Shown here: positions 1 to 64,000 of the stretch, piece after piece
How positions within the stretch are numbered: the stretch's first letter is position 1
How the letters are laid out: each line of letters begins with the position of its first letter
Assembly: GCA_949284445.1 (NCBI GenBank)
Contig: CASDVP010000001.1
Coordinates: 186,001-250,000, forward strand
Length of the DNA stretch: 64,000 nt
Source: an uncultured Bacillota bacterium
GTDB lineage: Bacteria; Bacillota_I; Bacilli_A; RFN20; CAG-288
Direction: 5' to 3'
Notes under the pieces: generated by a model
Databases searched by the model: none
What the model saw: the letters and a program-made list of their open reading frames with translations, nothing else
What the model was told of the DNA's origin: nothing
Made by a program: the position numbers and the translations under genes

Positions 1-2768
1 ATGTTGGTACTTTCAGTAATTGTCAATTTGACTTCCGCCGTTACACCACTTCCATCGGTTGCAGTGGCGGTGATTGTGACTTCACCAGCACCATTAGCAC
101 TTACGATACCAGAAGATGACACACTAGCAATATTAGAATCACTTGATGAGAATTTAGCACTCTTATAAGTAGCATCTTCAGGTTCATATGTGACTGTCAA
201 TTTTGTTGTTTCACCGACCTGCAATTCAGTCTTTTCAGCTGACAATGTCAATTTGCTGACTAGAGTAGGCTCAACAACCTGGATCTCTACTTCTCCTGAT
301 ACACCATCTTCGTTTGTGGCTTTGATAATAGCAGTTCCTGTTTTTAATGCAGTAAATGTTCCATATTCAGTATCTAGGTCAATGATATCAGTATTTTCTG
401 TTTCGTAAATCAATGAAGTAGCAGTCGCATTTTCAGGTGTAAATGCCGCATCTACATAACCTATATCACCGACGAGATATTGTTCTTTATCAGCTGTTAA
501 AGTGATTTTGGTCGCAGGAACATAACGGTTCAAGCCTTCGTGTGTTCCGAACTTGTTGATAGTATAGGAACCGAATTCTGCATTGACTTCTAAAACGTCA
601 TCACTTTGATAAGAGATTCCACATATAGCACTATCACCATCTGTGTTTTCAAAAACAGCATCTTGACTCTCGTTGTTTTCAACATAGTTTAAAGTAAAGT
701 TTTTTTCTAAAACAGCAATGGTGAGAACACCATCTTCAGTGATTGTAAATGTCACTTCTTCGCCTAAACCATCAGTATACCCTTTATACACACCTACCAA
801 TTTTTGATTCATCATATCTTTAGGAGTGACGACAATTGTCAAAGTGTTAGAGCGAATCGTCCCTGTCGTATCTGTAGCATATATTTCTGTAGTGCCTTCT
901 TCCAATGCTGTGATCAAGCCTTTATCAGAGACAGTTGCTACTTTTTCATCAGACGAAGAGTAAGTCAATGTTTTATCACTGGAATTTTGAGGCTGGACAT
1001 CAGCAATTATTTGTGATGTTTCACCTACTTTTAAATCTTCATTAGCGCTGATAGTGATGCTGGTGACTGGTACATTTTCAACTTCGACATGGTCATGACA
1101 GCTTTCGTCAGCCATGAGAGCGATGCTATCTAAGGCCATACTGAATGGTTTTCCGAGGAAATTACAGCTGACAACTAATCTTACTTTACTTGCCGGTGTG
1201 AATGATTTTTCTAAAAGTTTCTTATTGTTGATAGAAATATTGTCTTTAACTTCTTGAGTGATATCTAAGGTTGTCCAGTCTTGACCATTGTTAGAAGTTT
1301 CAATCGCAATTTTATCAACAAAATCCATGCCGTCAAAACCGCTTGAATAATACATAGCATAATAGAAGGAAACAGAAGAGACTTGCTGATCGTCGAAATC
1401 AAAAGCTAAATAAGCATCACCGGTTTCTCTACCTTGTTCACCAGGATTCAAGACTAATGCCTTAGCTTCGCCAAACAGATCAGAATAGCCTTGTCTCAAA
1501 GACACTTTATTAGAAGTGATGACAGCAGGTAAATCATTAGCTAACTGATTGGTGGCAGAGACAGCTCCAGTTGATTCATCGACTCTATCAAAGGTGAAAT
1601 TATAAACAGCATCTTTAAGATTTTGTTCAGCTAATGGTTTAACTTTGATAGTGATCTCATTTGATTTTACACCGGTATCTTCACCATCTTTTCCTTCAGC
1701 AACAGCGTAGATTTTAGTCTCACCAGCTTTTAAGCCAGTCACTTCTACAACGCCTTCAGTGAAAGTGTAGTCCACACGACAGACAGTCGGATCTTCAACA
1801 TGCCAAGTTAGAGTCTTTTTATCGGCGGTTTCAGGTAGTCTTTCATAAGAGATTTGAACTTTTTCTTCAATATCTAAGAGAACTTTATCGCCTTCTTTTT
1901 CATATTCACCAATAGGTGCTAAATTCACATCTTCAAGATAAGTATGGACGACAGGTCCATCATATCCTTTATACTCCCAATACTCCATCACATTATCTTC
2001 ATTCGGAGGAGTTGGTAACAACTTATCATCAAAGTATGTTTCATTGAAGTTTCCTAATTTGATCTGGACATATTCATCATCGTTATCAATCTCTTCTAAT
2101 CCGACGATCTGTGTTAAATATCCGGTTTCATAATCGACGTATAAAGCCACATATTGGATATCGTTATACCAAGCGAATTTAAAGACGGTATTATTCAATC
2201 TTGAAACGATTGTCGGATCAGAGATGATATATGCACCGGCTACATATTGAGCATCAGCAGGATCGATTTCTTCAAAGACAGTATCTAATGAGAAATAAGC
2301 ATTTCCTAATGATAAATCAGCATCTTCATAACCTTTATTCAACCATGCTTCTACGGGGTTTGGATTGTCTGGATCAGGTTCAAAATACATATAATTTAGG
2401 CCATTGTAATCGTGATAATAGAGATAAGGATCAACACCCATCTCAGCGGCAGTAGCATCATAAACGATGGTATAACCTTTATAGATGAATTCAGTTGCGA
2501 CTTCTTCACCTTCACCGCCATCATATACTTGAACGGTGTCAATGGTTAAATTACTATAATCTTGTTTCCAAGCATCTTCTAAAGTTTTAGGTTCAACGAC
2601 TGGTTCAGTAGTTGATGAATTAGGTTTATCAGTATTGGTGTTGCTTGAAATCGGTTTATCACCAGTGATCGGATTAGGGCTTAAACTTGAAGAGGAGGTG
2701 GTATCACATGCCACTAAAAGAAGTGCCAGTTGTGTTATTGATAAAAATAATAATTTGTTTCTTTTCAT
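1..2768 (-). CDS. Large Ig-like (Big_2) surface lipoprotein, partial (C-terminus beyond window)
   Basis: The frame is open from the ATG at 2768 to the left edge (at least 922 residues), so the C-terminus is missing. It starts with a lipoprotein signal peptide (MKRNK, hydrophobic run, lipobox LVAC) followed by a Ser/Thr/Pro-rich linker. The middle part reads like a discoidin-type domain that compares a modelled difference (LAFDFDD, IAIETSNNGQDW). The last third has at least three Ig-like repeats of the bacterial Big_2 type (pattern VTSITISA, LKVGETSQI, SSDEKVATVS). A good ribosome site (AGAAAGGAAT) lies in the 16-base gap after the gene ending at 2785, so the two form an operon. It is probably anchored outside the membrane and binds a polymer or host surface; the ligand is unknown. 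Confidence 0.85.
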   Translation of the reverse strand, partial: MKRNKLLFLSITQLALLLVACDTTSSSSLSPNPITGDKPISSNTNTDKPNSSTTEPVVEPKTLEDAWKQDYSNLTIDTVQVYDGGEGEEVATEFIYKGYTIVYDATAAEMGVDPYLYYHDYNGLNYMYFEPDPDNPNPVEAWLNKGYEDADLSLGNAYFSLDTVFEEIDPADAQYVAGAYIISDPTIVSRLNNTVFKFAWYNDIQYVALYVDYETGYLTQIVGLEEIDNDDEYVQIKLGNFNETYFDDKLLPTPPNEDNVMEYWEYKGYDGPVVHTYLEDVNLAPIGEYEKEGDKVLLDIEEKVQISYERLPETADKKTLTWHVEDPTVCRVDYTFTEGVVEVTGLKAGETKIYAVAEGKDGEDTGVKSNEITIKVKPLAEQNLKDAVYNFTFDRVDESTGAVSATNQLANDLPAVITSNKVSLRQGYSDLFGEAKALVLNPGEQGRETGDAYLAFDFDDQQVSSVSFYYAMYYSSGFDGMDFVDKIAIETSNNGQDWTTLDITQEVKDNISINNKKLLEKSFTPASKVRLVVSCNFLGKPFSMALDSIALMADESCHDHVEVENVPVTSITISANEDLKVGETSQIIADVQPQNSSDKTLTYSSSDEKVATVSDKGLITALEEGTTEIYATDTTGTIRSNTLTIVVTPKDMMNQKLVGVYKGYTDGLGEEVTFTITEDGVLTIAVLEKNFTLNYVENNESQDAVFENTDGDSAICGISYQSDDVLEVNAEFGSYTINKFGTHEGLNRYVPATKITLTADKEQYLVGDIGYVDAAFTPENATATSLIYETENTDIIDLDTEYGTFTALKTGTAIIKATNEDGVSGEVEIQVVEPTLVSKLTLSAEKTELQVGETTKLTVTYEPEDATYKSAKFSSSDSNIASVSSSGIVSANGAGEVTITATATDGSGVTAEVKLTITESTN

Positions 2769-2784
2769 AATTGTATTCCTTTCT

Positions 2785-3543
2785 TTAAACAGTCAGATAA
2801 GTTTGAAGGTAGAAATAATTGTATTCAGTATTGAAGTAATAAATGATTTCAACATCGTCTTTATCTGCGATATAGTAGTAATAATATTGCTCTACATAAT
2901 AATCAGCATCTTGTAATTTTTCAGTATAAGCAGAGACATAACTGGAAGTGACTCCATAACAAGCTAGAACTAATGCGTAAGTGGTGGTTGTTATCTGTTG
3001 GATTTGATATTGGAAATAAGGCGCTTCGACTTCAGGTATTTCTTTACCTAAGACTTCTAGAACGAGATCTGTCGGCCAAGAAGTTAATTTGTCTTGATAG
3101 ATATAGGTGTAAATCACAAAATCTTGTTTTTCTAATCCGGCTTGAATGACTAATATTTGGTATTCAGTAACCCGTTGTTGTGCGATCACTGCATTATCGA
3201 CTTCACTAAGAACAAAGCTGTTGAGCCTTAAGGCAACTGTATAATCATCGAGTGCTTTATTAGCGTCGACATCTTTAAGATCAGGTACGATTCTTAAAGT
3301 TTGACTATCTTGTTGCATGAAGACTGAAAGTTCATAACTGTCAGCTGTATAGACCGGGAAAAGAGATGCGTAATCACCTAATACTTCTTCTAGTGCAAGA
3401 GTTAATTTGTCTTCCGAAGGTTCACTTGAACTTTTAGCTATTGATGAAGATATAGGAGGACCATTCGAAGCTGTTAACACATTGCAACTAGTTAAAATTG
3501 CTATCATCAAAAATAGCAGAAAACTTAATTTCTTTTTCAACAT
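2785..3543 (-). CDS. Small lipoprotein of unknown function
   Basis: 252 residues. The signal peptide has basic residues, a hydrophobic stretch and the lipobox LTSC with Cys at about residue 20, then a Ser-rich linker. The rest is an acidic, Tyr-rich domain with no motif I recognise; tyrosines cluster near the C-terminus. The start is supported by CAGGAGCAC upstream. It is the first gene of a two-gene operon with the Ig-like lipoprotein, and a perfect cre box lies about 120 bases upstream, which suggests catabolite control. Function is not assigned. Confidence 0.8.
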   Translation of the reverse strand: MLKKKLSFLLFLMIAILTSCNVLTASNGPPISSSIAKSSSEPSEDKLTLALEEVLGDYASLFPVYTADSYELSVFMQQDSQTLRIVPDLKDVDANKALDDYTVALRLNSFVLSEVDNAVIAQQRVTEYQILVIQAGLEKQDFVIYTYIYQDKLTSWPTDLVLEVLGKEIPEVEAPYFQYQIQQITTTTYALVLACYGVTSSYVSAYTEKLQDADYYVEQYYYYYIADKDDVEIIYYFNTEYNYFYLQTYLTV

Positions 3544-3665
3544 AATGTGCTCCTGATTTGGAATTTAATTGACTAATATCCTTAGCTGTTTCGCTTAGCT
3601 ATATCATTGTTTAATCGCTTTTTAATTACAAGAGAAAAAACAATTTTAATTCGGTGTATCCTATA

Positions 3666-3679
3666 TGTAATCGCTTACA
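3666..3679. promoter_or_regulatory. cre box (CcpA operator)
   Basis: TGTAATCGCTTACA matches the Bacillus cre consensus TGWAANCGNTNWCA at every defined position. It lies upstream of the lipoprotein operon that starts at 3543. The identical sequence on the other strand occurs at 35257-35270, which makes chance less likely. Confidence 0.75.
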
Positions 3680-3917
3680 AAGCGTATTAATTATTATTGT
3701 TTAGACATTTGACGTGTTTTATAAAATAAATGTTTGAATTGTCTCATGTGTTTTTAAATCCAGAAGATAATTATTCATAATGTTGATATAAGTTATCATC
3801 ATTAAAAACGATATGGTGTTAAAGTGAAAAAGAATCAGATTAATAACTATGTCTGAAGCCAACAACATCTAGAGATAGTTTGCTGATTGTTGATTGTTAT
3901 TCGAATCTTAAAACACT

Positions 3918-3946
3918 TTGACAAAAAGTGGTAATGTTACCATAAA
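3918..3946 (+). promoter_or_regulatory. Promoter with palindrome in the spacer
   Basis: TTGACA at 3918-3923 is followed after 17 bases by CATAAA. The spacer contains the perfect inverted repeat GGTAA-TG-TTACC (3930-3941). The start codon of the ATPase pseudogene is at 3964, behind AGAGG. The palindrome could be a repressor operator. Confidence 0.45.
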
Positions 3947-3963
3947 TAATCAAAGAGGCTAAA

Positions 3964-5214
3964 ATGGAAATTGCTAGAAAGAAATATTTAAATGACTTAA
4001 TTATTCACATGAACAATGGAATGATAAAGGTGATAACTGGTATCAGAAGAGCAGGAAAATCTTATTTGTTGTTTTAGTTGTTTAATGATTATCTCTTATC
4101 TCAAGGAGTTCCAGATTCACATATAATAAAAATAGAATTGGATTTAAGGGAGAATAAAGATTATAGAAATCCAGATGTGATTTTGAATTACATCAAGTCA
4201 TTAATTCAGGACAATGACAAATATTTTATTTTATTAGATGAAGTTCAAATGTTAGATGACTTTGAAGAGGTATTAAATTCTTTACTTCATATTTCTAATG
4301 TTGATGTTTATGTGACAGGAAGTAATTTAAGATTCCTTTCTAAGGATATCATCACTGAATTTAGAGGTAAAGGTGATCAAATCCATGTTTATCCTTTAAC
4401 TTTTAAAGAATTTATGCAAGTGTATCAAGGCGATATGTATCACGCTTGGGCTGATTATATTTTATATGGTGGCTTACCTTTTATAACAAAGCTTCAAACA
4501 GAAGAGCAAAAAATAAATTATTTAGCCAATTTATTTGAAGAGACTTATATAAAAGATATACTTGAGCATCACAACATAATGAAAACTCAAGAATTAGAAG
4601 ATTTAATTAATATTTTATCTTCGCAAATCGGTTCTCTGACTAATGCATCTAAAATACAACAAACTTTTAAAAGTGCAATAAAATCGAAAATAAGTATTAA
4701 TACAATTAAACAATATCTTGATTATTTAGAAGACGCCTTTGTTATATCTAAAGCCTATCGTTATGATGTAAATGGAAGAAAATATATCGGTTCCCCATTG
4801 AAATATTATTTTGAAGACATCGGACTTAGAAATGCAAGAATCGGGTTTAGACAAGTAGAAGAAAATCACATCATGAAAAACATCATTTATAACGAACTCA
4901 GATACCGGGGCTTTAATGTTGATGTCAGTGTTGTGAAAAAGAGAGAAGCCTATGCTGGAAAATCAATTCGAAAGTCTTATGAAATTGATTTTATTGCTAA
5001 TTTAGGCAACAAACGATATTACATTCAATCAGTTTTTTCTTTGTCATCTACTGAAAAAGAACATCAAGAAAAACTTTCTTTAGTAAATGTAAATGATTCA
5101 TTTAAAAAAATTATTTTAGTAAAAGATATCACTAACATTATTAGAGATGAGCATGGAATTGTTACAATGAATATCTATGATTTTCTTCTGAATGATAACA
5201 GCTTAGATCTGTAG
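3964..5214 (+). pseudogene. DUF4143/AAA_14-type ATPase, interrupted by in-frame TAG
   Basis: The reading frame starts at ATG 3964 (ribosome site AGAGG) and contains the Walker A motif GIRRAGKS, then hits TAG at 4075-4077 directly after SYLLF. The same frame continues without break to 5214 for 378 more codons. The intact homologue at 22480-23769 reads GKSYLLFNLFYDYL where this gene has SYLLF-stop-LFNDYL, so the stop replaces one residue (Asn in the homologue). Downstream are Walker B (ILLDEVQML), the arginine-type sensor (VTGSN) and the C-terminal DUF4143 nuclease-like domain (EIDFIAN). The family is a large group of DUF4143 ATPases of unclear role, often expanded in gut bacteria. Either it is a pseudogene or the TAG is read through. 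Confidence 0.85.
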
Positions 5215-5353
5215 TTGATTAATTTGACATACATACTCTTTTAAAGCGGTCTTCTTGTAGAAGTTAATAGCAAAAACCTTATCTGCTATTTTTTGATAAA
5301 AGGATTATTATGATGATAGAAAAAAAGGAGGGGATATTTTATTAAGCTTCAAC

Positions 5354-5398
5354 AAAAAAGCTGTGATACACCTCTTATAGAAGTATTATCACAGCTTT
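5354..5398 (-). terminator. Rho-independent terminator after gyrA
   Basis: A perfect 12-base-pair stem (AAAGCTGTGATA / TATCACAGCTTT, 5357-5368 with 5387-5398) lies 24 bases past the gyrA stop. On the minus strand the stem ends in a run of T. It ends the yaaA-recF-gyrB-gyrA operon. Confidence 0.85.
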
Positions 5399-5421
5399 AT
5401 AAACAGCAGTTAGATCTTATT

Positions 5422-8040
5422 TTATTCGTCGTCTGATTCAGAAGCGCGTTTGAGAAGCTCTTGAAGTGCGGGATCTTCTTTTTCAGGTTCCTCTTCTTGA
5501 GGTGATTCAGTCTCTTTAGCTTCGTATTCACTATCAGAGGGTTCGATCGAACAAGAAGAGATAGATTCATTATCGCGAAGCTTGATGATTCTTACACCGA
5601 TGGTGTTTCTGGATAATTGTGAAACTTGAGTGAGAGAAGTTTTAATAGTGGTACCATGATCAGTGATGATGATGATATTTTCATCACCTTTGACGGTTTT
5701 GATAGCTACTAATGAACCGTTCTTATCAGCAACTTTCATCGTCAAGACACCTTTAGAACCTCTAGAAGTGATACGGTATTCGGTTCCAGAAGTGATCTTT
5801 CCGTATCCGTTTGCAGATAAGGAGAAGATCTTATCACCTTCAAGCGAGGTGACAACGCCGACGACTTTCGCTCTTTCAGGTAATTCCATACCTTTGACAC
5901 CGGTAGCTGCTCTTCCCATACAGCGGACATCAGTTTCACGGAATGTGCAGACTTTACCTTCGGAAGAGCCGAGTGAGACTAAGGCAGAACCATCTGTATG
6001 TTTGACATCCAATAATTCATCGCCTTCTCTTAAGCCTAAAGCGATCTTTCCATTAGAATTGATGTTAGCAAAATCAGTAGCTTTACATCTCTTGACGACA
6101 CCCATTTTGGTGGTGAAGAAGAGATAGGAGTTTTCGTCATAAGAATCCATAGAGATGATGGCATTGATCTTTTCACCATCGACCAAGCGTAAGAAGTTGA
6201 CGGCTGGTATACCTTTAGAAGTGCGGCTTCCCTCTTGAATCATATATCCTCTAGCACGATAGACTTTACCTAAGTTAGTGAAGAAGAGAACATCAGTCTT
6301 TGTGCGAGAATGAGTGAGGATCTCCACATCATCATCTTCTTTAGTCTTGATGCCTTGGATACCTACACCACCTCTGTTTTGAGTTTTGAATTCAGAAGGA
6401 TCGACTCTCTTGATATAACCGCCTCTAGTCAAGATGATCAGAATCTCTTTATTAGCGATCAAATCTTCGTCATCTTCGTCATAGTCGACGTCGGAGATTT
6501 CAGTTCTTCTTGCATCACCATATTTTTGTTTGATCTCTTCAAGCTCAGAGATGAGGACATTTTCTAATGTTCCTTTATCAGAAAGAATGGCTTGATATTC
6601 TTTGCAATCAGCTTCTAAAGCAATCTTTTCATCAGCGTATTTCTGTCTTTCTAAGCCTGTCAATTTTCTGAGCTGCATATCCAAGATGTTTTTGCACTGA
6701 ATATCGTCTAAATTAAAGCGAGTCTTTAATCTTTCAGTGGCTTCTTCGTTAGTGCTTGATGATCTGATGATATGAATTGTTTCATCGATAGCATCAGCGA
6801 TCAATAAGATACCATCTAAGATGTGAATTCGGGCTTGGGCTTTCTTTAAATTATATTTGGTACGGTTAGTGATGACTTCCTCTTGGAATTTGATATAGAT
6901 GTCTAAAGCTTGTTTCATGGTGAGCACTTTTGGTGTTCCATGATCAAGAGCTAACATGTTGACTGCAAAAGAAGATTGAAGAGCGGTATAGTGGAAAAGA
7001 TGATTTAAAACCAGATCAGCGATCGCGCCTTTTTTTAGCGTGACAACGAATCTTGTTCCGACTTTATCTGAAGAGTAATCAGCGACAGCTGCGATGCCAT
7101 CGATGGTTTTATTATCGGATAAGTCGACGATCTTTTTGACCAGATCGCTTTTGTTGACCATGTAAGGGAGTTCGGTGAAGACGATCTCTTGACGATCGCC
7201 TTTTTCTACGATCTCATATTTTGAACGGATTTTAACTGAGCCTCTACCGGTTTCAAAATAGCGTTTGATGCCGTTTCTTCCCATGATGATACCACCGCCA
7301 GGGAAATCAGGACCTTTGATGATGTCCATGAGCTCTAAGACGGTCATTTCAGGATTTTTGATCAAAGCTTGAACTGCAGAGATCGTCTCAGTCAGATTGT
7401 GAGGAGGGATAGAAGTCGCCATACCAACAGCGATACCAGAGGTCTCATTACATAATAAGTTTGGGAATCTTGAAGGTAAAACGGTGGGTTCTTGTCCTTC
7501 GTTATCGTAAGTATCCATGAAAGAGACGGTTTCTTTATCCATATCACGAACCATCTCTAAGGCGATTTTACTCATTCTAGCTTCGGTGTAACGGCTAGCA
7601 GCAGGTTCATCACCATCTGGAGAACCGAAGTTACCATGACCTTGAACCAGAGGATAACGCATCGAGAAGTTTTGTGCTAAACGGCACATTGCTAAATAGA
7701 TAGCTGAATCACCATGAGGGTGATATTTACCCATGACATCACCGACGATTCTAGCTGATTTCTTAAACGGTTTATCGGGAGTGACGCCCATTTCAGACAT
7801 CGAATAAAGAATTCTTCTTTGAACAGGTTTTAAACCATCTCTAGCATCAGGAACTGAACGGGAAGTCAAAGTGGAAACTGCATAATCAAGGAAGGCATCA
7901 CGGATCTGCTGACCGAATTCAGTCGGAGATATACCGCTGACAATACCATCTTGTAAACCTTCGATACCACCAGAACTTTTTTCTTCTTTAGTATCAGCGT
8001 TAGTATCAACGTTTAATTCTTTTTCTTCATTATTATCCAT
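5422..8040 (-). CDS. gyrA: DNA gyrase subunit A
   Basis: 872 residues, the usual length. GyrA breaks and rejoins DNA through a catalytic tyrosine and works with GyrB to add negative supercoils. The tyrosine is Y151 in the motif ASRYTEARM. The quinolone region is at 107-123 ([12 protein letters not shown]), with Ser at 112 but Leu at 116 where Asp or Glu is usual. The C-terminal domain carries a GyrA box (QNRGGVGI, about residue 551), which separates it from ParC. The tail is acidic. It follows gyrB by 18 bases in the same operon and is followed by a strong terminator. Confidence 0.97.
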
Positions 8041-8058
8041 AATATCCTAGTTCTCCTT

Positions 8059-10215
8059 TTAGATATCGAGATTCTTGACGAATTTAGCGTTAGCGGTGAT
8101 GTAGTCTTTTCTCGGCTCAACATTTTCACCCATCAAATCGATCAGAGCATCATTAGCGGCTTGAGCATCTTCAATGGTGACTCTTAACATTTTACGGTGA
8201 TCTTTATCCATGGTTGTGTCATGTAATTGGCTAGCGTCCATTTCACCTAAACCTTTATAACGCTGTAGACTAAAGCGAGCATTTAACGGTAATTTTGATT
8301 TGATATAAGCTAGTTCATCATCGCTGAAAGCGTAGTATTGTTTCCCTTGGTAAGTGACTTGGTAAAGAGGTGGTTGAGCGATATATAAATGACCTTCTTC
8401 GATCAAAGGTTTCATGAAACGATAGAAGAATGTCATTAATAGAATACGGATGTGAGAACCATCGACATCAGCATCAGTCATGATGATGACCTTATCATAT
8501 TTGATCTTAGACACATCGAAAGCTTCACCTTGACCAGCACCGATAGCTGTAACCATATTATAGATTTCAGCATTCTTTTCTATTCTAGTAGCTTGAGCTT
8601 TTTCAACATTTAAAATCTTACCTCTTAAAGGTAAAATGGCTTGTGTATTAGCATCTCTACCGCTCTTTGCAGAACCACCTGCTGAATTACCTTCAACGAT
8701 AAAGAGTTCACGTTCTTTAGGATTTTTAGAAACACAATCGGTCAATTTATCAGGAAGACCAGCGCCGACAGAGCTTCTTCCTTGGGCTTGAGCACGTGCT
8801 TTTTCAGCTGCTCTTCTACCTTTGAAAGCTGATAAAACTCTTTCGAACCAAGCGCGACCTTCTTTAGGGTTTTCTAATAGCCATTCACGTAAGTAGTCAC
8901 CGACGATAGAGGAAACAACTTTTCTGACTTCGTCATTTCCTAATTTATCTTTGACCTGACCTTCGTATTGAGGATTGGAATGCTTGATAGATAAAACTAC
9001 GGTGAGACCTTCTGCGCAGTCTTCAGAGCGGAAGTTATCATCGCTAGCTTTTAACCACCCTTTAGCTTTGAAATAATTGTTTAATTCACGACCTAAAGCT
9101 AATCTAAAGCCTTCCTCATGCGTACCACCGCCAGTAGTTCTGATGTTATTACAGAAGGAGTTCATGTTGAAAACACCGCCTCTTGTCGGTTGCATCGCGC
9201 ATTCAACGATGATAGTGGTGGTCTCTTCAGGACCGGTGGTCACAGTCGATTCACCGCTGATATATGGTATGCTATCAAAAACAACATCCTTTTCACCGTT
9301 GATATAAGCGACATATTCTTGAATACCGCCTTGGAAGCAATAATGAGTTTTTAAAGGCTCTTCAGGATTTCTTAAGTCTTCTAATGTGATATCTAAACCT
9401 TTGGTTAAATAGGCGGTTTGACGGATGTAGGTGTTGATGGTGGAAAAATCAAAAGTGGTGGTTTCTTTAAAGATCTCCGGATCTGGAGTGAACTCAACAG
9501 TTGTACCAGTTTTTTCAATCGGACAATCTCCGATGATCTTTAAACCAGGAGCGATAGTGTGACCGCCGTTTTCAAATTCGATCTGATGGATCTTTCCATC
9601 ACGATAGACGGTGACTTTGACATAAGTTGATAAAGCGTTGACAGCTTTAACACCTACGCCGTGAAGACCGCCTGACATCTTATAACCGGTTTTATCATTA
9701 AACTTACCACCAGCGTGAAGAATCGTATAAACAGTTTCGACAGTTGATAATCCGGTCTGTGCATTCGTATCACAAGGGATACCACGACCGTCATCTTCAA
9801 CGCGGATGCGGTTGATAGGATTCTTATCTGTTCCTGGAAGAATGGTGACATGTATATGCTTACAATAGCCAGCGAGAGCTTCATCGATACCGTTATCGAC
9901 AGCTTCTCTGACTAAATGGTGTAAACCTTTAGCAGAAGTGGTACCGATATACATGCCAGGTCTTTGTCTGACAGCTTCAAGACCAGCTAAGATCTCAATA
10001 TCATCACCCGTGTAATCTTCTTTGGCTTTGAGCATTTCTTCTTCTTGCTCTTCGCTTAAAGCTTTATGCTCAACGTGCTCTTCGTCAAAGACTTCTTCGG
10101 TGACTTCTTCTTGTTTGAATTGCTGAACTGGTTGTTTGGCCTCAGCTTTGGCGACTTCTTCAACTTTTTTTAGTTGTTTTTCTAATGCCTTTTTTCTTTC
10201 TTCTTCAGTTGACAT
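8059..10215 (-). CDS. gyrB: DNA gyrase subunit B
   Basis: 718 residues. This is the ATPase subunit of gyrase. GHKL ATP-site motifs are visible (DNGIDEA, EDDGRGIP, GLHGVG), as are the TOPRIM motifs EGNSAGG and DADVDGSH and the conserved PLRGKILNVEK. The first ~67 residues are an extra Glu/Lys-rich segment before the usual start near GLEAVRQRPGMYIG; the frame and ribosome site (AGGAAATAAA) support the ATG used. recF lies immediately upstream (1-base gap) and gyrA downstream. Confidence 0.97.
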   Translation of the reverse strand: MSTEEERKKALEKQLKKVEEVAKAEAKQPVQQFKQEEVTEEVFDEEHVEHKALSEEQEEEMLKAKEDYTGDDIEILAGLEAVRQRPGMYIGTTSAKGLHHLVREAVDNGIDEALAGYCKHIHVTILPGTDKNPINRIRVEDDGRGIPCDTNAQTGLSTVETVYTILHAGGKFNDKTGYKMSGGLHGVGVKAVNALSTYVKVTVYRDGKIHQIEFENGGHTIAPGLKIIGDCPIEKTGTTVEFTPDPEIFKETTTFDFSTINTYIRQTAYLTKGLDITLEDLRNPEEPLKTHYCFQGGIQEYVAYINGEKDVVFDSIPYISGESTVTTGPEETTTIIVECAMQPTRGGVFNMNSFCNNIRTTGGGTHEEGFRLALGRELNNYFKAKGWLKASDDNFRSEDCAEGLTVVLSIKHSNPQYEGQVKDKLGNDEVRKVVSSIVGDYLREWLLENPKEGRAWFERVLSAFKGRRAAEKARAQAQGRSSVGAGLPDKLTDCVSKNPKERELFIVEGNSAGGSAKSGRDANTQAILPLRGKILNVEKAQATRIEKNAEIYNMVTAIGAGQGEAFDVSKIKYDKVIIMTDADVDGSHIRILLMTFFYRFMKPLIEEGHLYIAQPPLYQVTYQGKQYYAFSDDELAYIKSKLPLNARFSLQRYKGLGEMDASQLHDTTMDKDHRKMLRVTIEDAQAANDALIDLMGENVEPRKDYITANAKFVKNLDI

Positions 10216-10216
10216 T

Positions 10217-11305
10217 TTATTTCCTCCGAATCAATTGTGTTCCATCTGCTTCATATACAGTATATTTTGAAAATTCATCAGTGATTCTAGTGCCTGTCAC
10301 GAATGTCTGACCAGTGTGAATATGATTTAAGAGGTTTTGGCATCGCTTTGCATCTAAGTCAGAGGTGACATCATCTAATAAGAGAATCGGTTCATCTTGT
10401 AGCTTCTTAGCTAAATATTGTCTGATAGCGATTTTTAGACTTAAGGAAGCGAGTCTGTTTTCGCCTTGACTTGCATATCCGGCTAGAGCTTTGCTGTTCA
10501 GTATCGCTGCCAAATCATCTCTGTGCGGTCCGATCAAGGTCTGTTTTCTGATATTCTCAAGCGACTTATTGCTTTCGAAGAGTTTTAAGGATTTTTCGAT
10601 GAATATTTTTTGCTCAGGTTCTACAGGACAGTTTGTTTTATATTTCAACTGTAATGTGCAAGTATCACCGAATAACGAGTTGTAGATCTGATTTACTGGA
10701 TTAACCAAGTCTTTGATAAAGTTGATCCTTTCTGTCACGATGCGATAAGAGAGATTGATCAGTTGATTTCTTAAGACATCGATCACATCGGGATCATATT
10801 CTTGAACTAAAGCAGCATTTCGTTCTTTCAACAGTTTCTTATAACGGGAGATAGCGAAGAGATATTTAGGGCTCAGTTGTGATAGAGTCTCATCTAATAG
10901 TTTTCTTCTTTCAGCCGGCTCATCTTTGAAGAAAAAGACTTGGGCTGGTTCGTAATAGGTGACAAGTAATTTTCCTAAGATCGAAGATAAAGTTTTTACT
11001 TTTTCATCATCATAGGCGAAGATTTTATAATCTTGACCGATCTGAGCGGATAATGAATGATCTGAATCATCTTTATCAGTATGAAATACGATATAGATGC
11101 TCGCATCTTTTTCACCATATTGGATGAGTTCGCTATCAGCTGCTTTTTTAAAAGAACGACCGCAAGATAGATAATGTATAGCTTCTAAGATATTAGTTTT
11201 TCCTATAGCATTACTACCGGTGATATAGTTGTTGGAAGGGTCGAATTCTACTTCTAAGTGACTATAATTGCGAAAATGATTTAATATCAGCTTTTTGATG
11301 AACAT
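10217..11305 (-). CDS. recF: DNA replication and repair protein RecF
   Basis: 362 residues, normal length. RecF is an SMC-like ATPase that helps load RecA at single-strand gaps. Walker A is at 30-37 (GSNAIGKT) and Walker B near the end (LLLDDVTSDLD). The start overlaps the end of the S4-domain gene by 19 bases, and gyrB follows after 1 base, the order found in many Firmicutes. Confidence 0.96.
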   Translation of the reverse strand: MFIKKLILNHFRNYSHLEVEFDPSNNYITGSNAIGKTNILEAIHYLSCGRSFKKAADSELIQYGEKDASIYIVFHTDKDDSDHSLSAQIGQDYKIFAYDDEKVKTLSSILGKLLVTYYEPAQVFFFKDEPAERRKLLDETLSQLSPKYLFAISRYKKLLKERNAALVQEYDPDVIDVLRNQLINLSYRIVTERINFIKDLVNPVNQIYNSLFGDTCTLQLKYKTNCPVEPEQKIFIEKSLKLFESNKSLENIRKQTLIGPHRDDLAAILNSKALAGYASQGENRLASLSLKIAIRQYLAKKLQDEPILLLDDVTSDLDAKRCQNLLNHIHTGQTFVTGTRITDEFSKYTVYEADGTQLIRRK

Positions 11306-11517
11306 ATTTGATATAAATGATTTGATATGTTCACAATATCTCCATGACGAAGCTTTCTACCGCGGCGGATTTCTCTTTCGTCATTCACCAAAACATCATT
11401 CATAGCTAGAAAGGCTTTCTCTTCCCCACCGTATCCAACAGTCTTAGTCAGCTTGAGGAATTGCCCGAGAGTGATGTAGTCGTCAGAAATAGTCACTTTT
11501 TGAATTTCAGGTGTCAT
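11287..11517 (-). CDS. yaaA: S4-domain RNA-binding protein YaaA
   Basis: 76 residues from the ATG at 11517. This start is preferred over an upstream one because TAGGAG lies 7 bases before it. The protein is one S4 RNA-binding domain (ITLGQFLKL, then VNDEREIRRGRKLRHGD). In Bacillus the gene sits between dnaN and recF; here recF follows but dnaN is absent. The exact role is not known; an RNA- or ribosome-linked job is inferred from the domain. Confidence 0.9.
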   Translation of the reverse strand: MTPEIQKVTISDDYITLGQFLKLTKTVGYGGEEKAFLAMNDVLVNDEREIRRGRKLRHGDIVNISNHLYQICSSKS

Positions 11518-12028
11518 ATATAGGCTCCTAGATAAATAGAACAATATATATTATATATATTTATATATATAATTACTACCATTTTTTCTCTTGAATCTTA
11601 TAACTGAATAAACTCAAACACTTATAGTATTAAAATTTTCAAAGATGACTTACCAATAGAACAGATAATTGAGTTTATAAGGAAGTATAAATTTTCAGAA
11701 ACACCTGAAAGGACTAATTTAATAACGGCAGTAAATTAAGTACATTAGAAGCTAAAAATCGTTATTAAAAATAGAAGATCTGATAATGAACAAAAAGTCG
11801 ATAATATCTAGAATGCAGAACTATATCTTGAAGACTAACCTAGTTTAACACTATAAAATGGTGTTAAATCATAAATAATGGCATTATACTATACTTTATA
11901 GCATGGCACAATAAAAACCATAAAATGTTTTGTGCAATAAATAGAGTTGTTTTTACAAATTATAGGTTATTTTAAAATCAAAAAAAATACAACTAGCCTT
12001 GACTAATACAATATTAAAATAGCCGTTT
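11518..12028. other. AT-rich intergenic region with a possible gene remnant
   Basis: Between yaaA and a lipoprotein gene. The first part is alternating TA sequence (about 11545-11572), probably holding the promoter of the yaaA-gyrA operon. A short open stretch on the plus strand (about 11607-11738) translates to protein-like sequence (IEQIIEFIRKYKFSET) without a start, which looks like a gene fragment. Two inverted repeats lie at 11844-11868 (TTTAACAC / GTGTTAAA) and about 11906-11935. No DnaA box TTATCCACA was found. Confidence 0.4.
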
Positions 12029-12562
12029 TTAAAATATGATATTATTTTTATTAGTCACTTCTGCAGATATGGTTATTTTATCTTTGTAGAATAAGAATCC
12101 AATATTCTTTTTGGAAGCTGCCAAAATTAATGTTGGAATATTCTCGTTGTCAAAAACTTCAAATCCATTTGTCGTCATAATTGATTTGATATCCTCATCA
12201 GACGATTTGATATTTAAATCATAGACATAATAATCAGGATCAGTTATTTCAATTTTTGTGACAAAAGAACCACCACTAGAATAATCTGGATAAGCTGTAA
12301 TTTCATAAATGACATGCTCTTGTGGCAATTGATACCATGTCTGATCATTTTCTTTAACTATTGTTAAATTATCGACATATCTATCACCACCAAACATACC
12401 TGGATAAAACTCTAAATCTTTTAAGTCATCTTGCGAAACTTTTTGAGTTATCCATAAAGATAAATTAGTATTATCAGGTCTTGGTAAAAAATATGCCTTT
12501 TCAGAACATGATACTAATGTCATTGCTGATAGAAACAATAAAGTTAATATTTTCTTCTTCAT
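12029..12562 (-). CDS. Small lipoprotein of unknown function
   Basis: 177 residues with a typical lipoprotein signal peptide (MKKKIL, hydrophobic core, lipobox LVSC, Cys at about residue 20). The mature part is mixed polar, with Tyr- and Asp-rich stretches and no motif I recognise. A purine-rich ribosome site (AGAAAAAGG) precedes the ATG. It is a single gene between the gyrase operon and the divergent two-component genes. Confidence 0.75.
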   Translation of the reverse strand: MKKKILTLLFLSAMTLVSCSEKAYFLPRPDNTNLSLWITQKVSQDDLKDLEFYPGMFGGDRYVDNLTIVKENDQTWYQLPQEHVIYEITAYPDYSSGGSFVTKIEITDPDYYVYDLNIKSSDEDIKSIMTTNGFEVFDNENIPTLILAASKKNIGFLFYKDKITISAEVTNKNNIIF

Positions 12563-12897
12563 ATAATAAAACCTTTTTCTCAGTATATTCTTTTCAAATT
12601 ATAATCACAAGTTTTAAAACGATTGAGTTTTAATGCTTTTTTATCCATTTTTATTCAATTTAGAAGCTTCTGCTAAGAAATTAGTGAATTCAGTAGAAAT
12701 AAGTTTTTCGGTACTTAACTGACGCTGGTTCGATATTCTTTTTATGGCGGTAGTTTCTACTTTTTACGCACTTATTGTAAGAGCATTTAATTATTCATGA
12801 ATGTTAAAACAAACGGATAAAATATGTAATTTTTAAAAGAAAATATGAAAGTATGATTGAAAACCTATAGCGTCTTTTTTTAAAATCATTTTTAATT
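12563..12897. other. Intergenic region between divergent genes
   Basis: 335 bases, where gene orientation switches from minus to plus. It contains a likely promoter for the response regulator, TTGAAA (12857-12862), 18 bases, TAAAAT (12881-12886). No peptide gene that could encode an autoinducer was seen. Confidence 0.45.
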
Positions 12898-13611
12898 ATG
12901 ATTCGCATTGGGATTTTGGAAGATGAACAGCGAGATGCTGAGCGATTAACTTCTTTTTTGAAAAAGTATGCTGAAGAAAAGCAACTGTCTTTTTCGACCA
13001 CATGTTTTACTAATTCCACACATTTCTTAGAAAAGTATAATTCTGATTTTGATCTATTATTTATTGATATTGAACTGCCAGATTTAAATGGTATGGATGC
13101 CATGCATAAACTACGACTCATCGATGAAAAAGTCATGATAATTTTTGTTACGAATCTAGCACAATATGCGGTCAACGGTTATGAAGTGGGCGCTTTTGAC
13201 TTTATTATCAAACCGATCACTTTTTATAATCTCACTGTAAAGCTGAACAGAGCATTGGCAAGATTGGAACACAAGAAAGAAAAAACGATTTGGATCAACA
13301 CCAGAACAGATAAGAAAAAAATAGATATTAATACATTAAAATATGTTGAAGTTAATAAACATAAATTAATATATCATACAACAAATGGCAATATAACAAC
13401 TCTTGGAACTATGAAAGAGGTTGTTGAATTATTACAGAACTCACAATTCTCGCTATGTAATCAATGCTATCTTGTTAATTTGAGCTTTGTAACAGGAATC
13501 GAAGGGTATGATTGTGTGCTTGGCGACGAGCGGTTAAAAATATCAGCTCCCAAAAAGAAAGACTTTTTGCATGCTTTAAATGATTTTCTAGCAGGAGGCT
13601 ATATCAATTAA
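12898..13611 (+). CDS. LytTR-family response regulator (AgrA/VirR-like)
   Basis: 237 residues. The receiver domain (1-125) has the phospho-acceptor D57 (LLFIDIELP), T85 and K105 in the expected places. The C-terminal LytTR DNA-binding domain covers about 130-235. The cognate histidine kinase starts 2 bases after the stop. No Shine-Dalgarno sequence precedes the ATG; the predicted -10 element ends only 11 bases before it, so the mRNA may be nearly leaderless. It may control the GH3 and lipoprotein genes downstream, but that is inference from position only. Confidence 0.9.
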   Translation: MIRIGILEDEQRDAERLTSFLKKYAEEKQLSFSTTCFTNSTHFLEKYNSDFDLLFIDIELPDLNGMDAMHKLRLIDEKVMIIFVTNLAQYAVNGYEVGAFDFIIKPITFYNLTVKLNRALARLEHKKEKTIWINTRTDKKKIDINTLKYVEVNKHKLIYHTTNGNITTLGTMKEVVELLQNSQFSLCNQCYLVNLSFVTGIEGYDCVLGDERLKISAPKKKDFLHALNDFLAGGYIN

Positions 13612-13612
13612 G

Positions 13613-14938
13613 ATGTCTTTGCTGTTCTATTATAAAATCGCATTTATCACAGAGATATTGATCGCTGAATTGATGTTCTCTTTTAAAATGGAAAGAAGAA
13701 AACTATTTCCTTTGCGCGCTATATTAAGTCTGATTGTTTGTTATTCAGTCGCTATCTTTTATCCTTTAGCATTTTATTCTGGATGGTATGCTTCTTTGAT
13801 GTTTTTTGCTTTTTTCTTATGCGCCTATTTCGCATTGTTTTCTTGTTTTAAAGTCAGTTTGATAAATGCGTTTTATATTGCGATAGCTTCTTATACTGTT
13901 CAGCATTTATCGTACGAATTTTTCTCTTTGATATCAAAGCTTATTTCATCTAATTTGAACTTGTACTCAAGTGTAGAGATCGATTTCAGCAATCTGTCAG
14001 AGGAGACTTTGTTCATGCTGTTGATCTATCTTCAGATTCATATCGTCATCTATGTCGCATCTTATTTTATCTTTGGAAAGAGAATAAATAAGTCTGAAAA
14101 AATACGAATAAATAATTTTCAATTGTTCATATTAGCATGTTCTATCTTGGTCATCGATATCGTCATAAACGCTTTCGTTGTATATATAGATTCTGAAGCC
14201 AACTTCAGTTATGAAATCATCATTTCTATTTATAACATCATCTGTTGTCTCTTCGTTCTGTTTTTTCAATTCAGCGCTATTAATGCTAAAAAGATGGAAC
14301 AGGAGATCAAAACGACACACAGCTTATTGATCCAAGCTAGAAGACAATATGATTTATCGAGAGAAAACATCGATGCTATCAATATGAAAGTACATAATTT
14401 GAAGCATCAGATCAATGAATTTGCTAGGAGAAAAGATATCGCAGATCAATCTATAAAAGAGATTGAAAACATGATTTCTATCTATGATGCACCGATCAAA
14501 ACTGGTAACGAAGCATTAGATATCATCCTCACTGAAAAAAGTTTATTATGCCATAATAAACACATCAAGCTAACTTGTATGGCTGATGGTAAATGTCTTT
14601 CTTTCATTAACGAATCAGATCTATATGTTCTATTTGGTAATGCATTAGATAATGCGATTGAATCAGTCAGCAAAATTGATGACGAGGAAAAGAAAATCAT
14701 CAGCATGTCAGTTTATCTAGCAAATTCTTTAATCTCTATCAATATCAATAATTATTATGATGGTGAATTAGAAATTGATGATAACGGGATTCCTAAAACC
14801 ACAAAAACGGATAAAGATAATCATGGTTATGGTGTAAAATCCATAAAAATGATCGCTGAAAATTATGGTGGTGATTTTTCTATTGTTCTTAAAGATCATA
14901 TTTTTAATATGAATATCCTTTTACCTGTTCAAAAATGA
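13613..14938 (+). CDS. AgrC-like sensor histidine kinase (HPK10 type)
   Basis: 441 residues. The N-terminal half has about six membrane segments (to residue ~220). A coiled linker follows, with the His box VHNLKHQI (H261 or H265 as phosphorylation site), then a GHKL ATPase domain with the N box NALDNAIE (343-350) and a glycine loop near 408-418 (HGYGVKS). Proteins of this type sense secreted peptides in Agr and related systems, but no peptide precursor gene is seen nearby. It is paired with the LytTR regulator just upstream. Confidence 0.9.
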   Translation: MSLLFYYKIAFITEILIAELMFSFKMERRKLFPLRAILSLIVCYSVAIFYPLAFYSGWYASLMFFAFFLCAYFALFSCFKVSLINAFYIAIASYTVQHLSYEFFSLISKLISSNLNLYSSVEIDFSNLSEETLFMLLIYLQIHIVIYVASYFIFGKRINKSEKIRINNFQLFILACSILVIDIVINAFVVYIDSEANFSYEIIISIYNIICCLFVLFFQFSAINAKKMEQEIKTTHSLLIQARRQYDLSRENIDAINMKVHNLKHQINEFARRKDIADQSIKEIENMISIYDAPIKTGNEALDIILTEKSLLCHNKHIKLTCMADGKCLSFINESDLYVLFGNALDNAIESVSKIDDEEKKIISMSVYLANSLISININNYYDGELEIDDNGIPKTTKTDKDNHGYGVKSIKMIAENYGGDFSIVLKDHIFNMNILLPVQK

Positions 14939-15029
14939 ATCTATGCATTTTTATCAATAAAATATGCTAGTTTGCTTGATGTAAGCCCTTTCTTTTTTAA
15001 AATTGAAAATGAGAGAAAGGAGCCTGACT

Positions 15030-15275
15030 ATGAAAAAACTACCTTGGGGTATTTTTGCTGGTATATCAGGAATGCTAGTTTTCTTTTTAACATTTGGTTT
15101 TGTAGCAGTGTATATCGTTTTAAGTGCGATAGCTGCTCAAACAAACAGTGATTTTTCACCATTTCAAAATTGGTGGCAAACTTTAATGTTTGTTTTTGAC
15201 ATCATTTTTTTCTTAATACTTGCTTTCTCTATCTTCATGTATGTCGTAAGAGAAAAATCTAAAAAGAAAGGATAA
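15030..15275 (+). CDS. Small two-segment membrane protein
   Basis: 81 residues from the ATG at 15030, chosen because AGAAAGGAG lies just upstream; an earlier TTG at 15003 would put that site inside the gene. Two hydrophobic segments (about 6-32 and 52-72) end in a Lys-rich tail (KSKKKG). It lies 7 bases before the GH3 gene, so the two are probably co-transcribed. It may be a partner of the membrane-bound GH3 protein; family not recognised. Confidence 0.65.
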   Translation: MKKLPWGIFAGISGMLVFFLTFGFVAVYIVLSAIAAQTNSDFSPFQNWWQTLMFVFDIIFFLILAFSIFMYVVREKSKKKG

Positions 15276-15282
15276 GCAAACT

Positions 15283-18200
15283 ATGAAAAAAATATTTAAA
15301 CGTTCGATTTGGTGTTTGCTCACAGTCTTTTTTGCTGTTTGTTTTGTCATAGTTTTAGTCGGCGGGAACATCGCTAAGAAAAACGATTCATTTGTTAACG
15401 GATTTTTCAATGTTCAAGACTATATTATGGAAGAGACTGATGAAGGAGAGCCCTTCAACGAGTATAAATCTGATTATGTGAATGAGGATGGTACTTTTAA
15501 TGATAAGGCGATGAGAGATCATTCTCTAGATGTAGCTTTAAGAACAGCGACTGAAGGTACTGTTTTACTTGAAAACAAAAACGATGCTCTTCCGTTAGCT
15601 AAAGATTCAAAGATTTCAATCTTTGGTATCTCGTCATCCAAATATCTTTTATCACCAGCTGGTAGTGGACACTTAGGAGTCACTCTCACGACTAATATTC
15701 AAGAAGCTTGTGAAAGCAATGGATTAAAAGTGAATCCAAAACTTTCTAACGCCTATACGATTTTAGGTAGTAAATATGGTAACTATTTGACTGATTCTGG
15801 CACGACTATCTCTGGTTCTTCAATAGGAGATAAATGCTATGTCGAATATGGAATCAATGAAGCACCATATAATGAATTAGATAAAACTAGTGTCGGTTTA
15901 GTCACAAATAGTTTTAAGGAATATGGCGATGCTGCTATTTATTACATCTCTAGAAATGATGGTGAAGATGGAGATACAAATTATTACACTCCAGAAAGCA
16001 TTAATGGTAATTATTTAGATTTGGCTATCGAAGAAGTCAATATCTTAAATAAATTGATGGAATTAAAAAGTGATGGCACATTTAAGAAAGTCATCTTGAT
16101 GATCAACGCTGCGATGCCTCTTCAGATGAAGACCATAAAGACATATGACTTAGATGCTTTAGTTTGGTTAGGCGTTGGTGGAAATGTTTCATTTGATCAA
16201 ATCGGTGCAATCCTTTCAGGAAATGCCGAGCCTAGTGGTCATTTACCAGACACTTATCTTTATGACAATTATTCTGCACCTAGCACTGTAAACTTTGGAG
16301 ATTTCACTTTTGAAAATAAAAGTGGTTTACCTGCAACAGAACAATATACTCACAACGATAAATATCTCGTCTATCAAGAAGGCATCTATATCGGCTATCG
16401 CTATTTTGAAACCAGATATGAAGATACAGTATTAAAGCAAGGAAATGCGGATAGTTCAAAAGGCAGTGTCAATAAAGAAGGTGAAGCATGGAAGTATGAA
16501 AACGAAGTCGCTTATCCTTTTGGATATGGCTTATCCTACACTGAATTTGAGTATTCTGGTTATAAGATGAAAGAGACTGTTGATGCTACTGGTTATAACA
16601 TCAGCTTAACAGTCACTAATATCGGTGATCGACCTGGAAAAGATGTCGTTCAGGTGTATTTGCAAAAGCCTTATACTCAATATGACATCGATAATAAAAT
16701 AGAAAAAGCATCAGTTGAATTAGTTGGATATGATAAGACAAAATTATTAGATCCTAATGATAGTGAAGAAATAACAATTTTTGTTCCTAAAGAAGAGTTT
16801 AAAACCTATGATGCCTATAATAAAGGCACTTACATCTTAGAAAAAGGTGATTATTATTTAACGGTTGGTGAAGATTCTCACGATGCTATCAACAACATTC
16901 TTGCTAAGAAAGGCATGACGACTTCTGATGGTATGGATGAAGCAGGTGATAGTAATAAGGCTTCATTAATCAGAATCACGGATGATGATTTTGAACGCTA
17001 TTCAACCTCGCTTGTCACCGGATATGAGATCACCAATCAATTCACAGATGCTGATCCTAATTTATATGAAGGAACCAAAGATCAATTTAAAGATTTTAAA
17101 TATCTTTCTAGAAGCGATTGGGATGGCACTTATCCAGTAAAAGTTAAGATGGATGTCACCACTGATAAGATGAGACAGGATTTCCAATACACTGCTGAAA
17201 TAGTTGAAGATCCTGAAGCGACTATGCCTATTTTTGGTCAGTCTAGTAGTAAAACTCTTATCTCGATGTGGGGTTTAGATTATGACGATCCGAGTTGGAA
17301 TGATCTATTAAATCAAGTGACTTGGGAAGAAGCGGTAACTTTAGCCACCTATGGTGGTGGTACAGCTGGTTGTGTATCGGTTGCAGCACCATCTGGTTTA
17401 GCTAAAGATGGTCCTGGCGGTATCGGCGTTGGTAATGAAAACTTACCAAATGTCATGGCTTTCCCATCTGAATGCAACATGGCTGCTACTTTTAATGATG
17501 AATTGATCGAAGAATTAGGAAATGCCTTCGGCATGGAAATCTTACATGTCGGTTATACCGGTATTTATGGTCCTGGTGCCAATATACATCGCTCAGCTTT
17601 TTCTGGTAGAAACTGGGAATATTATTCTGAAGATCCGTTTATCTCTGGTCAGATGTTAGAACATGAAGTCAGAGGTTTACAAAACCGTGGTGTCATCGTT
17701 TTCACTAAACACTTCTTATTAAACGATCAAGAAAGAAATCGTTATGGTGTTTCTATCTGGGCTAATGAACAATCCATCAGAGAAATCTATTTGAAAGCCT
17801 TTGAAGGTGGAGTCGTCGATGGCAAGATGAATGGCATCATGTCTTCTTTCAATAGAATAGGTGCTACTTGGGCTGGTAAACATAAAGGCTTATTGACCAA
17901 TGTTTTAAGAAAAGAATGGGGATTTATTGGCGTAGTTCAAACTGATGCCTATGTCGGAACACATATGCATCGCTGTTTAGCTGAATCCATTATCGCTGGT
18001 AATGATTTCACTATGGGTGGTTCTAATCCTACTGCTTTAGATAGCTATAGAGATAGTCCGACTCTCGCTTCTGCTTTAAGAGAAACTGTTCATAGAATCC
18101 TATATACAAAGCTGCATTCTAATGCTATGAACGGCATGAAGCTCACTACCAAAATCATTTATGTGACACCTTGGTGGAAGACTACTTTAGATGCTTTGGC

Positions 18201-20406
18201 TATCACATTCGGTGTACTAGCTATTATCTGCTTCTTAATATTTGCGGTTTCAGTCACTCTACCATTCTTAGATAAACGCAAGAAGAGATTAGAGAGTTTA
18301 CCTGAATATCAAGGTAAGAAAGTGAGTTACTTCTTTGATGTCATCACTAAGAAAGCTACTGTGATCACTTCCTGTATCGCTTTAGTTTTAATCGTAGTGT
18401 CGATATCTGTTCCATTAGCTATCAATAGCGCAGGCAGATCACATTCTAATCCTAATATTTCAGCAGGCAGCAATGAACCTTATGAACCAGAGTGCGAGCA
18501 TAAATGCGCTACTTGTGGTCTTTGTATTGATTATTCTAGCGAGTTAGAGGAATGCAAAGAAAAATGCGGTGGTCATTTGAAGAACACTCAAACATTCGAA
18601 GGTGAAGATAGTCATGTCTTGCTCTATGGAGGAGATAGAGGTGCATTAGGGACTGCACAAGAAGAAGGTTCTAGTGAAGTTTATATAGGTGGATTTAATG
18701 CTAATTTAGGCGCAAAGATCAAATACGTGATAACTGCACCTCAAGATTTGACTGCAACACTATTTGTCTCAGTGTGTAAGCGTAGTTCACCTCTACTCTT
18801 TACAAGCTCAGTATTAGTACAAGTCAATGGTGAAATCGTCCAATCTAAAGGTGTTGTTTCTAGTTTGGCATCCGGTGAAGCTGAGTGGGTTAATTTCATT
18901 GAAGTCTGTCTAGGTTGTATCCAATTAAATGAAGGCAGAAACACCATCACCTTCACTGTTGCTAATGACGATGCTGCCTGCGGATTTAACTTTGATTCGA
19001 TCAGCATAAAATCTGATTATGAGCTTTCTTGGTATGAAGGTCCACACATCTGTGATGACATCTGCCAAATCTGTGGATTATGTATGAATGATAAATGCGA
19101 AGATCCTGTTTGCGAAGATAAATGTACTTGTAATTTACCAAAACAAACATTTGCATTAACTGATAAGAAAGCGGAAATTCTAAATGCTGAGTTAGTCGGA
19201 GATAAAGTCACTTTTGATAACGCTGATGAAGAAGTCATCTATCAATTGAAATCTGAAGCTGATACTAATGCTGTTCTCTTCTTAGATATGAATATAAATG
19301 AGGAAAAAACAGTCGATGAATTGTTTGAGATCAAAGTCAATGATAAGGTGGTGACTTTCAGTGATGTCGCCATTGAAGCAAGCGAAGAAAAAGCTCAGAT
19401 CAAATTAGGACAGATCACCTTGTCATACGGTATCAACACTGTTTCAATCAAAACTAAAACTGCTAGTAAAATTGACTTCTATGGTATCACCATCGGTTGC
19501 GAAGATACTTTGACTTATCCTAATCCATATGAGTTCTCTGCTATTTCTAACTATGTCCAGATCGAAGGTAATGCCTATCGTTCTACTGAAAACTGTATCG
19601 CTATGAACGAAAATGCGATGGGTTCTATCATCACATTCCCGATCAATTCTAGTAAAGAAACAACAGCTGATTTATTCATCAACATCGCTTCAAGAGCTAC
19701 GCCTGCTAAGATCTCAGATATTTTAAGAATCAAAGTCAATGATGTAGAGATCACCACTGATGCTGACTTACCCAATATCGGCAGTGAATTCTTCACCTAT
19801 TCTGATGTTTTGATCAACACTATCAATTTAGTTGAAGGATACAATGAAATCACATTTGAAGTCTTAACCAATAATGAAAGCATCAATACGAACTTAAAAT
19901 ATATCTCATTTGAAAACACTGATGCTGAATTGAGCTTTGCTCAGATGCCTTCAGGTGCTTACCGTTTAGTTGTTGAAGCTGAAAATGTCACTATTACTCC
20001 TATCACTTATAATGGTGCACCTTATCCATATGTTGCTAGCGGGCAGAATGCTAGCGGCGATCAATATTTAGGCGGTATGAACGATGCTGGTTTATATGCA
20101 CCAGGTCAAGCTAAATTATCATTTAAAGTATCGGCTAGTGAAGATATGAAATTCAAATTATATTTTGCTTGTGGTATTTCAGGTAATGCTAGCGCTAGTA
20201 GCTATACGGTTAATATCAATGGTGAAACAAATAACTCTACACAGAGTTGGTCAGCATCCGATTGGTATGATTGGAAAGAACAATATTACGGAAATTTAGA
20301 TTTAAATAGTGGTGAAAACACTATCGAAATCGTCATTGAAAAGAATGAACCTATCAATCTTGATTACTTTGTTTTGGAGAGCAATGCAGAGATTACATTG
20401 TTATAA
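15283..20406 (+). CDS. Membrane-anchored, circularly permuted GH3 glycosidase with CBM-like repeats
   Basis: 1707 residues. An N-terminal membrane segment (8-28) is followed by the GH3 C-terminal domain first (about 85-370, starting TVLLENKNDALPL), then a fibronectin III-like domain (about 425-550), then the GH3 N-terminal catalytic barrel (about 610-930) with the probable nucleophile D888 (VVQTDAYVG). This reversed order is known in some Ruminococcus and Butyrivibrio beta-glucosidases. Two more membrane segments (about 967-997 and 1025-1047) enclose a Lys/Arg-rich loop. After them come Cys-rich linkers (CATCGLC, CQICGLC) and four CBM-like beta domains to the C-terminus. It probably cleaves beta-linked sugars at the cell surface; the substrate is unknown. 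Confidence 0.88.
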   Translation: MKKIFKRSIWCLLTVFFAVCFVIVLVGGNIAKKNDSFVNGFFNVQDYIMEETDEGEPFNEYKSDYVNEDGTFNDKAMRDHSLDVALRTATEGTVLLENKNDALPLAKDSKISIFGISSSKYLLSPAGSGHLGVTLTTNIQEACESNGLKVNPKLSNAYTILGSKYGNYLTDSGTTISGSSIGDKCYVEYGINEAPYNELDKTSVGLVTNSFKEYGDAAIYYISRNDGEDGDTNYYTPESINGNYLDLAIEEVNILNKLMELKSDGTFKKVILMINAAMPLQMKTIKTYDLDALVWLGVGGNVSFDQIGAILSGNAEPSGHLPDTYLYDNYSAPSTVNFGDFTFENKSGLPATEQYTHNDKYLVYQEGIYIGYRYFETRYEDTVLKQGNADSSKGSVNKEGEAWKYENEVAYPFGYGLSYTEFEYSGYKMKETVDATGYNISLTVTNIGDRPGKDVVQVYLQKPYTQYDIDNKIEKASVELVGYDKTKLLDPNDSEEITIFVPKEEFKTYDAYNKGTYILEKGDYYLTVGEDSHDAINNILAKKGMTTSDGMDEAGDSNKASLIRITDDDFERYSTSLVTGYEITNQFTDADPNLYEGTKDQFKDFKYLSRSDWDGTYPVKVKMDVTTDKMRQDFQYTAEIVEDPEATMPIFGQSSSKTLISMWGLDYDDPSWNDLLNQVTWEEAVTLATYGGGTAGCVSVAAPSGLAKDGPGGIGVGNENLPNVMAFPSECNMAATFNDELIEELGNAFGMEILHVGYTGIYGPGANIHRSAFSGRNWEYYSEDPFISGQMLEHEVRGLQNRGVIVFTKHFLLNDQERNRYGVSIWANEQSIREIYLKAFEGGVVDGKMNGIMSSFNRIGATWAGKHKGLLTNVLRKEWGFIGVVQTDAYVGTHMHRCLAESIIAGNDFTMGGSNPTALDSYRDSPTLASALRETVHRILYTKLHSNAMNGMKLTTKIIYVTPWWKTTLDALAITFGVLAIICFLIFAVSVTLPFLDKRKKRLESLPEYQGKKVSYFFDVITKKATVITSCIALVLIVVSISVPLAINSAGRSHSNPNISAGSNEPYEPECEHKCATCGLCIDYSSELEECKEKCGGHLKNTQTFEGEDSHVLLYGGDRGALGTAQEEGSSEVYIGGFNANLGAKIKYVITAPQDLTATLFVSVCKRSSPLLFTSSVLVQVNGEIVQSKGVVSSLASGEAEWVNFIEVCLGCIQLNEGRNTITFTVANDDAACGFNFDSISIKSDYELSWYEGPHICDDICQICGLCMNDKCEDPVCEDKCTCNLPKQTFALTDKKAEILNAELVGDKVTFDNADEEVIYQLKSEADTNAVLFLDMNINEEKTVDELFEIKVNDKVVTFSDVAIEASEEKAQIKLGQITLSYGINTVSIKTKTASKIDFYGITIGCEDTLTYPNPYEFSAISNYVQIEGNAYRSTENCIAMNENAMGSIITFPINSSKETTADLFINIASRATPAKISDILRIKVNDVEITTDADLPNIGSEFFTYSDVLINTINLVEGYNEITFEVLTNNESINTNLKYISFENTDAELSFAQMPSGAYRLVVEAENVTITPITYNGAPYPYVASGQNASGDQYLGGMNDAGLYAPGQAKLSFKVSASEDMKFKLYFACGISGNASASSYTVNINGETNNSTQSWSASDWYDWKEQYYGNLDLNSGENTIEIVIEKNEPINLDYFVLESNAEITLL

Positions 20407-20422
20407 AGAAAAGGAAATAAAT

Positions 20423-22144
20423 ATGAAAAAGAAAATATATTTACCATTTATAGCTTTCTCTCTTCTAGGATTTTTGGCTGGATGCACTGATAATCAAAGT
20501 AGTCCATCCACTACAGTAGTTGAAACTCACAAACATAATTTGATAGAAACTAAAAGCAAAGAAGCCACCTGTACTGAAGATGGCAATATCACTTATTACA
20601 CTTGTTCGGAATGCAAGAAAATCTTCTCAGATATTGATGGAACACAAGAGATAACATTAGAAGATACTGTGATCGGTGCTAGCGGTCATGTATTTGAAGA
20701 AGAGATCACAGATGATAATTTAGTTTCTGAAGCCACTTGTACAACTCCTGCTATATATAAGAAAGTGTGTGGTGAATGCGGTGAATTATCTGATGAAACA
20801 TTCACTTATGGTGAAGCTCTTGGTCATTCATTTGTCGCTGATCAAGATAATTATAAAGATTTAACTTGTTCTGACTGTGGTGGTCATCGTTATATCTATG
20901 AATTTGAAGAAGCTGATTCTAATGGTTGGATCGGTGAAGAATATTCCGATATGTTATGGAAGATAGCTAAGACTGAAAAAGAGAATACTTCTGGTGAGTT
21001 TTATGTTGGCAGAGTCAATGATAATTCCGTTGCAGAAAGCGGCATGGTCGGTAAAATATGGCTAGAGTTTACTGCTCTTAGCGATAAAGACATGGATGCT
21101 ACTTTATCTTTCAGAGGTGCTTTCAGTGCTGAATGGATCTATAAGAAAGCATTTAAAGTAACTGTAAATGGAACTGAAATCGATGTTGGAGATGCTAAGA
21201 TAGAAGCCAAATATCACGATTGGAACACCTGGGAAATAGCTGAATATTCACAGATCAAATTAGTTAAAGGTTATAACAAGATTCGTTTCACAATCATGGA
21301 ATCAGCAGCTTGTGATTTGGATTATGCAGCACTTGATACTGAAACACCATTAGAAAACCATCATATCGGATATGAATATGATGCTACTCACCATTGGCAT
21401 GGCTGTTTAGATGAAGGATGTGATTTCACTTTAGATGATAAAGCTGAACATGTTTTTGATCAGAAAGTTATGACTGCTGAATACGCTGCTGATACACCTA
21501 ATGTTTATTACTATTCTTGTGTTTGCGGTGCTAAAGGAACAGAGACATTCTCTGAACATAAACATGAATTAAAGCAAGAGACAGAAGGTTTGAATGATGT
21601 CATGGTTTGCGATTGTGGATATATGGAAAGAAAATTCGATTTAGCTGCTTCTTTCTCTAATTCTTGGTCTGAAGGCACTGAAAAGAATGACCAATTGTGG
21701 AGAAACCTCGAAAAGCGTCCAGACGTCTTAGACAGTGGTAATTATGTCAGTCATATCGGAGAAGCCGTCGATGATAAACAACATGATGATATGTTTTGGA
21801 TTGAAATCGGTGTGTCTTTTGTAGGAGATGAAGATATCGAAGCTGAATTGATTCTTGGCGCTGGAATTAATAATCAAACTTCATGGAATGTGATGAATAT
21901 CAGAGTCAATGGAGAAAAGATTGAAAACAACAATCTTATTGAAACTAATCAAGGATGGGATGTATTTAATGAACATGTGTTCGGAACCATCACTTTAAAA
22001 GCCAATCAAATAAATAAGATTAGAATTTCACCAAATTTCGGTTGCTTGATGAATTGGTGTTATTTGAAGTTAAACACATCTATTCCTACTATCAATTCAA
22101 CACAGACTCTGATCGATGAAGCTTCTTCACAAGTACAAGCTTAA
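20423..22144 (+). CDS. Lipoprotein with Cys-rich repeats and CBM-like domains
   Basis: 573 residues from ATG 20423, supported by AAAAGGAAATAA; upstream ATGs lie inside the GH3 frame. Signal peptide with lipobox LAGC. Cys-rich repeats follow (HNLIETKSKEATC, YTCSECKK, then KKVCGECGE), a repeat type common in Firmicute surface proteins. Two beta domains (about 190-345 and 440-565) share the layout of the GH3 C-terminal modules (WLEFTAL, VTVNGTEI, KLVKGYNKIRFTI). It lies 16 bases after the GH3 gene, so both are likely one transcript, and it is probably a sugar-binding partner. Confidence 0.82.
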   Translation: MKKKIYLPFIAFSLLGFLAGCTDNQSSPSTTVVETHKHNLIETKSKEATCTEDGNITYYTCSECKKIFSDIDGTQEITLEDTVIGASGHVFEEEITDDNLVSEATCTTPAIYKKVCGECGELSDETFTYGEALGHSFVADQDNYKDLTCSDCGGHRYIYEFEEADSNGWIGEEYSDMLWKIAKTEKENTSGEFYVGRVNDNSVAESGMVGKIWLEFTALSDKDMDATLSFRGAFSAEWIYKKAFKVTVNGTEIDVGDAKIEAKYHDWNTWEIAEYSQIKLVKGYNKIRFTIMESAACDLDYAALDTETPLENHHIGYEYDATHHWHGCLDEGCDFTLDDKAEHVFDQKVMTAEYAADTPNVYYYSCVCGAKGTETFSEHKHELKQETEGLNDVMVCDCGYMERKFDLAASFSNSWSEGTEKNDQLWRNLEKRPDVLDSGNYVSHIGEAVDDKQHDDMFWIEIGVSFVGDEDIEAELILGAGINNQTSWNVMNIRVNGEKIENNNLIETNQGWDVFNEHVFGTITLKANQINKIRISPNFGCLMNWCYLKLNTSIPTINSTQTLIDEASSQVQA

Positions 22145-22479
22145 ACTTCTGTCATCGTTTGACACTTATTGAGAAAATAAATCCTAAATATTTCGATAAA
22201 TATTTCGATATTTAGACTTTTTAAATCGATATATAGTTGTGGGGTTTAGGAAGCTTTTCAGATATTCGCTTTGAATGAATCAGCAATATATTTAGTGAGT
22301 AATTCTTATATATGTATACTAAATCATTCTAAAAATTAAAGCTGAAAATTGCGATAAATATGCAATATCATTAACTTAAGATGGCATTGAAGCCGATGGA
22401 TTCTTTCAAGACTTTTAGAAGATTTTAATTAGATATTAATAACTTCCGTTAAGTTATAATTTAGCAATGTTCTAAAAAG
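22145..22479. other. Intergenic region with copy 1 of a direct repeat
   Basis: Holds the left copy of the ~150-base direct repeat (22219-22375). No gene and no clear terminator for either flanking gene was found. Confidence 0.5.
22219..22375. repeat. Direct repeat, copy 1, flanking the DUF4143 ATPase
   Basis: Aligns with 23941-24085. The first ~28 bases (from TTTTAAATCGATATATAG) and the last ~35 bases (from TCTAAAAATTAAAGCTG to GCGATAAATATG) are almost identical; the middle is diverged. Both copies have the same orientation and bracket one gene. Confidence 0.75.
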
Positions 22480-23769
22480 TTATTCTTCAAGTGCACTCTC
22501 ATTTAATAAAAAATCATAAAGCCCTAAATGAAGCATACCATCTTCATCAGTCCATGCCTTCATCGGAGATTTAACAATCAGAATTTTTTTAAAGAAATCA
22601 TTTGTTTTTTTAAGCGGTCTTATTTCAGCTTGAAGTTTATCCGGATCAGAAACATTTAATGCTGATTGTATATAATATTTTTTGTTTCCTTTATTAACAA
22701 CAAAATCGATCTCACATTGTTTTTTTGTTTTGTGCCCTCCTTTGGTTTGGACAATTTCTATTACTCCAACATCAACAAGATAACCACGACTTAAAAGTTC
22801 ATTATAGATAATATTTTCCATAATGTGTGTTTCTTCTTGCTGTCTAAAATTTAAGCGAGCATTTCTTAAACCAATATCAGTGCAATAATACTTAGAAGGA
22901 TATTCAAAGTATTTTTTTCCTCTTACATCATATCTTTTGCTATTACTAAACAGAAAGGATTCAGTTAAATAATCTAAATAATTAGCAATAGTAACACTTG
23001 ATATTTTGATCTTTTTAATAGAATTTAAAGTATTAGCAATCTTACTAGCATTAGTTAAAGAACCGATTGATGAACAAAGATCGTCTGTTAATTCACTTAA
23101 TACATCAGGTAATTCAATGTCATATCTTTCGATGATATCTTTAAAATAGACCTCAGTAAAAAGATTTTTAAGATAATCAACTTTTTCTGCATCAGTACTT
23201 TTACTAAGAACTAAAGGCATGCCTCCATATAATGAATAATCTTCATATGCTAAAGTTCTATCACCACCAACAAAGTCATAATATTCTTTAAATGATAAAG
23301 GATATACCTTGATTTCATCGCTACGACCGCGAAAGGCAGTCAAAACATCTTTAGTTAACATCTTTGAATTAGAGCCGGTCACATAAATATCAACATTGCG
23401 AAGCCTCAGCAAACCATTTAACACGTTATAAAGTTTAATTTCTTCCGAACTTTTTAGTTCCTTTTTACTAATTGCATATTGAATTTCATCAATCAAAACA
23501 TAATGCAGCTTGTCATCAACAATCTTTTCTCTTATATATTTTGACAATTTATCAGGATCACGATATTGGACATAAAGATCATCATCTAAAGCGATTGAAA
23601 TAATATGGCTTTTATCTATACCACTATCAATCAAATAATCATAGAATAAATTAAATAAAAGATAACTTTTACCGCATCTTCTAATTCCAGTTATAACCTT
23701 AATTAAACCGTTCTCTTTTTTATCAATGATTTTTTGAAGATACTTATCGCGTTTAATCGAACTTGTCAT
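22480..23769 (-). CDS. DUF4143/AAA_14-type ATPase, intact
   Basis: 429 residues from ATG 23769, preferred over an upstream in-frame start because AAGGTGATT lies just before it. N-terminal AAA domain: Walker A GIRRCGKS, Walker B VLIDEIQ, sensor VTGSN. The C-terminal DUF4143 part has the nuclease-like EIDFVVN and ends LYDFLLNE. These ATPases are widespread and poorly understood; roles in DNA or stress defence have been suggested but not shown. A broken paralogue lies at 3964-5214 and a fragment at 54857-55064. Direct repeats flank this copy. Confidence 0.9.
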   Translation of the reverse strand: MTSSIKRDKYLQKIIDKKENGLIKVITGIRRCGKSYLLFNLFYDYLIDSGIDKSHIISIALDDDLYVQYRDPDKLSKYIREKIVDDKLHYVLIDEIQYAISKKELKSSEEIKLYNVLNGLLRLRNVDIYVTGSNSKMLTKDVLTAFRGRSDEIKVYPLSFKEYYDFVGGDRTLAYEDYSLYGGMPLVLSKSTDAEKVDYLKNLFTEVYFKDIIERYDIELPDVLSELTDDLCSSIGSLTNASKIANTLNSIKKIKISSVTIANYLDYLTESFLFSNSKRYDVRGKKYFEYPSKYYCTDIGLRNARLNFRQQEETHIMENIIYNELLSRGYLVDVGVIEIVQTKGGHKTKKQCEIDFVVNKGNKKYYIQSALNVSDPDKLQAEIRPLKKTNDFFKKILIVKSPMKAWTDEDGMLHLGLYDFLLNESALEE

Positions 23770-23940
23770 ATTAATCACCTTTTTAAATTTGTGGGTATTT
23801 TCCCCTAACTTTAAACTGAATATATCATAATTTAGACTATTAATCAATCTATGCTTAAAAGTTAGGGCTCTATTATCGTAAGTTTAAACTCAACTTCAAA
23901 AGAGCATAAAATTTCAGAGGACTGATTCTTTGACGAATAC

Positions 23941-24085
23941 TTTTAAATCGATATATAGTTGTGGGGTTAAAGAGCTTTTCTAAGATCAATTTTGACTTAA
24001 TCAGTATAGTTTTTTGGCATATATGTACACTAAATTTTTCTAAAAATTAAAGCTGAAAAATGCGATAAATATGGGCAAAATTAAC
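23941..24085. repeat. Direct repeat, copy 2, flanking the DUF4143 ATPase
   Basis: Second copy of the repeat at 22219-22375, same orientation, on the other side of the ATPase gene. Ends of the repeat are better conserved than the centre. Confidence 0.75.
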
Positions 24086-24474
24086 AAAAATAGCATGCTC
24101 AAACTGCTAAAGTATAAGCTTTTTCTGATTTGATGATTTTTACCACACATTGACTTTTAACGGTGGTAGAGAGTTTTTCATTTTTAATACGTAGACATTT
24201 TATATCAATTACCGGGCGTTCTTTCTTTATTAAAAATGGCAATTTCCTGACTGAAGAAGTGTTAATAACTAATTACTGAAACTGATTTAAGGTGGTAGAT
24301 ATCTCAAATATCTGATTTGTATCAAAATGTTTAAACATTATTAAGAACATTATGAATTATAGGATGCTGTTGTTATTTGATATAGCTTTATTGTGAAATT
24401 GTAATCATAAAGAAAATGTAGATTTCTTGAATAAATATCAGTTCTTAAACAAAGCAAACAACTATTTTGTGCTG

Positions 24475-24483
24475 TGTTATAAT
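24475..24483 (+). promoter_or_regulatory. Extended -10 promoter of the ArsR gene
   Basis: TGTTATAAT fits the extended -10 pattern TGnTATAAT. Only 7 bases separate it from the ATG at 24491, so transcription would start at or next to the start codon. No clear -35 element is seen. Confidence 0.55.
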
Positions 24484-24490
24484 TTATTAT

Positions 24491-24856
24491 ATGGATACAA
24501 ATGATAATTTGCAGTGCAAAAAACAAGAACTATTGACTGATGAGTCTTTTGAAAAGCTCTCATCTTTTTATTCGTTATTCAGCGATCCGACCAGGCTTTC
24601 AATCATCTGCTTATTATGTAAGCATGAACTTTGCGTGAACGACATCGCAACTATTTTAGAGATTTCACAATCTCGTGTTTCACATCAATTAGCGATATTA
24701 AGAAGCGCAGATATCGTGACTTATTCTAGAAAAGGGAAACAGATTCTTTATAGCCTTACTGACAATCATATCAAAGATATCTTTAAGATGGGATTAGAAC
24801 ATATCTCGGAAAAAGATGAGTCGGTTTACGAAGATAGAAAGAATAAATCTTTATAG
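24491..24856 (+). CDS. ArsR/SmtB-family zinc-type repressor
   Basis: 121 residues from ATG 24491. Winged-helix repressor: the helix-3 motif is ELCVND (46-51) and the recognition helix SQSRVSHQLAILRSA (59-73). The C-terminal helix has D91, H93, H104 and E107, spaced as DxH-x10-HxxE, the alpha-5 zinc site of SmtB and CzrA. It is convergent with a P1B metal ATPase, whose promoter carries CATATGAA inverted repeats of the type this family binds, so it probably represses that pump until zinc or cadmium rises. No Shine-Dalgarno site precedes the ATG; translation may be leaderless. Confidence 0.9.
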   Translation: MDTNDNLQCKKQELLTDESFEKLSSFYSLFSDPTRLSIICLLCKHELCVNDIATILEISQSRVSHQLAILRSADIVTYSRKGKQILYSLTDNHIKDIFKMGLEHISEKDESVYEDRKNKSL

Positions 24857-24882
24857 AACTAAAATACTAATGAAAAGAAAAC

Positions 24883-24930
24883 ATAGCTATTACCTTGCTG
24901 CTTAAGAGCTTAGTAATAGCTATTTTTCTT
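24883..24930. terminator. Bidirectional terminator between ArsR and metal ATPase genes
   Basis: An 11-base-pair stem ATAGCTATTAC / GTAATAGCTAT (24883-24893 with 24913-24923), with A residues before and T residues after, serves both convergent genes. Confidence 0.8.
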
Positions 24931-24939
24931 ATTATTAGA

Positions 24940-26937
24940 TCAAGCTTTTTTAGGTTCTTTTATATATTTCGGTTTATAGAATAACAGACACATCGCATAT
25001 AAGACACAGATAGCCATCACACCAGTGTCAGATAAGACACCTGCGATCATTGAAAAGTTACCTAAGACTCCAATTGAAACCAGAACCATGAAGAGAACTT
25101 TGACTAATAATGCGAATATGACACCAGTATATACTGTGAACATCGTCCGCTTAGAGAATCTTTTTGCTTCAGCTAATTTCATCAGATCATCATTCATGAT
25201 GACTACATCAGCAGCTTCTATAGCAGCATCGCTTCCTAATGCGCCCATTGCGATACCGACATTACTAGCTAATAGCGATGGTGAATCATTGATACCATCA
25301 CCGACATAAGATAATTGCTTTGAATCAGATAACATCTTGATTTCATTCAACTTATCTTCAGGTAAAAGATTACCTTTGATGGTATCGATATTTAATTCTT
25401 GTCCTACTGCATCTGCGATCTTAGAATCATCACCAGATAGCATCACTGTCTGTTTTACGCCTTCGGTTTTTAATGCTTTTAATGCTTCTTTAGCATCATT
25501 TTTAATCTCATCTGCGACTATGAATGAAGCTAGATAGCCATCTTTATCAGAAGCGAGATATAGTGTTAAAAATGGTGTTGTTTCTTCTTTGATATCAGTG
25601 ATGTTGTTTTTAGTCATCAGTTTTTTATTACCGATGTAATAGGTGACACCATCAATAGTGCCTTGGATACCATACCCTGGTTGATTTAAGAAATTTGAAA
25701 CTTCTAATAATTTCTCTTTATTAGCGGAAGTGATCGCTTTGCTGATAGGATGAGTTGATTTGCTTTCTAATGAAGCAGCTATTTGAAGATATTTACTATC
25801 TACTTGATTCTTTAAAGCAAAGGTTCCTTTAGTGAGGGTACCTGTTTTATCAAAAGCGAAGATTTCACTTTTTCTTAAATTTTCGATGGCTAATGAACCT
25901 TTTACTAATATTCCTAATTTACTAGCCTTGCCGATGCTAGAGAAGAAAGCGATAGGAACAGAGATGACTAATGCGCATGGACAAGAGATGAGAAGCAGTG
26001 ATAAAGCGCGGTATAACCAAGTTTGTCCTCCTAATTCGCCTTCCCAAACAAAACCGTTAACACCATAACCTATCAAAAAGACTAATACTGCTATGATAAC
26101 AACGATGGGAGTATAGTATTTAGCAAAGCGAGTGATGAATTTTTCAGATTTGGCTTTCTTGCTCTCCTCTTCTTCAACTAACTTCATGATTTTAGTTAAA
26201 GTAGAATCTTTATATTTTTTGATGACTTTAGCTTTGACTGATGAAGTCAAATTGATAGCACCTGAATAGATGAGATCACCTTCTGAAACATCTTTTGGTA
26301 AAGATTCACCATTGATGGAAGATAAATCTAAAGAGGTATGACCTGTGATAAGCTGACAATCGACAGGGACTTTTTCACCAGGCTTGATCTCGATGATATC
26401 ATCGATCTCTAATTCTTCAGGTGTTTTTTCAATGACAATGTTATCTTTATTTATATAATGCGCATATAAAGGCATGTTGTTGATCAGATTCTTGATCGAA
26501 GAAGAAGATTTTCTAGTCGCATAATCTTCTAACATCTCACCGATGATATTGAATAACACCACTAAGATCGCTTCAGGATATTCATTGATAGCAAAAGCGC
26601 CGATCGTCGCTATCGCCATCAGAGTATATTCGTTGATGATATTTCCTTCTTTAGTTTCAGAGACACAGTTTTTAATCAGATCTACTAATAAAAATAGATA
26701 TGCGATTGTATAAATTATGAAAGCGATAAATCCTAGTGAAGAATAAAAATCATTGGCGCTGAAATAAGACCACGATATATCTCCGTAAACAGCATCAAAA
26801 TGAGTCAATGTGAAACCGATAGCTAATAAAATCGCTCCGATCAAAAGTCGTGATATGTTTTTGATCAGTTCCTTTTTTTCATCGTTTTTATCATGCTGAT
26901 GCATAGAACAGTGAGAATCATGACAGTGACAAGACAT
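24940..26937 (-). CDS. P1B-type heavy-metal-exporting ATPase (Zn/Cd/Pb class)
   Basis: 665 residues from ATG 26937, where GGAGG sits 5 bases upstream. The N-terminus is rich in His and Cys (SCHCHDSHCSMHQH) in place of a full metal-binding domain. The membrane metal site CPCALV (about residue 320), phosphorylation motif DKTGT (about 363), STHPISKA (the HP motif) and GDGINDSP are present. The CPC class with this layout exports zinc, cadmium or lead. Its promoter overlaps an inverted-repeat operator, and the likely repressor is the ArsR protein encoded convergently. Confidence 0.92.
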   Translation of the reverse strand: MSCHCHDSHCSMHQHDKNDEKKELIKNISRLLIGAILLAIGFTLTHFDAVYGDISWSYFSANDFYSSLGFIAFIIYTIAYLFLLVDLIKNCVSETKEGNIINEYTLMAIATIGAFAINEYPEAILVVLFNIIGEMLEDYATRKSSSSIKNLINNMPLYAHYINKDNIVIEKTPEELEIDDIIEIKPGEKVPVDCQLITGHTSLDLSSINGESLPKDVSEGDLIYSGAINLTSSVKAKVIKKYKDSTLTKIMKLVEEEESKKAKSEKFITRFAKYYTPIVVIIAVLVFLIGYGVNGFVWEGELGGQTWLYRALSLLLISCPCALVISVPIAFFSSIGKASKLGILVKGSLAIENLRKSEIFAFDKTGTLTKGTFALKNQVDSKYLQIAASLESKSTHPISKAITSANKEKLLEVSNFLNQPGYGIQGTIDGVTYYIGNKKLMTKNNITDIKEETTPFLTLYLASDKDGYLASFIVADEIKNDAKEALKALKTEGVKQTVMLSGDDSKIADAVGQELNIDTIKGNLLPEDKLNEIKMLSDSKQLSYVGDGINDSPSLLASNVGIAMGALGSDAAIEAADVVIMNDDLMKLAEAKRFSKRTMFTVYTGVIFALLVKVLFMVLVSIGVLGNFSMIAGVLSDTGVMAICVLYAMCLLFYKPKYIKEPKKA

Positions 26938-26946
26938 AAGTACCTC

Positions 26947-26997
26947 CAACATATGAAAAACTATTCATATGATAATATGTTCATATGTTGTAATCAA
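26947..26997 (-). promoter_or_regulatory. Promoter and ArsR-type operator of the metal ATPase
   Basis: Minus-strand promoter: TTGATT (26997-26992), 17 bases, TATCAT (26974-26969). Overlapping it are the inverted repeat CATATGAA-N6-TTCATATG (26950-26971) and an outer arm TTCATATGTTG (26980-26990) that mirrors CAACATATGAA (26947-26957). ArsR/SmtB proteins such as CzrA bind sites of this kind. Confidence 0.8.
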
Positions 26998-27203
26998 TAT
27001 TTATTGCCTTTTTTCTGTATAAATTTAATAAAAGATTGTTTTTGCAATAAATAGCTTTATTATTTGCAATACACGTATCAATTTTGAGAGATTAGAAGTT
27101 GATTTACTCAACTTTTTATCATAAAGCGCCTAGTGTAAGCGCTTAAAACGTTAGTTTTATCTAATTTTTGAAGAAATTATAATTCAATTGAAAACTCTTA
27201 CAT

Positions 27204-27232
27204 TTGCAATCAAAAAAATAAAAAAGTATAAT
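27204..27232 (+). promoter_or_regulatory. Promoter of candidate small RNA
   Basis: TTGCAA (27204-27209), exactly 17 bases, TATAAT (27227-27232). Transcription should begin near 27239. No open reading frame follows before the terminator at 27429-27451. Confidence 0.65.
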
Positions 27233-27238
27233 TTTTAC

Positions 27239-27451
27239 ATCGCTTTGCATCGTAGGCATCAAAGTGATAAAAATGTTTAAAGGAATTGAAGTTGGAATTT
27301 GGCGGTAGAGCAGTTGTTGTGACGATCTAACCATGCTAATTTAAAAACTTCTTTATTGGGAGGCTTATTTTAATAGGCTCTTCTCTATCGAGACGTTCTA
27401 TTTTATGACGGAAATTATTAAATTTTATTCGGATATGAAATCCGATTTTTT
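27239..27451 (+). ncRNA. Candidate ~213-nt noncoding RNA or leader
   Basis: It has a good sigma-70-type promoter at the 5' side and a terminator at the 3' side, and no reading frame between. The first 30 bases form a hairpin: ATCGCTTTG (27239-27247) pairs with CAAAGTGAT (27260-27268). A second hairpin is possible around the GAGGCTTATT / AATAGGCTC segment (27362-27382). Size would suit a 6S-like RNA or a trans-acting RNA, but I recognise no family signature. It could also be an attenuator of the PFOR gene 126 bases downstream, although PFOR seems to have its own -10 (TATAAT at 27534-27539). Confidence 0.5.
27429..27451 (+). terminator. Rho-independent terminator of the candidate RNA
   Basis: TCGGAT-ATGAA-ATCCGA stem-loop followed by six T residues. 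Confidence 0.75.
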
Positions 27452-27576
27452 ATTTTGATTGAATATTTTTCTCTTTTATGACAAAAAGCATGCTTTGATT
27501 TAAAAAATTTAGTTTTTTTAACTATATATGATTTATAATCATAAAGTGACAAATACACAATTATTGGAGGAAGTGT

Positions 27577-30500
27577 ATGGAAAAAGAGAAATTCTCGTTC
27601 AAGTCCGTAGATGGTAATACTGCGGCTGCATTAGGCTCCTACAAGTTCAGTGAAGTCGCTGCCATTTATCCGATCACACCTTCTAGCCCGATGGCTGAAC
27701 ATGTCGATGAGTATGCTGCTCAAGGCATGAAAAATGTTTTCGGCGATGTGGTCAAAGTCGTTGAAATGCAATCTGAAGCTGGTGCTTCCGGTGCTGTTCA
27801 CGGAGCCCTTCAAGGCGGTTCTTTAGCTACTACTTATACCGCTTCTCAAGGTTTGCTCCTCATGATTCCTAACATTTATAAATGGGTTGGTGAAGAGTTA
27901 CCAGCAGTCTTACATGTCGCTGCTAGATCTTTAGCATCTCGTTCCCTTTCCATTTTTGGTGATCAAGGCGATATCTATGCCGTCAGACAGACCGGTGCAG
28001 CTATGCTTTGTTCACATTCTGTGCAAGAGGTTGCTGATTTGGCTCCTTTAGCTCATTTGATCGCTATCAAAGCTTCTGCTCCTGTCATCCATTTCTTTGA
28101 TGGGTTCAGAACATCTCATGAGATTCAAAATGTTGAATTCGTTAATGATGACTTCTGGAAATCTTTATTAGATGAAGATGCTGTCGCTAGTTTCAAAGAG
28201 AGAGCTTTAAATCCTCATGGTCATGCAGTCACTAGAGGCGGCGCTGAAAATGATGATATCTGCTTCCAAGGTCGTGAAGCTCAAAACTTACACGAAGAAA
28301 GAATCATCGATGTAGCTTGCGAATATTTTGAAAAACTTTCTGCAGCTACTGGTCGTCCTTATGCACCATTCGTCTATTATGGTGATCCCGAAGCTACCAA
28401 AGTCATCATCGCTATGGGTTCTGTGACTGAAACCTGTATCGAAGTCGTTGATGATTTACTCAAGAAAGGTGAAAAGGTCGGCTTAGTCAAAGTTCACCTC
28501 TATCGTCCTTTCTCTGTTTCTCATTTGCTCAAGTCTATCCCAGCTTCTGTTAAGAAGATCGCTGTCTTAGACAGAACTAAGGAGCCCGGTGCTGATGGTG
28601 AACCTTTATATCTCGATGTCGTCGCTGCTTTAAAACAAGGACACAGAGAAGATATCACTGTCATCGGTGGTAGATATGGTATTTCTTCTAGAGATACTCA
28701 ACCTAAACATATCAAGGCTGTTTATGATTTCTTAGATGCTCAAAAGATTTGGACTGGCTTCACCGTCGGTATCGATGATGATGTCACCCATCTCTCCATC
28801 CAAGTTGATAACAGCTATACTATCGCTCACAACTACACTTCTTGCTTATTCTATGGTTTAGGTTCTGATGGTACTGTTTCTGCTAACAAATCTTCAGTCA
28901 AGATCATCGGTGATGAAACTCATCAATATGCTCAAGCTTACTTCGCTTATGACTCTCGTAAGGCTGGCGGTGTCACCCGTTCTCACTTGAGATTCGGTAA
29001 ATCACCTATCCATTCTACTTATTATGTAGAAAATGCTGATTTCATCTCTTGCTCACTCGATTCTTATATCTTCAAGTTCGATATGATCAAGAATTTGAAA
29101 GATGGTGGAACCTTCTTACTCAACACTGATATGACAGATGAGCAATTAGAGAAATCCTTACCTAATAGAATGAAGAAACAATTAGCCGATAAACATGCTA
29201 AATTCTATGTTATCGATGCTAATAAGATCGCTTTAAATATCGGTATGGGACGTCATACTAACACCATTCTCCAGGCTTCTTTCTTCTATCTCAATCAACA
29301 GATCATGCCTTATGAAGAAGCTAAAGATTGGATGAAGAAATTCGCTGCTAAGTCCTATGCTAAGAAGGGTCAAGATATCGTCAATATGAACTACACCGCT
29401 ATTGACCAAGGCACTGAAGGCTTAAGAGAAGTCAAAGTCAATCCTGAATGGTCTTCTCTCCCTGTCAGTTCTAATGTCAAACTCACCGGTGATGATTATT
29501 GGGATTCTTACGTCGCTTTGATCAATAACCTTGAAGGTTATGATATCCCTGTTTCTACTTTCCGTGAATGGGAATTAGAAGATGGCACTATGAGAAATAA
29601 TGTCACCTATCAGGAAAAGAGATCCATCGCTGATCGTGTTCCTGTCTGGAATAAAGAGAATTGTATCCAATGTAACCAATGCGCCTTCGTCTGTCCTCAT
29701 GCCACCATCCGTCCTTTCTTATTAGATGAAGAAGACATCAAGAAGTTACCTGAAGATGAACAAGGCGATGTCTTACCTGCAATGGGCGGTCCTAACGTCA
29801 AAGGACTTTACTTCCGCATCCAAGTTTCACCTCAGAACTGTGTCGGTTGTGGTCTTTGCGTCAATCAATGCCCTGGCAAGATGACTCCTAAGAAGGATGA
29901 AAACGGCAACATCGTCAAAGATGAAAACGGCAAGACCGTCATGGAAGCTCATAAGGCTTTGACTTTAGCTGAAGCTAAGAGCCAATTCCATCACGAAGCT
30001 GCTGCTGAAATCCTTTATAAACATATCGAACCTAAGACTGGTTACTTCCCTGCCGGAACTCTTAAAGAAGTCGCTTTCTATAAGCCTTATCAAGAAGTCT
30101 CTGGCGCCTGTGCTGGTTGCGGTGAAACTCCTTATTATCGTTTAGCTTCTCAATTATTCGGTAAAGATATGCTCATCGCTAACGCTACTGGTTGCTCATC
30201 CATCTATAACGGTTCTACTCCTTTGACTCCTCTTGTCACTGATAAAGATAGCAATGGTATCGCTTGGGCTAACTCTTTATTCGAAGATAATGCTGAATAT
30301 GGTTATGGTATGCGTATTGCTACCGATTTCAAACTCGGTCGCATCTGCTCTATCATCCATGAAAACTTAGATAAAGTCGAACCTGAACTCAAGGATGTCT
30401 TAACTGATTACACCGCTCATATCAAAGATAAGAAACACGTCAGAGAAATCTTACCTAGACTCATCGAATTAGTTGAACATTCTAGCTGTGTCGGTATCAA

Positions 30501-31188
30501 GGCTTTATTACCTCTCAAGAATGATTTACTTGATAAATCTGTCTGGATCGTCGGTGGTGATGGCTGGGCTTATGATATCGGATACGGAGGCTTAGATCAT
30601 ATCTTAGCTACTGAAGACGATGTCAATGTCTTAGTCTTAGATACCGAAGTCTATTCCAACACTGGTGGTCAAGCTTCTAAGTCTTCACAAACCGGTCAAA
30701 TCGCTAAGTTTGCAGCTTCTGGTAAGAAGACTGCTAAGAAGAACTTAGCTTTGATGGCTATGACCTATGATCACGTTTATGTCGCTCAGATCGCTTTAGG
30801 TTCTAACCCGACTCAAGCTATCAAGGCGATGAAAGAAGCTGAAAGCTATCATGGTCCTTCATTAGTCATCTGCTATGCACCTTGCCAAGAACATGGTATC
30901 AAAGGCGGATTATCTAACTCCATCAAGCAAGAGAAGTTAGCTGTTGATTGCGGTTACTTCTTAACCTTCACTTATGATCCACGCTTAGCTGAAGAAGGAA
31001 AGACACCTCTCACCATGAACTGCAAACCTGATTTCAGCAAGTTCCGTGACTTCGTCATGACTCAGACCAGATATTCTCAACTCTTCAGAGTCAATCCTGA
31101 TCACGCTGAAGAATTGCTCAATAAATCTGCTAAATACGCTGAAAGAAGATATCACGATATCTTAAGATACGGCGGATTAGAGAAGTAA
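27577..31188 (+). CDS. nifJ: Pyruvate:ferredoxin (flavodoxin) oxidoreductase
   Basis: 1203 residues, full length for the single-chain enzyme. It converts pyruvate and CoA to acetyl-CoA and CO2 and passes electrons to ferredoxin. The N-terminal pyruvate-binding region shows YPITPSSPMAE; the gamma, delta and CoA parts follow. Two 4Fe-4S motifs are at about 695 (CIQCNQCAFVCP) and 755 (CVGCGLCVNQCP). The TPP domain has GGDGWAYDIG (about 992) and YSNTGGQASKS. Codon choice is rich in C-ending codons (ATC, CTC, TTC), unlike neighbours, which fits high expression. Ribosome site TTGGAGGAAG; strong terminator follows. Confidence 0.96.
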   Translation: MEKEKFSFKSVDGNTAAALGSYKFSEVAAIYPITPSSPMAEHVDEYAAQGMKNVFGDVVKVVEMQSEAGASGAVHGALQGGSLATTYTASQGLLLMIPNIYKWVGEELPAVLHVAARSLASRSLSIFGDQGDIYAVRQTGAAMLCSHSVQEVADLAPLAHLIAIKASAPVIHFFDGFRTSHEIQNVEFVNDDFWKSLLDEDAVASFKERALNPHGHAVTRGGAENDDICFQGREAQNLHEERIIDVACEYFEKLSAATGRPYAPFVYYGDPEATKVIIAMGSVTETCIEVVDDLLKKGEKVGLVKVHLYRPFSVSHLLKSIPASVKKIAVLDRTKEPGADGEPLYLDVVAALKQGHREDITVIGGRYGISSRDTQPKHIKAVYDFLDAQKIWTGFTVGIDDDVTHLSIQVDNSYTIAHNYTSCLFYGLGSDGTVSANKSSVKIIGDETHQYAQAYFAYDSRKAGGVTRSHLRFGKSPIHSTYYVENADFISCSLDSYIFKFDMIKNLKDGGTFLLNTDMTDEQLEKSLPNRMKKQLADKHAKFYVIDANKIALNIGMGRHTNTILQASFFYLNQQIMPYEEAKDWMKKFAAKSYAKKGQDIVNMNYTAIDQGTEGLREVKVNPEWSSLPVSSNVKLTGDDYWDSYVALINNLEGYDIPVSTFREWELEDGTMRNNVTYQEKRSIADRVPVWNKENCIQCNQCAFVCPHATIRPFLLDEEDIKKLPEDEQGDVLPAMGGPNVKGLYFRIQVSPQNCVGCGLCVNQCPGKMTPKKDENGNIVKDENGKTVMEAHKALTLAEAKSQFHHEAAAEILYKHIEPKTGYFPAGTLKEVAFYKPYQEVSGACAGCGETPYYRLASQLFGKDMLIANATGCSSIYNGSTPLTPLVTDKDSNGIAWANSLFEDNAEYGYGMRIATDFKLGRICSIIHENLDKVEPELKDVLTDYTAHIKDKKHVREILPRLIELVEHSSCVGIKALLPLKNDLLDKSVWIVGGDGWAYDIGYGGLDHILATEDDVNVLVLDTEVYSNTGGQASKSSQTGQIAKFAASGKKTAKKNLALMAMTYDHVYVAQIALGSNPTQAIKAMKEAESYHGPSLVICYAPCQEHGIKGGLSNSIKQEKLAVDCGYFLTFTYDPRLAEEGKTPLTMNCKPDFSKFRDFVMTQTRYSQLFRVNPDHAEELLNKSAKYAERRYHDILRYGGLEK

Positions 31189-31207
31189 GATTAGGTTTAA
31201 CTAACAT

Positions 31208-31237
31208 AAAAGGTTGCTCAAACGGGCAACCTTTTTT
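31208..31237 (+). terminator. Rho-independent terminator after PFOR
   Basis: AAAAGGTTGC / GCAACCTTTT stem with a T run, 20 bases past the stop. Confidence 0.9.
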
Positions 31238-31565
31238 CATGGCTAAATATATTACTTTTCTTACAAGTGATAAACAATGGAATCAAGAGCTATAACGAAT
31301 TGATATTCAAGTTGAAATATGATTTTGATAATCTTTGATTATGAGTATTAAAAAAGGCGTTGGCTTGATGAATATTGATTTAATTCTTGAAGAATTTTTT
31401 GTCCTTTGCTTAACTTCAATAAAAAGCTTTTGAGTCCTAGGCTTTGAGAAATTTTACAAATTAAGTATTTGTATAAAATGTTCAATTTCATAATAAAAAC
31501 TTGACTTTTACTGGGGGGGGTAAAATTAAACTAACGACCAGTTAAGAAAGGGGAGGGATTGAAAT
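31238..31565. other. Intergenic region with G8-tract promoter
   Basis: AT-rich DNA without a gene. Its only clear signal is the promoter-like segment with eight G residues at 31501-31526. Confidence 0.5.
31501..31526 (+). promoter_or_regulatory. Possible phase-variable promoter with G8 tract
   Basis: TTGACT (31501-31506) and TAAAAT (31521-31526) are separated by 14 bases, of which eight are a G run (31513-31520). Slippage in the run would change the spacer length. The ribosome site (AAAGGGGAGGG) and ATG of the next gene follow at 31566. Confidence 0.45.
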
Positions 31566-32714
31566 ATGTTTAAAGATGAATTGCAAGAATACAACAAACT
31601 ATTCGATAAAGCTAAGGAAATTGAATATGAGTATGGAAAAATATATAGAGAAAAAACTAAGCCAATAGACCAAAAAATGGATCAACTAACAAAAGAATCT
31701 GATGAGACTTTAAATAAACTTTCCAATTTCAAGACTGAAATAACCGCTCTAAATTCATTATTTGATAAAAGAAAAAATGTTAAATTTTTTATGCCAATTA
31801 ATATCTATAAAGAAAATTTAATCAATAATACTGGAGATATTTTAAATAAAATCAATCTTATTAATGAACAATTTCCTACAGAACAAGGCGAAACCTTGAA
31901 AGAAAAATGTACTAAATGTATCACCGCTGCAGAATCAATAAAAAAACGATTTGAAATTAAACATGCTGATATATTTTTCTGGCTAAGTTTCGTTTTAGGC
32001 GCAATTTTTATATTATGTGCTATTTCTGGTATGGGTTGGGCTTGGATTGCTGGTGGAATATTTTTTTCTCTTGCTGTTGTTTTGGTAGTCTACTCTTCTA
32101 TTAGAATTAAATCCATTGATAAAAAATTAAATAGGGTAGATTTGTCTATAAATGATATACAACAATACACTTCACTTATAAAAGATCTTTTAAAAGAGAA
32201 GGCGGAAGAATCCAAAGAAGACTTTTTAAAAAAAGGAGAGAAAATTCAATCGGAACTTGAAGCAATTGGAGATGATTTACAGTCTAAACAAGATAATGAC
32301 TTAGTCGGTATTAAAAAAGAAATGCACTCATATAATATCATTGATAAAGCTGTCAATAATTTAGTCTCATGCTATGGACAAGAGATTCATTGGTCATCTG
32401 ATTATATGAAGTTATTCGAACAAAACTTCTATTTAGAAATTAATGATGAAAAAGATTTCCTAGATGCATGTCGTGATTTGATTGAAAAGAAAAAAAGAGA
32501 CGATAATGAAAAAGCTGAACGTGAACGCGCTGAACATGAAAGAAGAATGGCACAAGCGGAAGCTGAACGTCAGGAATATGCTCAAAGGAAGCAACAAGAC
32601 GAACAACGTCGCGCAGCTAGTTCATTATGTCTTTCATGTAAGCATCTTTATGGCTGTTCTTTAAAAGAAAACTTAACTTCACCTGTTTGTTCAAAATATC
32701 AAAATAAATACTAA
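31566..32714 (+). CDS. Coiled-coil membrane protein with C-terminal Cys cluster
   Basis: 382 residues, family not recognised. Heptad-like coiled coils span about 1-60 and 180-240. Between them two adjacent membrane segments lie at about 136-180. A third, highly charged helix (Glu/Arg/Gln-rich, about 305-350) leads to a Cys cluster (CLSCKHLYGC, then PVC) near the C-terminus that could bind zinc. The gene and its neighbour are more AT-rich than the core genes around them. It is followed after 22 bases by a nuclease-like gene and then a terminator, so the two form a closed unit. A sensing or defence role is possible but unproven. Confidence 0.75.
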   Translation: MFKDELQEYNKLFDKAKEIEYEYGKIYREKTKPIDQKMDQLTKESDETLNKLSNFKTEITALNSLFDKRKNVKFFMPINIYKENLINNTGDILNKINLINEQFPTEQGETLKEKCTKCITAAESIKKRFEIKHADIFFWLSFVLGAIFILCAISGMGWAWIAGGIFFSLAVVLVVYSSIRIKSIDKKLNRVDLSINDIQQYTSLIKDLLKEKAEESKEDFLKKGEKIQSELEAIGDDLQSKQDNDLVGIKKEMHSYNIIDKAVNNLVSCYGQEIHWSSDYMKLFEQNFYLEINDEKDFLDACRDLIEKKKRDDNEKAERERAEHERRMAQAEAERQEYAQRKQQDEQRRAASSLCLSCKHLYGCSLKENLTSPVCSKYQNKY

Positions 32715-32736
32715 ATTGTTAGGATAAGGTGTAATT

Positions 32737-33390
32737 ATGGACGAAATATTGAAAAATGCAGTTCTAAATATAATGAATGATTATTCTAAGAAAGGAATAA
32801 TTTTCTTTAATGAAGCTCATTTCCAATCTGAGTTTGCTATTTTTTTGAGCAAAACTATTCCAATGAGTGATTATGAAATTATTTTAGAATATAGCCCAAA
32901 GTTTAAAAAATATCGTGTTGATCTTTTGATAAAAAATAAAAGAACTAATGAGAGAACAATAATTGAATTCAAATATGTTGTAAAAGAGGCTTTAGTTGAA
33001 GTTAGTAAAGGATTTTATATTAATTTAAAAAATCAATTAGCATATGATGTGAGGCGTTATCAAATTTGGCGTGATATTAGCAAATTAGAAGATTTAATCG
33101 CTAATGGAAAATGTGAGCATGGCTATTTTGTGATGATTACTAATGCAGACGATTTAATCAAGCCAGTAAATCCTAAAAATATAGATTCTGAGTTTGATAT
33201 ATCTTCAGGCTTAAAAAGACCTAATAACACTTCTTTATATTGGAGTTACTATAAAGAAAAAACATGGAAAAGATATCCTAAACATGTTCATATTAAAAAA
33301 ACTAAAAGTTATGAATTTAATTACAAATCTTATTCTAAAGCAACGGGAATGTTAGACTTTAAATATTTGATTTTACCAATACAAGAATAA
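32737..33390 (+). CDS. PD-(D/E)XK nuclease-like protein
   Basis: 217 residues. The residues D62 (YRVDLLIK) and E77-x-K79 (IIEFK) have the spacing of a PD-(D/E)XK nuclease core, and a glutamate in the first helix (QSEF, E32) fits motif I. A conserved Gln/Tyr region follows (NQLAYDVRRYQIW). The overall family is not one I can name. Ribosome site AGGATAAGGTG. It is co-transcribed with the coiled-coil membrane protein upstream. Likely activity: DNA or RNA cleavage, possibly guarded by its partner; inference only. Confidence 0.7.
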   Translation: MDEILKNAVLNIMNDYSKKGIIFFNEAHFQSEFAIFLSKTIPMSDYEIILEYSPKFKKYRVDLLIKNKRTNERTIIEFKYVVKEALVEVSKGFYINLKNQLAYDVRRYQIWRDISKLEDLIANGKCEHGYFVMITNADDLIKPVNPKNIDSEFDISSGLKRPNNTSLYWSYYKEKTWKRYPKHVHIKKTKSYEFNYKSYSKATGMLDFKYLILPIQE

Positions 33391-33410
33391 AAAATAGAGT
33401 CCAAAAATAT

Positions 33411-33436
33411 AAGAGCTCTTAATTGAGCTCTTTTTT
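33411..33436 (+). terminator. Rho-independent terminator after the two-gene unit
   Basis: AAGAGCTC-TTAATT-GAGCTC stem-loop followed by six T residues, 20 bases past the nuclease-like gene. Confidence 0.85.
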
Positions 33437-33522
33437 ACATGGCGGATAGGTACTTCTTCCCTACACTTAATATTTACCGTAGTTAATAGTCTTTATCCTC
33501 AAGTTTAATAAAGTTCTTCTTA

Positions 33523-34041
33523 TTATAAAGCCTTAGAGATATTTACTTTATCGTCTTTCCACTCGTAATTATATTCAGTGTAGCCGAATTCGGTGATTTT
33601 ATCTCTGTTCCAATCAGTAGCATGGAAAACAAAATAAACAGTCTTTGTTTCGAGATCTTTTGGGAATGTGTTTTCTAAGTCTACTTCTGATTTAAACTTT
33701 AATTCACCATAAGAATCACCGCTTTTTGAAGCGTCAATATCTGTTTTATTCCATTTGAAAATTGTGGATTCAATATAAGTATCATCAGATAAGAGAGGAT
33801 CATCATGCGAGTATGTGAACACATATTCATCTTTGATGACCGCATCTTTTTCTGCGGTTAAATATCCTTCAAAAACAAAGTCAGGTCCGATGGTGTTGTT
33901 TAGACCAAAGATTAGCTTAACAGCATCATTCTCAACCATGCCATCTCCGATGCTTAAAGTGAGCTCAATATCACTATTAGCACAGCCAGCTAATAATAGA
34001 GCACTCAATCCTAATACAGAAAACAGTCTTCTTTTTTTCAT
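33523..34041 (-). CDS. Small lipoprotein of unknown function
   Basis: 172 residues from ATG 34041, chosen because AAGGGGAT lies upstream; an earlier in-frame start adds a non-signal sequence. Signal peptide with lipobox LAGC (MKKRRLFSVLG...). The mature part starts with a short beta-rich stretch (IELTLSIGDG) and has no motif I recognise. It is a single gene, convergent with the two-gene unit. Confidence 0.78.
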   Translation of the reverse strand: MKKRRLFSVLGLSALLLAGCANSDIELTLSIGDGMVENDAVKLIFGLNNTIGPDFVFEGYLTAEKDAVIKDEYVFTYSHDDPLLSDDTYIESTIFKWNKTDIDASKSGDSYGELKFKSEVDLENTFPKDLETKTVYFVFHATDWNRDKITEFGYTEYNYEWKDDKVNISKAL

Positions 34042-34307
34042 ACTATAAAATCCCCTTCGTGATTTTATTATATCAAATTCATAATTTTTATTAATCATAA
34101 CTTTTGTTCTTTAGATGGTTTGTTGAGTAAGAAATATCAGATAATTGTGATTAAACAGTCTGTGCTTAATTGAAATTTAACTGTGAATTTTAAATCATTA
34201 AGAATCCTTTAAGTTTTCAATAAAACCATATTGTTAATAGTGACATCTCCTTATTACACTATTAGATTGTATCAGAGTGATAAATTGAAAATAATTTAAT
34301 ATAAAAG
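34042..34307. other. Intergenic region upstream of the lipoprotein
   Basis: About 265 bases between the lipoprotein start and the terminator of the candidate structured RNA. It must hold the lipoprotein promoter but no clear -35/-10 pair stands out. Confidence 0.4.
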
Positions 34308-34349
34308 TAAAAAAGACCCAGTTAAGCAATTCAACAATTGTTAACTGGG
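34308..34349 (-). terminator. Rho-independent terminator of the candidate large RNA
   Basis: On the minus strand CCCAGTTAA (34349-34341) pairs with TTAACTGGG (34325-34317) and runs into a T tract. No protein gene ends just before it on this strand. Confidence 0.8.
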
Positions 34350-34750
34350 CCTACCCGTGTGAACTCTCATCATTAGTAGTAGTTAAAATAGTTTTATCTC
34401 CCTTCAGATTGTTTACACAATCGCTGTTAGATTAATCGTCTCAACACATATCGACAACAACATTTCTCGACAACGTCCCTTCACATCTCTACTTTCGACA
34501 CGTAATTGTATTTCTTCCCATCTTCATGTTCATACGGGCTAAACGACTACTTCTCATCTCTTCACAACTACGACTTTTGGGCTTTTCCTAATAGCTATAG
34601 CGATTTATTAGGTTTCCCGTTTATCAGACATTTCACATTTATTTTTATCTCGATATCTATGACAGAAAACTTTCAACTAAATTTAATCTAGCCTTAAATC
34701 CATCTATCACATCTATTTCTATAAACCAGTTATTGAATATAGAAATTTTC
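34308..34750 (-). ncRNA. Candidate large structured noncoding RNA
   Basis: No protein-coding frame on this strand, yet the sequence is full of pairing. Seen on the minus strand: GATTGT-GTAA-ACAATC (34422-34407), a perfect hairpin with a GNRA tetraloop; GGG-AAA-CCTAATA paired with TATTAGG-AAAAG-CCC (34618-34579); an outer helix TAAACG / CGTTTA (34623-34618 with 34545-34540) that competes with CCCG/CGGG pairing; and repeated TGTCGA segments. A strong terminator closes it. The 5' end is not certain. The size would fit large RNAs such as OLE or ROOL, but I see no signature that assigns it. Confidence 0.5.
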
Positions 34751-34956
34751 TCAACTTAACTAAACGTTAATACTTTAAAGATAAAGGTGATTAAAGATAG
34801 CTTTGCTAAGAAAGCTGAGATAGAAAAATAAGATGATAAATCTGATAAATAGAATGAAATGAGAACTACACGACTATATCAATTGGCCTATGATATACAA
34901 ATATTAAGAAAATAGTAATCTGTTAATGTAAGAAAATACTTACTGTAGAAAAAGAG
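34751..34956. other. Intergenic region between candidate RNA and HPr-like gene
   Basis: AT-rich. A weak hairpin AGCTTT / AAAGCT (about 34799-34817) lies here. The promoter of the structured RNA is probably within it, but I cannot place it. Confidence 0.35.
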
Positions 34957-35223
34957 TTAGAAGCGATATTCTTTGCAGAGTTTTTCGAAACCTTTTTGAG
35001 CTTCGACTTCATCTTCACCATCGCATTCGATAGTGATAACTTCACCCTTACTGATTGGAGAGAGAGCAAAAACATTCATAATAGATTTGAGATCGCACTC
35101 TTCGCCGTTCTCAATTTTTAAGGTGATGAGACATTTGTGGTGATTAGCTTCTTCAACTAATTCAGCACTTGATCTAGAAGTTAGACCATTCATGTCATTG
35201 ATCGTAATTTTGTAACTTGTCAT
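34957..35223 (-). CDS. HPr-family protein without catalytic His (Crh-like)
   Basis: 88 residues from ATG 35223. The fold and spacing match HPr: the active loop reads NGLTSRSSAELV, so position 15 is Thr where HPr has the phosphorylated His. The regulatory serine is kept as S47 in LKSIMNV. Bacillus Crh also lacks His15 (Gln there) and keeps Ser46; HPr kinase phosphorylates it and it then helps CcpA. HPr kinase is encoded at 49193-50203. A perfect cre box overlaps the -35 element of this gene. It cannot act as a normal sugar phosphocarrier, so a regulatory job is likely. Confidence 0.85.
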   Translation of the reverse strand: MTSYKITINDMNGLTSRSSAELVEEANHHKCLITLKIENGEECDLKSIMNVFALSPISKGEVITIECDGEDEVEAQKGFEKLCKEYRF

Positions 35224-35242
35224 AGAATTTCTTAGCACCTAT

Positions 35243-35271
35243 ATTATAAAAAAATCTGTAAGCGATTACAA
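35243..35271 (-). promoter_or_regulatory. Promoter of the Crh-like gene with cre box
   Basis: TTGTAA (35271-35266), 17 bases, TATAAT (35248-35243). The cre box TGTAAGCGATTACA (35257-35270) overlaps the -35 element, so CcpA binding there would be expected to repress. Confidence 0.75.
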
Positions 35272-35423
35272 GAGCAAAAGATAAAAAATAATTTGTTTGT
35301 AATTTACAAATTTCCGCTATTAATTATAGCTTATCAATCCCGAAAATGTATGAAAACAATATAAAAATTACTATTTTTTTATTTTTTATAGTTCAAACAC
35401 ATTTGTAGAGTGGTGTTAGGACA

Positions 35424-35454
35424 AAATAAAAACGCTTAACTTAGAAAGTAAGCG
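35424..35454 (-). terminator. Terminator after zinc-ribbon membrane protein gene
   Basis: Minus strand: CGCTTA and TAAGCG pair (35454-35449 with 35438-35433, extended by inner pairs) before a T-rich tail. Confidence 0.65.
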
Positions 35455-35480
35455 CCTTTATTTTGATTCTCTTTTCTCTT

Positions 35481-35915
35481 TTATGCTGCTGCCTGGAAAC
35501 CGATGGTAGTAAATACGACGACAGTGACAATGATTTCAATAATAGCCAATACTATAGCAATAATATTTAAGACCAGTGAAGCCATTGTGAGTCCCGTTTT
35601 ACGACCGGATTTCATCAGACGGATAGTGACTACTAAACTAGAAATACTTGCGACTAAAGCGGCGATACCTAACCACCAGAAAATGAAGAAAGAGATGATA
35701 CCAAAGATGATTGAAACAATACCGGTAGCAAAGCTTGAAGTCTCCTGCTTTTTTGCTGTTTCATCATTGGCAGTGACTTTTGGTTTGTTTGATGTCACAT
35801 CAGATAACCCACTCTCGTTTTGTGATTGTACTTCTGTTGATAAATCAGCACCACATTCTGGACAGAAAAGTTGTTTACTATCCCCTAAATCCTTCCCGCA
35901 CTTTGGACAAAACAT
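35481..35915 (-). CDS. Zinc-ribbon plus membrane-helices protein
   Basis: 144 residues. An N-terminal zinc ribbon with C3, C6, C18 and C21 (FCPKCGKDL, FCPECGADL) is joined by a linker to three hydrophobic segments (about 62-83, 86-98 and 112-139), as in small DUF4190-like proteins. Function unknown. The ribosome site CGGAGG is 8 bases before ATG. A run of seven C residues (35955-35949 on this strand) lies upstream in the promoter region. Confidence 0.75.
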   Translation of the reverse strand: MFCPKCGKDLGDSKQLFCPECGADLSTEVQSQNESGLSDVTSNKPKVTANDETAKKQETSSFATGIVSIIFGIISFFIFWWLGIAALVASISSLVVTIRLMKSGRKTGLTMASLVLNIIAIVLAIIEIIVTVVVFTTIGFQAAA

Positions 35916-36021
35916 GTTTAAATCCTCCGAACAATATTTTCGCTATTAGGGGGGGATAAATCAAGATTTTATTGATAAAAATAATATTGTTTCCTTAAAA
36001 ACATGGCTTCGTAAAATATGG

Positions 36022-36027
36022 TATAAT
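36022..36027 (+). promoter_or_regulatory. Extended -10 element of galU
   Basis: TGGTATAAT, with the TGn extension; no good -35. It lies 30 bases before the GTG start of galU. Confidence 0.5.
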
Positions 36028-36057
36028 TTATAAATAAATTAATAGTGAGGTTTCAAA

Positions 36058-36933
36058 GTGAATAAAGTTACTAAAGCTGTTATACCAGCTGCTGGATTAG
36101 GAACAAGATTTTTGCCAGTCACCAAAGCTTTACCAAAAGAAATGCTTCCTATCATCGATATTCCAAATATTCATTTTATAGTCGAAGAAGCAGTTAGAGC
36201 CGGTATCAAAGATATTTTAATCATCGTTTCTTCAACTAAAGAAAGTATTGAAGATTATTTCGATGTCAATTATGAGTTGGAATCTAGATTGAGAAAATCT
36301 GGAAAGAATAAAGAAGCTGATGAGATGAGACAGATAGCTTCAATGGCTAATGTCATGTTTATCAGGCAACGTGAGCCAAAGGGCTTAGGGGATGCGATTT
36401 TATATGCTAAATCTTTTGTCAGTGGTGAACCTTTTGCAGTTTTGCTCGGCGATGATTTGATCGATTTTGATGAAGCTCCTGCTATCGGCGAATTGATCGA
36501 CGCTTATGAGAAGACTGGAGGTACTATTTTAGGATGTAAAAGAGTTCCTCAACATCTTTTAAGAAAATATGGTGTTGTCAAACCAAAGGATAAATCAGAT
36601 AGCAAACTATTTGAAGTATGTGACATGGTAGAAAAACCGAAAGATCCTTCTTTAGCACCATCTGATGTCGCTGTATTAGGAAGATATATCCTTCCACCAG
36701 AAATATTCGATGTTTTAGAAACCACTGCGCCTGGTGTAGGAGGTGAGATTCAATTGACAGATGCTATTAAATCCTCGATGGAATTAAGACCTTGCTACTC
36801 CTGTATTTTTACTGGAACTAGGTATGATATCGGTGATAAGTTTGGTTATATCAAAGCTATCATCGATTATGCTTTGAAGAGAGAAGACTTAAGGGATGAA
36901 GTTTTAGCCTATTTAAAAGAGAAAACCAAGTGA
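36058..36933 (+). CDS. galU: UTP-glucose-1-phosphate uridylyltransferase
   Basis: 291 residues, usual length. It makes UDP-glucose for cell-envelope glycolipids and polysaccharides. The nucleotide-binding motif GLGTRFLPVTKALPKEMLP starts near residue 12; EKPKDP and the C-terminal GTRYDIGDKFGY are also conserved. The start codon is GTG, behind GTGAGG. The stop overlaps the next gene by 4 bases (GTGA). Confidence 0.95.
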   Translation: MNKVTKAVIPAAGLGTRFLPVTKALPKEMLPIIDIPNIHFIVEEAVRAGIKDILIIVSSTKESIEDYFDVNYELESRLRKSGKNKEADEMRQIASMANVMFIRQREPKGLGDAILYAKSFVSGEPFAVLLGDDLIDFDEAPAIGELIDAYEKTGGTILGCKRVPQHLLRKYGVVKPKDKSDSKLFEVCDMVEKPKDPSLAPSDVAVLGRYILPPEIFDVLETTAPGVGGEIQLTDAIKSSMELRPCYSCIFTGTRYDIGDKFGYIKAIIDYALKREDLRDEVLAYLKEKTK

Positions 36934-37535
36934 ATAATTTTTTAATTAAAGTTTATTTTGAAAATTATCGTGATAAATTTTACAGAGATATCATCATCCC
37001 CGGAAGAATGACCTTAGACAAACTCGCATACAGTTTGATCGCAATTTTTAAAGCGCAGCCAGGATATTTATATTCTTTCACTTTTTCTGATCGAAGAATC
37101 GTCAGCAGAGTCGATTATAAATTCTGTAAATCACTAGATGAAAGATATGAATTAGATTCTGATATTCCTTTTGCAGCTTTGAATTTACATTCTGGAGATG
37201 CGATCAAGTTTTCTTATGGTCCTTCTTTATCCTATGAATTCACGATCGAAATTCTAGATGATAACGCTAAATGCGATGCTTTAAGCAGTGCTAAAATCGT
37301 CTCAGGCGCAGGTTATGGAATGCTCTTTAATTTAGCGACGATGAGACAGATTCTTAATGATGAAGACGATGTCATCTATATGCCTATATTAGATAGAAAA
37401 GTTGCTAAAAAAGATTGTGTTCAAATAGATTTTGATAAATTTATTGTGGATACATATCAAAATGAATTAGAAGAAGAGATGCCGTTATTAGAAGAAGGGT
37501 ATTTAAACTTACCAGAAAAATTAAGCGCATATTAG
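36930..37535 (+). CDS. pRiA4b ORF-3-like protein
   Basis: 201 residues, start GTG overlapping the galU stop, so probably translated by coupling. The N-terminus (KVYFENY, FYRDIIIPGRMTLDKLAYSLI) and the middle (SGDAIKFSYG, YEFTIEI) match the plasmid pRiA4b ORF-3 family, a widespread domain with no firm function. The gene ends in TAG, one of the true TAG stops in this window. trpS starts 8 bases later. Confidence 0.75.
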   Translation: MNNFLIKVYFENYRDKFYRDIIIPGRMTLDKLAYSLIAIFKAQPGYLYSFTFSDRRIVSRVDYKFCKSLDERYELDSDIPFAALNLHSGDAIKFSYGPSLSYEFTIEILDDNAKCDALSSAKIVSGAGYGMLFNLATMRQILNDEDDVIYMPILDRKVAKKDCVQIDFDKFIVDTYQNELEEEMPLLEEGYLNLPEKLSAY

Positions 37536-37543
37536 GAGAGATT

Positions 37544-38686
37544 ATGGATACTAAACCTATCATGTTATCAGCCGATCGTCCTACGGGTAAACTTCATATA
37601 GGACATTATGTCGGATCCTTGAGAAGAAGAGTTGAATTACAGAACTCAGGAGATTTTTCTGAATGTTATGTGATGATCGCTGACACTCAAGCTTTAACTG
37701 ACAACTGGGAGAATCCTAATAAGATCAAAGAAAATCTGATCGAAGTCGCTTTAGATTATCTTTCTTGTGGATTAGATCCTGATAAGACCACTATCTTTGT
37801 ACAGTCTCAGATTCCTGAACTATTTGAATTGACATGTTATTTCTTGGATTTAGTCACTCTTTCTAGGTTAGAACGTAATCCTACAGTCAAAAATGAATTG
37901 AAGATGCGCGCTTTTGGTGAATCTATCCCAGCTGGTTTTTTGTGCTATCCGATTTCACAAGCAGCTGATATCACCGCTTTTGATACTACGATAGTTCCAG
38001 TCGGGGAAGATCAAGCTCCGATGATCGAACAATGCCAAGAGATCGTTCATAAGTTTAATTCATTATATGGTGAAACACTTGTCTATCCTAAAATCATGCT
38101 GCCTGAAAACGGTTCTTGTAAAAGACTGCCTGGTTTAGATGGAAAGGCTAAGATGAGCAAATCGTTGAACAATTGTATCTTCTTATCTGATGATAAGAAA
38201 ACAGTTGAAAAGAAAGTGATGACGATGTTTACAGATCCCACTCACTTAAGGATTGAAGACAAAGGTCACACTGAAAATAATCCAGTGTTTATCTATTTAG
38301 AAGCTTTTGTTACTGATGAACATTTTAAGAAATATTTACCTGAATATGCTAATTTAGCAAGTTTAAAGGCTAAATATGAAAATGGTGGTTTAGGAGACGT
38401 GACTATCAAGAGATTTTTAGCCTCGGTTTTAAACGATGTCTTAGATCCTATCAGAGCTCGTAGAAAAGAATATGAAAAAGATATTCCTCATGTTTATCAG
38501 GTTTTAGAAGAAGGAACTTTAAGAGCTAGAGAAAAAGCCCAAGCGACTCTTTCACGCGTTAGACGTGCTCTTAAAGTAAATTATTTTGAAGATCATAAGT
38601 TTATTGAAAAACAGAGCAAAGCTTTCAAAAAGAAATTAGCCGATGAAGAAAAATTAGCAGCTTATTTAGCAAAACAGAAACATTAA
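37544..38686 (+). CDS. trpS: Tryptophanyl-tRNA synthetase
   Basis: 380 residues, slightly longer than the usual ~330, with a basic C-terminal extension. Class I synthetase: HIGH motif at 18-21 (LHIGHYVGS) and KMSKS at 203-207. The tryptophan pocket region reads DITAFDTTIVPVGEDQAP. It charges tRNA-Trp with tryptophan. Ribosome site AGGAGAG. It sits in a run with the pRiA4b-like gene and the M18 peptidase. Confidence 0.95.
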   Translation: MDTKPIMLSADRPTGKLHIGHYVGSLRRRVELQNSGDFSECYVMIADTQALTDNWENPNKIKENLIEVALDYLSCGLDPDKTTIFVQSQIPELFELTCYFLDLVTLSRLERNPTVKNELKMRAFGESIPAGFLCYPISQAADITAFDTTIVPVGEDQAPMIEQCQEIVHKFNSLYGETLVYPKIMLPENGSCKRLPGLDGKAKMSKSLNNCIFLSDDKKTVEKKVMTMFTDPTHLRIEDKGHTENNPVFIYLEAFVTDEHFKKYLPEYANLASLKAKYENGGLGDVTIKRFLASVLNDVLDPIRARRKEYEKDIPHVYQVLEEGTLRAREKAQATLSRVRRALKVNYFEDHKFIEKQSKAFKKKLADEEKLAAYLAKQKH

Positions 38687-38690
38687 TATC

Positions 38691-39977
38691 ATGAAAAATT
38701 TAGATAAAGTATTAGATTTATTAAAAGCCTCATATTCACCTTTTCATGTTGTTTATAACCTTAAACAAGAACTGATCAAAACAGGTTTTATCGAACTGAA
38801 AGAGACGGAGACATTTGATCTAGTTTCAGGTAAAAGCTATTTTGTCACTCGTAATGACAGTTCTCTGATCGCTTTTAAATTACCAGCTAGGATCAATGAT
38901 GTCAGTTTTCTGATCAGTGCTACTCATACTGATTCACCAACATTTAAGGTTAAACCTGATCCGGTTATCAAATTTAATAATCTGCTTTCTTTAAATGTCG
39001 AACCATATGGTGGAATGATCGACTCTTCTTGGATGGATAGACCACTATCTCTTGCTGGAAGAATCTTATATAGAAGGAATGGTGTTTTAAAAATTAAGCT
39101 TATTAATATCGATAAAGATTTGCTTCAGATCCCTAATGTTTGTATCCATATGAACAGGGAAGTGAATTCAGGATATAAATTTAATGCTAGCAAAGATATG
39201 ATTCCTCTTTTAGGAACTATAACTGATAAAGAATTTGATTTCTTTAAGTTTTTAAAGAAAGAAGCTGATCTAGATTTGGATGATGAAATATTGTCTCATG
39301 ATCTGTTCTTATATAATCGTGATAAACCTAGATTAGTTGGTCTTAATCGAGAATTTATCTCATCTCCCAAACTCGATGATTTGATGTCTACTTATTCAGC
39401 ATTGCTCGGTTTCTTAGAGACTAAAACTGAAGATGCAGATGTCATACCTTTATATGCTGCTTTTGATAACGAAGAAGTAGGAAGCTTGACTAGACAAGGT
39501 GCTAATTCTACTTTCTTAAGAGATATACTTACTAGAATCACAAGAGCTTTGAAAGCAGATTATGAAGCTAGTATCGCTTCTTCATTCTTGCTCAGCATCG
39601 ATAACGCTCATGCTGATCATCCTAACCATCCTGAATACACCGATAAAACCACCAAGGTCGAACTGAATAAAGGTGTGGTGATAAAATATAACGCTAATCA
39701 ATCTTATACTTCTGATGCGTATTCGTCAGCCATCATCAAATCATTGCTCAAAGATTTGAATCTTAATTATCAAGAATTCACCAATCGTTCTGACTTAAGA
39801 GGAGGATCCACTTTAGGAAATCTATCTAATAGTGAGGTTTCTTTAGTGAGTTGTGATATTGGTTTACCTCAGCTTGCTATGCATTCAGCTAATGAACTGG
39901 CTGGCAGTCATGATATAGATGATTTAGTAAAATTAACTTCGTATTATTTTTCTCATAAGGTGAAAGTAGTTGATTAG
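38691..39977 (+). CDS. apeB: M18-family aminopeptidase
   Basis: 428 residues. Zinc aminopeptidase of the M18 family, which removes N-terminal residues from peptides in the cytoplasm. Metal-ligand motifs: THTDSP (H79), AAFDNEEVGS, and SIDNAHADHPNHPEY. No Shine-Dalgarno site is seen in the 4-base gap to trpS, so it probably relies on coupling. It ends in TAG. Confidence 0.92.
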   Translation: MKNLDKVLDLLKASYSPFHVVYNLKQELIKTGFIELKETETFDLVSGKSYFVTRNDSSLIAFKLPARINDVSFLISATHTDSPTFKVKPDPVIKFNNLLSLNVEPYGGMIDSSWMDRPLSLAGRILYRRNGVLKIKLINIDKDLLQIPNVCIHMNREVNSGYKFNASKDMIPLLGTITDKEFDFFKFLKKEADLDLDDEILSHDLFLYNRDKPRLVGLNREFISSPKLDDLMSTYSALLGFLETKTEDADVIPLYAAFDNEEVGSLTRQGANSTFLRDILTRITRALKADYEASIASSFLLSIDNAHADHPNHPEYTDKTTKVELNKGVVIKYNANQSYTSDAYSSAIIKSLLKDLNLNYQEFTNRSDLRGGSTLGNLSNSEVSLVSCDIGLPQLAMHSANELAGSHDIDDLVKLTSYYFSHKVKVVD

Positions 39978-40393
39978 TTTTTCGCAAGCTATATTAACCA
40001 ATTGTTATTATTGAAGTTAAATTGCTTTATATTATAAATATAAATTTCAATTTGAACGCATTGTTTAATTTGTTTCAAATTAATCGATAACTTTAATGAC
40101 TAGGCTAGATGGGTTGGTAAATCATTCTTATCTCACACATTTACTAATTGAAGAAGATAAAGAATATTTTGGCTCTAAACAGACGAAAAGCTTCGAGGCT
40201 ATTTTAAAGAGTTTGAGTCCTGAAATCGAATTGTATGAAAAAACCGGAAATGATCGAATGAAAGTTCAAAATAGTGTCCTTGTTTTGATTAAAAAAGGAA
40301 TTTTAATTAACTATCCACTTATTAAAGATAATCAAAGAGAGAATATAAAAAACATCTATTTTTACTACTAATTCCAAACAATTATATAACATA
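39978..40393. other. Intergenic region, possible small ORF
   Basis: A 91-codon frame at 40096-40371 is the only candidate. It has no ribosome site, weak -10-like TATAA sequences upstream and no recognised family, so I leave it as a possible fragment. Its C-terminal half (RMKVQNSVLVLIKKGIL) does look protein-like. Confidence 0.3.
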
Positions 40394-40552
40394 TTAGAAC
40401 AACACAAACCATTTTGTAGATACAACTGTACCAAAATAAATAGTGCCAACAAAATGCTTGTTGAGCATGGCTGTTAATGATTTTATTCCTTTGTCTAACT
40501 GGGCAAGGCTCTCTTTGTTTTCAAGGTATTCGCATTCATTACCGATGTTCAT
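40394..40552 (-). pseudogene. Truncated AlbA_2 (Schlafen-type) gene fragment
   Basis: 52 codons starting at ATG 40552 behind AGGAGAATAAAGC. The protein (MNIGNECEYLENKESLAQLD, then GIKSLTAMLNKHFVGTIYFG) matches the start of AlbA_2-domain proteins, which normally continue with a VDDNG motif for several hundred residues. Here the sequence diverges right after YFG and stops. It is the 5' remainder of a larger gene. Confidence 0.7.
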
Positions 40553-40857
40553 TGCTTTATTCTCCTATTATTAGTCTACTATTAGTCTACTAAATTCATT
40601 TTGTCGGCTAAATTTTGAATAAAAGTCGAAGTATAAATGCTTTGAAAATTAATGAAAGAGGAAGTAGATTAATAAAGATATTGGTGATTATTCCATACTT
40701 TTTCTAAACTTCAAAATTCATCAAATCTCACCATACGGATTCTTTGACGGCTACCATATATTAGAATATCTGATTTGTTCATTGATGAAAGCAGCTTAAG
40801 CAGATAACATAACCTTTAAATATCTGAGTGTGTATTTAGATAAAACTTAATCTCAAC
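40553..40857. other. Intergenic region, no gene found
   Basis: About 300 bases of AT-rich sequence between the AlbA_2 fragment and the tpiA terminator. It probably contains decayed accessory DNA; I see no feature in it. Confidence 0.4.
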
Positions 40858-40898
40858 AAAAAAAGAACAACCCTCTCTAACAGAAGATTGTTCTTTTA
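40858..40898 (-). terminator. Terminator of the gapA-pgk-tpiA operon
   Basis: AAAAGAACAA / TTGTTCTTTT stem (40861-40870 with 40889-40898), T run on the minus strand, 22 bases past the tpiA stop. Confidence 0.85.
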
Positions 40899-40920
40899 GC
40901 AATTTAATTCAACAGCTTTA

Positions 40921-41682
40921 TTAAATGTTTTCTAACAAAGCTTTGAAAGAATCGGATTTTAAGCTAGCTCCGCCGACTAAAGCACCATCGACATTCTTGC
41001 TAGCTAAATAATCGTGGATGTTATTCGGCTTGACTGAACCGCCGTAAAGGATCAACATTTTTTGGCTAGCTACTTTTCCGTATAAAGAAGCGATCAGAGA
41101 ACGGATATAAGAACAGATGTCTTCAGCGATTTCTACAGAAGCGTTCTTACCAGTTCCGATCGACCATACCGGTTCATAAGCGATGACGATATGAGAGATG
41201 TCGTCTTTAGAGACATCCATCAAACCGGTCATGATCTGTTCTTTGATGATATCTTTTGTGATGCCTTCATCGTATTCTTTAGCAGTTTCACCGACGCAGT
41301 AAACAACATGGAAACCATTAGCTAATAAAGCTTTGATCTTGCGATTACAAGTGAAGGAAGTCTCACCATCATAAGTTCTTTTTTCAGAGTGACCGATGAT
41401 GGACCAATTGATTCCGATCTCGCGTAACATCGGGATAGAGACTGAAGAAGTGAAAGCGCCATGATCAGCATAATGAGCATCTTGACTAGCGACGATTAAA
41501 CCGTGGGAGTGTTTTCTGACTGATTGTAAAGAGAGATAGCTAGGAGCAACACCTAATAAAACATTTTTTGAGCGGGCTAATTTAAGAAGATTATCACGTT
41601 TGACATCTTCGCAGAAAGCAGCTGCTTCTGCGATAGTGTGATTCATCTTCCAGTTGCCCATCAAGAATTTTTTGCGTCGCAT
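40921..41682 (-). CDS. tpiA: Triosephosphate isomerase
   Basis: 253 residues. It interconverts dihydroxyacetone phosphate and glyceraldehyde 3-phosphate. Catalytic residues are in place: K12 (GNWKMN), H98 (IIGHSEKR) and E170 (AYEPVWSIGTG). The start lies 3 bases after the pgk stop, with the ribosome site inside pgk. It is the last gene of the glycolytic operon. Confidence 0.97.
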   Translation of the reverse strand: MRRKKFLMGNWKMNHTIAEAAAFCEDVKRDNLLKLARSKNVLLGVAPSYLSLQSVRKHSHGLIVASQDAHYADHGAFTSSVSIPMLREIGINWSIIGHSEKRTYDGETSFTCNRKIKALLANGFHVVYCVGETAKEYDEGITKDIIKEQIMTGLMDVSKDDISHIVIAYEPVWSIGTGKNASVEIAEDICSYIRSLIASLYGKVASQKMLILYGGSVKPNNIHDYLASKNVDGALVGGASLKSDSFKALLENI

Positions 41683-41685
41683 TTT

Positions 41686-42924
41686 TTATTTCTCTTCGAT
41701 ATCGTCAATGCCAGGTAAATGACCTTCGAATTGGATGAGCTCTAAGCTAGCACCACCTCCAGTAGAGACGTGTGAGAATTTATCAGCATAGCCGAATTGT
41801 TTAGCAGCAGAAGCGGAATCACCACCACCGATGACAGAGAAAGCACCAGCGCTGGTGGCATCAGCACAAGCCTTGCAAACAGCTTTGGTTCCGTTAGCAA
41901 ATTTCTCATTTTCGAAGACGCCCATCGGACCATTCCAGAAAATGGTTTTAGCTTTTAAGATTTCATTGTGGAAGAGTTCTTCGCTCTTAGGACCGATATC
42001 TAAGCCCATATAACCATCAGGGATTTCATCTCCGACAGATTTGATATCTTGAGGATCTTCGAATTTTTCAGCGACAATGTTATCAACAGGTAAAACGATC
42101 TTACCAGTTGCTAAGCAGTTCTTAGCATATTCGACTTGATCAGCTTCGAATAGAGAAGAACCGATGTGTTTTCCTTCAGCGGCTAAGAAAGTATAAGACA
42201 TACCACCACCGATGAGGATCTTGTCACACTTCTTTAATAAAGTATCGATAACTTTGATCTTATCAGAGACTTTAGAACCGCCTAAGATAGCGATATAAGG
42301 ATGACCATCTGCAGGGCATTCAACACAGCGACCTAAGCCTTTGATCTCTTTTTCGACGAGATAACCGACTGCGGTTTCTTTGCCTTGTTCTTTTAAGAGG
42401 GTAGGAACACCGACTGTGGAGACGTGAGCTCTGTGAGCAGAACCAAAAGCATCCATTACATAAGCATCGGCTAAGCTAGCCCATTCAGCTGATAAAGCTG
42501 GATCATTTTTAGTTTCACCTTTTTCATAACGGGTGTTTTGAACTAATAAGACTTCACCAGGAAGCAAAGAATCAACACTAGCCTTTAAATTGGCACCATG
42601 AGTATCTTGAGAGAATTTAACAGTGACTTCATGACCTAAAGCAGCTTCTAAGTGTGCCTTTAAAGGGGCGACAGCGATCTTTAAGTCATTCTTCTTGATC
42701 TCGTTAGCTAATTCAGCATCATCGACTTTACCCCATTTGATCTTACCTAAATGAGACATCAAGATGACTTTAGCATTCTTTTTAACTAATTCAGCGATAG
42801 TGGGGATAGCAGCTCTGATACGATTATCATCAGAGATGACATCACCTTTATGAGGGACGTTGAAGTCGACTCTTACTAATACTCTCTTTCCAGAAACGTT
42901 TAAATCAGAAACTAATTTTTTCAT
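41686..42924 (-). CDS. pgk: Phosphoglycerate kinase
   Basis: 412 residues from ATG 42924; AGGAGAAAAAAT precedes it, so the upstream in-frame extension is not used. It makes ATP from 1,3-bisphosphoglycerate. Conserved parts: RVDFNVP, LMSHLGK, AILGGSKVSDKI and the C-terminal GGGDSASA and STGGGASLE. It lies between gapA and tpiA. Confidence 0.97.
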   Translation of the reverse strand: MKKLVSDLNVSGKRVLVRVDFNVPHKGDVISDDNRIRAAIPTIAELVKKNAKVILMSHLGKIKWGKVDDAELANEIKKNDLKIAVAPLKAHLEAALGHEVTVKFSQDTHGANLKASVDSLLPGEVLLVQNTRYEKGETKNDPALSAEWASLADAYVMDAFGSAHRAHVSTVGVPTLLKEQGKETAVGYLVEKEIKGLGRCVECPADGHPYIAILGGSKVSDKIKVIDTLLKKCDKILIGGGMSYTFLAAEGKHIGSSLFEADQVEYAKNCLATGKIVLPVDNIVAEKFEDPQDIKSVGDEIPDGYMGLDIGPKSEELFHNEILKAKTIFWNGPMGVFENEKFANGTKAVCKACADATSAGAFSVIGGGDSASAAKQFGYADKFSHVSTGGGASLELIQFEGHLPGIDDIEEK

Positions 42925-42957
42925 ATTTTTTCTCCTATTATTATCTGTTAAACAAAG

Positions 42958-42982
42958 GGCGGTAGGTCTTAGACCCACCGCC
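42958..42982. other. GC-rich hairpin between gapA and pgk
   Basis: GGCGGT-A-GGTC-TTA-GACC-C-ACCGCC: a ten-pair stem with one mismatch, far more GC-rich than its surroundings and without a T run. It could protect or process the gapA mRNA so that gapA and pgk reach different levels. Confidence 0.7.
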
Positions 42983-43007
42983 GCAAATGAATTGAGTTAA
43001 GAAATTA

Positions 43008-44042
43008 TTAGGCTAATTTCTCGCCGAAGAGCTTGGTGAGTCTGACATATTGGCAAGTATAAGAATATTCGTTATCATACCAAGCAAAGACTTTGACGAG
43101 TTGAGTGCCATCTGGAGTGGTGAAGACTTTGGTTTGATCGCCATTGTAGATACCACCTTCGGTTCTTCCTAAGATATCTCTAGAAACAATAGGATCATCA
43201 GTATAACCTAAGACACCCTTGAGTTCATTTTCAGAAGCATGTTTCATGAGACCATTGATCTCAGCAGCATCTTTAACTTCTTTCTTGAGCTTCAAAGTGA
43301 CATCGATCAAAGAACCATCTAAGACAGGAACACGGATAGCACCGCCTTGCATTCTGCCAGCTAATGAAGGAATGACTAAGTTGATAGCTTTAGCAGCACC
43401 AGTGGAAGTAGGAACGATGTTTTGAGCAGCAGCACGTCCTCTGCGGAAGTCTTTCTCTTTGATTAAATCGAGGTTGGTCTGATCATTGGTATAAGCGTGA
43501 ACAGTAGTCATGAAACCGCCATCGATACCATAATGATCTTCGATGACTTTCAAAACTGGACCTAAGCAGTTGGTGGTGCAGGAAGCGCCAGAAATGACTT
43601 TATGTTCAGCAGTTAAAGAATCAGTGTTAACGCCATAGACATAAGTGAGAGTCTCTTTATCTTTGGCAGGTGCAGACATGACAACACCCTTAGCACCAGA
43701 CTTGATATGCCAAGCACAAGCTTCTTGAGTGAGATAGTGACCAGAGCATTCCATGACGACATCAACACCTAAATCTTTCCAAGGGAAGAGATGTTCATCA
43801 TCAGGAGTCTTGAGTTTGAAAACAGGAATCTTCTTTCCATCAACGATGATGTTAGTATCATCGTGACTGATTTCATGATGATAAGTGCCATGAGCAGAAT
43901 CATACTTTAAGAGGTAAGCTAAGTTAGAAGTGGAAGAAAGATCGTTGATAGCAACAATCTCGAAATCCTTGTCTTCAAAAGCACGTCTGAAGGCTAAACG
44001 ACCGATACGACCGAAACCGTTAATTGCAACTTTAATAGACAT
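43008..44042 (-). CDS. gapA: Glyceraldehyde-3-phosphate dehydrogenase
   Basis: 344 residues. NAD-binding motif INGFGRIGR at the start and catalytic C155 in GASCTTNC. D34 (INDLSS) suggests NAD use. It heads the gapA-pgk-tpiA operon, behind a strong ribosome site (AAGGAGGACA) and a TATAAT at 44075-44070. Confidence 0.97.
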   Translation of the reverse strand: MSIKVAINGFGRIGRLAFRRAFEDKDFEIVAINDLSSTSNLAYLLKYDSAHGTYHHEISHDDTNIIVDGKKIPVFKLKTPDDEHLFPWKDLGVDVVMECSGHYLTQEACAWHIKSGAKGVVMSAPAKDKETLTYVYGVNTDSLTAEHKVISGASCTTNCLGPVLKVIEDHYGIDGGFMTTVHAYTNDQTNLDLIKEKDFRRGRAAAQNIVPTSTGAAKAINLVIPSLAGRMQGGAIRVPVLDGSLIDVTLKLKKEVKDAAEINGLMKHASENELKGVLGYTDDPIVSRDILGRTEGGIYNGDQTKVFTTPDGTQLVKVFAWYDNEYSYTCQYVRLTKLFGEKLA

Positions 44043-44195
44043 TATATGTCCTCCTTAGTTTCATACACAATTATAGTTAAAATTGAATGTTTTTTAAATA
44101 GTTTTACAAGATTTTAAGAATAATAGGGCTTTCATATTTAAAATTATGCAAATGCGAGCTCATTTCTAGTGATTGCTAAATAAAATGATTGCATA
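44043..44195. other. Intergenic region upstream of gapA
   Basis: Holds the gapA promoter region (TATAAT at 44075-44070). Nothing else is visible. Confidence 0.45.
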
Positions 44196-44357
44196 GTGCG
44201 CATATTTGCTAGGCGTTCAAACGGTTATTTTGCATATAAGAAATATATCGAAGTCTCACATGTGACAAAAGAAGGTGAAGCAGCCGAAGAACAGCTGATA
44301 GATATCAATCAAAAAGCAGTGGAAGAAACAGGTGTTATATTGGTTATAGGTAATTGA
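44196..44357 (+). CDS. Small ORF, possibly frameshifted, before a toxin-like gene
   Basis: 53 residues from GTG 44196 (start uncertain, no clear ribosome site). The sequence (YIEVSHVTKEGEAAEEQL) is acidic and protein-like. After the stop at 44357 another frame continues with protein-like sequence (VIEIKPEEST) to a TGA that overlaps the ATG of the next gene by four bases. A one-base deletion near 44350 would join both parts, so this may be a broken antitoxin-like gene. Confidence 0.4.
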   Translation: MRIFARRSNGYFAYKKYIEVSHVTKEGEAAEEQLIDINQKAVEETGVILVIGN

Positions 44358-44381
44358 AATAAAGCCTGAAGAGAGCACGAG

Positions 44382-44708
44382 ATGAAATGGAAAATCATTC
44401 CGAAGAAGCCGTATAATACAAGCGGCTATTACGTCACGAATCATGCCGTAAAAAGGATGAACGAGAGAAAGGTGTCGAAAGGTGAGTTAGGATATAATCT
44501 GAGGCACAAGCCAAGATTTAAGACATCGTTGACAATGGACTATGGTGATGAGCCTTTCTATGGGAGATTTAGCTGGAATAGGATATTCACTGCCATAAAT
44601 CCGTTTTGTAAGCGAGTTATCACAGTTTATCCTTATGGCGAAAGAACGTTAAAGAAAGCAAAAAGAAAGGAGGAACTCAAAACATGGTCAAAGCAAGTGA
44701 TTTCTTAG
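44382..44708 (+). CDS. Small basic protein, DUF4258-like (toxin-like)
   Basis: 108 residues, strongly basic (many Lys and Arg). The segment HAVKRMNERKVSKGELGYNL resembles DUF4258, a family found in toxin-antitoxin and polymorphic toxin settings. The next gene overlaps its end by 25 bases and encodes an acidic protein. Ribosome site GAAGAGAG. A toxin role is inferred from size, charge and pairing only. Confidence 0.55.
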   Translation: MKWKIIPKKPYNTSGYYVTNHAVKRMNERKVSKGELGYNLRHKPRFKTSLTMDYGDEPFYGRFSWNRIFTAINPFCKRVITVYPYGERTLKKAKRKEELKTWSKQVIS

Positions 44709-44947
44709 TCAACTTCATCAAAGAATATTATTCAAAGGACGAACTTTCTAAATTCCTGCCTTTGACAGAAGATTTTTTGTTCGATCTAGAAGACGATATC
44801 GCCCACAGGTTTGAATATTTATTGGTGAACAAACAGGAGAATGGCGAACAAATCGATACAAAGCTTCTTGATGACGCTACCAAAGCAGGAGATGAACTGA
44901 GAGACAATATCATTGATTTAAAAGATTTAAATAATCGACTCAAATAA
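44684..44947 (+). CDS. Small acidic protein, possible antitoxin partner
   Basis: 87 residues, acidic (Asp/Glu-rich), family not recognised. Its start lies inside the 3' end of the basic DUF4258-like gene, with a strong AGGAGG site 10 bases upstream. The overlap and opposite charge fit a toxin-antitoxin pair. A terminator follows at 45049-45098. Confidence 0.55.
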   Translation: MVKASDFLVNFIKEYYSKDELSKFLPLTEDFLFDLEDDIAHRFEYLLVNKQENGEQIDTKLLDDATKAGDELRDNIIDLKDLNNRLK

Positions 44948-45048
44948 GAAACACTACTCCATTTGATGGGAAGGATAGCAAACTAAGATGTCTTATTAAA
45001 TAGATAGGTTAGCGATGAAGTCCTTAAAACTTAAATGGAGATGCATTA

Positions 45049-45098
45049 AGAGAAGTGAATATGAAATCATCACATAGAGAAAACACTTCTCTTTTTTT
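45049..45098 (+). terminator. Terminator after the toxin-antitoxin-like pair
   Basis: AGAGAAGTG / CACTTCTCT stem (45049-45057 with 45084-45092) followed by a T run. Confidence 0.85.
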
Positions 45099-45638
45099 GT
45101 TGACTAGTCAGTTCAACAAATGCTTGCTACCTATTATTTTATTTATAAGGTGATGAGCTTGTTATTGCTTAACGATAACTTTTTTTGTCTATTCGCTTTT
45201 TATAATATAAACATTGAAACTCAAAATATCAGATAATTATAATGAAGAGACTATTTTAAAAAGATGCGAAGGGTATTTAATTGTCGGCTTTATATTAAAT
45301 ATACCCTGGGATAGTAGGAATTGTATTTGGTGCATTAGCGTTATCTAAATTAAAAAAATAGGATCAAAGTGAAAAAGTAAAAAAGTATAGAACAGCAAGT
45401 ATCGTTCTGTTATCGGTTTCTATTGCAGTCCTCATAGCATTTATTATCACAATCATTTGTATTATTAAGTTTGTCTATTAAAGTTTTCCTAAATGCTTTA
45501 GTAAATATGATGGTAATAACAGACTAAAGAGTTTTTGCAAAATGTTTAATTGATTTTGTTAAAAAGGCATAGGAAAAACTTTGTCAAAAGGATCTGCAGA
45601 GCTGTTTTGATTAAAATCAGTAAAATTAGACAAGATAT
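45099..45638. other. Intergenic region with a decayed membrane-protein gene
   Basis: Apart from the pseudogene at 45263-45481, this stretch is AT-rich with no gene. Confidence 0.5.
45263..45481 (+). pseudogene. Decayed small membrane protein (TAG and frameshift)
   Basis: One frame reads GYLIVGFILNIP up to about 45305, then the next frame continues PGIVGIVFGALALSKLKK, hits TAG at 45359-45361 and goes on with DQSEKVKKYRTASIVLLSV to TAA at 45481. Joined, it is a typical two-segment membrane domain like that of small DUF4190-type proteins, related in layout to the gene at 35481-35915. One frameshift and one amber stop show that the gene is dead or nearly so. Confidence 0.65.
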
Positions 45639-46610
45639 TTAGTTTAGCTTTTTTCTTAGTTCTTCGGCTTGTTTTCTTAAGCCTTGTAGGATGTGGAAGA
45701 CACCAGATTTAGTGATAGCTATACCAGTATCAGAGATCGCTTCAGCCAGCTCACGATAATTAGCATCTTTCATCTCTAATCTTTTGTTGATAACAGCTTT
45801 AGTCTTATCATCAAAGAGATTAAGAGGTTTATATTTTAAGATAAAGTTTATCTCTTCGATGTCTTTTTTAGAAGCTGATAAGGTTTTACCATAATTAGCA
45901 GAATCACAGATCGATAAGCGGTTACTATTATTAATGTCATCTTTAAGAATCCTGACATTTTCGAACTCAAACATAGCTTCTGTAGAACCGATATAAGATA
46001 AAAAGACTGATATTTGATCGCTTTTTTTCAGATATAAAACATGTTTATCACGTCTCTTGATATACTTGAATGACATCGTTCTCTCTTCCTTGAAGGAATT
46101 AAGTTTCTTTTTGATTGCTAAACTATCGCTTTTATCTGAAAAAGCCATTTCTAAAAAATAAGAGGTCTTTTTAGATGATGGGTTATTGACTGAACCATTA
46201 GCAAGAAAAGAACCGATGATCAAATATTTCAGATTCTTTCTTTTGACACCTTCAGATGGTGGGATTCTTTCTAAACCATCTTTAAATATTTCTAAGTCTT
46301 CCATCACTTGATAAAGCCTAGCATCTTCAACTTGCACTGAATAGACTAACCCTTGATGGAAACGTTTCACTTTTTCATAGATGATATTTGGTGAAAGAGA
46401 ATACACGTCTTTTAAACAGCTGAACAACAATTTGGCTACACATGCTAATTCGGTGTGAAGAGTCAAAGAAGGTCTTTTTCCAATCGAAAAAGAACCACTA
46501 GTTCTTGCAAAACCAGAGAGAATAAACTTCTTTTGCTCATCGGTATAACTGTTCAAAGCGATCTCATTTTTGACTTGCTTTGCAAACGGAAGATTGTCAT
46601 TCATCGACAT
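45639..46610 (-). CDS. whiA: DNA-binding protein WhiA
   Basis: 323 residues. WhiA has a LAGLIDADG-like domain in the middle and a C-terminal helix-turn-helix. Visible marks: KNEIA near the start, YLIIGSFLANGSVNNP, and the end region LNLFDDKTKAVINKRLEMKDANYRELAEAI. In Firmicutes it affects division and chromosome segregation. It starts 14 bases inside the end of trxB. In Bacillus crh follows whiA; here it does not. Confidence 0.93.
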   Translation of the reverse strand: MSMNDNLPFAKQVKNEIALNSYTDEQKKFILSGFARTSGSFSIGKRPSLTLHTELACVAKLLFSCLKDVYSLSPNIIYEKVKRFHQGLVYSVQVEDARLYQVMEDLEIFKDGLERIPPSEGVKRKNLKYLIIGSFLANGSVNNPSSKKTSYFLEMAFSDKSDSLAIKKKLNSFKEERTMSFKYIKRRDKHVLYLKKSDQISVFLSYIGSTEAMFEFENVRILKDDINNSNRLSICDSANYGKTLSASKKDIEEINFILKYKPLNLFDDKTKAVINKRLEMKDANYRELAEAISDTGIAITKSGVFHILQGLRKQAEELRKKLN

Positions 46611-47523
46611 TTTGTAAATAATCCTGATGTATTTCAGTCGCTGCTAAGGCACCATCATTACAGGCTGAGACGACTTGACGTAACAAGGTGTTACGACAAT
46701 CGCCTATCGCATAAAGATTTTTGACTTTTGTCTGCATTTTCATATCGGTGATGAGGAAGCCTTTTTCATCGACAAGATTATCGATCTTTAAAAAATCTAA
46801 AGCAGGGATAGCACCTATATATACAAATATACCATCAGTTTTAATAGTTATTGTCTCACCAGTCTCACGATTTTTTAAAGTCACTTCTTCTAAAGAGGTT
46901 GTTCCTTTACAAGATATCGCTTCATAAGGTGCATATAAAGCAGTGTTTTCATAAGATTTAAAACGTTTGATGACTTCATCTTGAGCTTTGAATTCAGTTC
47001 TTCGTGCTACTAAAGAAACCTGATTGCAGATGGTGGCTAAATAGCAAGCCTCTTCAAAAGCCGCATTTCCACCTCCGATAACAACAACATTTTTATTTTT
47101 ATAAAATGGTCCATCACAAATGGCGCATGAAGAAAAACCGCGGCGATTAAAAGCTTCTTCACCTTTGATGTGATACTCCTTCTGCTTTAAGCCATTGGCG
47201 ATGATGACATATTTAAAATCACGGCTCTCTTTTCCGTATTCAAGATGAAAAGTTCCGTCTTCGTTTTTAGATAGTGAGGTGATGGTTTTGTAAAGCGGTT
47301 TGATATCTAACTCCTTTAATTGCTTTTCAAAATATTGGCTTAATACTGGACCTTTTTCACCGATAAAGCCCGGATAATTTTCGATCTTTTCAGTGTAATT
47401 TGTTTTACCACCGATCAGTTCTTTTTCAAACGGAACAGGAATCATACCATATCTTTTTAAATAGATGCTGGCGCTGACACCAGCAGGGCCTAAACCGATG
47501 ATAGCTACTTCTTTATCATTCAT
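46597..47523 (-). CDS. trxB: Thioredoxin reductase
   Basis: 308 residues from ATG 47523, where AAAGGAG precedes the start. NADPH- and FAD-dependent reductase: FAD motif GLGPAG, redox pair C133 and C136 (CAICDG), and NADPH motif GGGNAA. The C-terminal FAD motif reads AIGDCR. It overlaps the HAD phosphatase gene by 8 bases. Confidence 0.93.
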   Translation of the reverse strand: MNDKEVAIIGLGPAGVSASIYLKRYGMIPVPFEKELIGGKTNYTEKIENYPGFIGEKGPVLSQYFEKQLKELDIKPLYKTITSLSKNEDGTFHLEYGKESRDFKYVIIANGLKQKEYHIKGEEAFNRRGFSSCAICDGPFYKNKNVVVIGGGNAAFEEACYLATICNQVSLVARRTEFKAQDEVIKRFKSYENTALYAPYEAISCKGTTSLEEVTLKNRETGETITIKTDGIFVYIGAIPALDFLKIDNLVDEKGFLITDMKMQTKVKNLYAIGDCRNTLLRQVVSACNDGALAATEIHQDYLQNVDE

Positions 47524-48172
47524 AAACAAAACTCCTTTCGATATCTTTAAAAGAAGGGAATTCTTCATCTGCTTTCACCTTTGGTTTTTTCTTTAGACCA
47601 AAGGTCACTAAGCCTGTCTTGATAGAAGCGTTGATACCAGCTTGAATATCAGATTCAGAATCGCCGATGATCATAGCCTCTTCGCCATTCAAATTTAGAG
47701 TTTTAAGAATATATTTGATGCTCTCGGGATTCGGCTTTGGTGGAAAGCCGCTATCTAGAGGGATTAAGATATCAAAATATTCTTTAATCTTAAAATAAGA
47801 GAGGTTATCATTCATCGCTTTTTCTCTTTTACTAGTTATAACAGCTAGTTTATATCCAGTTTCTTTTAATTTTATTAGCGTTTGAATCTCGCCTTCATAT
47901 AGATTAGCAAATATATTGTCATATTTGTCAGCAAACGCTTGGAATTCCTCTAGCAATTCTTCTTGAGGAATCTCTGGAAAGTATCTTTTGAAGATCTCAG
48001 TCAAAGGCGGACCAGAAAAATAGACCATCGTTTCTAAAGAAGGAACCTGTTTATGATATTTATAAAAAAGATGGGTGTAATTCAAAACGATATATAAAGC
48101 CGTGTCGACTAAAGTGCCGTCTAAATCGAAGATGATGGCTTTGATGTTTTTATTTTTGCTGGTCTTGTTCAT
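47516..48172 (-). CDS. ppaX: HAD-family phosphatase, probably PpaX pyrophosphatase
   Basis: 218 residues. HAD motif I is FDLDGTLVDT, motif II VITSKR, motif III near IIGDSESDI. In Bacillus ppaX lies after hprK and lgt and removes the PPi made when HPr kinase works in reverse; the same order here supports the call. It overlaps the lgt end by 23 bases. Confidence 0.85.
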   Translation of the reverse strand: MNKTSKNKNIKAIIFDLDGTLVDTALYIVLNYTHLFYKYHKQVPSLETMVYFSGPPLTEIFKRYFPEIPQEELLEEFQAFADKYDNIFANLYEGEIQTLIKLKETGYKLAVITSKREKAMNDNLSYFKIKEYFDILIPLDSGFPPKPNPESIKYILKTLNLNGEEAMIIGDSESDIQAGINASIKTGLVTFGLKKKPKVKADEEFPSFKDIERSFVYE

Positions 48173-49196
48173 TCTTTAATTTTTCTTCAAGCTTTTTGAC
48201 TGTCTCTTCATCGAATGCAGTTTCATCCTTCATATCAGAATCTGTTTTTTGTTTTTTTGATTCTGTCTTGATCATTTTTCTAGAAGCAAAGTATTTTTCA
48301 ACAGAAGCTGGCAGTGTAATTATCTTTTTATCGTAGAGATATCTTAATAGATGATTAAGAACTATTAACAAAGCACCAACAGCGATAAAGACGATCGCCA
48401 TGATCATTGAATTGTAGGTAGATTTATCACCATTTTCTTCGCCCATGATAAAAGCGGGATTTCTTAAAGGTTCCAGAATCAATCTGACGATTCCATAGGC
48501 GATGAAATAACAGAAAGATTGATCTCCATCTTTATAGTGCTTTCCTTCAACAGCCTTGATACCATCGGTGATGACAAAATAGAACATCAGGTTTATCAAG
48601 CCTTCTATTAAAAATAGAGGGGCTGCTATACCTGAACTTGGTATAGTGACACCTGCTGACATATTTCCGACCATATTATTTGTTATAAACCCAGGTAAGA
48701 AAGACCAAGCTTCTAAGGAGACAGCGTGTCCGAAGACTTCAGAATTGAAAAAATTACCCCATCTACCGATCGCTTGTGCGATCAAAATAGTAGGCACTGC
48801 TAAGTCAGTAGCTTTTAAAATCGGCATACCTTTTCTAGCAAAAAAGACGAATAAGACACCTGCTAAAATTCCACCTATCGCACCACCTTGAATAGCTAAT
48901 CCTCCCTCCCAGATCTCAAAGACGTGATAGAAAGGAGCATTAGCAAATTCTTGTGCCCAACTAGCTATGACAAACCAGATGCGAGCACCGATTATTCCAC
49001 ATGGAAAAGCGACTAAGAAGACTATGTTGAAGAAGGTGGCATCATACCCTTCTTTATATGCGCGATAATTAGAAATCACTAAAGCTAATAGAGCTCCAGT
49101 AAGAATAAAGAGAGCATAGAATCTCACGACAGGTTCGTCAAAAGGAATGCCTTCTGGATAACCGCCATCAGAATAAAGGGTTAAAAAATTCATCAT
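48150..49196 (-). CDS. lgt: Prolipoprotein diacylglyceryl transferase
   Basis: 348 residues, seven or so membrane segments. Lgt adds diacylglycerol to the lipobox Cys of prelipoproteins. The signature GRWGNFFNSEVFG is present, and the C-terminal charged tail is long (about 60 residues). The start overlaps the hprK stop by 4 bases. Seven lipoprotein genes in this window are its likely substrates. Confidence 0.94.
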   Translation of the reverse strand: MMNFLTLYSDGGYPEGIPFDEPVVRFYALFILTGALLALVISNYRAYKEGYDATFFNIVFLVAFPCGIIGARIWFVIASWAQEFANAPFYHVFEIWEGGLAIQGGAIGGILAGVLFVFFARKGMPILKATDLAVPTILIAQAIGRWGNFFNSEVFGHAVSLEAWSFLPGFITNNMVGNMSAGVTIPSSGIAAPLFLIEGLINLMFYFVITDGIKAVEGKHYKDGDQSFCYFIAYGIVRLILEPLRNPAFIMGEENGDKSTYNSMIMAIVFIAVGALLIVLNHLLRYLYDKKIITLPASVEKYFASRKMIKTESKKQKTDSDMKDETAFDEETVKKLEEKLKNEQDQQK

Positions 49197-50203
49197 TCAC
49201 CTCTGTTATCTGAAGATTTGTCGGATGATGAGCTTTGCATATCATCATTCTTTTGTTTCAAAAAAAGTTCAGCTTCTCTTTTTTTCATCTCTTGTTTTTC
49301 ATGTAATTCTTCTAAACGTTTTTGAAATTCATAACCGGTATCATACCCGTAATCTTTAAGCTTGTAATTAGTGACAGCTGTCTCGATGATCTCAGACATC
49401 GATCTAGCGGCTGAAACAGGAAGCTTGATAAGAGGGATAGATTCACCTAATATCTCAAAACGATCGGTTTTCATACCGACTCTTTCTAACGGTTCATTTC
49501 TATTGAAAGAAACCAGATTGATGAGCAGTCTGATACGGCTGCTTTTAGATAATGAATTGATACCGAACATTCTAGAGACATCGATGATGCCGATACCTCT
49601 GACTTCCATCATGCCGTAAATAGACTCAGGACAAGTTCCGATCAGATGACCTCTGACAGCGGCGATATTGACTCGATCATCCGCGATCAAACGATGACCT
49701 TTCTTGATTAGGTCCAAAGAGATTTCCGATTTACCGATACCGGATTCACCTTGGATGAGAACACCGATATCATAGATCTCTAATAGACAAGCATGAATAG
49801 CAGTTTTTGGTGCTAAAGCTTCAGTCAGATAAACATACATATCTGATTCTAATTGAGAAGTATCAGAATCATATCCGAATATCGGACAATCATTTTCTTT
49901 AGCAGCTCTTAATAAAGGCTCTGGACAAGGATTTCCATGTGTGATGATGACAGCTGGGCATTCTGGATTACATATTTTTAAACAATTTTGATAGATATCA
50001 TCATTTTTAGCATTGGTTATCAATGCCATCTCTTTATTTCCGATGAGCATGATTCTCTTCTTTTCGTGATAACTGAAAAGACCGAGCAATTCAAGACCAG
50101 GTCGGTCTAACTCTGGAACTATTATTTGGCGATTTAAAGATTTGATATCACCGTTGATGATCTTAAAGCCAAAGTGATTGGCTAAATCTAAACTTGTAAA
50201 CAT
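49193..50203 (-). CDS. hprK: HPr kinase/phosphorylase
   Basis: 336 residues from ATG 50203, preferred because AAGGAG lies upstream; an earlier in-frame start is weaker. It phosphorylates the regulatory serine of HPr and Crh. Walker A is G152-ESGIGKSE, and the family signature EVRGIGIIDV follows. The C-terminus has a ~40-residue charged tail rich in Lys, Glu and Ser. Its likely target in this window is the Crh-like protein at 34957-35223. Confidence 0.95.
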   Translation of the reverse strand: MFTSLDLANHFGFKIINGDIKSLNRQIIVPELDRPGLELLGLFSYHEKKRIMLIGNKEMALITNAKNDDIYQNCLKICNPECPAVIITHGNPCPEPLLRAAKENDCPIFGYDSDTSQLESDMYVYLTEALAPKTAIHACLLEIYDIGVLIQGESGIGKSEISLDLIKKGHRLIADDRVNIAAVRGHLIGTCPESIYGMMEVRGIGIIDVSRMFGINSLSKSSRIRLLINLVSFNRNEPLERVGMKTDRFEILGESIPLIKLPVSAARSMSEIIETAVTNYKLKDYGYDTGYEFQKRLEELHEKQEMKKREAELFLKQKNDDMQSSSSDKSSDNRGE

Positions 50204-50292
50204 AGCATCATCTCCTTCTTGTTCCAACAAGGTTTATTTTATCAAATATATATAATAGATAAAACTGACTAAGTTTATGTATGTGTATAGAA

Positions 50293-53145
50293 TTATTTGG
50301 TTTTTAGATATTTTTCTTTTTGTAATTCGCGTTTCAAATATTGACCAGTATATGAGTTTTCACATTTTATCAAATCTTCAGGAGTGCCTTCAAATAACAG
50401 GTTTCCACCTCTGTCGCCTCCTTCTGGTCCTAAGTCGATGATATAATCGGCAGATTTGATGACATCGAGATTGTGTTCGATCACAACGACAGTATTTCCG
50501 TTATCGACCAAACGATTGAGGACGTTGATGAGGCGGGAGATATCATGAGGATGCAATCCGGTTGTCGGCTCATCTAAGATATATAAAGTTTGTCCATCTG
50601 AATATCTTTCTAATTCAAAGGCGAGTTTTACTCTTTGAGCCTCACCACCTGAGATGGTCGTAGAAGATTGACCTAATTTTATATATCCTAATCCAACATC
50701 GACTAACGTCTGCAATTTTCTTCTGATCTGAGGAACAGCAGAGAAAAATGATAAAGCCTCTTCAGCTCTCATATCTAAAACATCTGCAATGTTCTTATCA
50801 TGATATTTGACGCTTAGAACATCATCAGTATATCTTTTACCTTCACAGACATCACAGGTGACATAAACATCAGGTAGGAAATTCATCGATATTCGTCTCA
50901 CACCAGCGCCTTGACAAGCTTCGCATCTGCCACCAGGCACATTGAATGAGAACATTGATTTGGTCAATCCTTTCATCTTCGCATCTGATGTCTGAGCAAA
51001 AACATCTCTGATATCATCAAAAACCTTTATATAAGTTGCTGGATTGCTTCTCGGCGTTCTTCCAATTGGTTCTTGTGAGACATTGATCACCTTTGAGAAT
51101 AATTTAACATTATCTATCTTATCGCAATAGGTTTGTGCCAAGTCTTTAAAACCTAAAGCTTGTCTGACATTATGATAGAGAATCTCATCGATCAAAGATG
51201 ATTTACCAGAGCCAGAAACACCTGTCACACATGTGAAGCAACCAGTTGGAATGTCGACATCGATATGTTTCAAGTTATGACAATAGGCATTATGGATCGT
51301 GATGAACTTATTGAACTTTCTTCTGCTTTTAGGTGTCGGGATCATCTTTCTTCCGGATAGATAATCACCGGTTAAAGAATCAGTATCGGCTATCAAACCT
51401 TTAGGAGTTCCAGCATAAATGATTTGACCGCCATGATCTCCAGCGCCTGGGCCTATATCAACAACATAATCAGCAGCAAGAATCGTATCTTCGTCATGCT
51501 CGACAACGATCAAGGAATTACCTAAGTCTCTCATCTCTTTTAAGGTGTTGATCAGTTTGTCATTATCTCTTTGATGCAAGCCGATAGAGGGCTCATCTAA
51601 AACATAAAGGACGCCTGTCAAGCGGCTTCCGATCTGTGTTGCTAAACGGATTCTTTGACTTTCACCACCAGAAAGAGTTGAAGCATTTCTTGATAATGTC
51701 AGATAATCAAGACCAACATCGATCAAAAACTTCAATCTATTTTTAACTTCATTGATGATCATGCCTGAAATGCTCTGCTGCATAGGTGTTAATGTATCGC
51801 TTAAAGAGGTGAAGAAATCATATATTTTTTGTAAGCTCATCGAACATAATTCATAAATATTAAGTCCACCGACTTTGACTGACAACACTTCTTTGGATAA
51901 TCTAGCTCCATGACAGGTCGGACATTCTCTTTCAGCCATAAAAGAGCCATAGAACTCTTTCATAAATTCAGATTTAGTCGACACATATAAACGATCGATA
52001 CGTGCTTTTAATCCTTCGGTCACTGTTTTCTTTATTTTAGAGCCATTCGCACTTTCATAAACGTAATTGACTGGTTCTTCTGGTCCATAGATGATGATCT
52101 TTTTTTGACGTTCAGATAATTTATTAATCGGAGTTTTACTGCTTATTTTATATTTTGCTAAGACAGCATAAAAATCAGCCCATTCGATGGTATCGTGGTT
52201 GTTTTTTGGTAAGCATCCGATAGCTCCTTCATCGATTGACAATGTGGGATCTGTGATTATTAGAGAAGGATCAGCTTCGATTTTAACACCTAATCCATTA
52301 CAATCTGGGCAGCATCCTAATGGATTGTTGAAAGAAAACAATCTAGGCTCTAATGGTGGGATTGTAAATCCACAAATCGGACAAGATTGATGCTCGGAAT
52401 ATAATTTCTCTTTGCCATTAATATCAACGATCACATAGCCTTTAGCAAAGTCTAACGCCGTTCTTAAAGAATTGAACAGACGATCTTCTTTTCCCTTAGC
52501 TAAGAGTAATCTATCGATCGCAAAAGAAATAGTGTGCTTTTGATTTTTATCTAACATAGGTGGTTCTTCATATCTCTTCAATTCAGAACCATCTATCTTT
52601 GCTCTATTAAAGCCAGCAGTGAAGAACTTCAGCATCGTTGCTATATGAGTTCCTTTTTCGTTTTGAACTACTGGTGCATAGATAGTGACTTTACTGCCTT
52701 CCGGATTTTCTTTGATGGAATTATAGATCTGTTGTAATGAATAAGCAGTGATCGGAATGTTGTGTTCAGGGCAATAAGCAACACCGATTCTCGCGTATAA
52801 CAGACGTAAATAATCGTATATTTCGGTGACAGTTCCAACAGTTGAACGAGGGTTGTGGGAAGTCGTTTTCTGATCGATTGAAATCGCAGGTGATAAACCA
52901 TCGATCGAATCGACATCCGGCTTAGAAAAATCACCTAAAAATTGTCTAGCATAACTGGATAAAGATTCAACATAGCGGCGTTGACCTTCAGCAAAAATGG
53001 TATCGAAAGCTAAGGTGGATTTACCAGAGCCAGAAACACCTGAAAAAACGACCAAAGAGTTTTTAGGTATCTCTAAATTTATGTTTTTAAGATTGTTTTC
53101 TCTCGCCCCTTTGACGACTATATAATCCTTATAGTTATCTGTCAT
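50293..53145 (-). CDS. uvrA: Excinuclease ABC subunit A
   Basis: 950 residues, full length. UvrA finds bulky DNA damage and loads UvrB. Two ABC modules: first Walker A GVSGSGKST (36-44), second GVSGSGKSS; both signature motifs are present (LSGGESQRI and ISGGEAQRV). Zinc modules have CPICG...CPDC and CEACQG...CDVC. The gene precedes hprK by 89 bases. uvrB is not in the window. Confidence 0.97.
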   Translation of the reverse strand: MTDNYKDYIVVKGARENNLKNINLEIPKNSLVVFSGVSGSGKSTLAFDTIFAEGQRRYVESLSSYARQFLGDFSKPDVDSIDGLSPAISIDQKTTSHNPRSTVGTVTEIYDYLRLLYARIGVAYCPEHNIPITAYSLQQIYNSIKENPEGSKVTIYAPVVQNEKGTHIATMLKFFTAGFNRAKIDGSELKRYEEPPMLDKNQKHTISFAIDRLLLAKGKEDRLFNSLRTALDFAKGYVIVDINGKEKLYSEHQSCPICGFTIPPLEPRLFSFNNPLGCCPDCNGLGVKIEADPSLIITDPTLSIDEGAIGCLPKNNHDTIEWADFYAVLAKYKISSKTPINKLSERQKKIIIYGPEEPVNYVYESANGSKIKKTVTEGLKARIDRLYVSTKSEFMKEFYGSFMAERECPTCHGARLSKEVLSVKVGGLNIYELCSMSLQKIYDFFTSLSDTLTPMQQSISGMIINEVKNRLKFLIDVGLDYLTLSRNASTLSGGESQRIRLATQIGSRLTGVLYVLDEPSIGLHQRDNDKLINTLKEMRDLGNSLIVVEHDEDTILAADYVVDIGPGAGDHGGQIIYAGTPKGLIADTDSLTGDYLSGRKMIPTPKSRRKFNKFITIHNAYCHNLKHIDVDIPTGCFTCVTGVSGSGKSSLIDEILYHNVRQALGFKDLAQTYCDKIDNVKLFSKVINVSQEPIGRTPRSNPATYIKVFDDIRDVFAQTSDAKMKGLTKSMFSFNVPGGRCEACQGAGVRRISMNFLPDVYVTCDVCEGKRYTDDVLSVKYHDKNIADVLDMRAEEALSFFSAVPQIRRKLQTLVDVGLGYIKLGQSSTTISGGEAQRVKLAFELERYSDGQTLYILDEPTTGLHPHDISRLINVLNRLVDNGNTVVVIEHNLDVIKSADYIIDLGPEGGDRGGNLLFEGTPEDLIKCENSYTGQYLKRELQKEKYLKTK

Positions 53146-53529
53146 TTTTTGAAATCACTCCAATCAAGTTATTATAAACCAAATAGTGAATAAAAAAGCA
53201 ATTGATGTATACGGAAATAAATAAAGTGTGTTAGTTATATATATTTTTAATGATTAAACCGATCGATAAGATTAGTGATGATCAAAAATTCAATAATAGA
53301 TTATAGGCAGATTGAAATCACTCAGCTGTTTGAATGTTTTTATATATGAATCAAATTATAGTTTTTCTTATTTATCACAATATTTAGCAAATAAAATTTT
53401 ATAACGAGAGCTGCGTTCCTGGTATGTTTCTAGTGCAATAAAAGTGGTGTTAATGTCAAGAGTGCTTTGTATCACATAACAACTATCGATATATTAGTAT
53501 TCCAAAGTTATAAACATAGGTGTTTTTTA
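53146..53529. other. Intergenic region between uvrA and a pseudogene
   Basis: 384 bases of AT-rich DNA separating divergent genes. I see no strong hairpin or repeat. Confidence 0.45.
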
Positions 53530-54846
53530 ATGAAATTTCAAGGATCTGAAAGTGTAGAACTTAAAAGAACGTTAAATAAAGACTTTGCTATGGAAGCTGT
53601 AGATTTTTTAAATACTAGAAACGGAGCAATTTATATCGGTGTTGATGATAACGGTGATGCTATAGGTGTTTCTAATGTCGATAAAACAATGAGAGAAATA
53701 AGAGACATCATCCGTGATCAGATTCTCCCGTCTACCGAAGGCTTATGTGAAATAGGTTCATTACTTGAAGATGATAAGACAATCATTGTTGTTAAAGTGA
53801 CTAAAGGAACTAAACTTTATTACATTAAGAAAGAGGGAAGAAGTGCAACTGGATGTTTTTATCGTGATGGGACTTCATCAACACCTATGAGCGAAGATGA
53901 GATTGAAAGAAGATGGAAATATTCTTTCACGAATGAAGACTTGTTGAAAGAAACGCCTGCTTCTTATAGCCCTTTGACTTTTAGACAATTAAAAATATTC
54001 TATGATGAGGTCGGAATGACGCTAAACGATGATACTTTTGCTTCTAACCTCGGTCTATTGACTAAGGACGGGGTATTTAACAAAATAGCTGAGTTGCTAT
54101 CTGACAAAAACCACATCGGATTCATTTACGCTAGATACAATGGGAAAGATAAGTCTTCGTTTTCCGAGACTGTAGATTTTGGAAATCAATGTGTACTTAC
54201 TGCTGTCGAGAAATTGATGTATAGACTCGAAGCTGAAAATAGAGGCGTTACGGAAATATCTTTAACCACAAGAAGTACTAGGAATCTGGTTGATATCGAT
54301 TGTCTAAGAGAAGCCGTTTATAATGCTCTAGCTCATAATGATTGGTTAAATGGTGGTGTGCCATAGGCTTATGTTTATAACGATAGAATAGAGATTATTT
54401 CTTATGGAGGACTTCCCTGCGGACAAACAGAGGAAAACTTTTTCAAAGGTATCAGCAAACCTAGAAGTGAAGGTTTTATAAGAATTTTGAGGGATTTGGA
54501 TTTTGCCGAAAGGACAGGACACGGAATACCTCAAATCATCGATAAGTATGGGAAGAAAGCCTTTGATATTACCGATAGTTTCATATTGGTAACCTTGCCA
54601 TATAATCCCGATGTAGTTTCCAAATTAAACCAAAATGAGCACCCAGATGAGCACCTAGAAATGACGGCTATCGATAGAGAAAAATTAGTCTTTCAAATGA
54701 TAAAAGATAACCCTTATATCACTTATGATGATGTAGCTTCTAAGTTAGGAGTTTCAATTGCAACTGTCAGAAGAACATTTTCAGCATTGAAGAAAAAGGC
54801 ATACTTGTCGGCTCTAGAACAAATCAGCACGACAAGTGGAAATTGA
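53530..54846 (+). pseudogene. AlbA_2/Schlafen-type helicase-like gene, interrupted by TAG
   Basis: The frame starts at ATG 53530 behind AGGTG. The N-terminal AlbA_2 domain is clear (ESVELKRTLNK, AIYIGVDDNGDAIG, GCFYRDGTSS). TAG at 54364-54366 follows DWLNGGVP, and the same frame goes on with AYVYNDRIEIISYGGLP, a conserved block of this family, to the stop at 54846. The C-terminus is a winged helix (YDDVASKLGVSIATVRRTF). Thus one codon change breaks an otherwise intact 438-codon gene. Such proteins are linked to transcription control or mobile elements, with no firm role. Confidence 0.85.
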
Positions 54847-54856
54847 AAACTAATGA

Positions 54857-55064
54857 TTAATAGTCCGCTTTATTCAATCTGTATATAAAATCGACGGTGA
54901 GGAAATAATAAGACAAGAGATGACTTCATTTGACAATATCAAAAATAATTTTAAGAAAATCATTCTACATTATGATGCTTTATCTATTTATAGTGATGAA
55001 AAAAAGGTATGTTCATATGGGCTTACTCGACTTTTTACTAAACGAGAATAGTTTGAAATATTAA
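54857..55064 (+). pseudogene. C-terminal fragment of a DUF4143 ATPase
   Basis: The plus strand reads FIQSVYKIDGEEIIRQE, then NNFKKIILHYDAL and SDEKK; the frame then shifts and continues HMGLLDFLLNENSLKY to TAA. The same blocks end the two other DUF4143 genes in this window (YIQSVFSL, FKKIILVKD, YDFLLNDNSLDL). So it is the last ~65 codons of a third copy, with one frameshift. Confidence 0.75.
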
Positions 55065-55112
55065 AAACTAAATCTTTTGTTTTATGGTATATATAACTGA
55101 AGGTTATAACAA

Positions 55113-55367
55113 ATGAATGAAAAAAATACATTGAGCACAATGGCAATAGCCACCTTAAAAGCATTAGGGATCAAACATTTTGATGAAGATAATTATTATC
55201 AGATTATTAATTATCTTTTAGTCACAATAAAAGGGGTCCAAGAGGACCCCGATGAATGCGACTCGAATAAAAATCTAAAAATCAGTATGTTAGAAGCTGT
55301 AATCAAAGAAGTTTCAGATGCTGAAGAATTAGATTTTAAGAAGATCAACGAAGGATTAAACGAGTGA
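55113..55367 (+). CDS. Small protein of unknown function
   Basis: 84 residues, acidic, helical; family not recognised. Ribosome site AAGGTT before the ATG. The coding sequence contains a perfect seven-pair GC-rich hairpin (GGGGTCC-AAGA-GGACCCC, 55233-55250). It lies between decayed genes and a convergent lipoprotein gene, so it could be the last survivor of an accessory cluster. Confidence 0.5.
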   Translation: MNEKNTLSTMAIATLKALGIKHFDEDNYYQIINYLLVTIKGVQEDPDECDSNKNLKISMLEAVIKEVSDAEELDFKKINEGLNE

Positions 55368-55381
55368 TTTTGACGTTTTGA

Positions 55382-56224
55382 TCACTGAACAACTTCGTAA
55401 GTCACTAAGCCTTGACCATCAACGATCTTCTCAAAGAGGATTCTTTCTCTCTCTTGATTATTGACCACATAGCAACTGATATAATTGTGACCATCTCTCT
55501 TAAAGAAAGAAAATTCTAAGTACAGATTTTGACCGATGGATTGTGAATGCAGTTCGACTTCATCATTTTCCATCTCTAAAGAATAAGAGTGGATGACACG
55601 TCTATTCTCATATACTTCATAATTGAATTCTTGTTCGTCATTTTCAATTTCTTGAGAGACCTTCACATAGTTGTTGTCATCGATGTGATAAGTGAAAGAG
55701 ACTTCGAATTCATCTCTTTCTTTTTCTTTTTCACCACGCATTTTATATTCGTTTTCACCGATGACAATGATGCCATCAATGAGCGACTCTTCTTCATCCC
55801 AATCATCTTTATCACCAGTAGGTGTTTCATTGTAATACATTGTGAATGAAGTGTTTGTCAACGCAACATCTTTATAAGAGACAACTAATTTTGTTGTGTA
55901 TTCTTCTCTGTCAGATTCGACTTCGAAATTAGTTAAAAGCAAGTCGTCACCACGTAAAGCAGCTTCGATCGATGGTAAATAATTTGTCACTTGATCGATC
56001 AATTGTTGACTAGCTTTGCGTTGTGTTGTTTGAGAAGTTGATGGATCGATGGTTGCTAATAAGCCGATAGAAGTAGCAGCTTCATAGGCGAAAAGGTTGC
56101 TGTTTTTAGAATTGGTGATGACCTCATCGATGTCTAAGGTGCCTTGACTACTAGAATTAGGCCCAGTGCAGCCTGCAAGGAGCACCAAAGAGAAGAGAGG
56201 CAAAAAGAACTTTGTTTTTTTCAT
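55382..56224 (-). CDS. Lipoprotein of unknown function
   Basis: 280 residues. Signal peptide with lipobox LAGC and a Ser-rich linker (CTGPNSSSQG). The mature protein has acidic beta-strand-like repeats (EYKMRGEKEKERDEFEVSFTYH) and reads like a lipid- or ligand-binding barrel, but no family is recognised. Ribosome site AAAGAAAGGATC. It is a single gene. Confidence 0.78.
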   Translation of the reverse strand: MKKTKFFLPLFSLVLLAGCTGPNSSSQGTLDIDEVITNSKNSNLFAYEAATSIGLLATIDPSTSQTTQRKASQQLIDQVTNYLPSIEAALRGDDLLLTNFEVESDREEYTTKLVVSYKDVALTNTSFTMYYNETPTGDKDDWDEEESLIDGIIVIGENEYKMRGEKEKERDEFEVSFTYHIDDNNYVKVSQEIENDEQEFNYEVYENRRVIHSYSLEMENDEVELHSQSIGQNLYLEFSFFKRDGHNYISCYVVNNQERERILFEKIVDGQGLVTYEVVQ

Positions 56225-56355
56225 TTTTGATCCTTTCTTTTAAGAAAACATAAGCTTTCTCAAATTTTTCCGTTCCTTGTGTGCATTAACATAACAAAAA
56301 GCACATAAAAAAGTCAACAATGATGCTCAGAGTGTTGATTAAATTATTTATTCGT

Positions 56356-57513
56356 TTAGATATGTAGGGCTATATTTAAGAAATCTTTTCCTAAAAGAGG
56401 TTTTAAATAATCGTAAAATTCCTTAGTTGCTCGGTATTTTTTAGAATCATAAAACTGAAGATTTAATTCAGAAGGAATTTTAGCTACCTTCGATAAGGGA
56501 ACAGGAACGAATTTAATCTTATAAGGATTATTTGAGATTCTCTTGAAGGATACCATCATATCTGAAAGATTTTTGATAGCGAATTTAAAAGCATACTTAC
56601 CAGCTTGATAACTCTCTTTAACATCCACGCTTGAGGTTAAGAAAAAAGCTGATCTCTGTAAAACATTCAATTCGATCCCACGTGTTTTAAATCCTTTATT
56701 AGCTAAATGATTAGCTAAATAAGAGCTCACCCCGCCCATCTGAATATTTCCAAAGGCATCTTTGGTGTGCATCGAAGAAATCAATTCACCTTTTGAATTT
56801 TTAATACCTTCAGAAACCACTACGGTGCAACGCCCTTTTTTCTCATAGATTTCAGCTGCTTTTTTAGAAAAAGCATCTAGAGAAAATGGAATTTCTGGAA
56901 TATATGTCAAATCGACTTGAAAGCCGTTTATGCTGACAAGATTGCTCGCTAAAGCTAAGTATCCAGAATCTCTACCCATGACTTCGATGATATTGATTCT
57001 GCCTTTTTTATAAGAGAGATCATCGACGATGACACTGCTGACAGCATTGATGATGAATTTGCTAGCCGAACCGTATCCAGGCGTGTGATCAGTCTCTTTT
57101 AAATCGTTATCAATGGTTTTAGGTATACCGATAACTTTTAAATCATAATTTTCTTTTTTAGCTTCGTTAGATATTTTTAATGCGGAGTCCATCGTATCAT
57201 TTCCACCGTTGATGAATAATAGATGGATGTCATTATCAGCTAAATTTTTGATTATTTTATCAATAGTATCTTTATCGTCTAGATGAATCCTTGCTGAACC
57301 GAAATAAGAACCTGGTCTTTTTAAAAGAAAATCATGAGCGATGTCTTTTATTTCTTTGATTTGGCCAGTTAATAAAGAAGATAAGCCATAAGGTGAGACA
57401 TATACTTTGGCATCGTGTTTTTTAGCTTCATCAAAAAGACCTAAAAAAGAAGCGTTGATCACACTAGTAGGTCCACCCGCTTGGAGGTATAGGCATTTAA
57501 TTTTGTGCTTCAT
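56356..57513 (-). CDS. pfp: 6-phosphofructokinase, PPi-type candidate
   Basis: 385 residues. Phosphofructokinase fold: GGPTSVIN at the start, GGNDTMD (103-109), PKTIDND (131-137), MGRDSGYLAL. The lysine at 132 replaces the glycine of ATP-dependent enzymes (PGTIDND) and is the mark of PPi-dependent ones. The enzyme would make fructose 1,6-bisphosphate from PPi, reversibly. No Shine-Dalgarno site is visible; TATAAT (57527-57522) ends 8 bases before ATG, so translation may be leaderless. Confidence 0.85.
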   Translation of the reverse strand: MKHKIKCLYLQAGGPTSVINASFLGLFDEAKKHDAKVYVSPYGLSSLLTGQIKEIKDIAHDFLLKRPGSYFGSARIHLDDKDTIDKIIKNLADNDIHLLFINGGNDTMDSALKISNEAKKENYDLKVIGIPKTIDNDLKETDHTPGYGSASKFIINAVSSVIVDDLSYKKGRINIIEVMGRDSGYLALASNLVSINGFQVDLTYIPEIPFSLDAFSKKAAEIYEKKGRCTVVVSEGIKNSKGELISSMHTKDAFGNIQMGGVSSYLANHLANKGFKTRGIELNVLQRSAFFLTSSVDVKESYQAGKYAFKFAIKNLSDMMVSFKRISNNPYKIKFVPVPLSKVAKIPSELNLQFYDSKKYRATKEFYDYLKPLLGKDFLNIALHI

Positions 57514-57581
57514 TTGACTTAATTATAATTGGTATCACTCTTTTTTAAAACTGCTAGCTGAGGAAGCGAAGATAAACAAGC

Positions 57582-60500
57582 TCAGTCATCTTCGTTTACA
57601 GTGAGATCGTTTAATTTCACATGCCAAGAGACAGCATCTAAAACATGTTCTAATCGATTTTTATATGAATAGTATGCTAAGCAGATCAAAGTCACTAAGA
57701 TGCCGATTCCTGTTATAGCCATAGCTATATTCAAATACGGAGTTTCATAGATCAAAACATAATCGCATGCACCGCTTTTTCCTTCAAAGCCGATAAAACC
57801 ACCCTGTGCTTTATAAAGTTGAACAGGCGTCTTGACTTCATTACCATCTTTATCTTTGGTGATCTCATATAAAGAAAAACCATCTTGTAAAGGAATGTTT
57901 AATACTACAAAGCGCGGGTTTTCATATGAGGTAGAGAAATGCATTTCATCAGATGTGCGATAAGTGATTTCAGCTTGGTATTGTTTCTGAATATCCACTG
58001 CATTTTGATAGTCGGAATTATGTATCAAATAGAGATTAGGCCTATCGATCAGGCAAGGTTCTTCTTTATTACCTTCTAAAATAATACCGACTATTTTACT
58101 GACCGGTCTATCAACATAATAACCATGGGCGGTTTTATAATCGGAAAATGAATGTTGAGCTTTGGAAATGAGAACCCCATTCTCATCAAAGAAACGCCAA
58201 TCGATATTATTGGTGCTATCGATTGAGATATAATATCCGCTTTCTGGATTTTCAGGATCAGCATCTTCGCATAAGAGAGTCGGACGACCAAAACTATCTT
58301 TTGGAGTGATCACTAATTTGGAATTATATAGGACTTGACGTTTATAGCTGTCTAAATGAACGCCTTCATCATCCGTCAAAGTATCATAGTTATATTTAAC
58401 ATCAGCTGGACCGATACCATTACAAGCCAAGAAAGGATTGTTTTGATCATATTCAGCCTTGCCAGTTGTATCATATGGGTCAAGCGGATTCATATAAGCG
58501 TATTCGCCTGATGGCACGGCTTCAGTAGCTGGCCATTGAGCTGAATAAACTTGAATATCTAAATCAGAATAACCGGAGACAAGTTCAATAGCACCAGAAT
58601 TACCTTCTTTATAATCGGTAGTTAATATGGCGTTATAGAATCTATTTCTGTTGGTTGATAAGGTGTTCGTCATCGTGGTCGTGACACCGTTTATAACCAC
58701 AGTATCAGCGTTAAATTTAGAATCCTCTTTAAATTTCTGATAATCTTTATCATCAAGCATCGCAAATCTTAATAAAGGATATTCATTGATATCTTCATAA
58801 CGTCCATAAGTGAAATTGCCTTCATCATCGGCATAGGTGCTTAGCCAAGCGGTGTTGATGATGGTATCGAAAGAAAAGATTCCATTTAAATAATTGAGAT
58901 TTACATAGAGTGATTTGGTGCAATCATCTGAGGATAGATAATCTAAAAGTTCTTTTGAATACTCAACATTCAAAGCTTTTTGTTCTTCTTCAGTGATGTC
59001 TAGGATATTTTTATAACCATAAGGAATATCATATTCTTGATTAGGTATGACATAGGGATCAGTCGGTTTGCTGACTTTAGGAACTAAATAATATTTAGTG
59101 CTTAAAAAAGTTTCTAAATTCTCGCGGTGATTATGAATGCCCATCAACCAGTTTTGATAAGTGTATGGGATTTTAGAACGATCGAGGAAGTCTTGGGCTC
59201 CGAATGGATAGACAGAATGGAAAGCTCCTAATCCGTTATATCCTTCTCTTAAGGAGATATTGATATTTCCTCTATCAGCTGTCGTGTTATATATGCGGTA
59301 AAAATCATCATTTTCGGAAGCTTTTAAAAGGTTTACGATCTCGGTTTCTGTCGCTATATTGTCAGGACCACCAGCCATCGAATCGATATCGACTGTTCCT
59401 TGGAAGATGATGCTGACATTAGCCATCACCACTATATCGATCGAGGAGAGTATCACCGAAGTTCTTGAAAAGGTCTTTTTATGGAAGAAGTGTCTTAATA
59501 GCAGATAACAGATGAACATCCAGACTATCGAAATGACCACTTCGATCAATCTCAAATCCCAATAGGTTGAACTCGGATAATAAGAAGGATGGTTGTTTAC
59601 TTCATAGACGACTAAGAACATTGAAATGATCGATAATAAGATCACGATGATGAAAGAGATATCAAGATCGGTGCAAGGTATATCTTTTCGCTGTTCCATG
59701 ACATGACAATCAAAAACTATCATCCATGATATCGGGATGATAAAGTATCTCGCATAGCCGACAGTGAACCCGCTGAATAAGTAAAAACCGATCGGTGAGA
59801 ATAATAAGAATAAAGTGAATGCGAAGGCGAATAATTGTCCCCATTTCTTTTTCTTTAATAGATTGATGAGACCCACAAAGAAGATTAATAGCATCGGCGT
59901 TGTTGCATATAAAGAGGCTTGCATGTTGTCATACCAGCTGACATTCAATAGATTTGAATAATAACAACCTAGTGGCATAAACAAGAAGTTGACAAGTGGA
60001 GTTATCTGGTTTTGACTCGTTGACCATGGGTATGTAAACACAGCGACTAATTTATTGAAAATCCCATCTGCATTTAATATTCCATCTAACCATGTCTCTT
60101 CATTATTGACTCTCGGCATGCTTAAAGCCGTGGTGATACCTGGTAGTAAGACGAATGCGCTGAGGAAAATACCTATTAAGAATGAGAAAAATCCTATTCC
60201 AAAAACCGCCCAGTTCTGATCGTGATCACGCTCTTTAATGGTTTGGAAAAAGCGGAAGATAGCATAGAGGAAACCGCCGATCATAAAGACGACAAAGAAG
60301 AAATAAGAAGCCATCGCATTCAGCAAAAAGCCGATCAATAGAATGCGAGGATCTTTCTTTTGGATGACTCGTTCAATCCCTAAGAAGATGAGAGGTAGAA
60401 AAGCGACTGAATCTAGAAAATGAAACCAGAGGTAGCAGAATGTATATCCAGAAAAAGCAAAGCATAAAGCACCGATTCTTCGCGTTTTATATGATAGCTG

Positions 60501-60980
60501 TTTAAAAGAACCTAAATACCAATAAAAAAACATTCCAGCTATCACTAATTTAGGAACGAATTCTAATCCTTGTAAGACCAATAACCAATCGCGAGGAAAG
60601 ATCAATAATATCAAGAAAAAGGGACTGAACAGATAATAAAAAGAATTAGCTCCGATGTTATCAACACCTAGAAAGATCGAATTATCCCAATTCGGAAAAT
60701 CACCGGTTCTAAAAAACTCATGCCAGTCATCATAGCCGTTAAAAAGAAAAGTCATTTCTTGTAATGTATAGTCTCCACCTAATGGAACAGTGAAGTCATG
60801 AGTAACCCATGTATAAATGAAGCAGAGGATGCTGATGATGAATAAAAGATAAAAAGTCTTCATTCCTTCACTAGGGTGTAGAAATGTCTTTTTTAGCCAT
60901 TCAAAAAAATTATCTAAGACGATGAGAGCTGTACGAGGTAAATCTTTAATATAAGATTTAAACTGTTGTAGTTTTTCCAT
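57582..60980 (-). CDS. YfhO-family membrane protein
   Basis: 1132 residues from ATG 60980 (a GTG directly before it is also possible). About a dozen membrane segments fill the first ~520 residues. A large outer domain follows (about 530-1085), then one final membrane segment (about 1090-1112). The layout fits YfhO-type GT-C glycosyltransferases that modify lipoteichoic acid or other envelope sugars. A palindrome TGATAA-TC-TTATCA (60985-60998) sits right at the start, and no clear ribosome site is seen. Confidence 0.82.
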   Translation of the reverse strand: MEKLQQFKSYIKDLPRTALIVLDNFFEWLKKTFLHPSEGMKTFYLLFIISILCFIYTWVTHDFTVPLGGDYTLQEMTFLFNGYDDWHEFFRTGDFPNWDNSIFLGVDNIGANSFYYLFSPFFLILLIFPRDWLLVLQGLEFVPKLVIAGMFFYWYLGSFKQLSYKTRRIGALCFAFSGYTFCYLWFHFLDSVAFLPLIFLGIERVIQKKDPRILLIGFLLNAMASYFFFVVFMIGGFLYAIFRFFQTIKERDHDQNWAVFGIGFFSFLIGIFLSAFVLLPGITTALSMPRVNNEETWLDGILNADGIFNKLVAVFTYPWSTSQNQITPLVNFLFMPLGCYYSNLLNVSWYDNMQASLYATTPMLLIFFVGLINLLKKKKWGQLFAFAFTLFLLFSPIGFYLFSGFTVGYARYFIIPISWMIVFDCHVMEQRKDIPCTDLDISFIIVILLSIISMFLVVYEVNNHPSYYPSSTYWDLRLIEVVISIVWMFICYLLLRHFFHKKTFSRTSVILSSIDIVVMANVSIIFQGTVDIDSMAGGPDNIATETEIVNLLKASENDDFYRIYNTTADRGNINISLREGYNGLGAFHSVYPFGAQDFLDRSKIPYTYQNWLMGIHNHRENLETFLSTKYYLVPKVSKPTDPYVIPNQEYDIPYGYKNILDITEEEQKALNVEYSKELLDYLSSDDCTKSLYVNLNYLNGIFSFDTIINTAWLSTYADDEGNFTYGRYEDINEYPLLRFAMLDDKDYQKFKEDSKFNADTVVINGVTTTMTNTLSTNRNRFYNAILTTDYKEGNSGAIELVSGYSDLDIQVYSAQWPATEAVPSGEYAYMNPLDPYDTTGKAEYDQNNPFLACNGIGPADVKYNYDTLTDDEGVHLDSYKRQVLYNSKLVITPKDSFGRPTLLCEDADPENPESGYYISIDSTNNIDWRFFDENGVLISKAQHSFSDYKTAHGYYVDRPVSKIVGIILEGNKEEPCLIDRPNLYLIHNSDYQNAVDIQKQYQAEITYRTSDEMHFSTSYENPRFVVLNIPLQDGFSLYEITKDKDGNEVKTPVQLYKAQGGFIGFEGKSGACDYVLIYETPYLNIAMAITGIGILVTLICLAYYSYKNRLEHVLDAVSWHVKLNDLTVNEDD

Positions 60981-61144
60981 CACTTGATAATCTTATCATA
61001 AGCTATAAATATTAGAGAAAGTTTTTAAATTGTTTATGTGTCATTCCAGTTAAGTGTTGGTGATCTTATGAAGCGTTTTATATTTGCTAAAATCTTCTAA
61101 GATCATCGCTTAAAACACACCGATATTTAGCTTTAGTGACACAA

Positions 61145-61173
61145 TTGTTTTAATGTCTATATAATGATATAAT
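61145..61173 (+). promoter_or_regulatory. Promoter of a large lipoprotein gene
   Basis: TTGTTT (61145-61150), 17 bases, TATAAT (61168-61173), 27 bases before the ATG at 61200. Confidence 0.65.
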
Positions 61174-61199
61174 TTTAGGAAAAATTTATGGAGGTCATA

Positions 61200-63497
61200 A
61201 TGAAAAGAAAAGTCATATTATTATCTTTGCTTTCACTATTATTAGTCGGATGTACTGAAACCAATTCTATTCCTAATGGTTCTACTCCGTCCACCCCTTC
61301 TAGCAACACTGCTTCAAGACCAAGCATCCAACATTTCTTAGATGTTTTAACTTCTGAAGATGGTCTAGCTTTTGCTGGTACACTCACTATTGCCAATGGT
61401 ACAGAAAGCCAAGTCACTAATTTACAAGGCTTTTTTAGTGATGATGAATATTACTTAAATGATGAAGCATATGGTTCAGCAGAACATTATTATAGAGGAA
61501 CAGGTGAATATGAAGGCAAACTTGTCGGTAAAGATTTATTACCAGATAACACTTTAGATGAATTTGTTTACATAAATGAACTCGAGCAACCTATTGACTT
61601 TAGTGAATATACAAATCCGTTAGCTAAATTACAGCCTAGTAACTTTAAAGCTGAAGATAATCTTTATAAAGCAGTCATACCTACTAATTTGCGAACAACA
61701 TTTGGTTTAGTTTTCACTGGTTACAGCAATCTGACTTTCGATGAATTTTCTTTTTTATACGATGATACAAATATCACTTCTTTATCTTTGAACGGAGAAG
61801 TTGGAACAACCACTTTTGAATTAGTCTTTACTCTCTCTACGAAAGAAAAGATCAATGTTCCAGTCATTGAGGTGAGACCGCATGAAGCCGCTCATGATCT
61901 ATTACAAGAAGCTTTTGATAAATTAGCTTTAGGAAATTACACTATCACTTATGTAGATGTTGATCCGACAGGTGAATATCCTACTATGAATTATCAAGTT
62001 AAAGTTGATGATAATGCTCTTTATATGAAAAATCTTGGAGGAGGCAGTGATGAAGTGCCAACTGGTTATGTCCAGTTAGAAAGCGGATTAGTTCCTGTTA
62101 AATTCAATGATGAAACTCATGTCGCTAAAGGCACTGCTTTACCGGATAGTTCTAGGAAATTAACTGATTTAAAATCTAAATTTGATATCGCCCCTGAGCT
62201 TTTCACCATTGATAAAGATGGCAAGACTTTCAGGGTTACTCCTGGATTAGGCATGGATAATTATTATGACATGTTCTTTGTCGATAAGATTCTTGACGGT
62301 TCCAATTTCCAATTATCTGATTTCTCTACTTATTCATTCACTGTGAATGATAATGACACTTATACAGTTAAATATTCTTATGAGATTTTAGGTTATTCTG
62401 GTGATGTCACTATAACTGTTTCTGATGTAGGCACTACTGATGTCGGATATACTGAGAGTGACTATGAAGAAAAAGATCCTGATCAGAATAGCTGGGCTGA
62501 CTTAAATGTTGAAGGATTAGATGCATATTTGACTAGTAAAGTCGGTTCACCTGATAATCTTCCATATCCTAATAGTATTGAAGGATTGAGAGTGGATGAT
62601 ATCGATGATCCAGCTTTGCTTGAGTATTACAATACTATTAACATTTCTTATGATTCTTCAGTTTATGCTGATCTTGCTACTGCTATGGCAAAATATGAAG
62701 AAGCTTTAGTTGCTGCTGGATGGGTTAATATTGGTACAACTGAGTATAAGGATGAAATCTATACACTAACAACTAAATCAGCTGTTTATAAGATCACTTT
62801 GTATGCTACTACCGCATCATATTTCCAAATTAATTTCTATGATCCTGAAGCGGTGTCTACTGCTAATCCTTTATCTGAATTTATATCTGCTAATTTCTCT
62901 AAGAGCATCAACGCTAGCTTTACAACAGAGCAGGATATAGAAACTTATCAAGCTAGTGAAGAAGATATTACTGCTAACACACATGGTAATCTGATCAATG
63001 CTCAGCATACAACTACAAAGGCAATGTTTACTGATACTGAAATGTATTCAGAAATAACCGATCTTTCTGCTACAGAAATATCATATGTGAAGGAAGAAGA
63101 TGGCACAATTACTACTTATAACAAAGAAGATGGCACTTGGGATCAAGGCACAATCGCCATGGGCACTATCAAAGAAGTCTATTACACTGTTGCTGATTTA
63201 ATTAACACTGCTAATTACATCATTCCTGTAAGAGATAATATATACACTATCGAAGAAAATACAGCGATAGATGCATTTGTTAATTTCTTCTTCGGATTAG
63301 GATTTTCAGATTACACAGGTGCTGAAGTTGAACTGACTTTTGATGAAAGCACTAACGTTCTCACATTTGATTTATATTTTGAAGGCTACTTTAAAGGCGA
63401 AACTGAAGGCTCTTATGTATATCGCATTTATGATTTGTCCGCAACACTTAATAATGTAGGAACCACTGTTATCACTGATAAACCAAGTTTAAATTAA
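61200..63497 (+). CDS. Large lipoprotein of unknown function
   Basis: 765 residues from ATG 61200, where GGAGG lies 5 bases upstream; an ATG 12 bases earlier is inside the ribosome site. Signal peptide with lipobox LVGC and a Thr/Ser/Pro linker. The rest is Tyr- and Asp-rich with several similar beta blocks (for example LTIANGTESQVTNLQG, ISYDSSVYADL), but no family is recognised. It is a single gene between a promoter and a strong terminator. Confidence 0.8.
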   Translation: MKRKVILLSLLSLLLVGCTETNSIPNGSTPSTPSSNTASRPSIQHFLDVLTSEDGLAFAGTLTIANGTESQVTNLQGFFSDDEYYLNDEAYGSAEHYYRGTGEYEGKLVGKDLLPDNTLDEFVYINELEQPIDFSEYTNPLAKLQPSNFKAEDNLYKAVIPTNLRTTFGLVFTGYSNLTFDEFSFLYDDTNITSLSLNGEVGTTTFELVFTLSTKEKINVPVIEVRPHEAAHDLLQEAFDKLALGNYTITYVDVDPTGEYPTMNYQVKVDDNALYMKNLGGGSDEVPTGYVQLESGLVPVKFNDETHVAKGTALPDSSRKLTDLKSKFDIAPELFTIDKDGKTFRVTPGLGMDNYYDMFFVDKILDGSNFQLSDFSTYSFTVNDNDTYTVKYSYEILGYSGDVTITVSDVGTTDVGYTESDYEEKDPDQNSWADLNVEGLDAYLTSKVGSPDNLPYPNSIEGLRVDDIDDPALLEYYNTINISYDSSVYADLATAMAKYEEALVAAGWVNIGTTEYKDEIYTLTTKSAVYKITLYATTASYFQINFYDPEAVSTANPLSEFISANFSKSINASFTTEQDIETYQASEEDITANTHGNLINAQHTTTKAMFTDTEMYSEITDLSATEISYVKEEDGTITTYNKEDGTWDQGTIAMGTIKEVYYTVADLINTANYIIPVRDNIYTIEENTAIDAFVNFFFGLGFSDYTGAEVELTFDESTNVLTFDLYFEGYFKGETEGSYVYRIYDLSATLNNVGTTVITDKPSLN

Positions 63498-63532
63498 TCC
63501 GCTTGTTTTAATCGATATACACAACACTCGTC

Positions 63533-63570
63533 TTATTTATTTTACACTTCTAAATAGACGAGTGTTTTTT
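63533..63570 (+). terminator. Terminator after the large lipoprotein gene
   Basis: AACACTCGTCT / AGACGAGTGTT stem (63533-63543 with 63556-63566) followed by T residues. Confidence 0.9.
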
Positions 63571-63628
63571 GTGATCAGATATTGCTTTATCTTTTGTAAT
63601 TTCTTCATAAAAAGAGGATTGTTGAAAT

Positions 63629-64000
63629 ATGACAGTCAATAATTATATTCGTTATCCTTTCGGTATTTTAGAAGTGGCTACTATTATCAGATACACATTA
63701 GATTATTTTATTGATGGAGCTCATCCAGTTGATAGCTATTATTCTAGAAAGGAAATGCTGCTTCAACTCACTGGCCCCAAAAGCCTATTTTTCGACTTTT
63801 GTAAACAGAATGGACTTGGTTTTGTCAAAAATGAGAAAGGTGAAGAAGTTCCTGCTTCTGGTCAAAAAGCAGTGAATAATATGAATGCGCTTATTGATTT
63901 TTGCTACTCAGACAATTCTCATTGGCTTCGTGTGATCGATAATAAGATCATCATTGATACCTCTTATTATGTTCGAGCTTTAGAGTTGATCATTGGTGTG
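63629..64000 (+). CDS. Unknown protein, partial (C-terminus beyond window)
   Basis: 124 codons open to the right edge, starting at ATG 63629 behind AAGAGGATT. No domain is recognised. The N-terminal part reads FGILEVATIIRYTLDYFIDG, and the rest is mixed helical (ALIDFCYSDNSHWLRV). Confidence 0.6.
   Translation, partial: MTVNNYIRYPFGILEVATIIRYTLDYFIDGAHPVDSYYSRKEMLLQLTGPKSLFFDFCKQNGLGFVKNEKGEEVPASGQKAVNNMNALIDFCYSDNSHWLRVIDNKIIIDTSYYVRALELIIGV

Follow-up and report, generated by a model that had tools for sequence, protein, structure and literature searches.

Genomic context of the RNA element

The window, by which we mean the whole 64,000-nucleotide stretch that was analysed, covers positions 186001-250000 of contig 1 of a 1.47 Mb genome from an uncultured Bacillota bacterium. 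On its minus strand, a promoter-like site, an HPr-like gene, an RNA element and an intrinsic terminator follow one another in that order (Table 1). The original prediction had placed a structured noncoding RNA at 34308-34750; this holds, but the element is longer, running on the minus strand from 34898 to 34309. The strong minus-strand terminator noted there is present as GGCCCAGUUAA..UUAACUGGGUC with a U run at 34351-34310, and its upper stem covaries between species. We consider it very probable that the element is a genuine structured non-coding RNA; it is presumably transcribed.

Table 1 Features of the locus, in window coordinates
Feature	Positions	Strand	Basis and remarks
Promoter-like site TTGTAA-17-TATAAT, upstream of HPr-like gene	35243..35271	-	Consensus scan, 10/12
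HPr-like gene (PF00381), just upstream of element	34957..35238	-	Pfam E 2.4e-17
Whole RNA element	34309..34898	-	~590 nt, 5' hairpin to terminator; limits by conservation with 11 further same-genus genomes
5' hairpin UAUAUCA..UGAUAUA, GGCC in loop	34875..34898	-	Conserved across members
5' domain, closing helix UUUAUCAGAU (34849-34840) with partner (34631-34622)	34622..34849	-	Predicted; MFE and centroid fold
Palindrome hairpin CCUAAUA - aauc - GCUAUAGC - UAUUAGG	34587..34612	-	Per-genome shuffles
Array segment 1 (GUUGU GAAGA GAUGA GAAG)	34550..34568	-	Profile HMM; strict 3x pattern match at 34565
P1 long-range helix, 5' strand GCCCGUAUGAAC	34528..34539	-	Per-genome search and covariation
Array segment 2 (GUAGA GAUGU GAAGG GACG)	34474..34492	-	Profile HMM; strict 3x pattern
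Array segment 3 (GUCGA UAUGU GUUGA GACGA)	34436..34455	-	Profile HMM; strict 3x pattern
Hairpin H3, GAUUGU-GUAA-ACAAUC	34407..34422	-	Shuffles, p 0.008-0.2 per genome
Conserved purine box GAAGGGAG	34398..34405	-	3' alignment; AAGGAGG-like in G002, G008 and G005
P1 long-range helix, 3' strand GUUCACACGGGU	34353..34364	-	Per-genome search and covariation
Intrinsic terminator hairpin and U run	34310..34351	-	Sequence; upper stem covaries between species (alignment)

The promoter-like site comes from a consensus scan in which shuffled sequences yield as many sites overall, and it is not in itself evidence of function. The product of the HPr-like gene aligns to the solved structures of HPr and Crh. 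His15 is the phosphorylated residue of HPr; in the family alignment, this catalytic position is occupied by threonine in all 17 aligned relatives, while the Ser46 motif KSIMNV is kept (KSILNV in two relatives). We take the combination of a threonine at position 15 and a retained Ser46 region to be the pattern of Crh, which would make the protein regulatory and not a phosphocarrier, and the gene presumably one of sugar signalling. The neighbouring RNA may be linked to HPr signalling. Several sister-genus genomes have a tRNA gene in place of the RNA after the HPr-like gene.

Homologues across the genus

A DNA search of 98 relatives returned a single full-element match, G004, with 87% identity; the remaining matches covered mainly the terminator of G001, G007 and G011. 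Because these terminator matches had the same neighbour, we fetched the regions downstream of the HPr-like gene across the whole family. Among the 14 same-genus genomes that yielded the HPr-like gene, 12 show the gene-plus-RNA layout, a count that includes the window's own genome (G000) and one element cut by a contig end; downstream of the gene in G012 and G014 the RNA is absent. Outside the genus, the HPr-like gene is followed by other sequences and not by the RNA. Searching with the exact 5'-hairpin sequence gave five named records, including DLIM01000016 ('Bacillales bacterium UBA7642'). The window's genus is probably GTDB UBA7642, in the class Bacilli.

The comparison set consists of twelve sequences from uncultured assemblies, for which the structural alignment was built by hand. 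Complete elements measure 143 to 724 nt, and the short members G006 and G009 (about 145-150 nt) have neither the long-range helix P1 nor the palindrome hairpin. Pairwise alignments of close species reveal conserved blocks interrupted by hypervariable stretches. The initial idea of one compact fold therefore finds no support in these modular homologues.

Conserved helices and palindromic loops

The dense minus-strand pairing that had been noted at the outset was borne out: without its terminator, the minus strand folds more stably than dinucleotide shuffles (z = -4.1, 0/100 shuffles), while the plus strand does so weakly (z = -1.7). The stem of the 5' hairpin is preserved between species via paired changes. 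Its loop contains GGCC in most members and GAUC in G006; G005 has no GGCC loop. The helix UUUAUCAGAU that would close the 5' domain is predicted in the window and G004 only, on the strength of folding and not of covariation. Soon after the 5' hairpin, most members (for example L042) carry a conserved pyrimidine box, ACCCUUUC, which is not found in the window or G004; pairing between it and the 3' GAAGGG box is conceivable in some species.

P1 closes off the final ~190 nt ahead of the terminator, including H3 and the GAAGGGAG box, and spans 147-203 nt across members. Its strands are GCCCGUAUGAAC/GUUCACACGGGU in the window, CUAGCUGAAC/GUUCAGCUAG in G005, CAUCCGAUGGAC/GUCCAUCGGAUG in G001 and G011, and AUCCGAU(U)GGAAC/GUUCCAUCGGAU in G007. 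As automatic alignments of the 3' domain misplaced P1 and H3, the strands of P1 were paired by hand and H3 was assessed by shuffles. Counted on this hand-paired alignment, in which the bulged U of G007 was omitted and a short filler loop placed between the strands, 9 of the 12 pairs of P1 changed on both sides over five distinct rows, a result equalled by 0/500 shuffles; sliding the strands against each other abolished the signal. Compensatory pairs, which the original prediction had proposed to look for among homologues, are present. Since the helix had been picked by searching, we reran the search on shuffled sequence, which gave p = 0.04 for the window (G000), 0.03 for G005, 0.0025 for G001 and 0.005 for G011. 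For G007 the value was 0.26 with the bulge disallowed, and in G002, G008 and G013 P1 is weak or absent and not significant by the same comparison.

Within P1, a hairpin with a GNRA loop had been predicted at 34422-34407. The hairpin, H3, is present exactly, yet without conservation of its GNRA loop: most members have a hairpin at this position with a differing stem and loop (8 bp capped by CAA in G004, loops of 4 to 15 nt in others), and G005 has none. These assessments come from per-genome shuffles, the automatic pair count being affected by misalignment. In most members this hairpin lies 5' of the GAAGGGAG/AAGGAGG box.

Upstream of P1, the 7-bp helix CCUAAUA/UAUUAGG with flanking GGG/CCC pairing (34618-34579) and the outer helix UAAACG/CGUUUA, both recognized in the original prediction, are present on the minus strand. 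The loop of the former holds an exact 8-nt palindrome, GCUAUAGC, shared by G000 and G004; in G001, G005, G007 and G011 the loop is GCCAUGGC. The stems presenting these loops are unrelated in sequence yet complementary in G000, G004, G005, G001 and G011, and shorter or interrupted in G007. Per-genome shuffles gave p values of 0.006-0.06, except for the 4-bp inner stem of G007, which was not significant. The palindrome was not found in G002, G008 or G013.

Phase-locked five-base arrays

The hypervariable stretches between the conserved blocks are arrays of a degenerate pentamer, D-K-H-H-G, in strict 5-nt phase. This five-base periodicity is the main oddity of the element and was missed by the original prediction. 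Units are mostly GAGAC or GAGAU, as in GAGAC GAGAU GAGAC GUGUC GGGAA, and GAG is the commonest triplet. In 10 of 11 members, the autocorrelation of G at lag 5 is higher than in dinucleotide shuffles (z 2.6-6.2; 3.7 for the window); G005 has no lag-5 G excess, and the profile HMM finds no array in it. Set against the remainder of the window, both strands included (mean -1.6, sd 4.7), the element has a lag-5 contrast of 18, and 1 of 2538 overlapping segments reaches a value as high. The 64 kb contain five strict three-unit matches; three of them fall within the element, each on the sense strand.

A six-state HMM trained on the 12 members describes the unit as A/G/U - G/U - A/U/C - C/U/A - G. A and C do not occur at position 2, nor does G at positions 3 and 4; position 5 is G with a frequency of 0.92, and the phase slips at 0.2%. 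According to the HMM, the arrays are short in the window's genome and in G004. Pattern searches within the genus found the arrays essentially confined to one locus per genome, and beyond the genus (the order; 395 genomes of the class) returned scattered chance-level matches only.

In the sister genus, an intergenic stretch of G020:C12 (L058:1440-1790) contains GAGAC, GAGAA and GAGAU units and a terminator and has matching ends, GGAAGGAAUG / CAUUCCUUCC. No close homologue of this candidate was found; it may be a distantly related RNA of this kind that sits at a different locus.

Comparison with known RNAs and RNA-binding proteins

Scanning the whole window with cmscan at the Rfam gathering cut-offs gave no matches, and relaxing E to 10 over 34050-34990 gave two chance-level snoRNA matches and nothing meaningful. 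The families that had been suggested for comparison (OLE, ROOL, GOLLD, RNase P, tmRNA and 6S) are thus without a match. The element resembles OLE, ROOL and GOLLD in that it reaches about 720 nt, folds into multiple helices with covariation, and has palindromic loops and variable linkers. In contrast to them, it has period-5 arrays and a fivefold length range, has so far been seen in one genus, and lies near neither tRNA arrays nor phage genes. A short open frame late in an RNA of 350-700 nt is reminiscent of tmRNA; however, the genomes have an ordinary tmRNA elsewhere (over the cut-off at G000:C3:183325-183722 in the window's genome), and the element has no tRNA-like ends.

TRAP reads a (GAGUU)n register of GAG/UAG triplets with 2-3 nt spacers (PMC4854314). 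The arrays likewise repeat GAG/UAG triplets 2-3 nt apart (unit G-D-K-H-H, period 5), and thus share with TRAP (MtrB) targets the G-A-G runs every five bases and the two-base non-G spacers. They differ in that the unit also permits U and G in place of A, and in that up to about 16 consecutive units occur in the 3' region of a structured RNA. TRAP itself is not found in the genus: PF02081 was absent in 15 genomes, with the control detected in B. subtilis. The presence of many short-motif repeats in one RNA, presumed to bind protein, recalls CsrB, CsrC and RsmY. Unlike those RNAs, the element repeats G-D-K-H-H in fixed phase and not GGA in hairpin loops, and CsrA (PF02599) was absent in 14 genomes, the control being detected in three.

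Interpretation and alternative explanations

We propose, with a probability of roughly 0.4, that the element is a structured non-coding RNA whose protein-binding array acts as a sink or platform. The RNA would either form the 3' portion of the Crh-like HPr mRNA or be made immediately downstream of it. Its 5' hairpin, palindrome-loop hairpin, P1 with H3 and the GAAGGGAG box, and terminator would serve as fixed blocks that hold out the arrays, probably single-stranded, as repeated sites for an oligomeric RNA-binding protein, with one unit per subunit. Such an RNA would be a multi-site sink or platform for the array-binding protein, like TRAP GAGNN targets or CsrB-type sponges, and may also pair with itself. 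The binding-array mechanism, taken alone, is tentative. A repeating protein surface is the expected reader because the array constrains base identity in a fixed register while tolerating changes elsewhere; since searches of the genus turned up no TRAP or CsrA, we suggest a different protein.

The length of the gap between gene and RNA would also suit a regulatory 3' UTR, in which the fold sets the stability or translation of the HPr-like message, the arrays are spacers and there is no role in trans. In G005 and G001, where only 20-23 nt separate the stop codon from the 5' hairpin, co-transcription is likely, and the consensus scan found no promoter-like site in the gap of the window. However, a terminator-like hairpin lies inside the gap of G013, the two genomes lacking the RNA retain the gene, and spacers would need neither strict phase nor a fixed G, which leaves this explanation rather doubtful. 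The palindromic loops raise the prospect of a homo-oligomeric scaffold like OLE, ROOL and GOLLD, with GGCC and GCCAUGGC loops pairing between copies and the arrays serving as disordered linkers. Palindromes are indeed replaced by palindromes (GGCC by GAUC in G006, GCCAUGGC by GCUAUAGC in G000 and G004), and for OLE and GOLLD, switching of this kind has served as an argument for symmetric kissing loops (PMC12286853). Two switches are thin evidence, however, and with one or the other palindrome missing from G005, G002, G008 and G013, we judge this scaffold unlikely.

A 10-13 codon peptide encoded at the 3' end behind GAAGGGAG, with the remainder as its leader, is improbable. In G000, G004, G001, G011, G007 and G005, a Shine-Dalgarno-like box does precede a short open frame whose end lies directly before the terminator (..TTNNEDCSSIG in G011, TTTNDESSHG in the window), but no ATG, GTG or TTG start lies at a proper distance, and G002 and G008 do not retain the frame. 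The second half of the frame coincides with the 3' strand of P1, and this accounts for its conservation. The G-rich words are strand-polar, and the resemblance of AGAAGGG to known polar segregation motifs offers a lead; that the repeats act as DNA, for example in chromosome segregation or replication, is nevertheless highly improbable given RNA-type compensatory pairs, a conserved terminator and one locus per genome. Least credible is a decayed protein gene or a neutral satellite repeat, despite the low-complexity look and variable length: the three sense frames of the window and G011, stops masked, gave no Pfam match, the helices covary, and neutral satellite decay is disfavoured because the unit positions are spared so unequally.

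For the proposed array-bearing RNA, the pairing of a covarying structure with a fast-evolving, phase-locked code points to a repetitive RNA-binding protein outside TRAP and CsrA. Large bacterial RNAs without a known job are few and difficult to find from conservation alone. It is an unlikely, more far-reaching suggestion that the element represents a new class of RNA, associated with a Crh-like HPr: its folded scaffold would pair with itself and carry a phase-locked degenerate pentamer array read by a ring- or filament-forming protein (TRAP-like or other), the array renewing itself quickly between species with its code kept.

Genetic code at the locus

For some species of the genus UBA7642, translation of AGG as methionine has been reported (PMC8629427). 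In the window, AGG is rare (17.5 per 10,000) and ATG normal (195 per 10,000); no reassignment is therefore seen here, and the code is the standard one. In G011, the open frames near the locus (L042) contain AGG about as often as ATG (18 versus 19 in 974 codons), above the other members, a frequency that could stem from GC content or from spurious overlapping frames.
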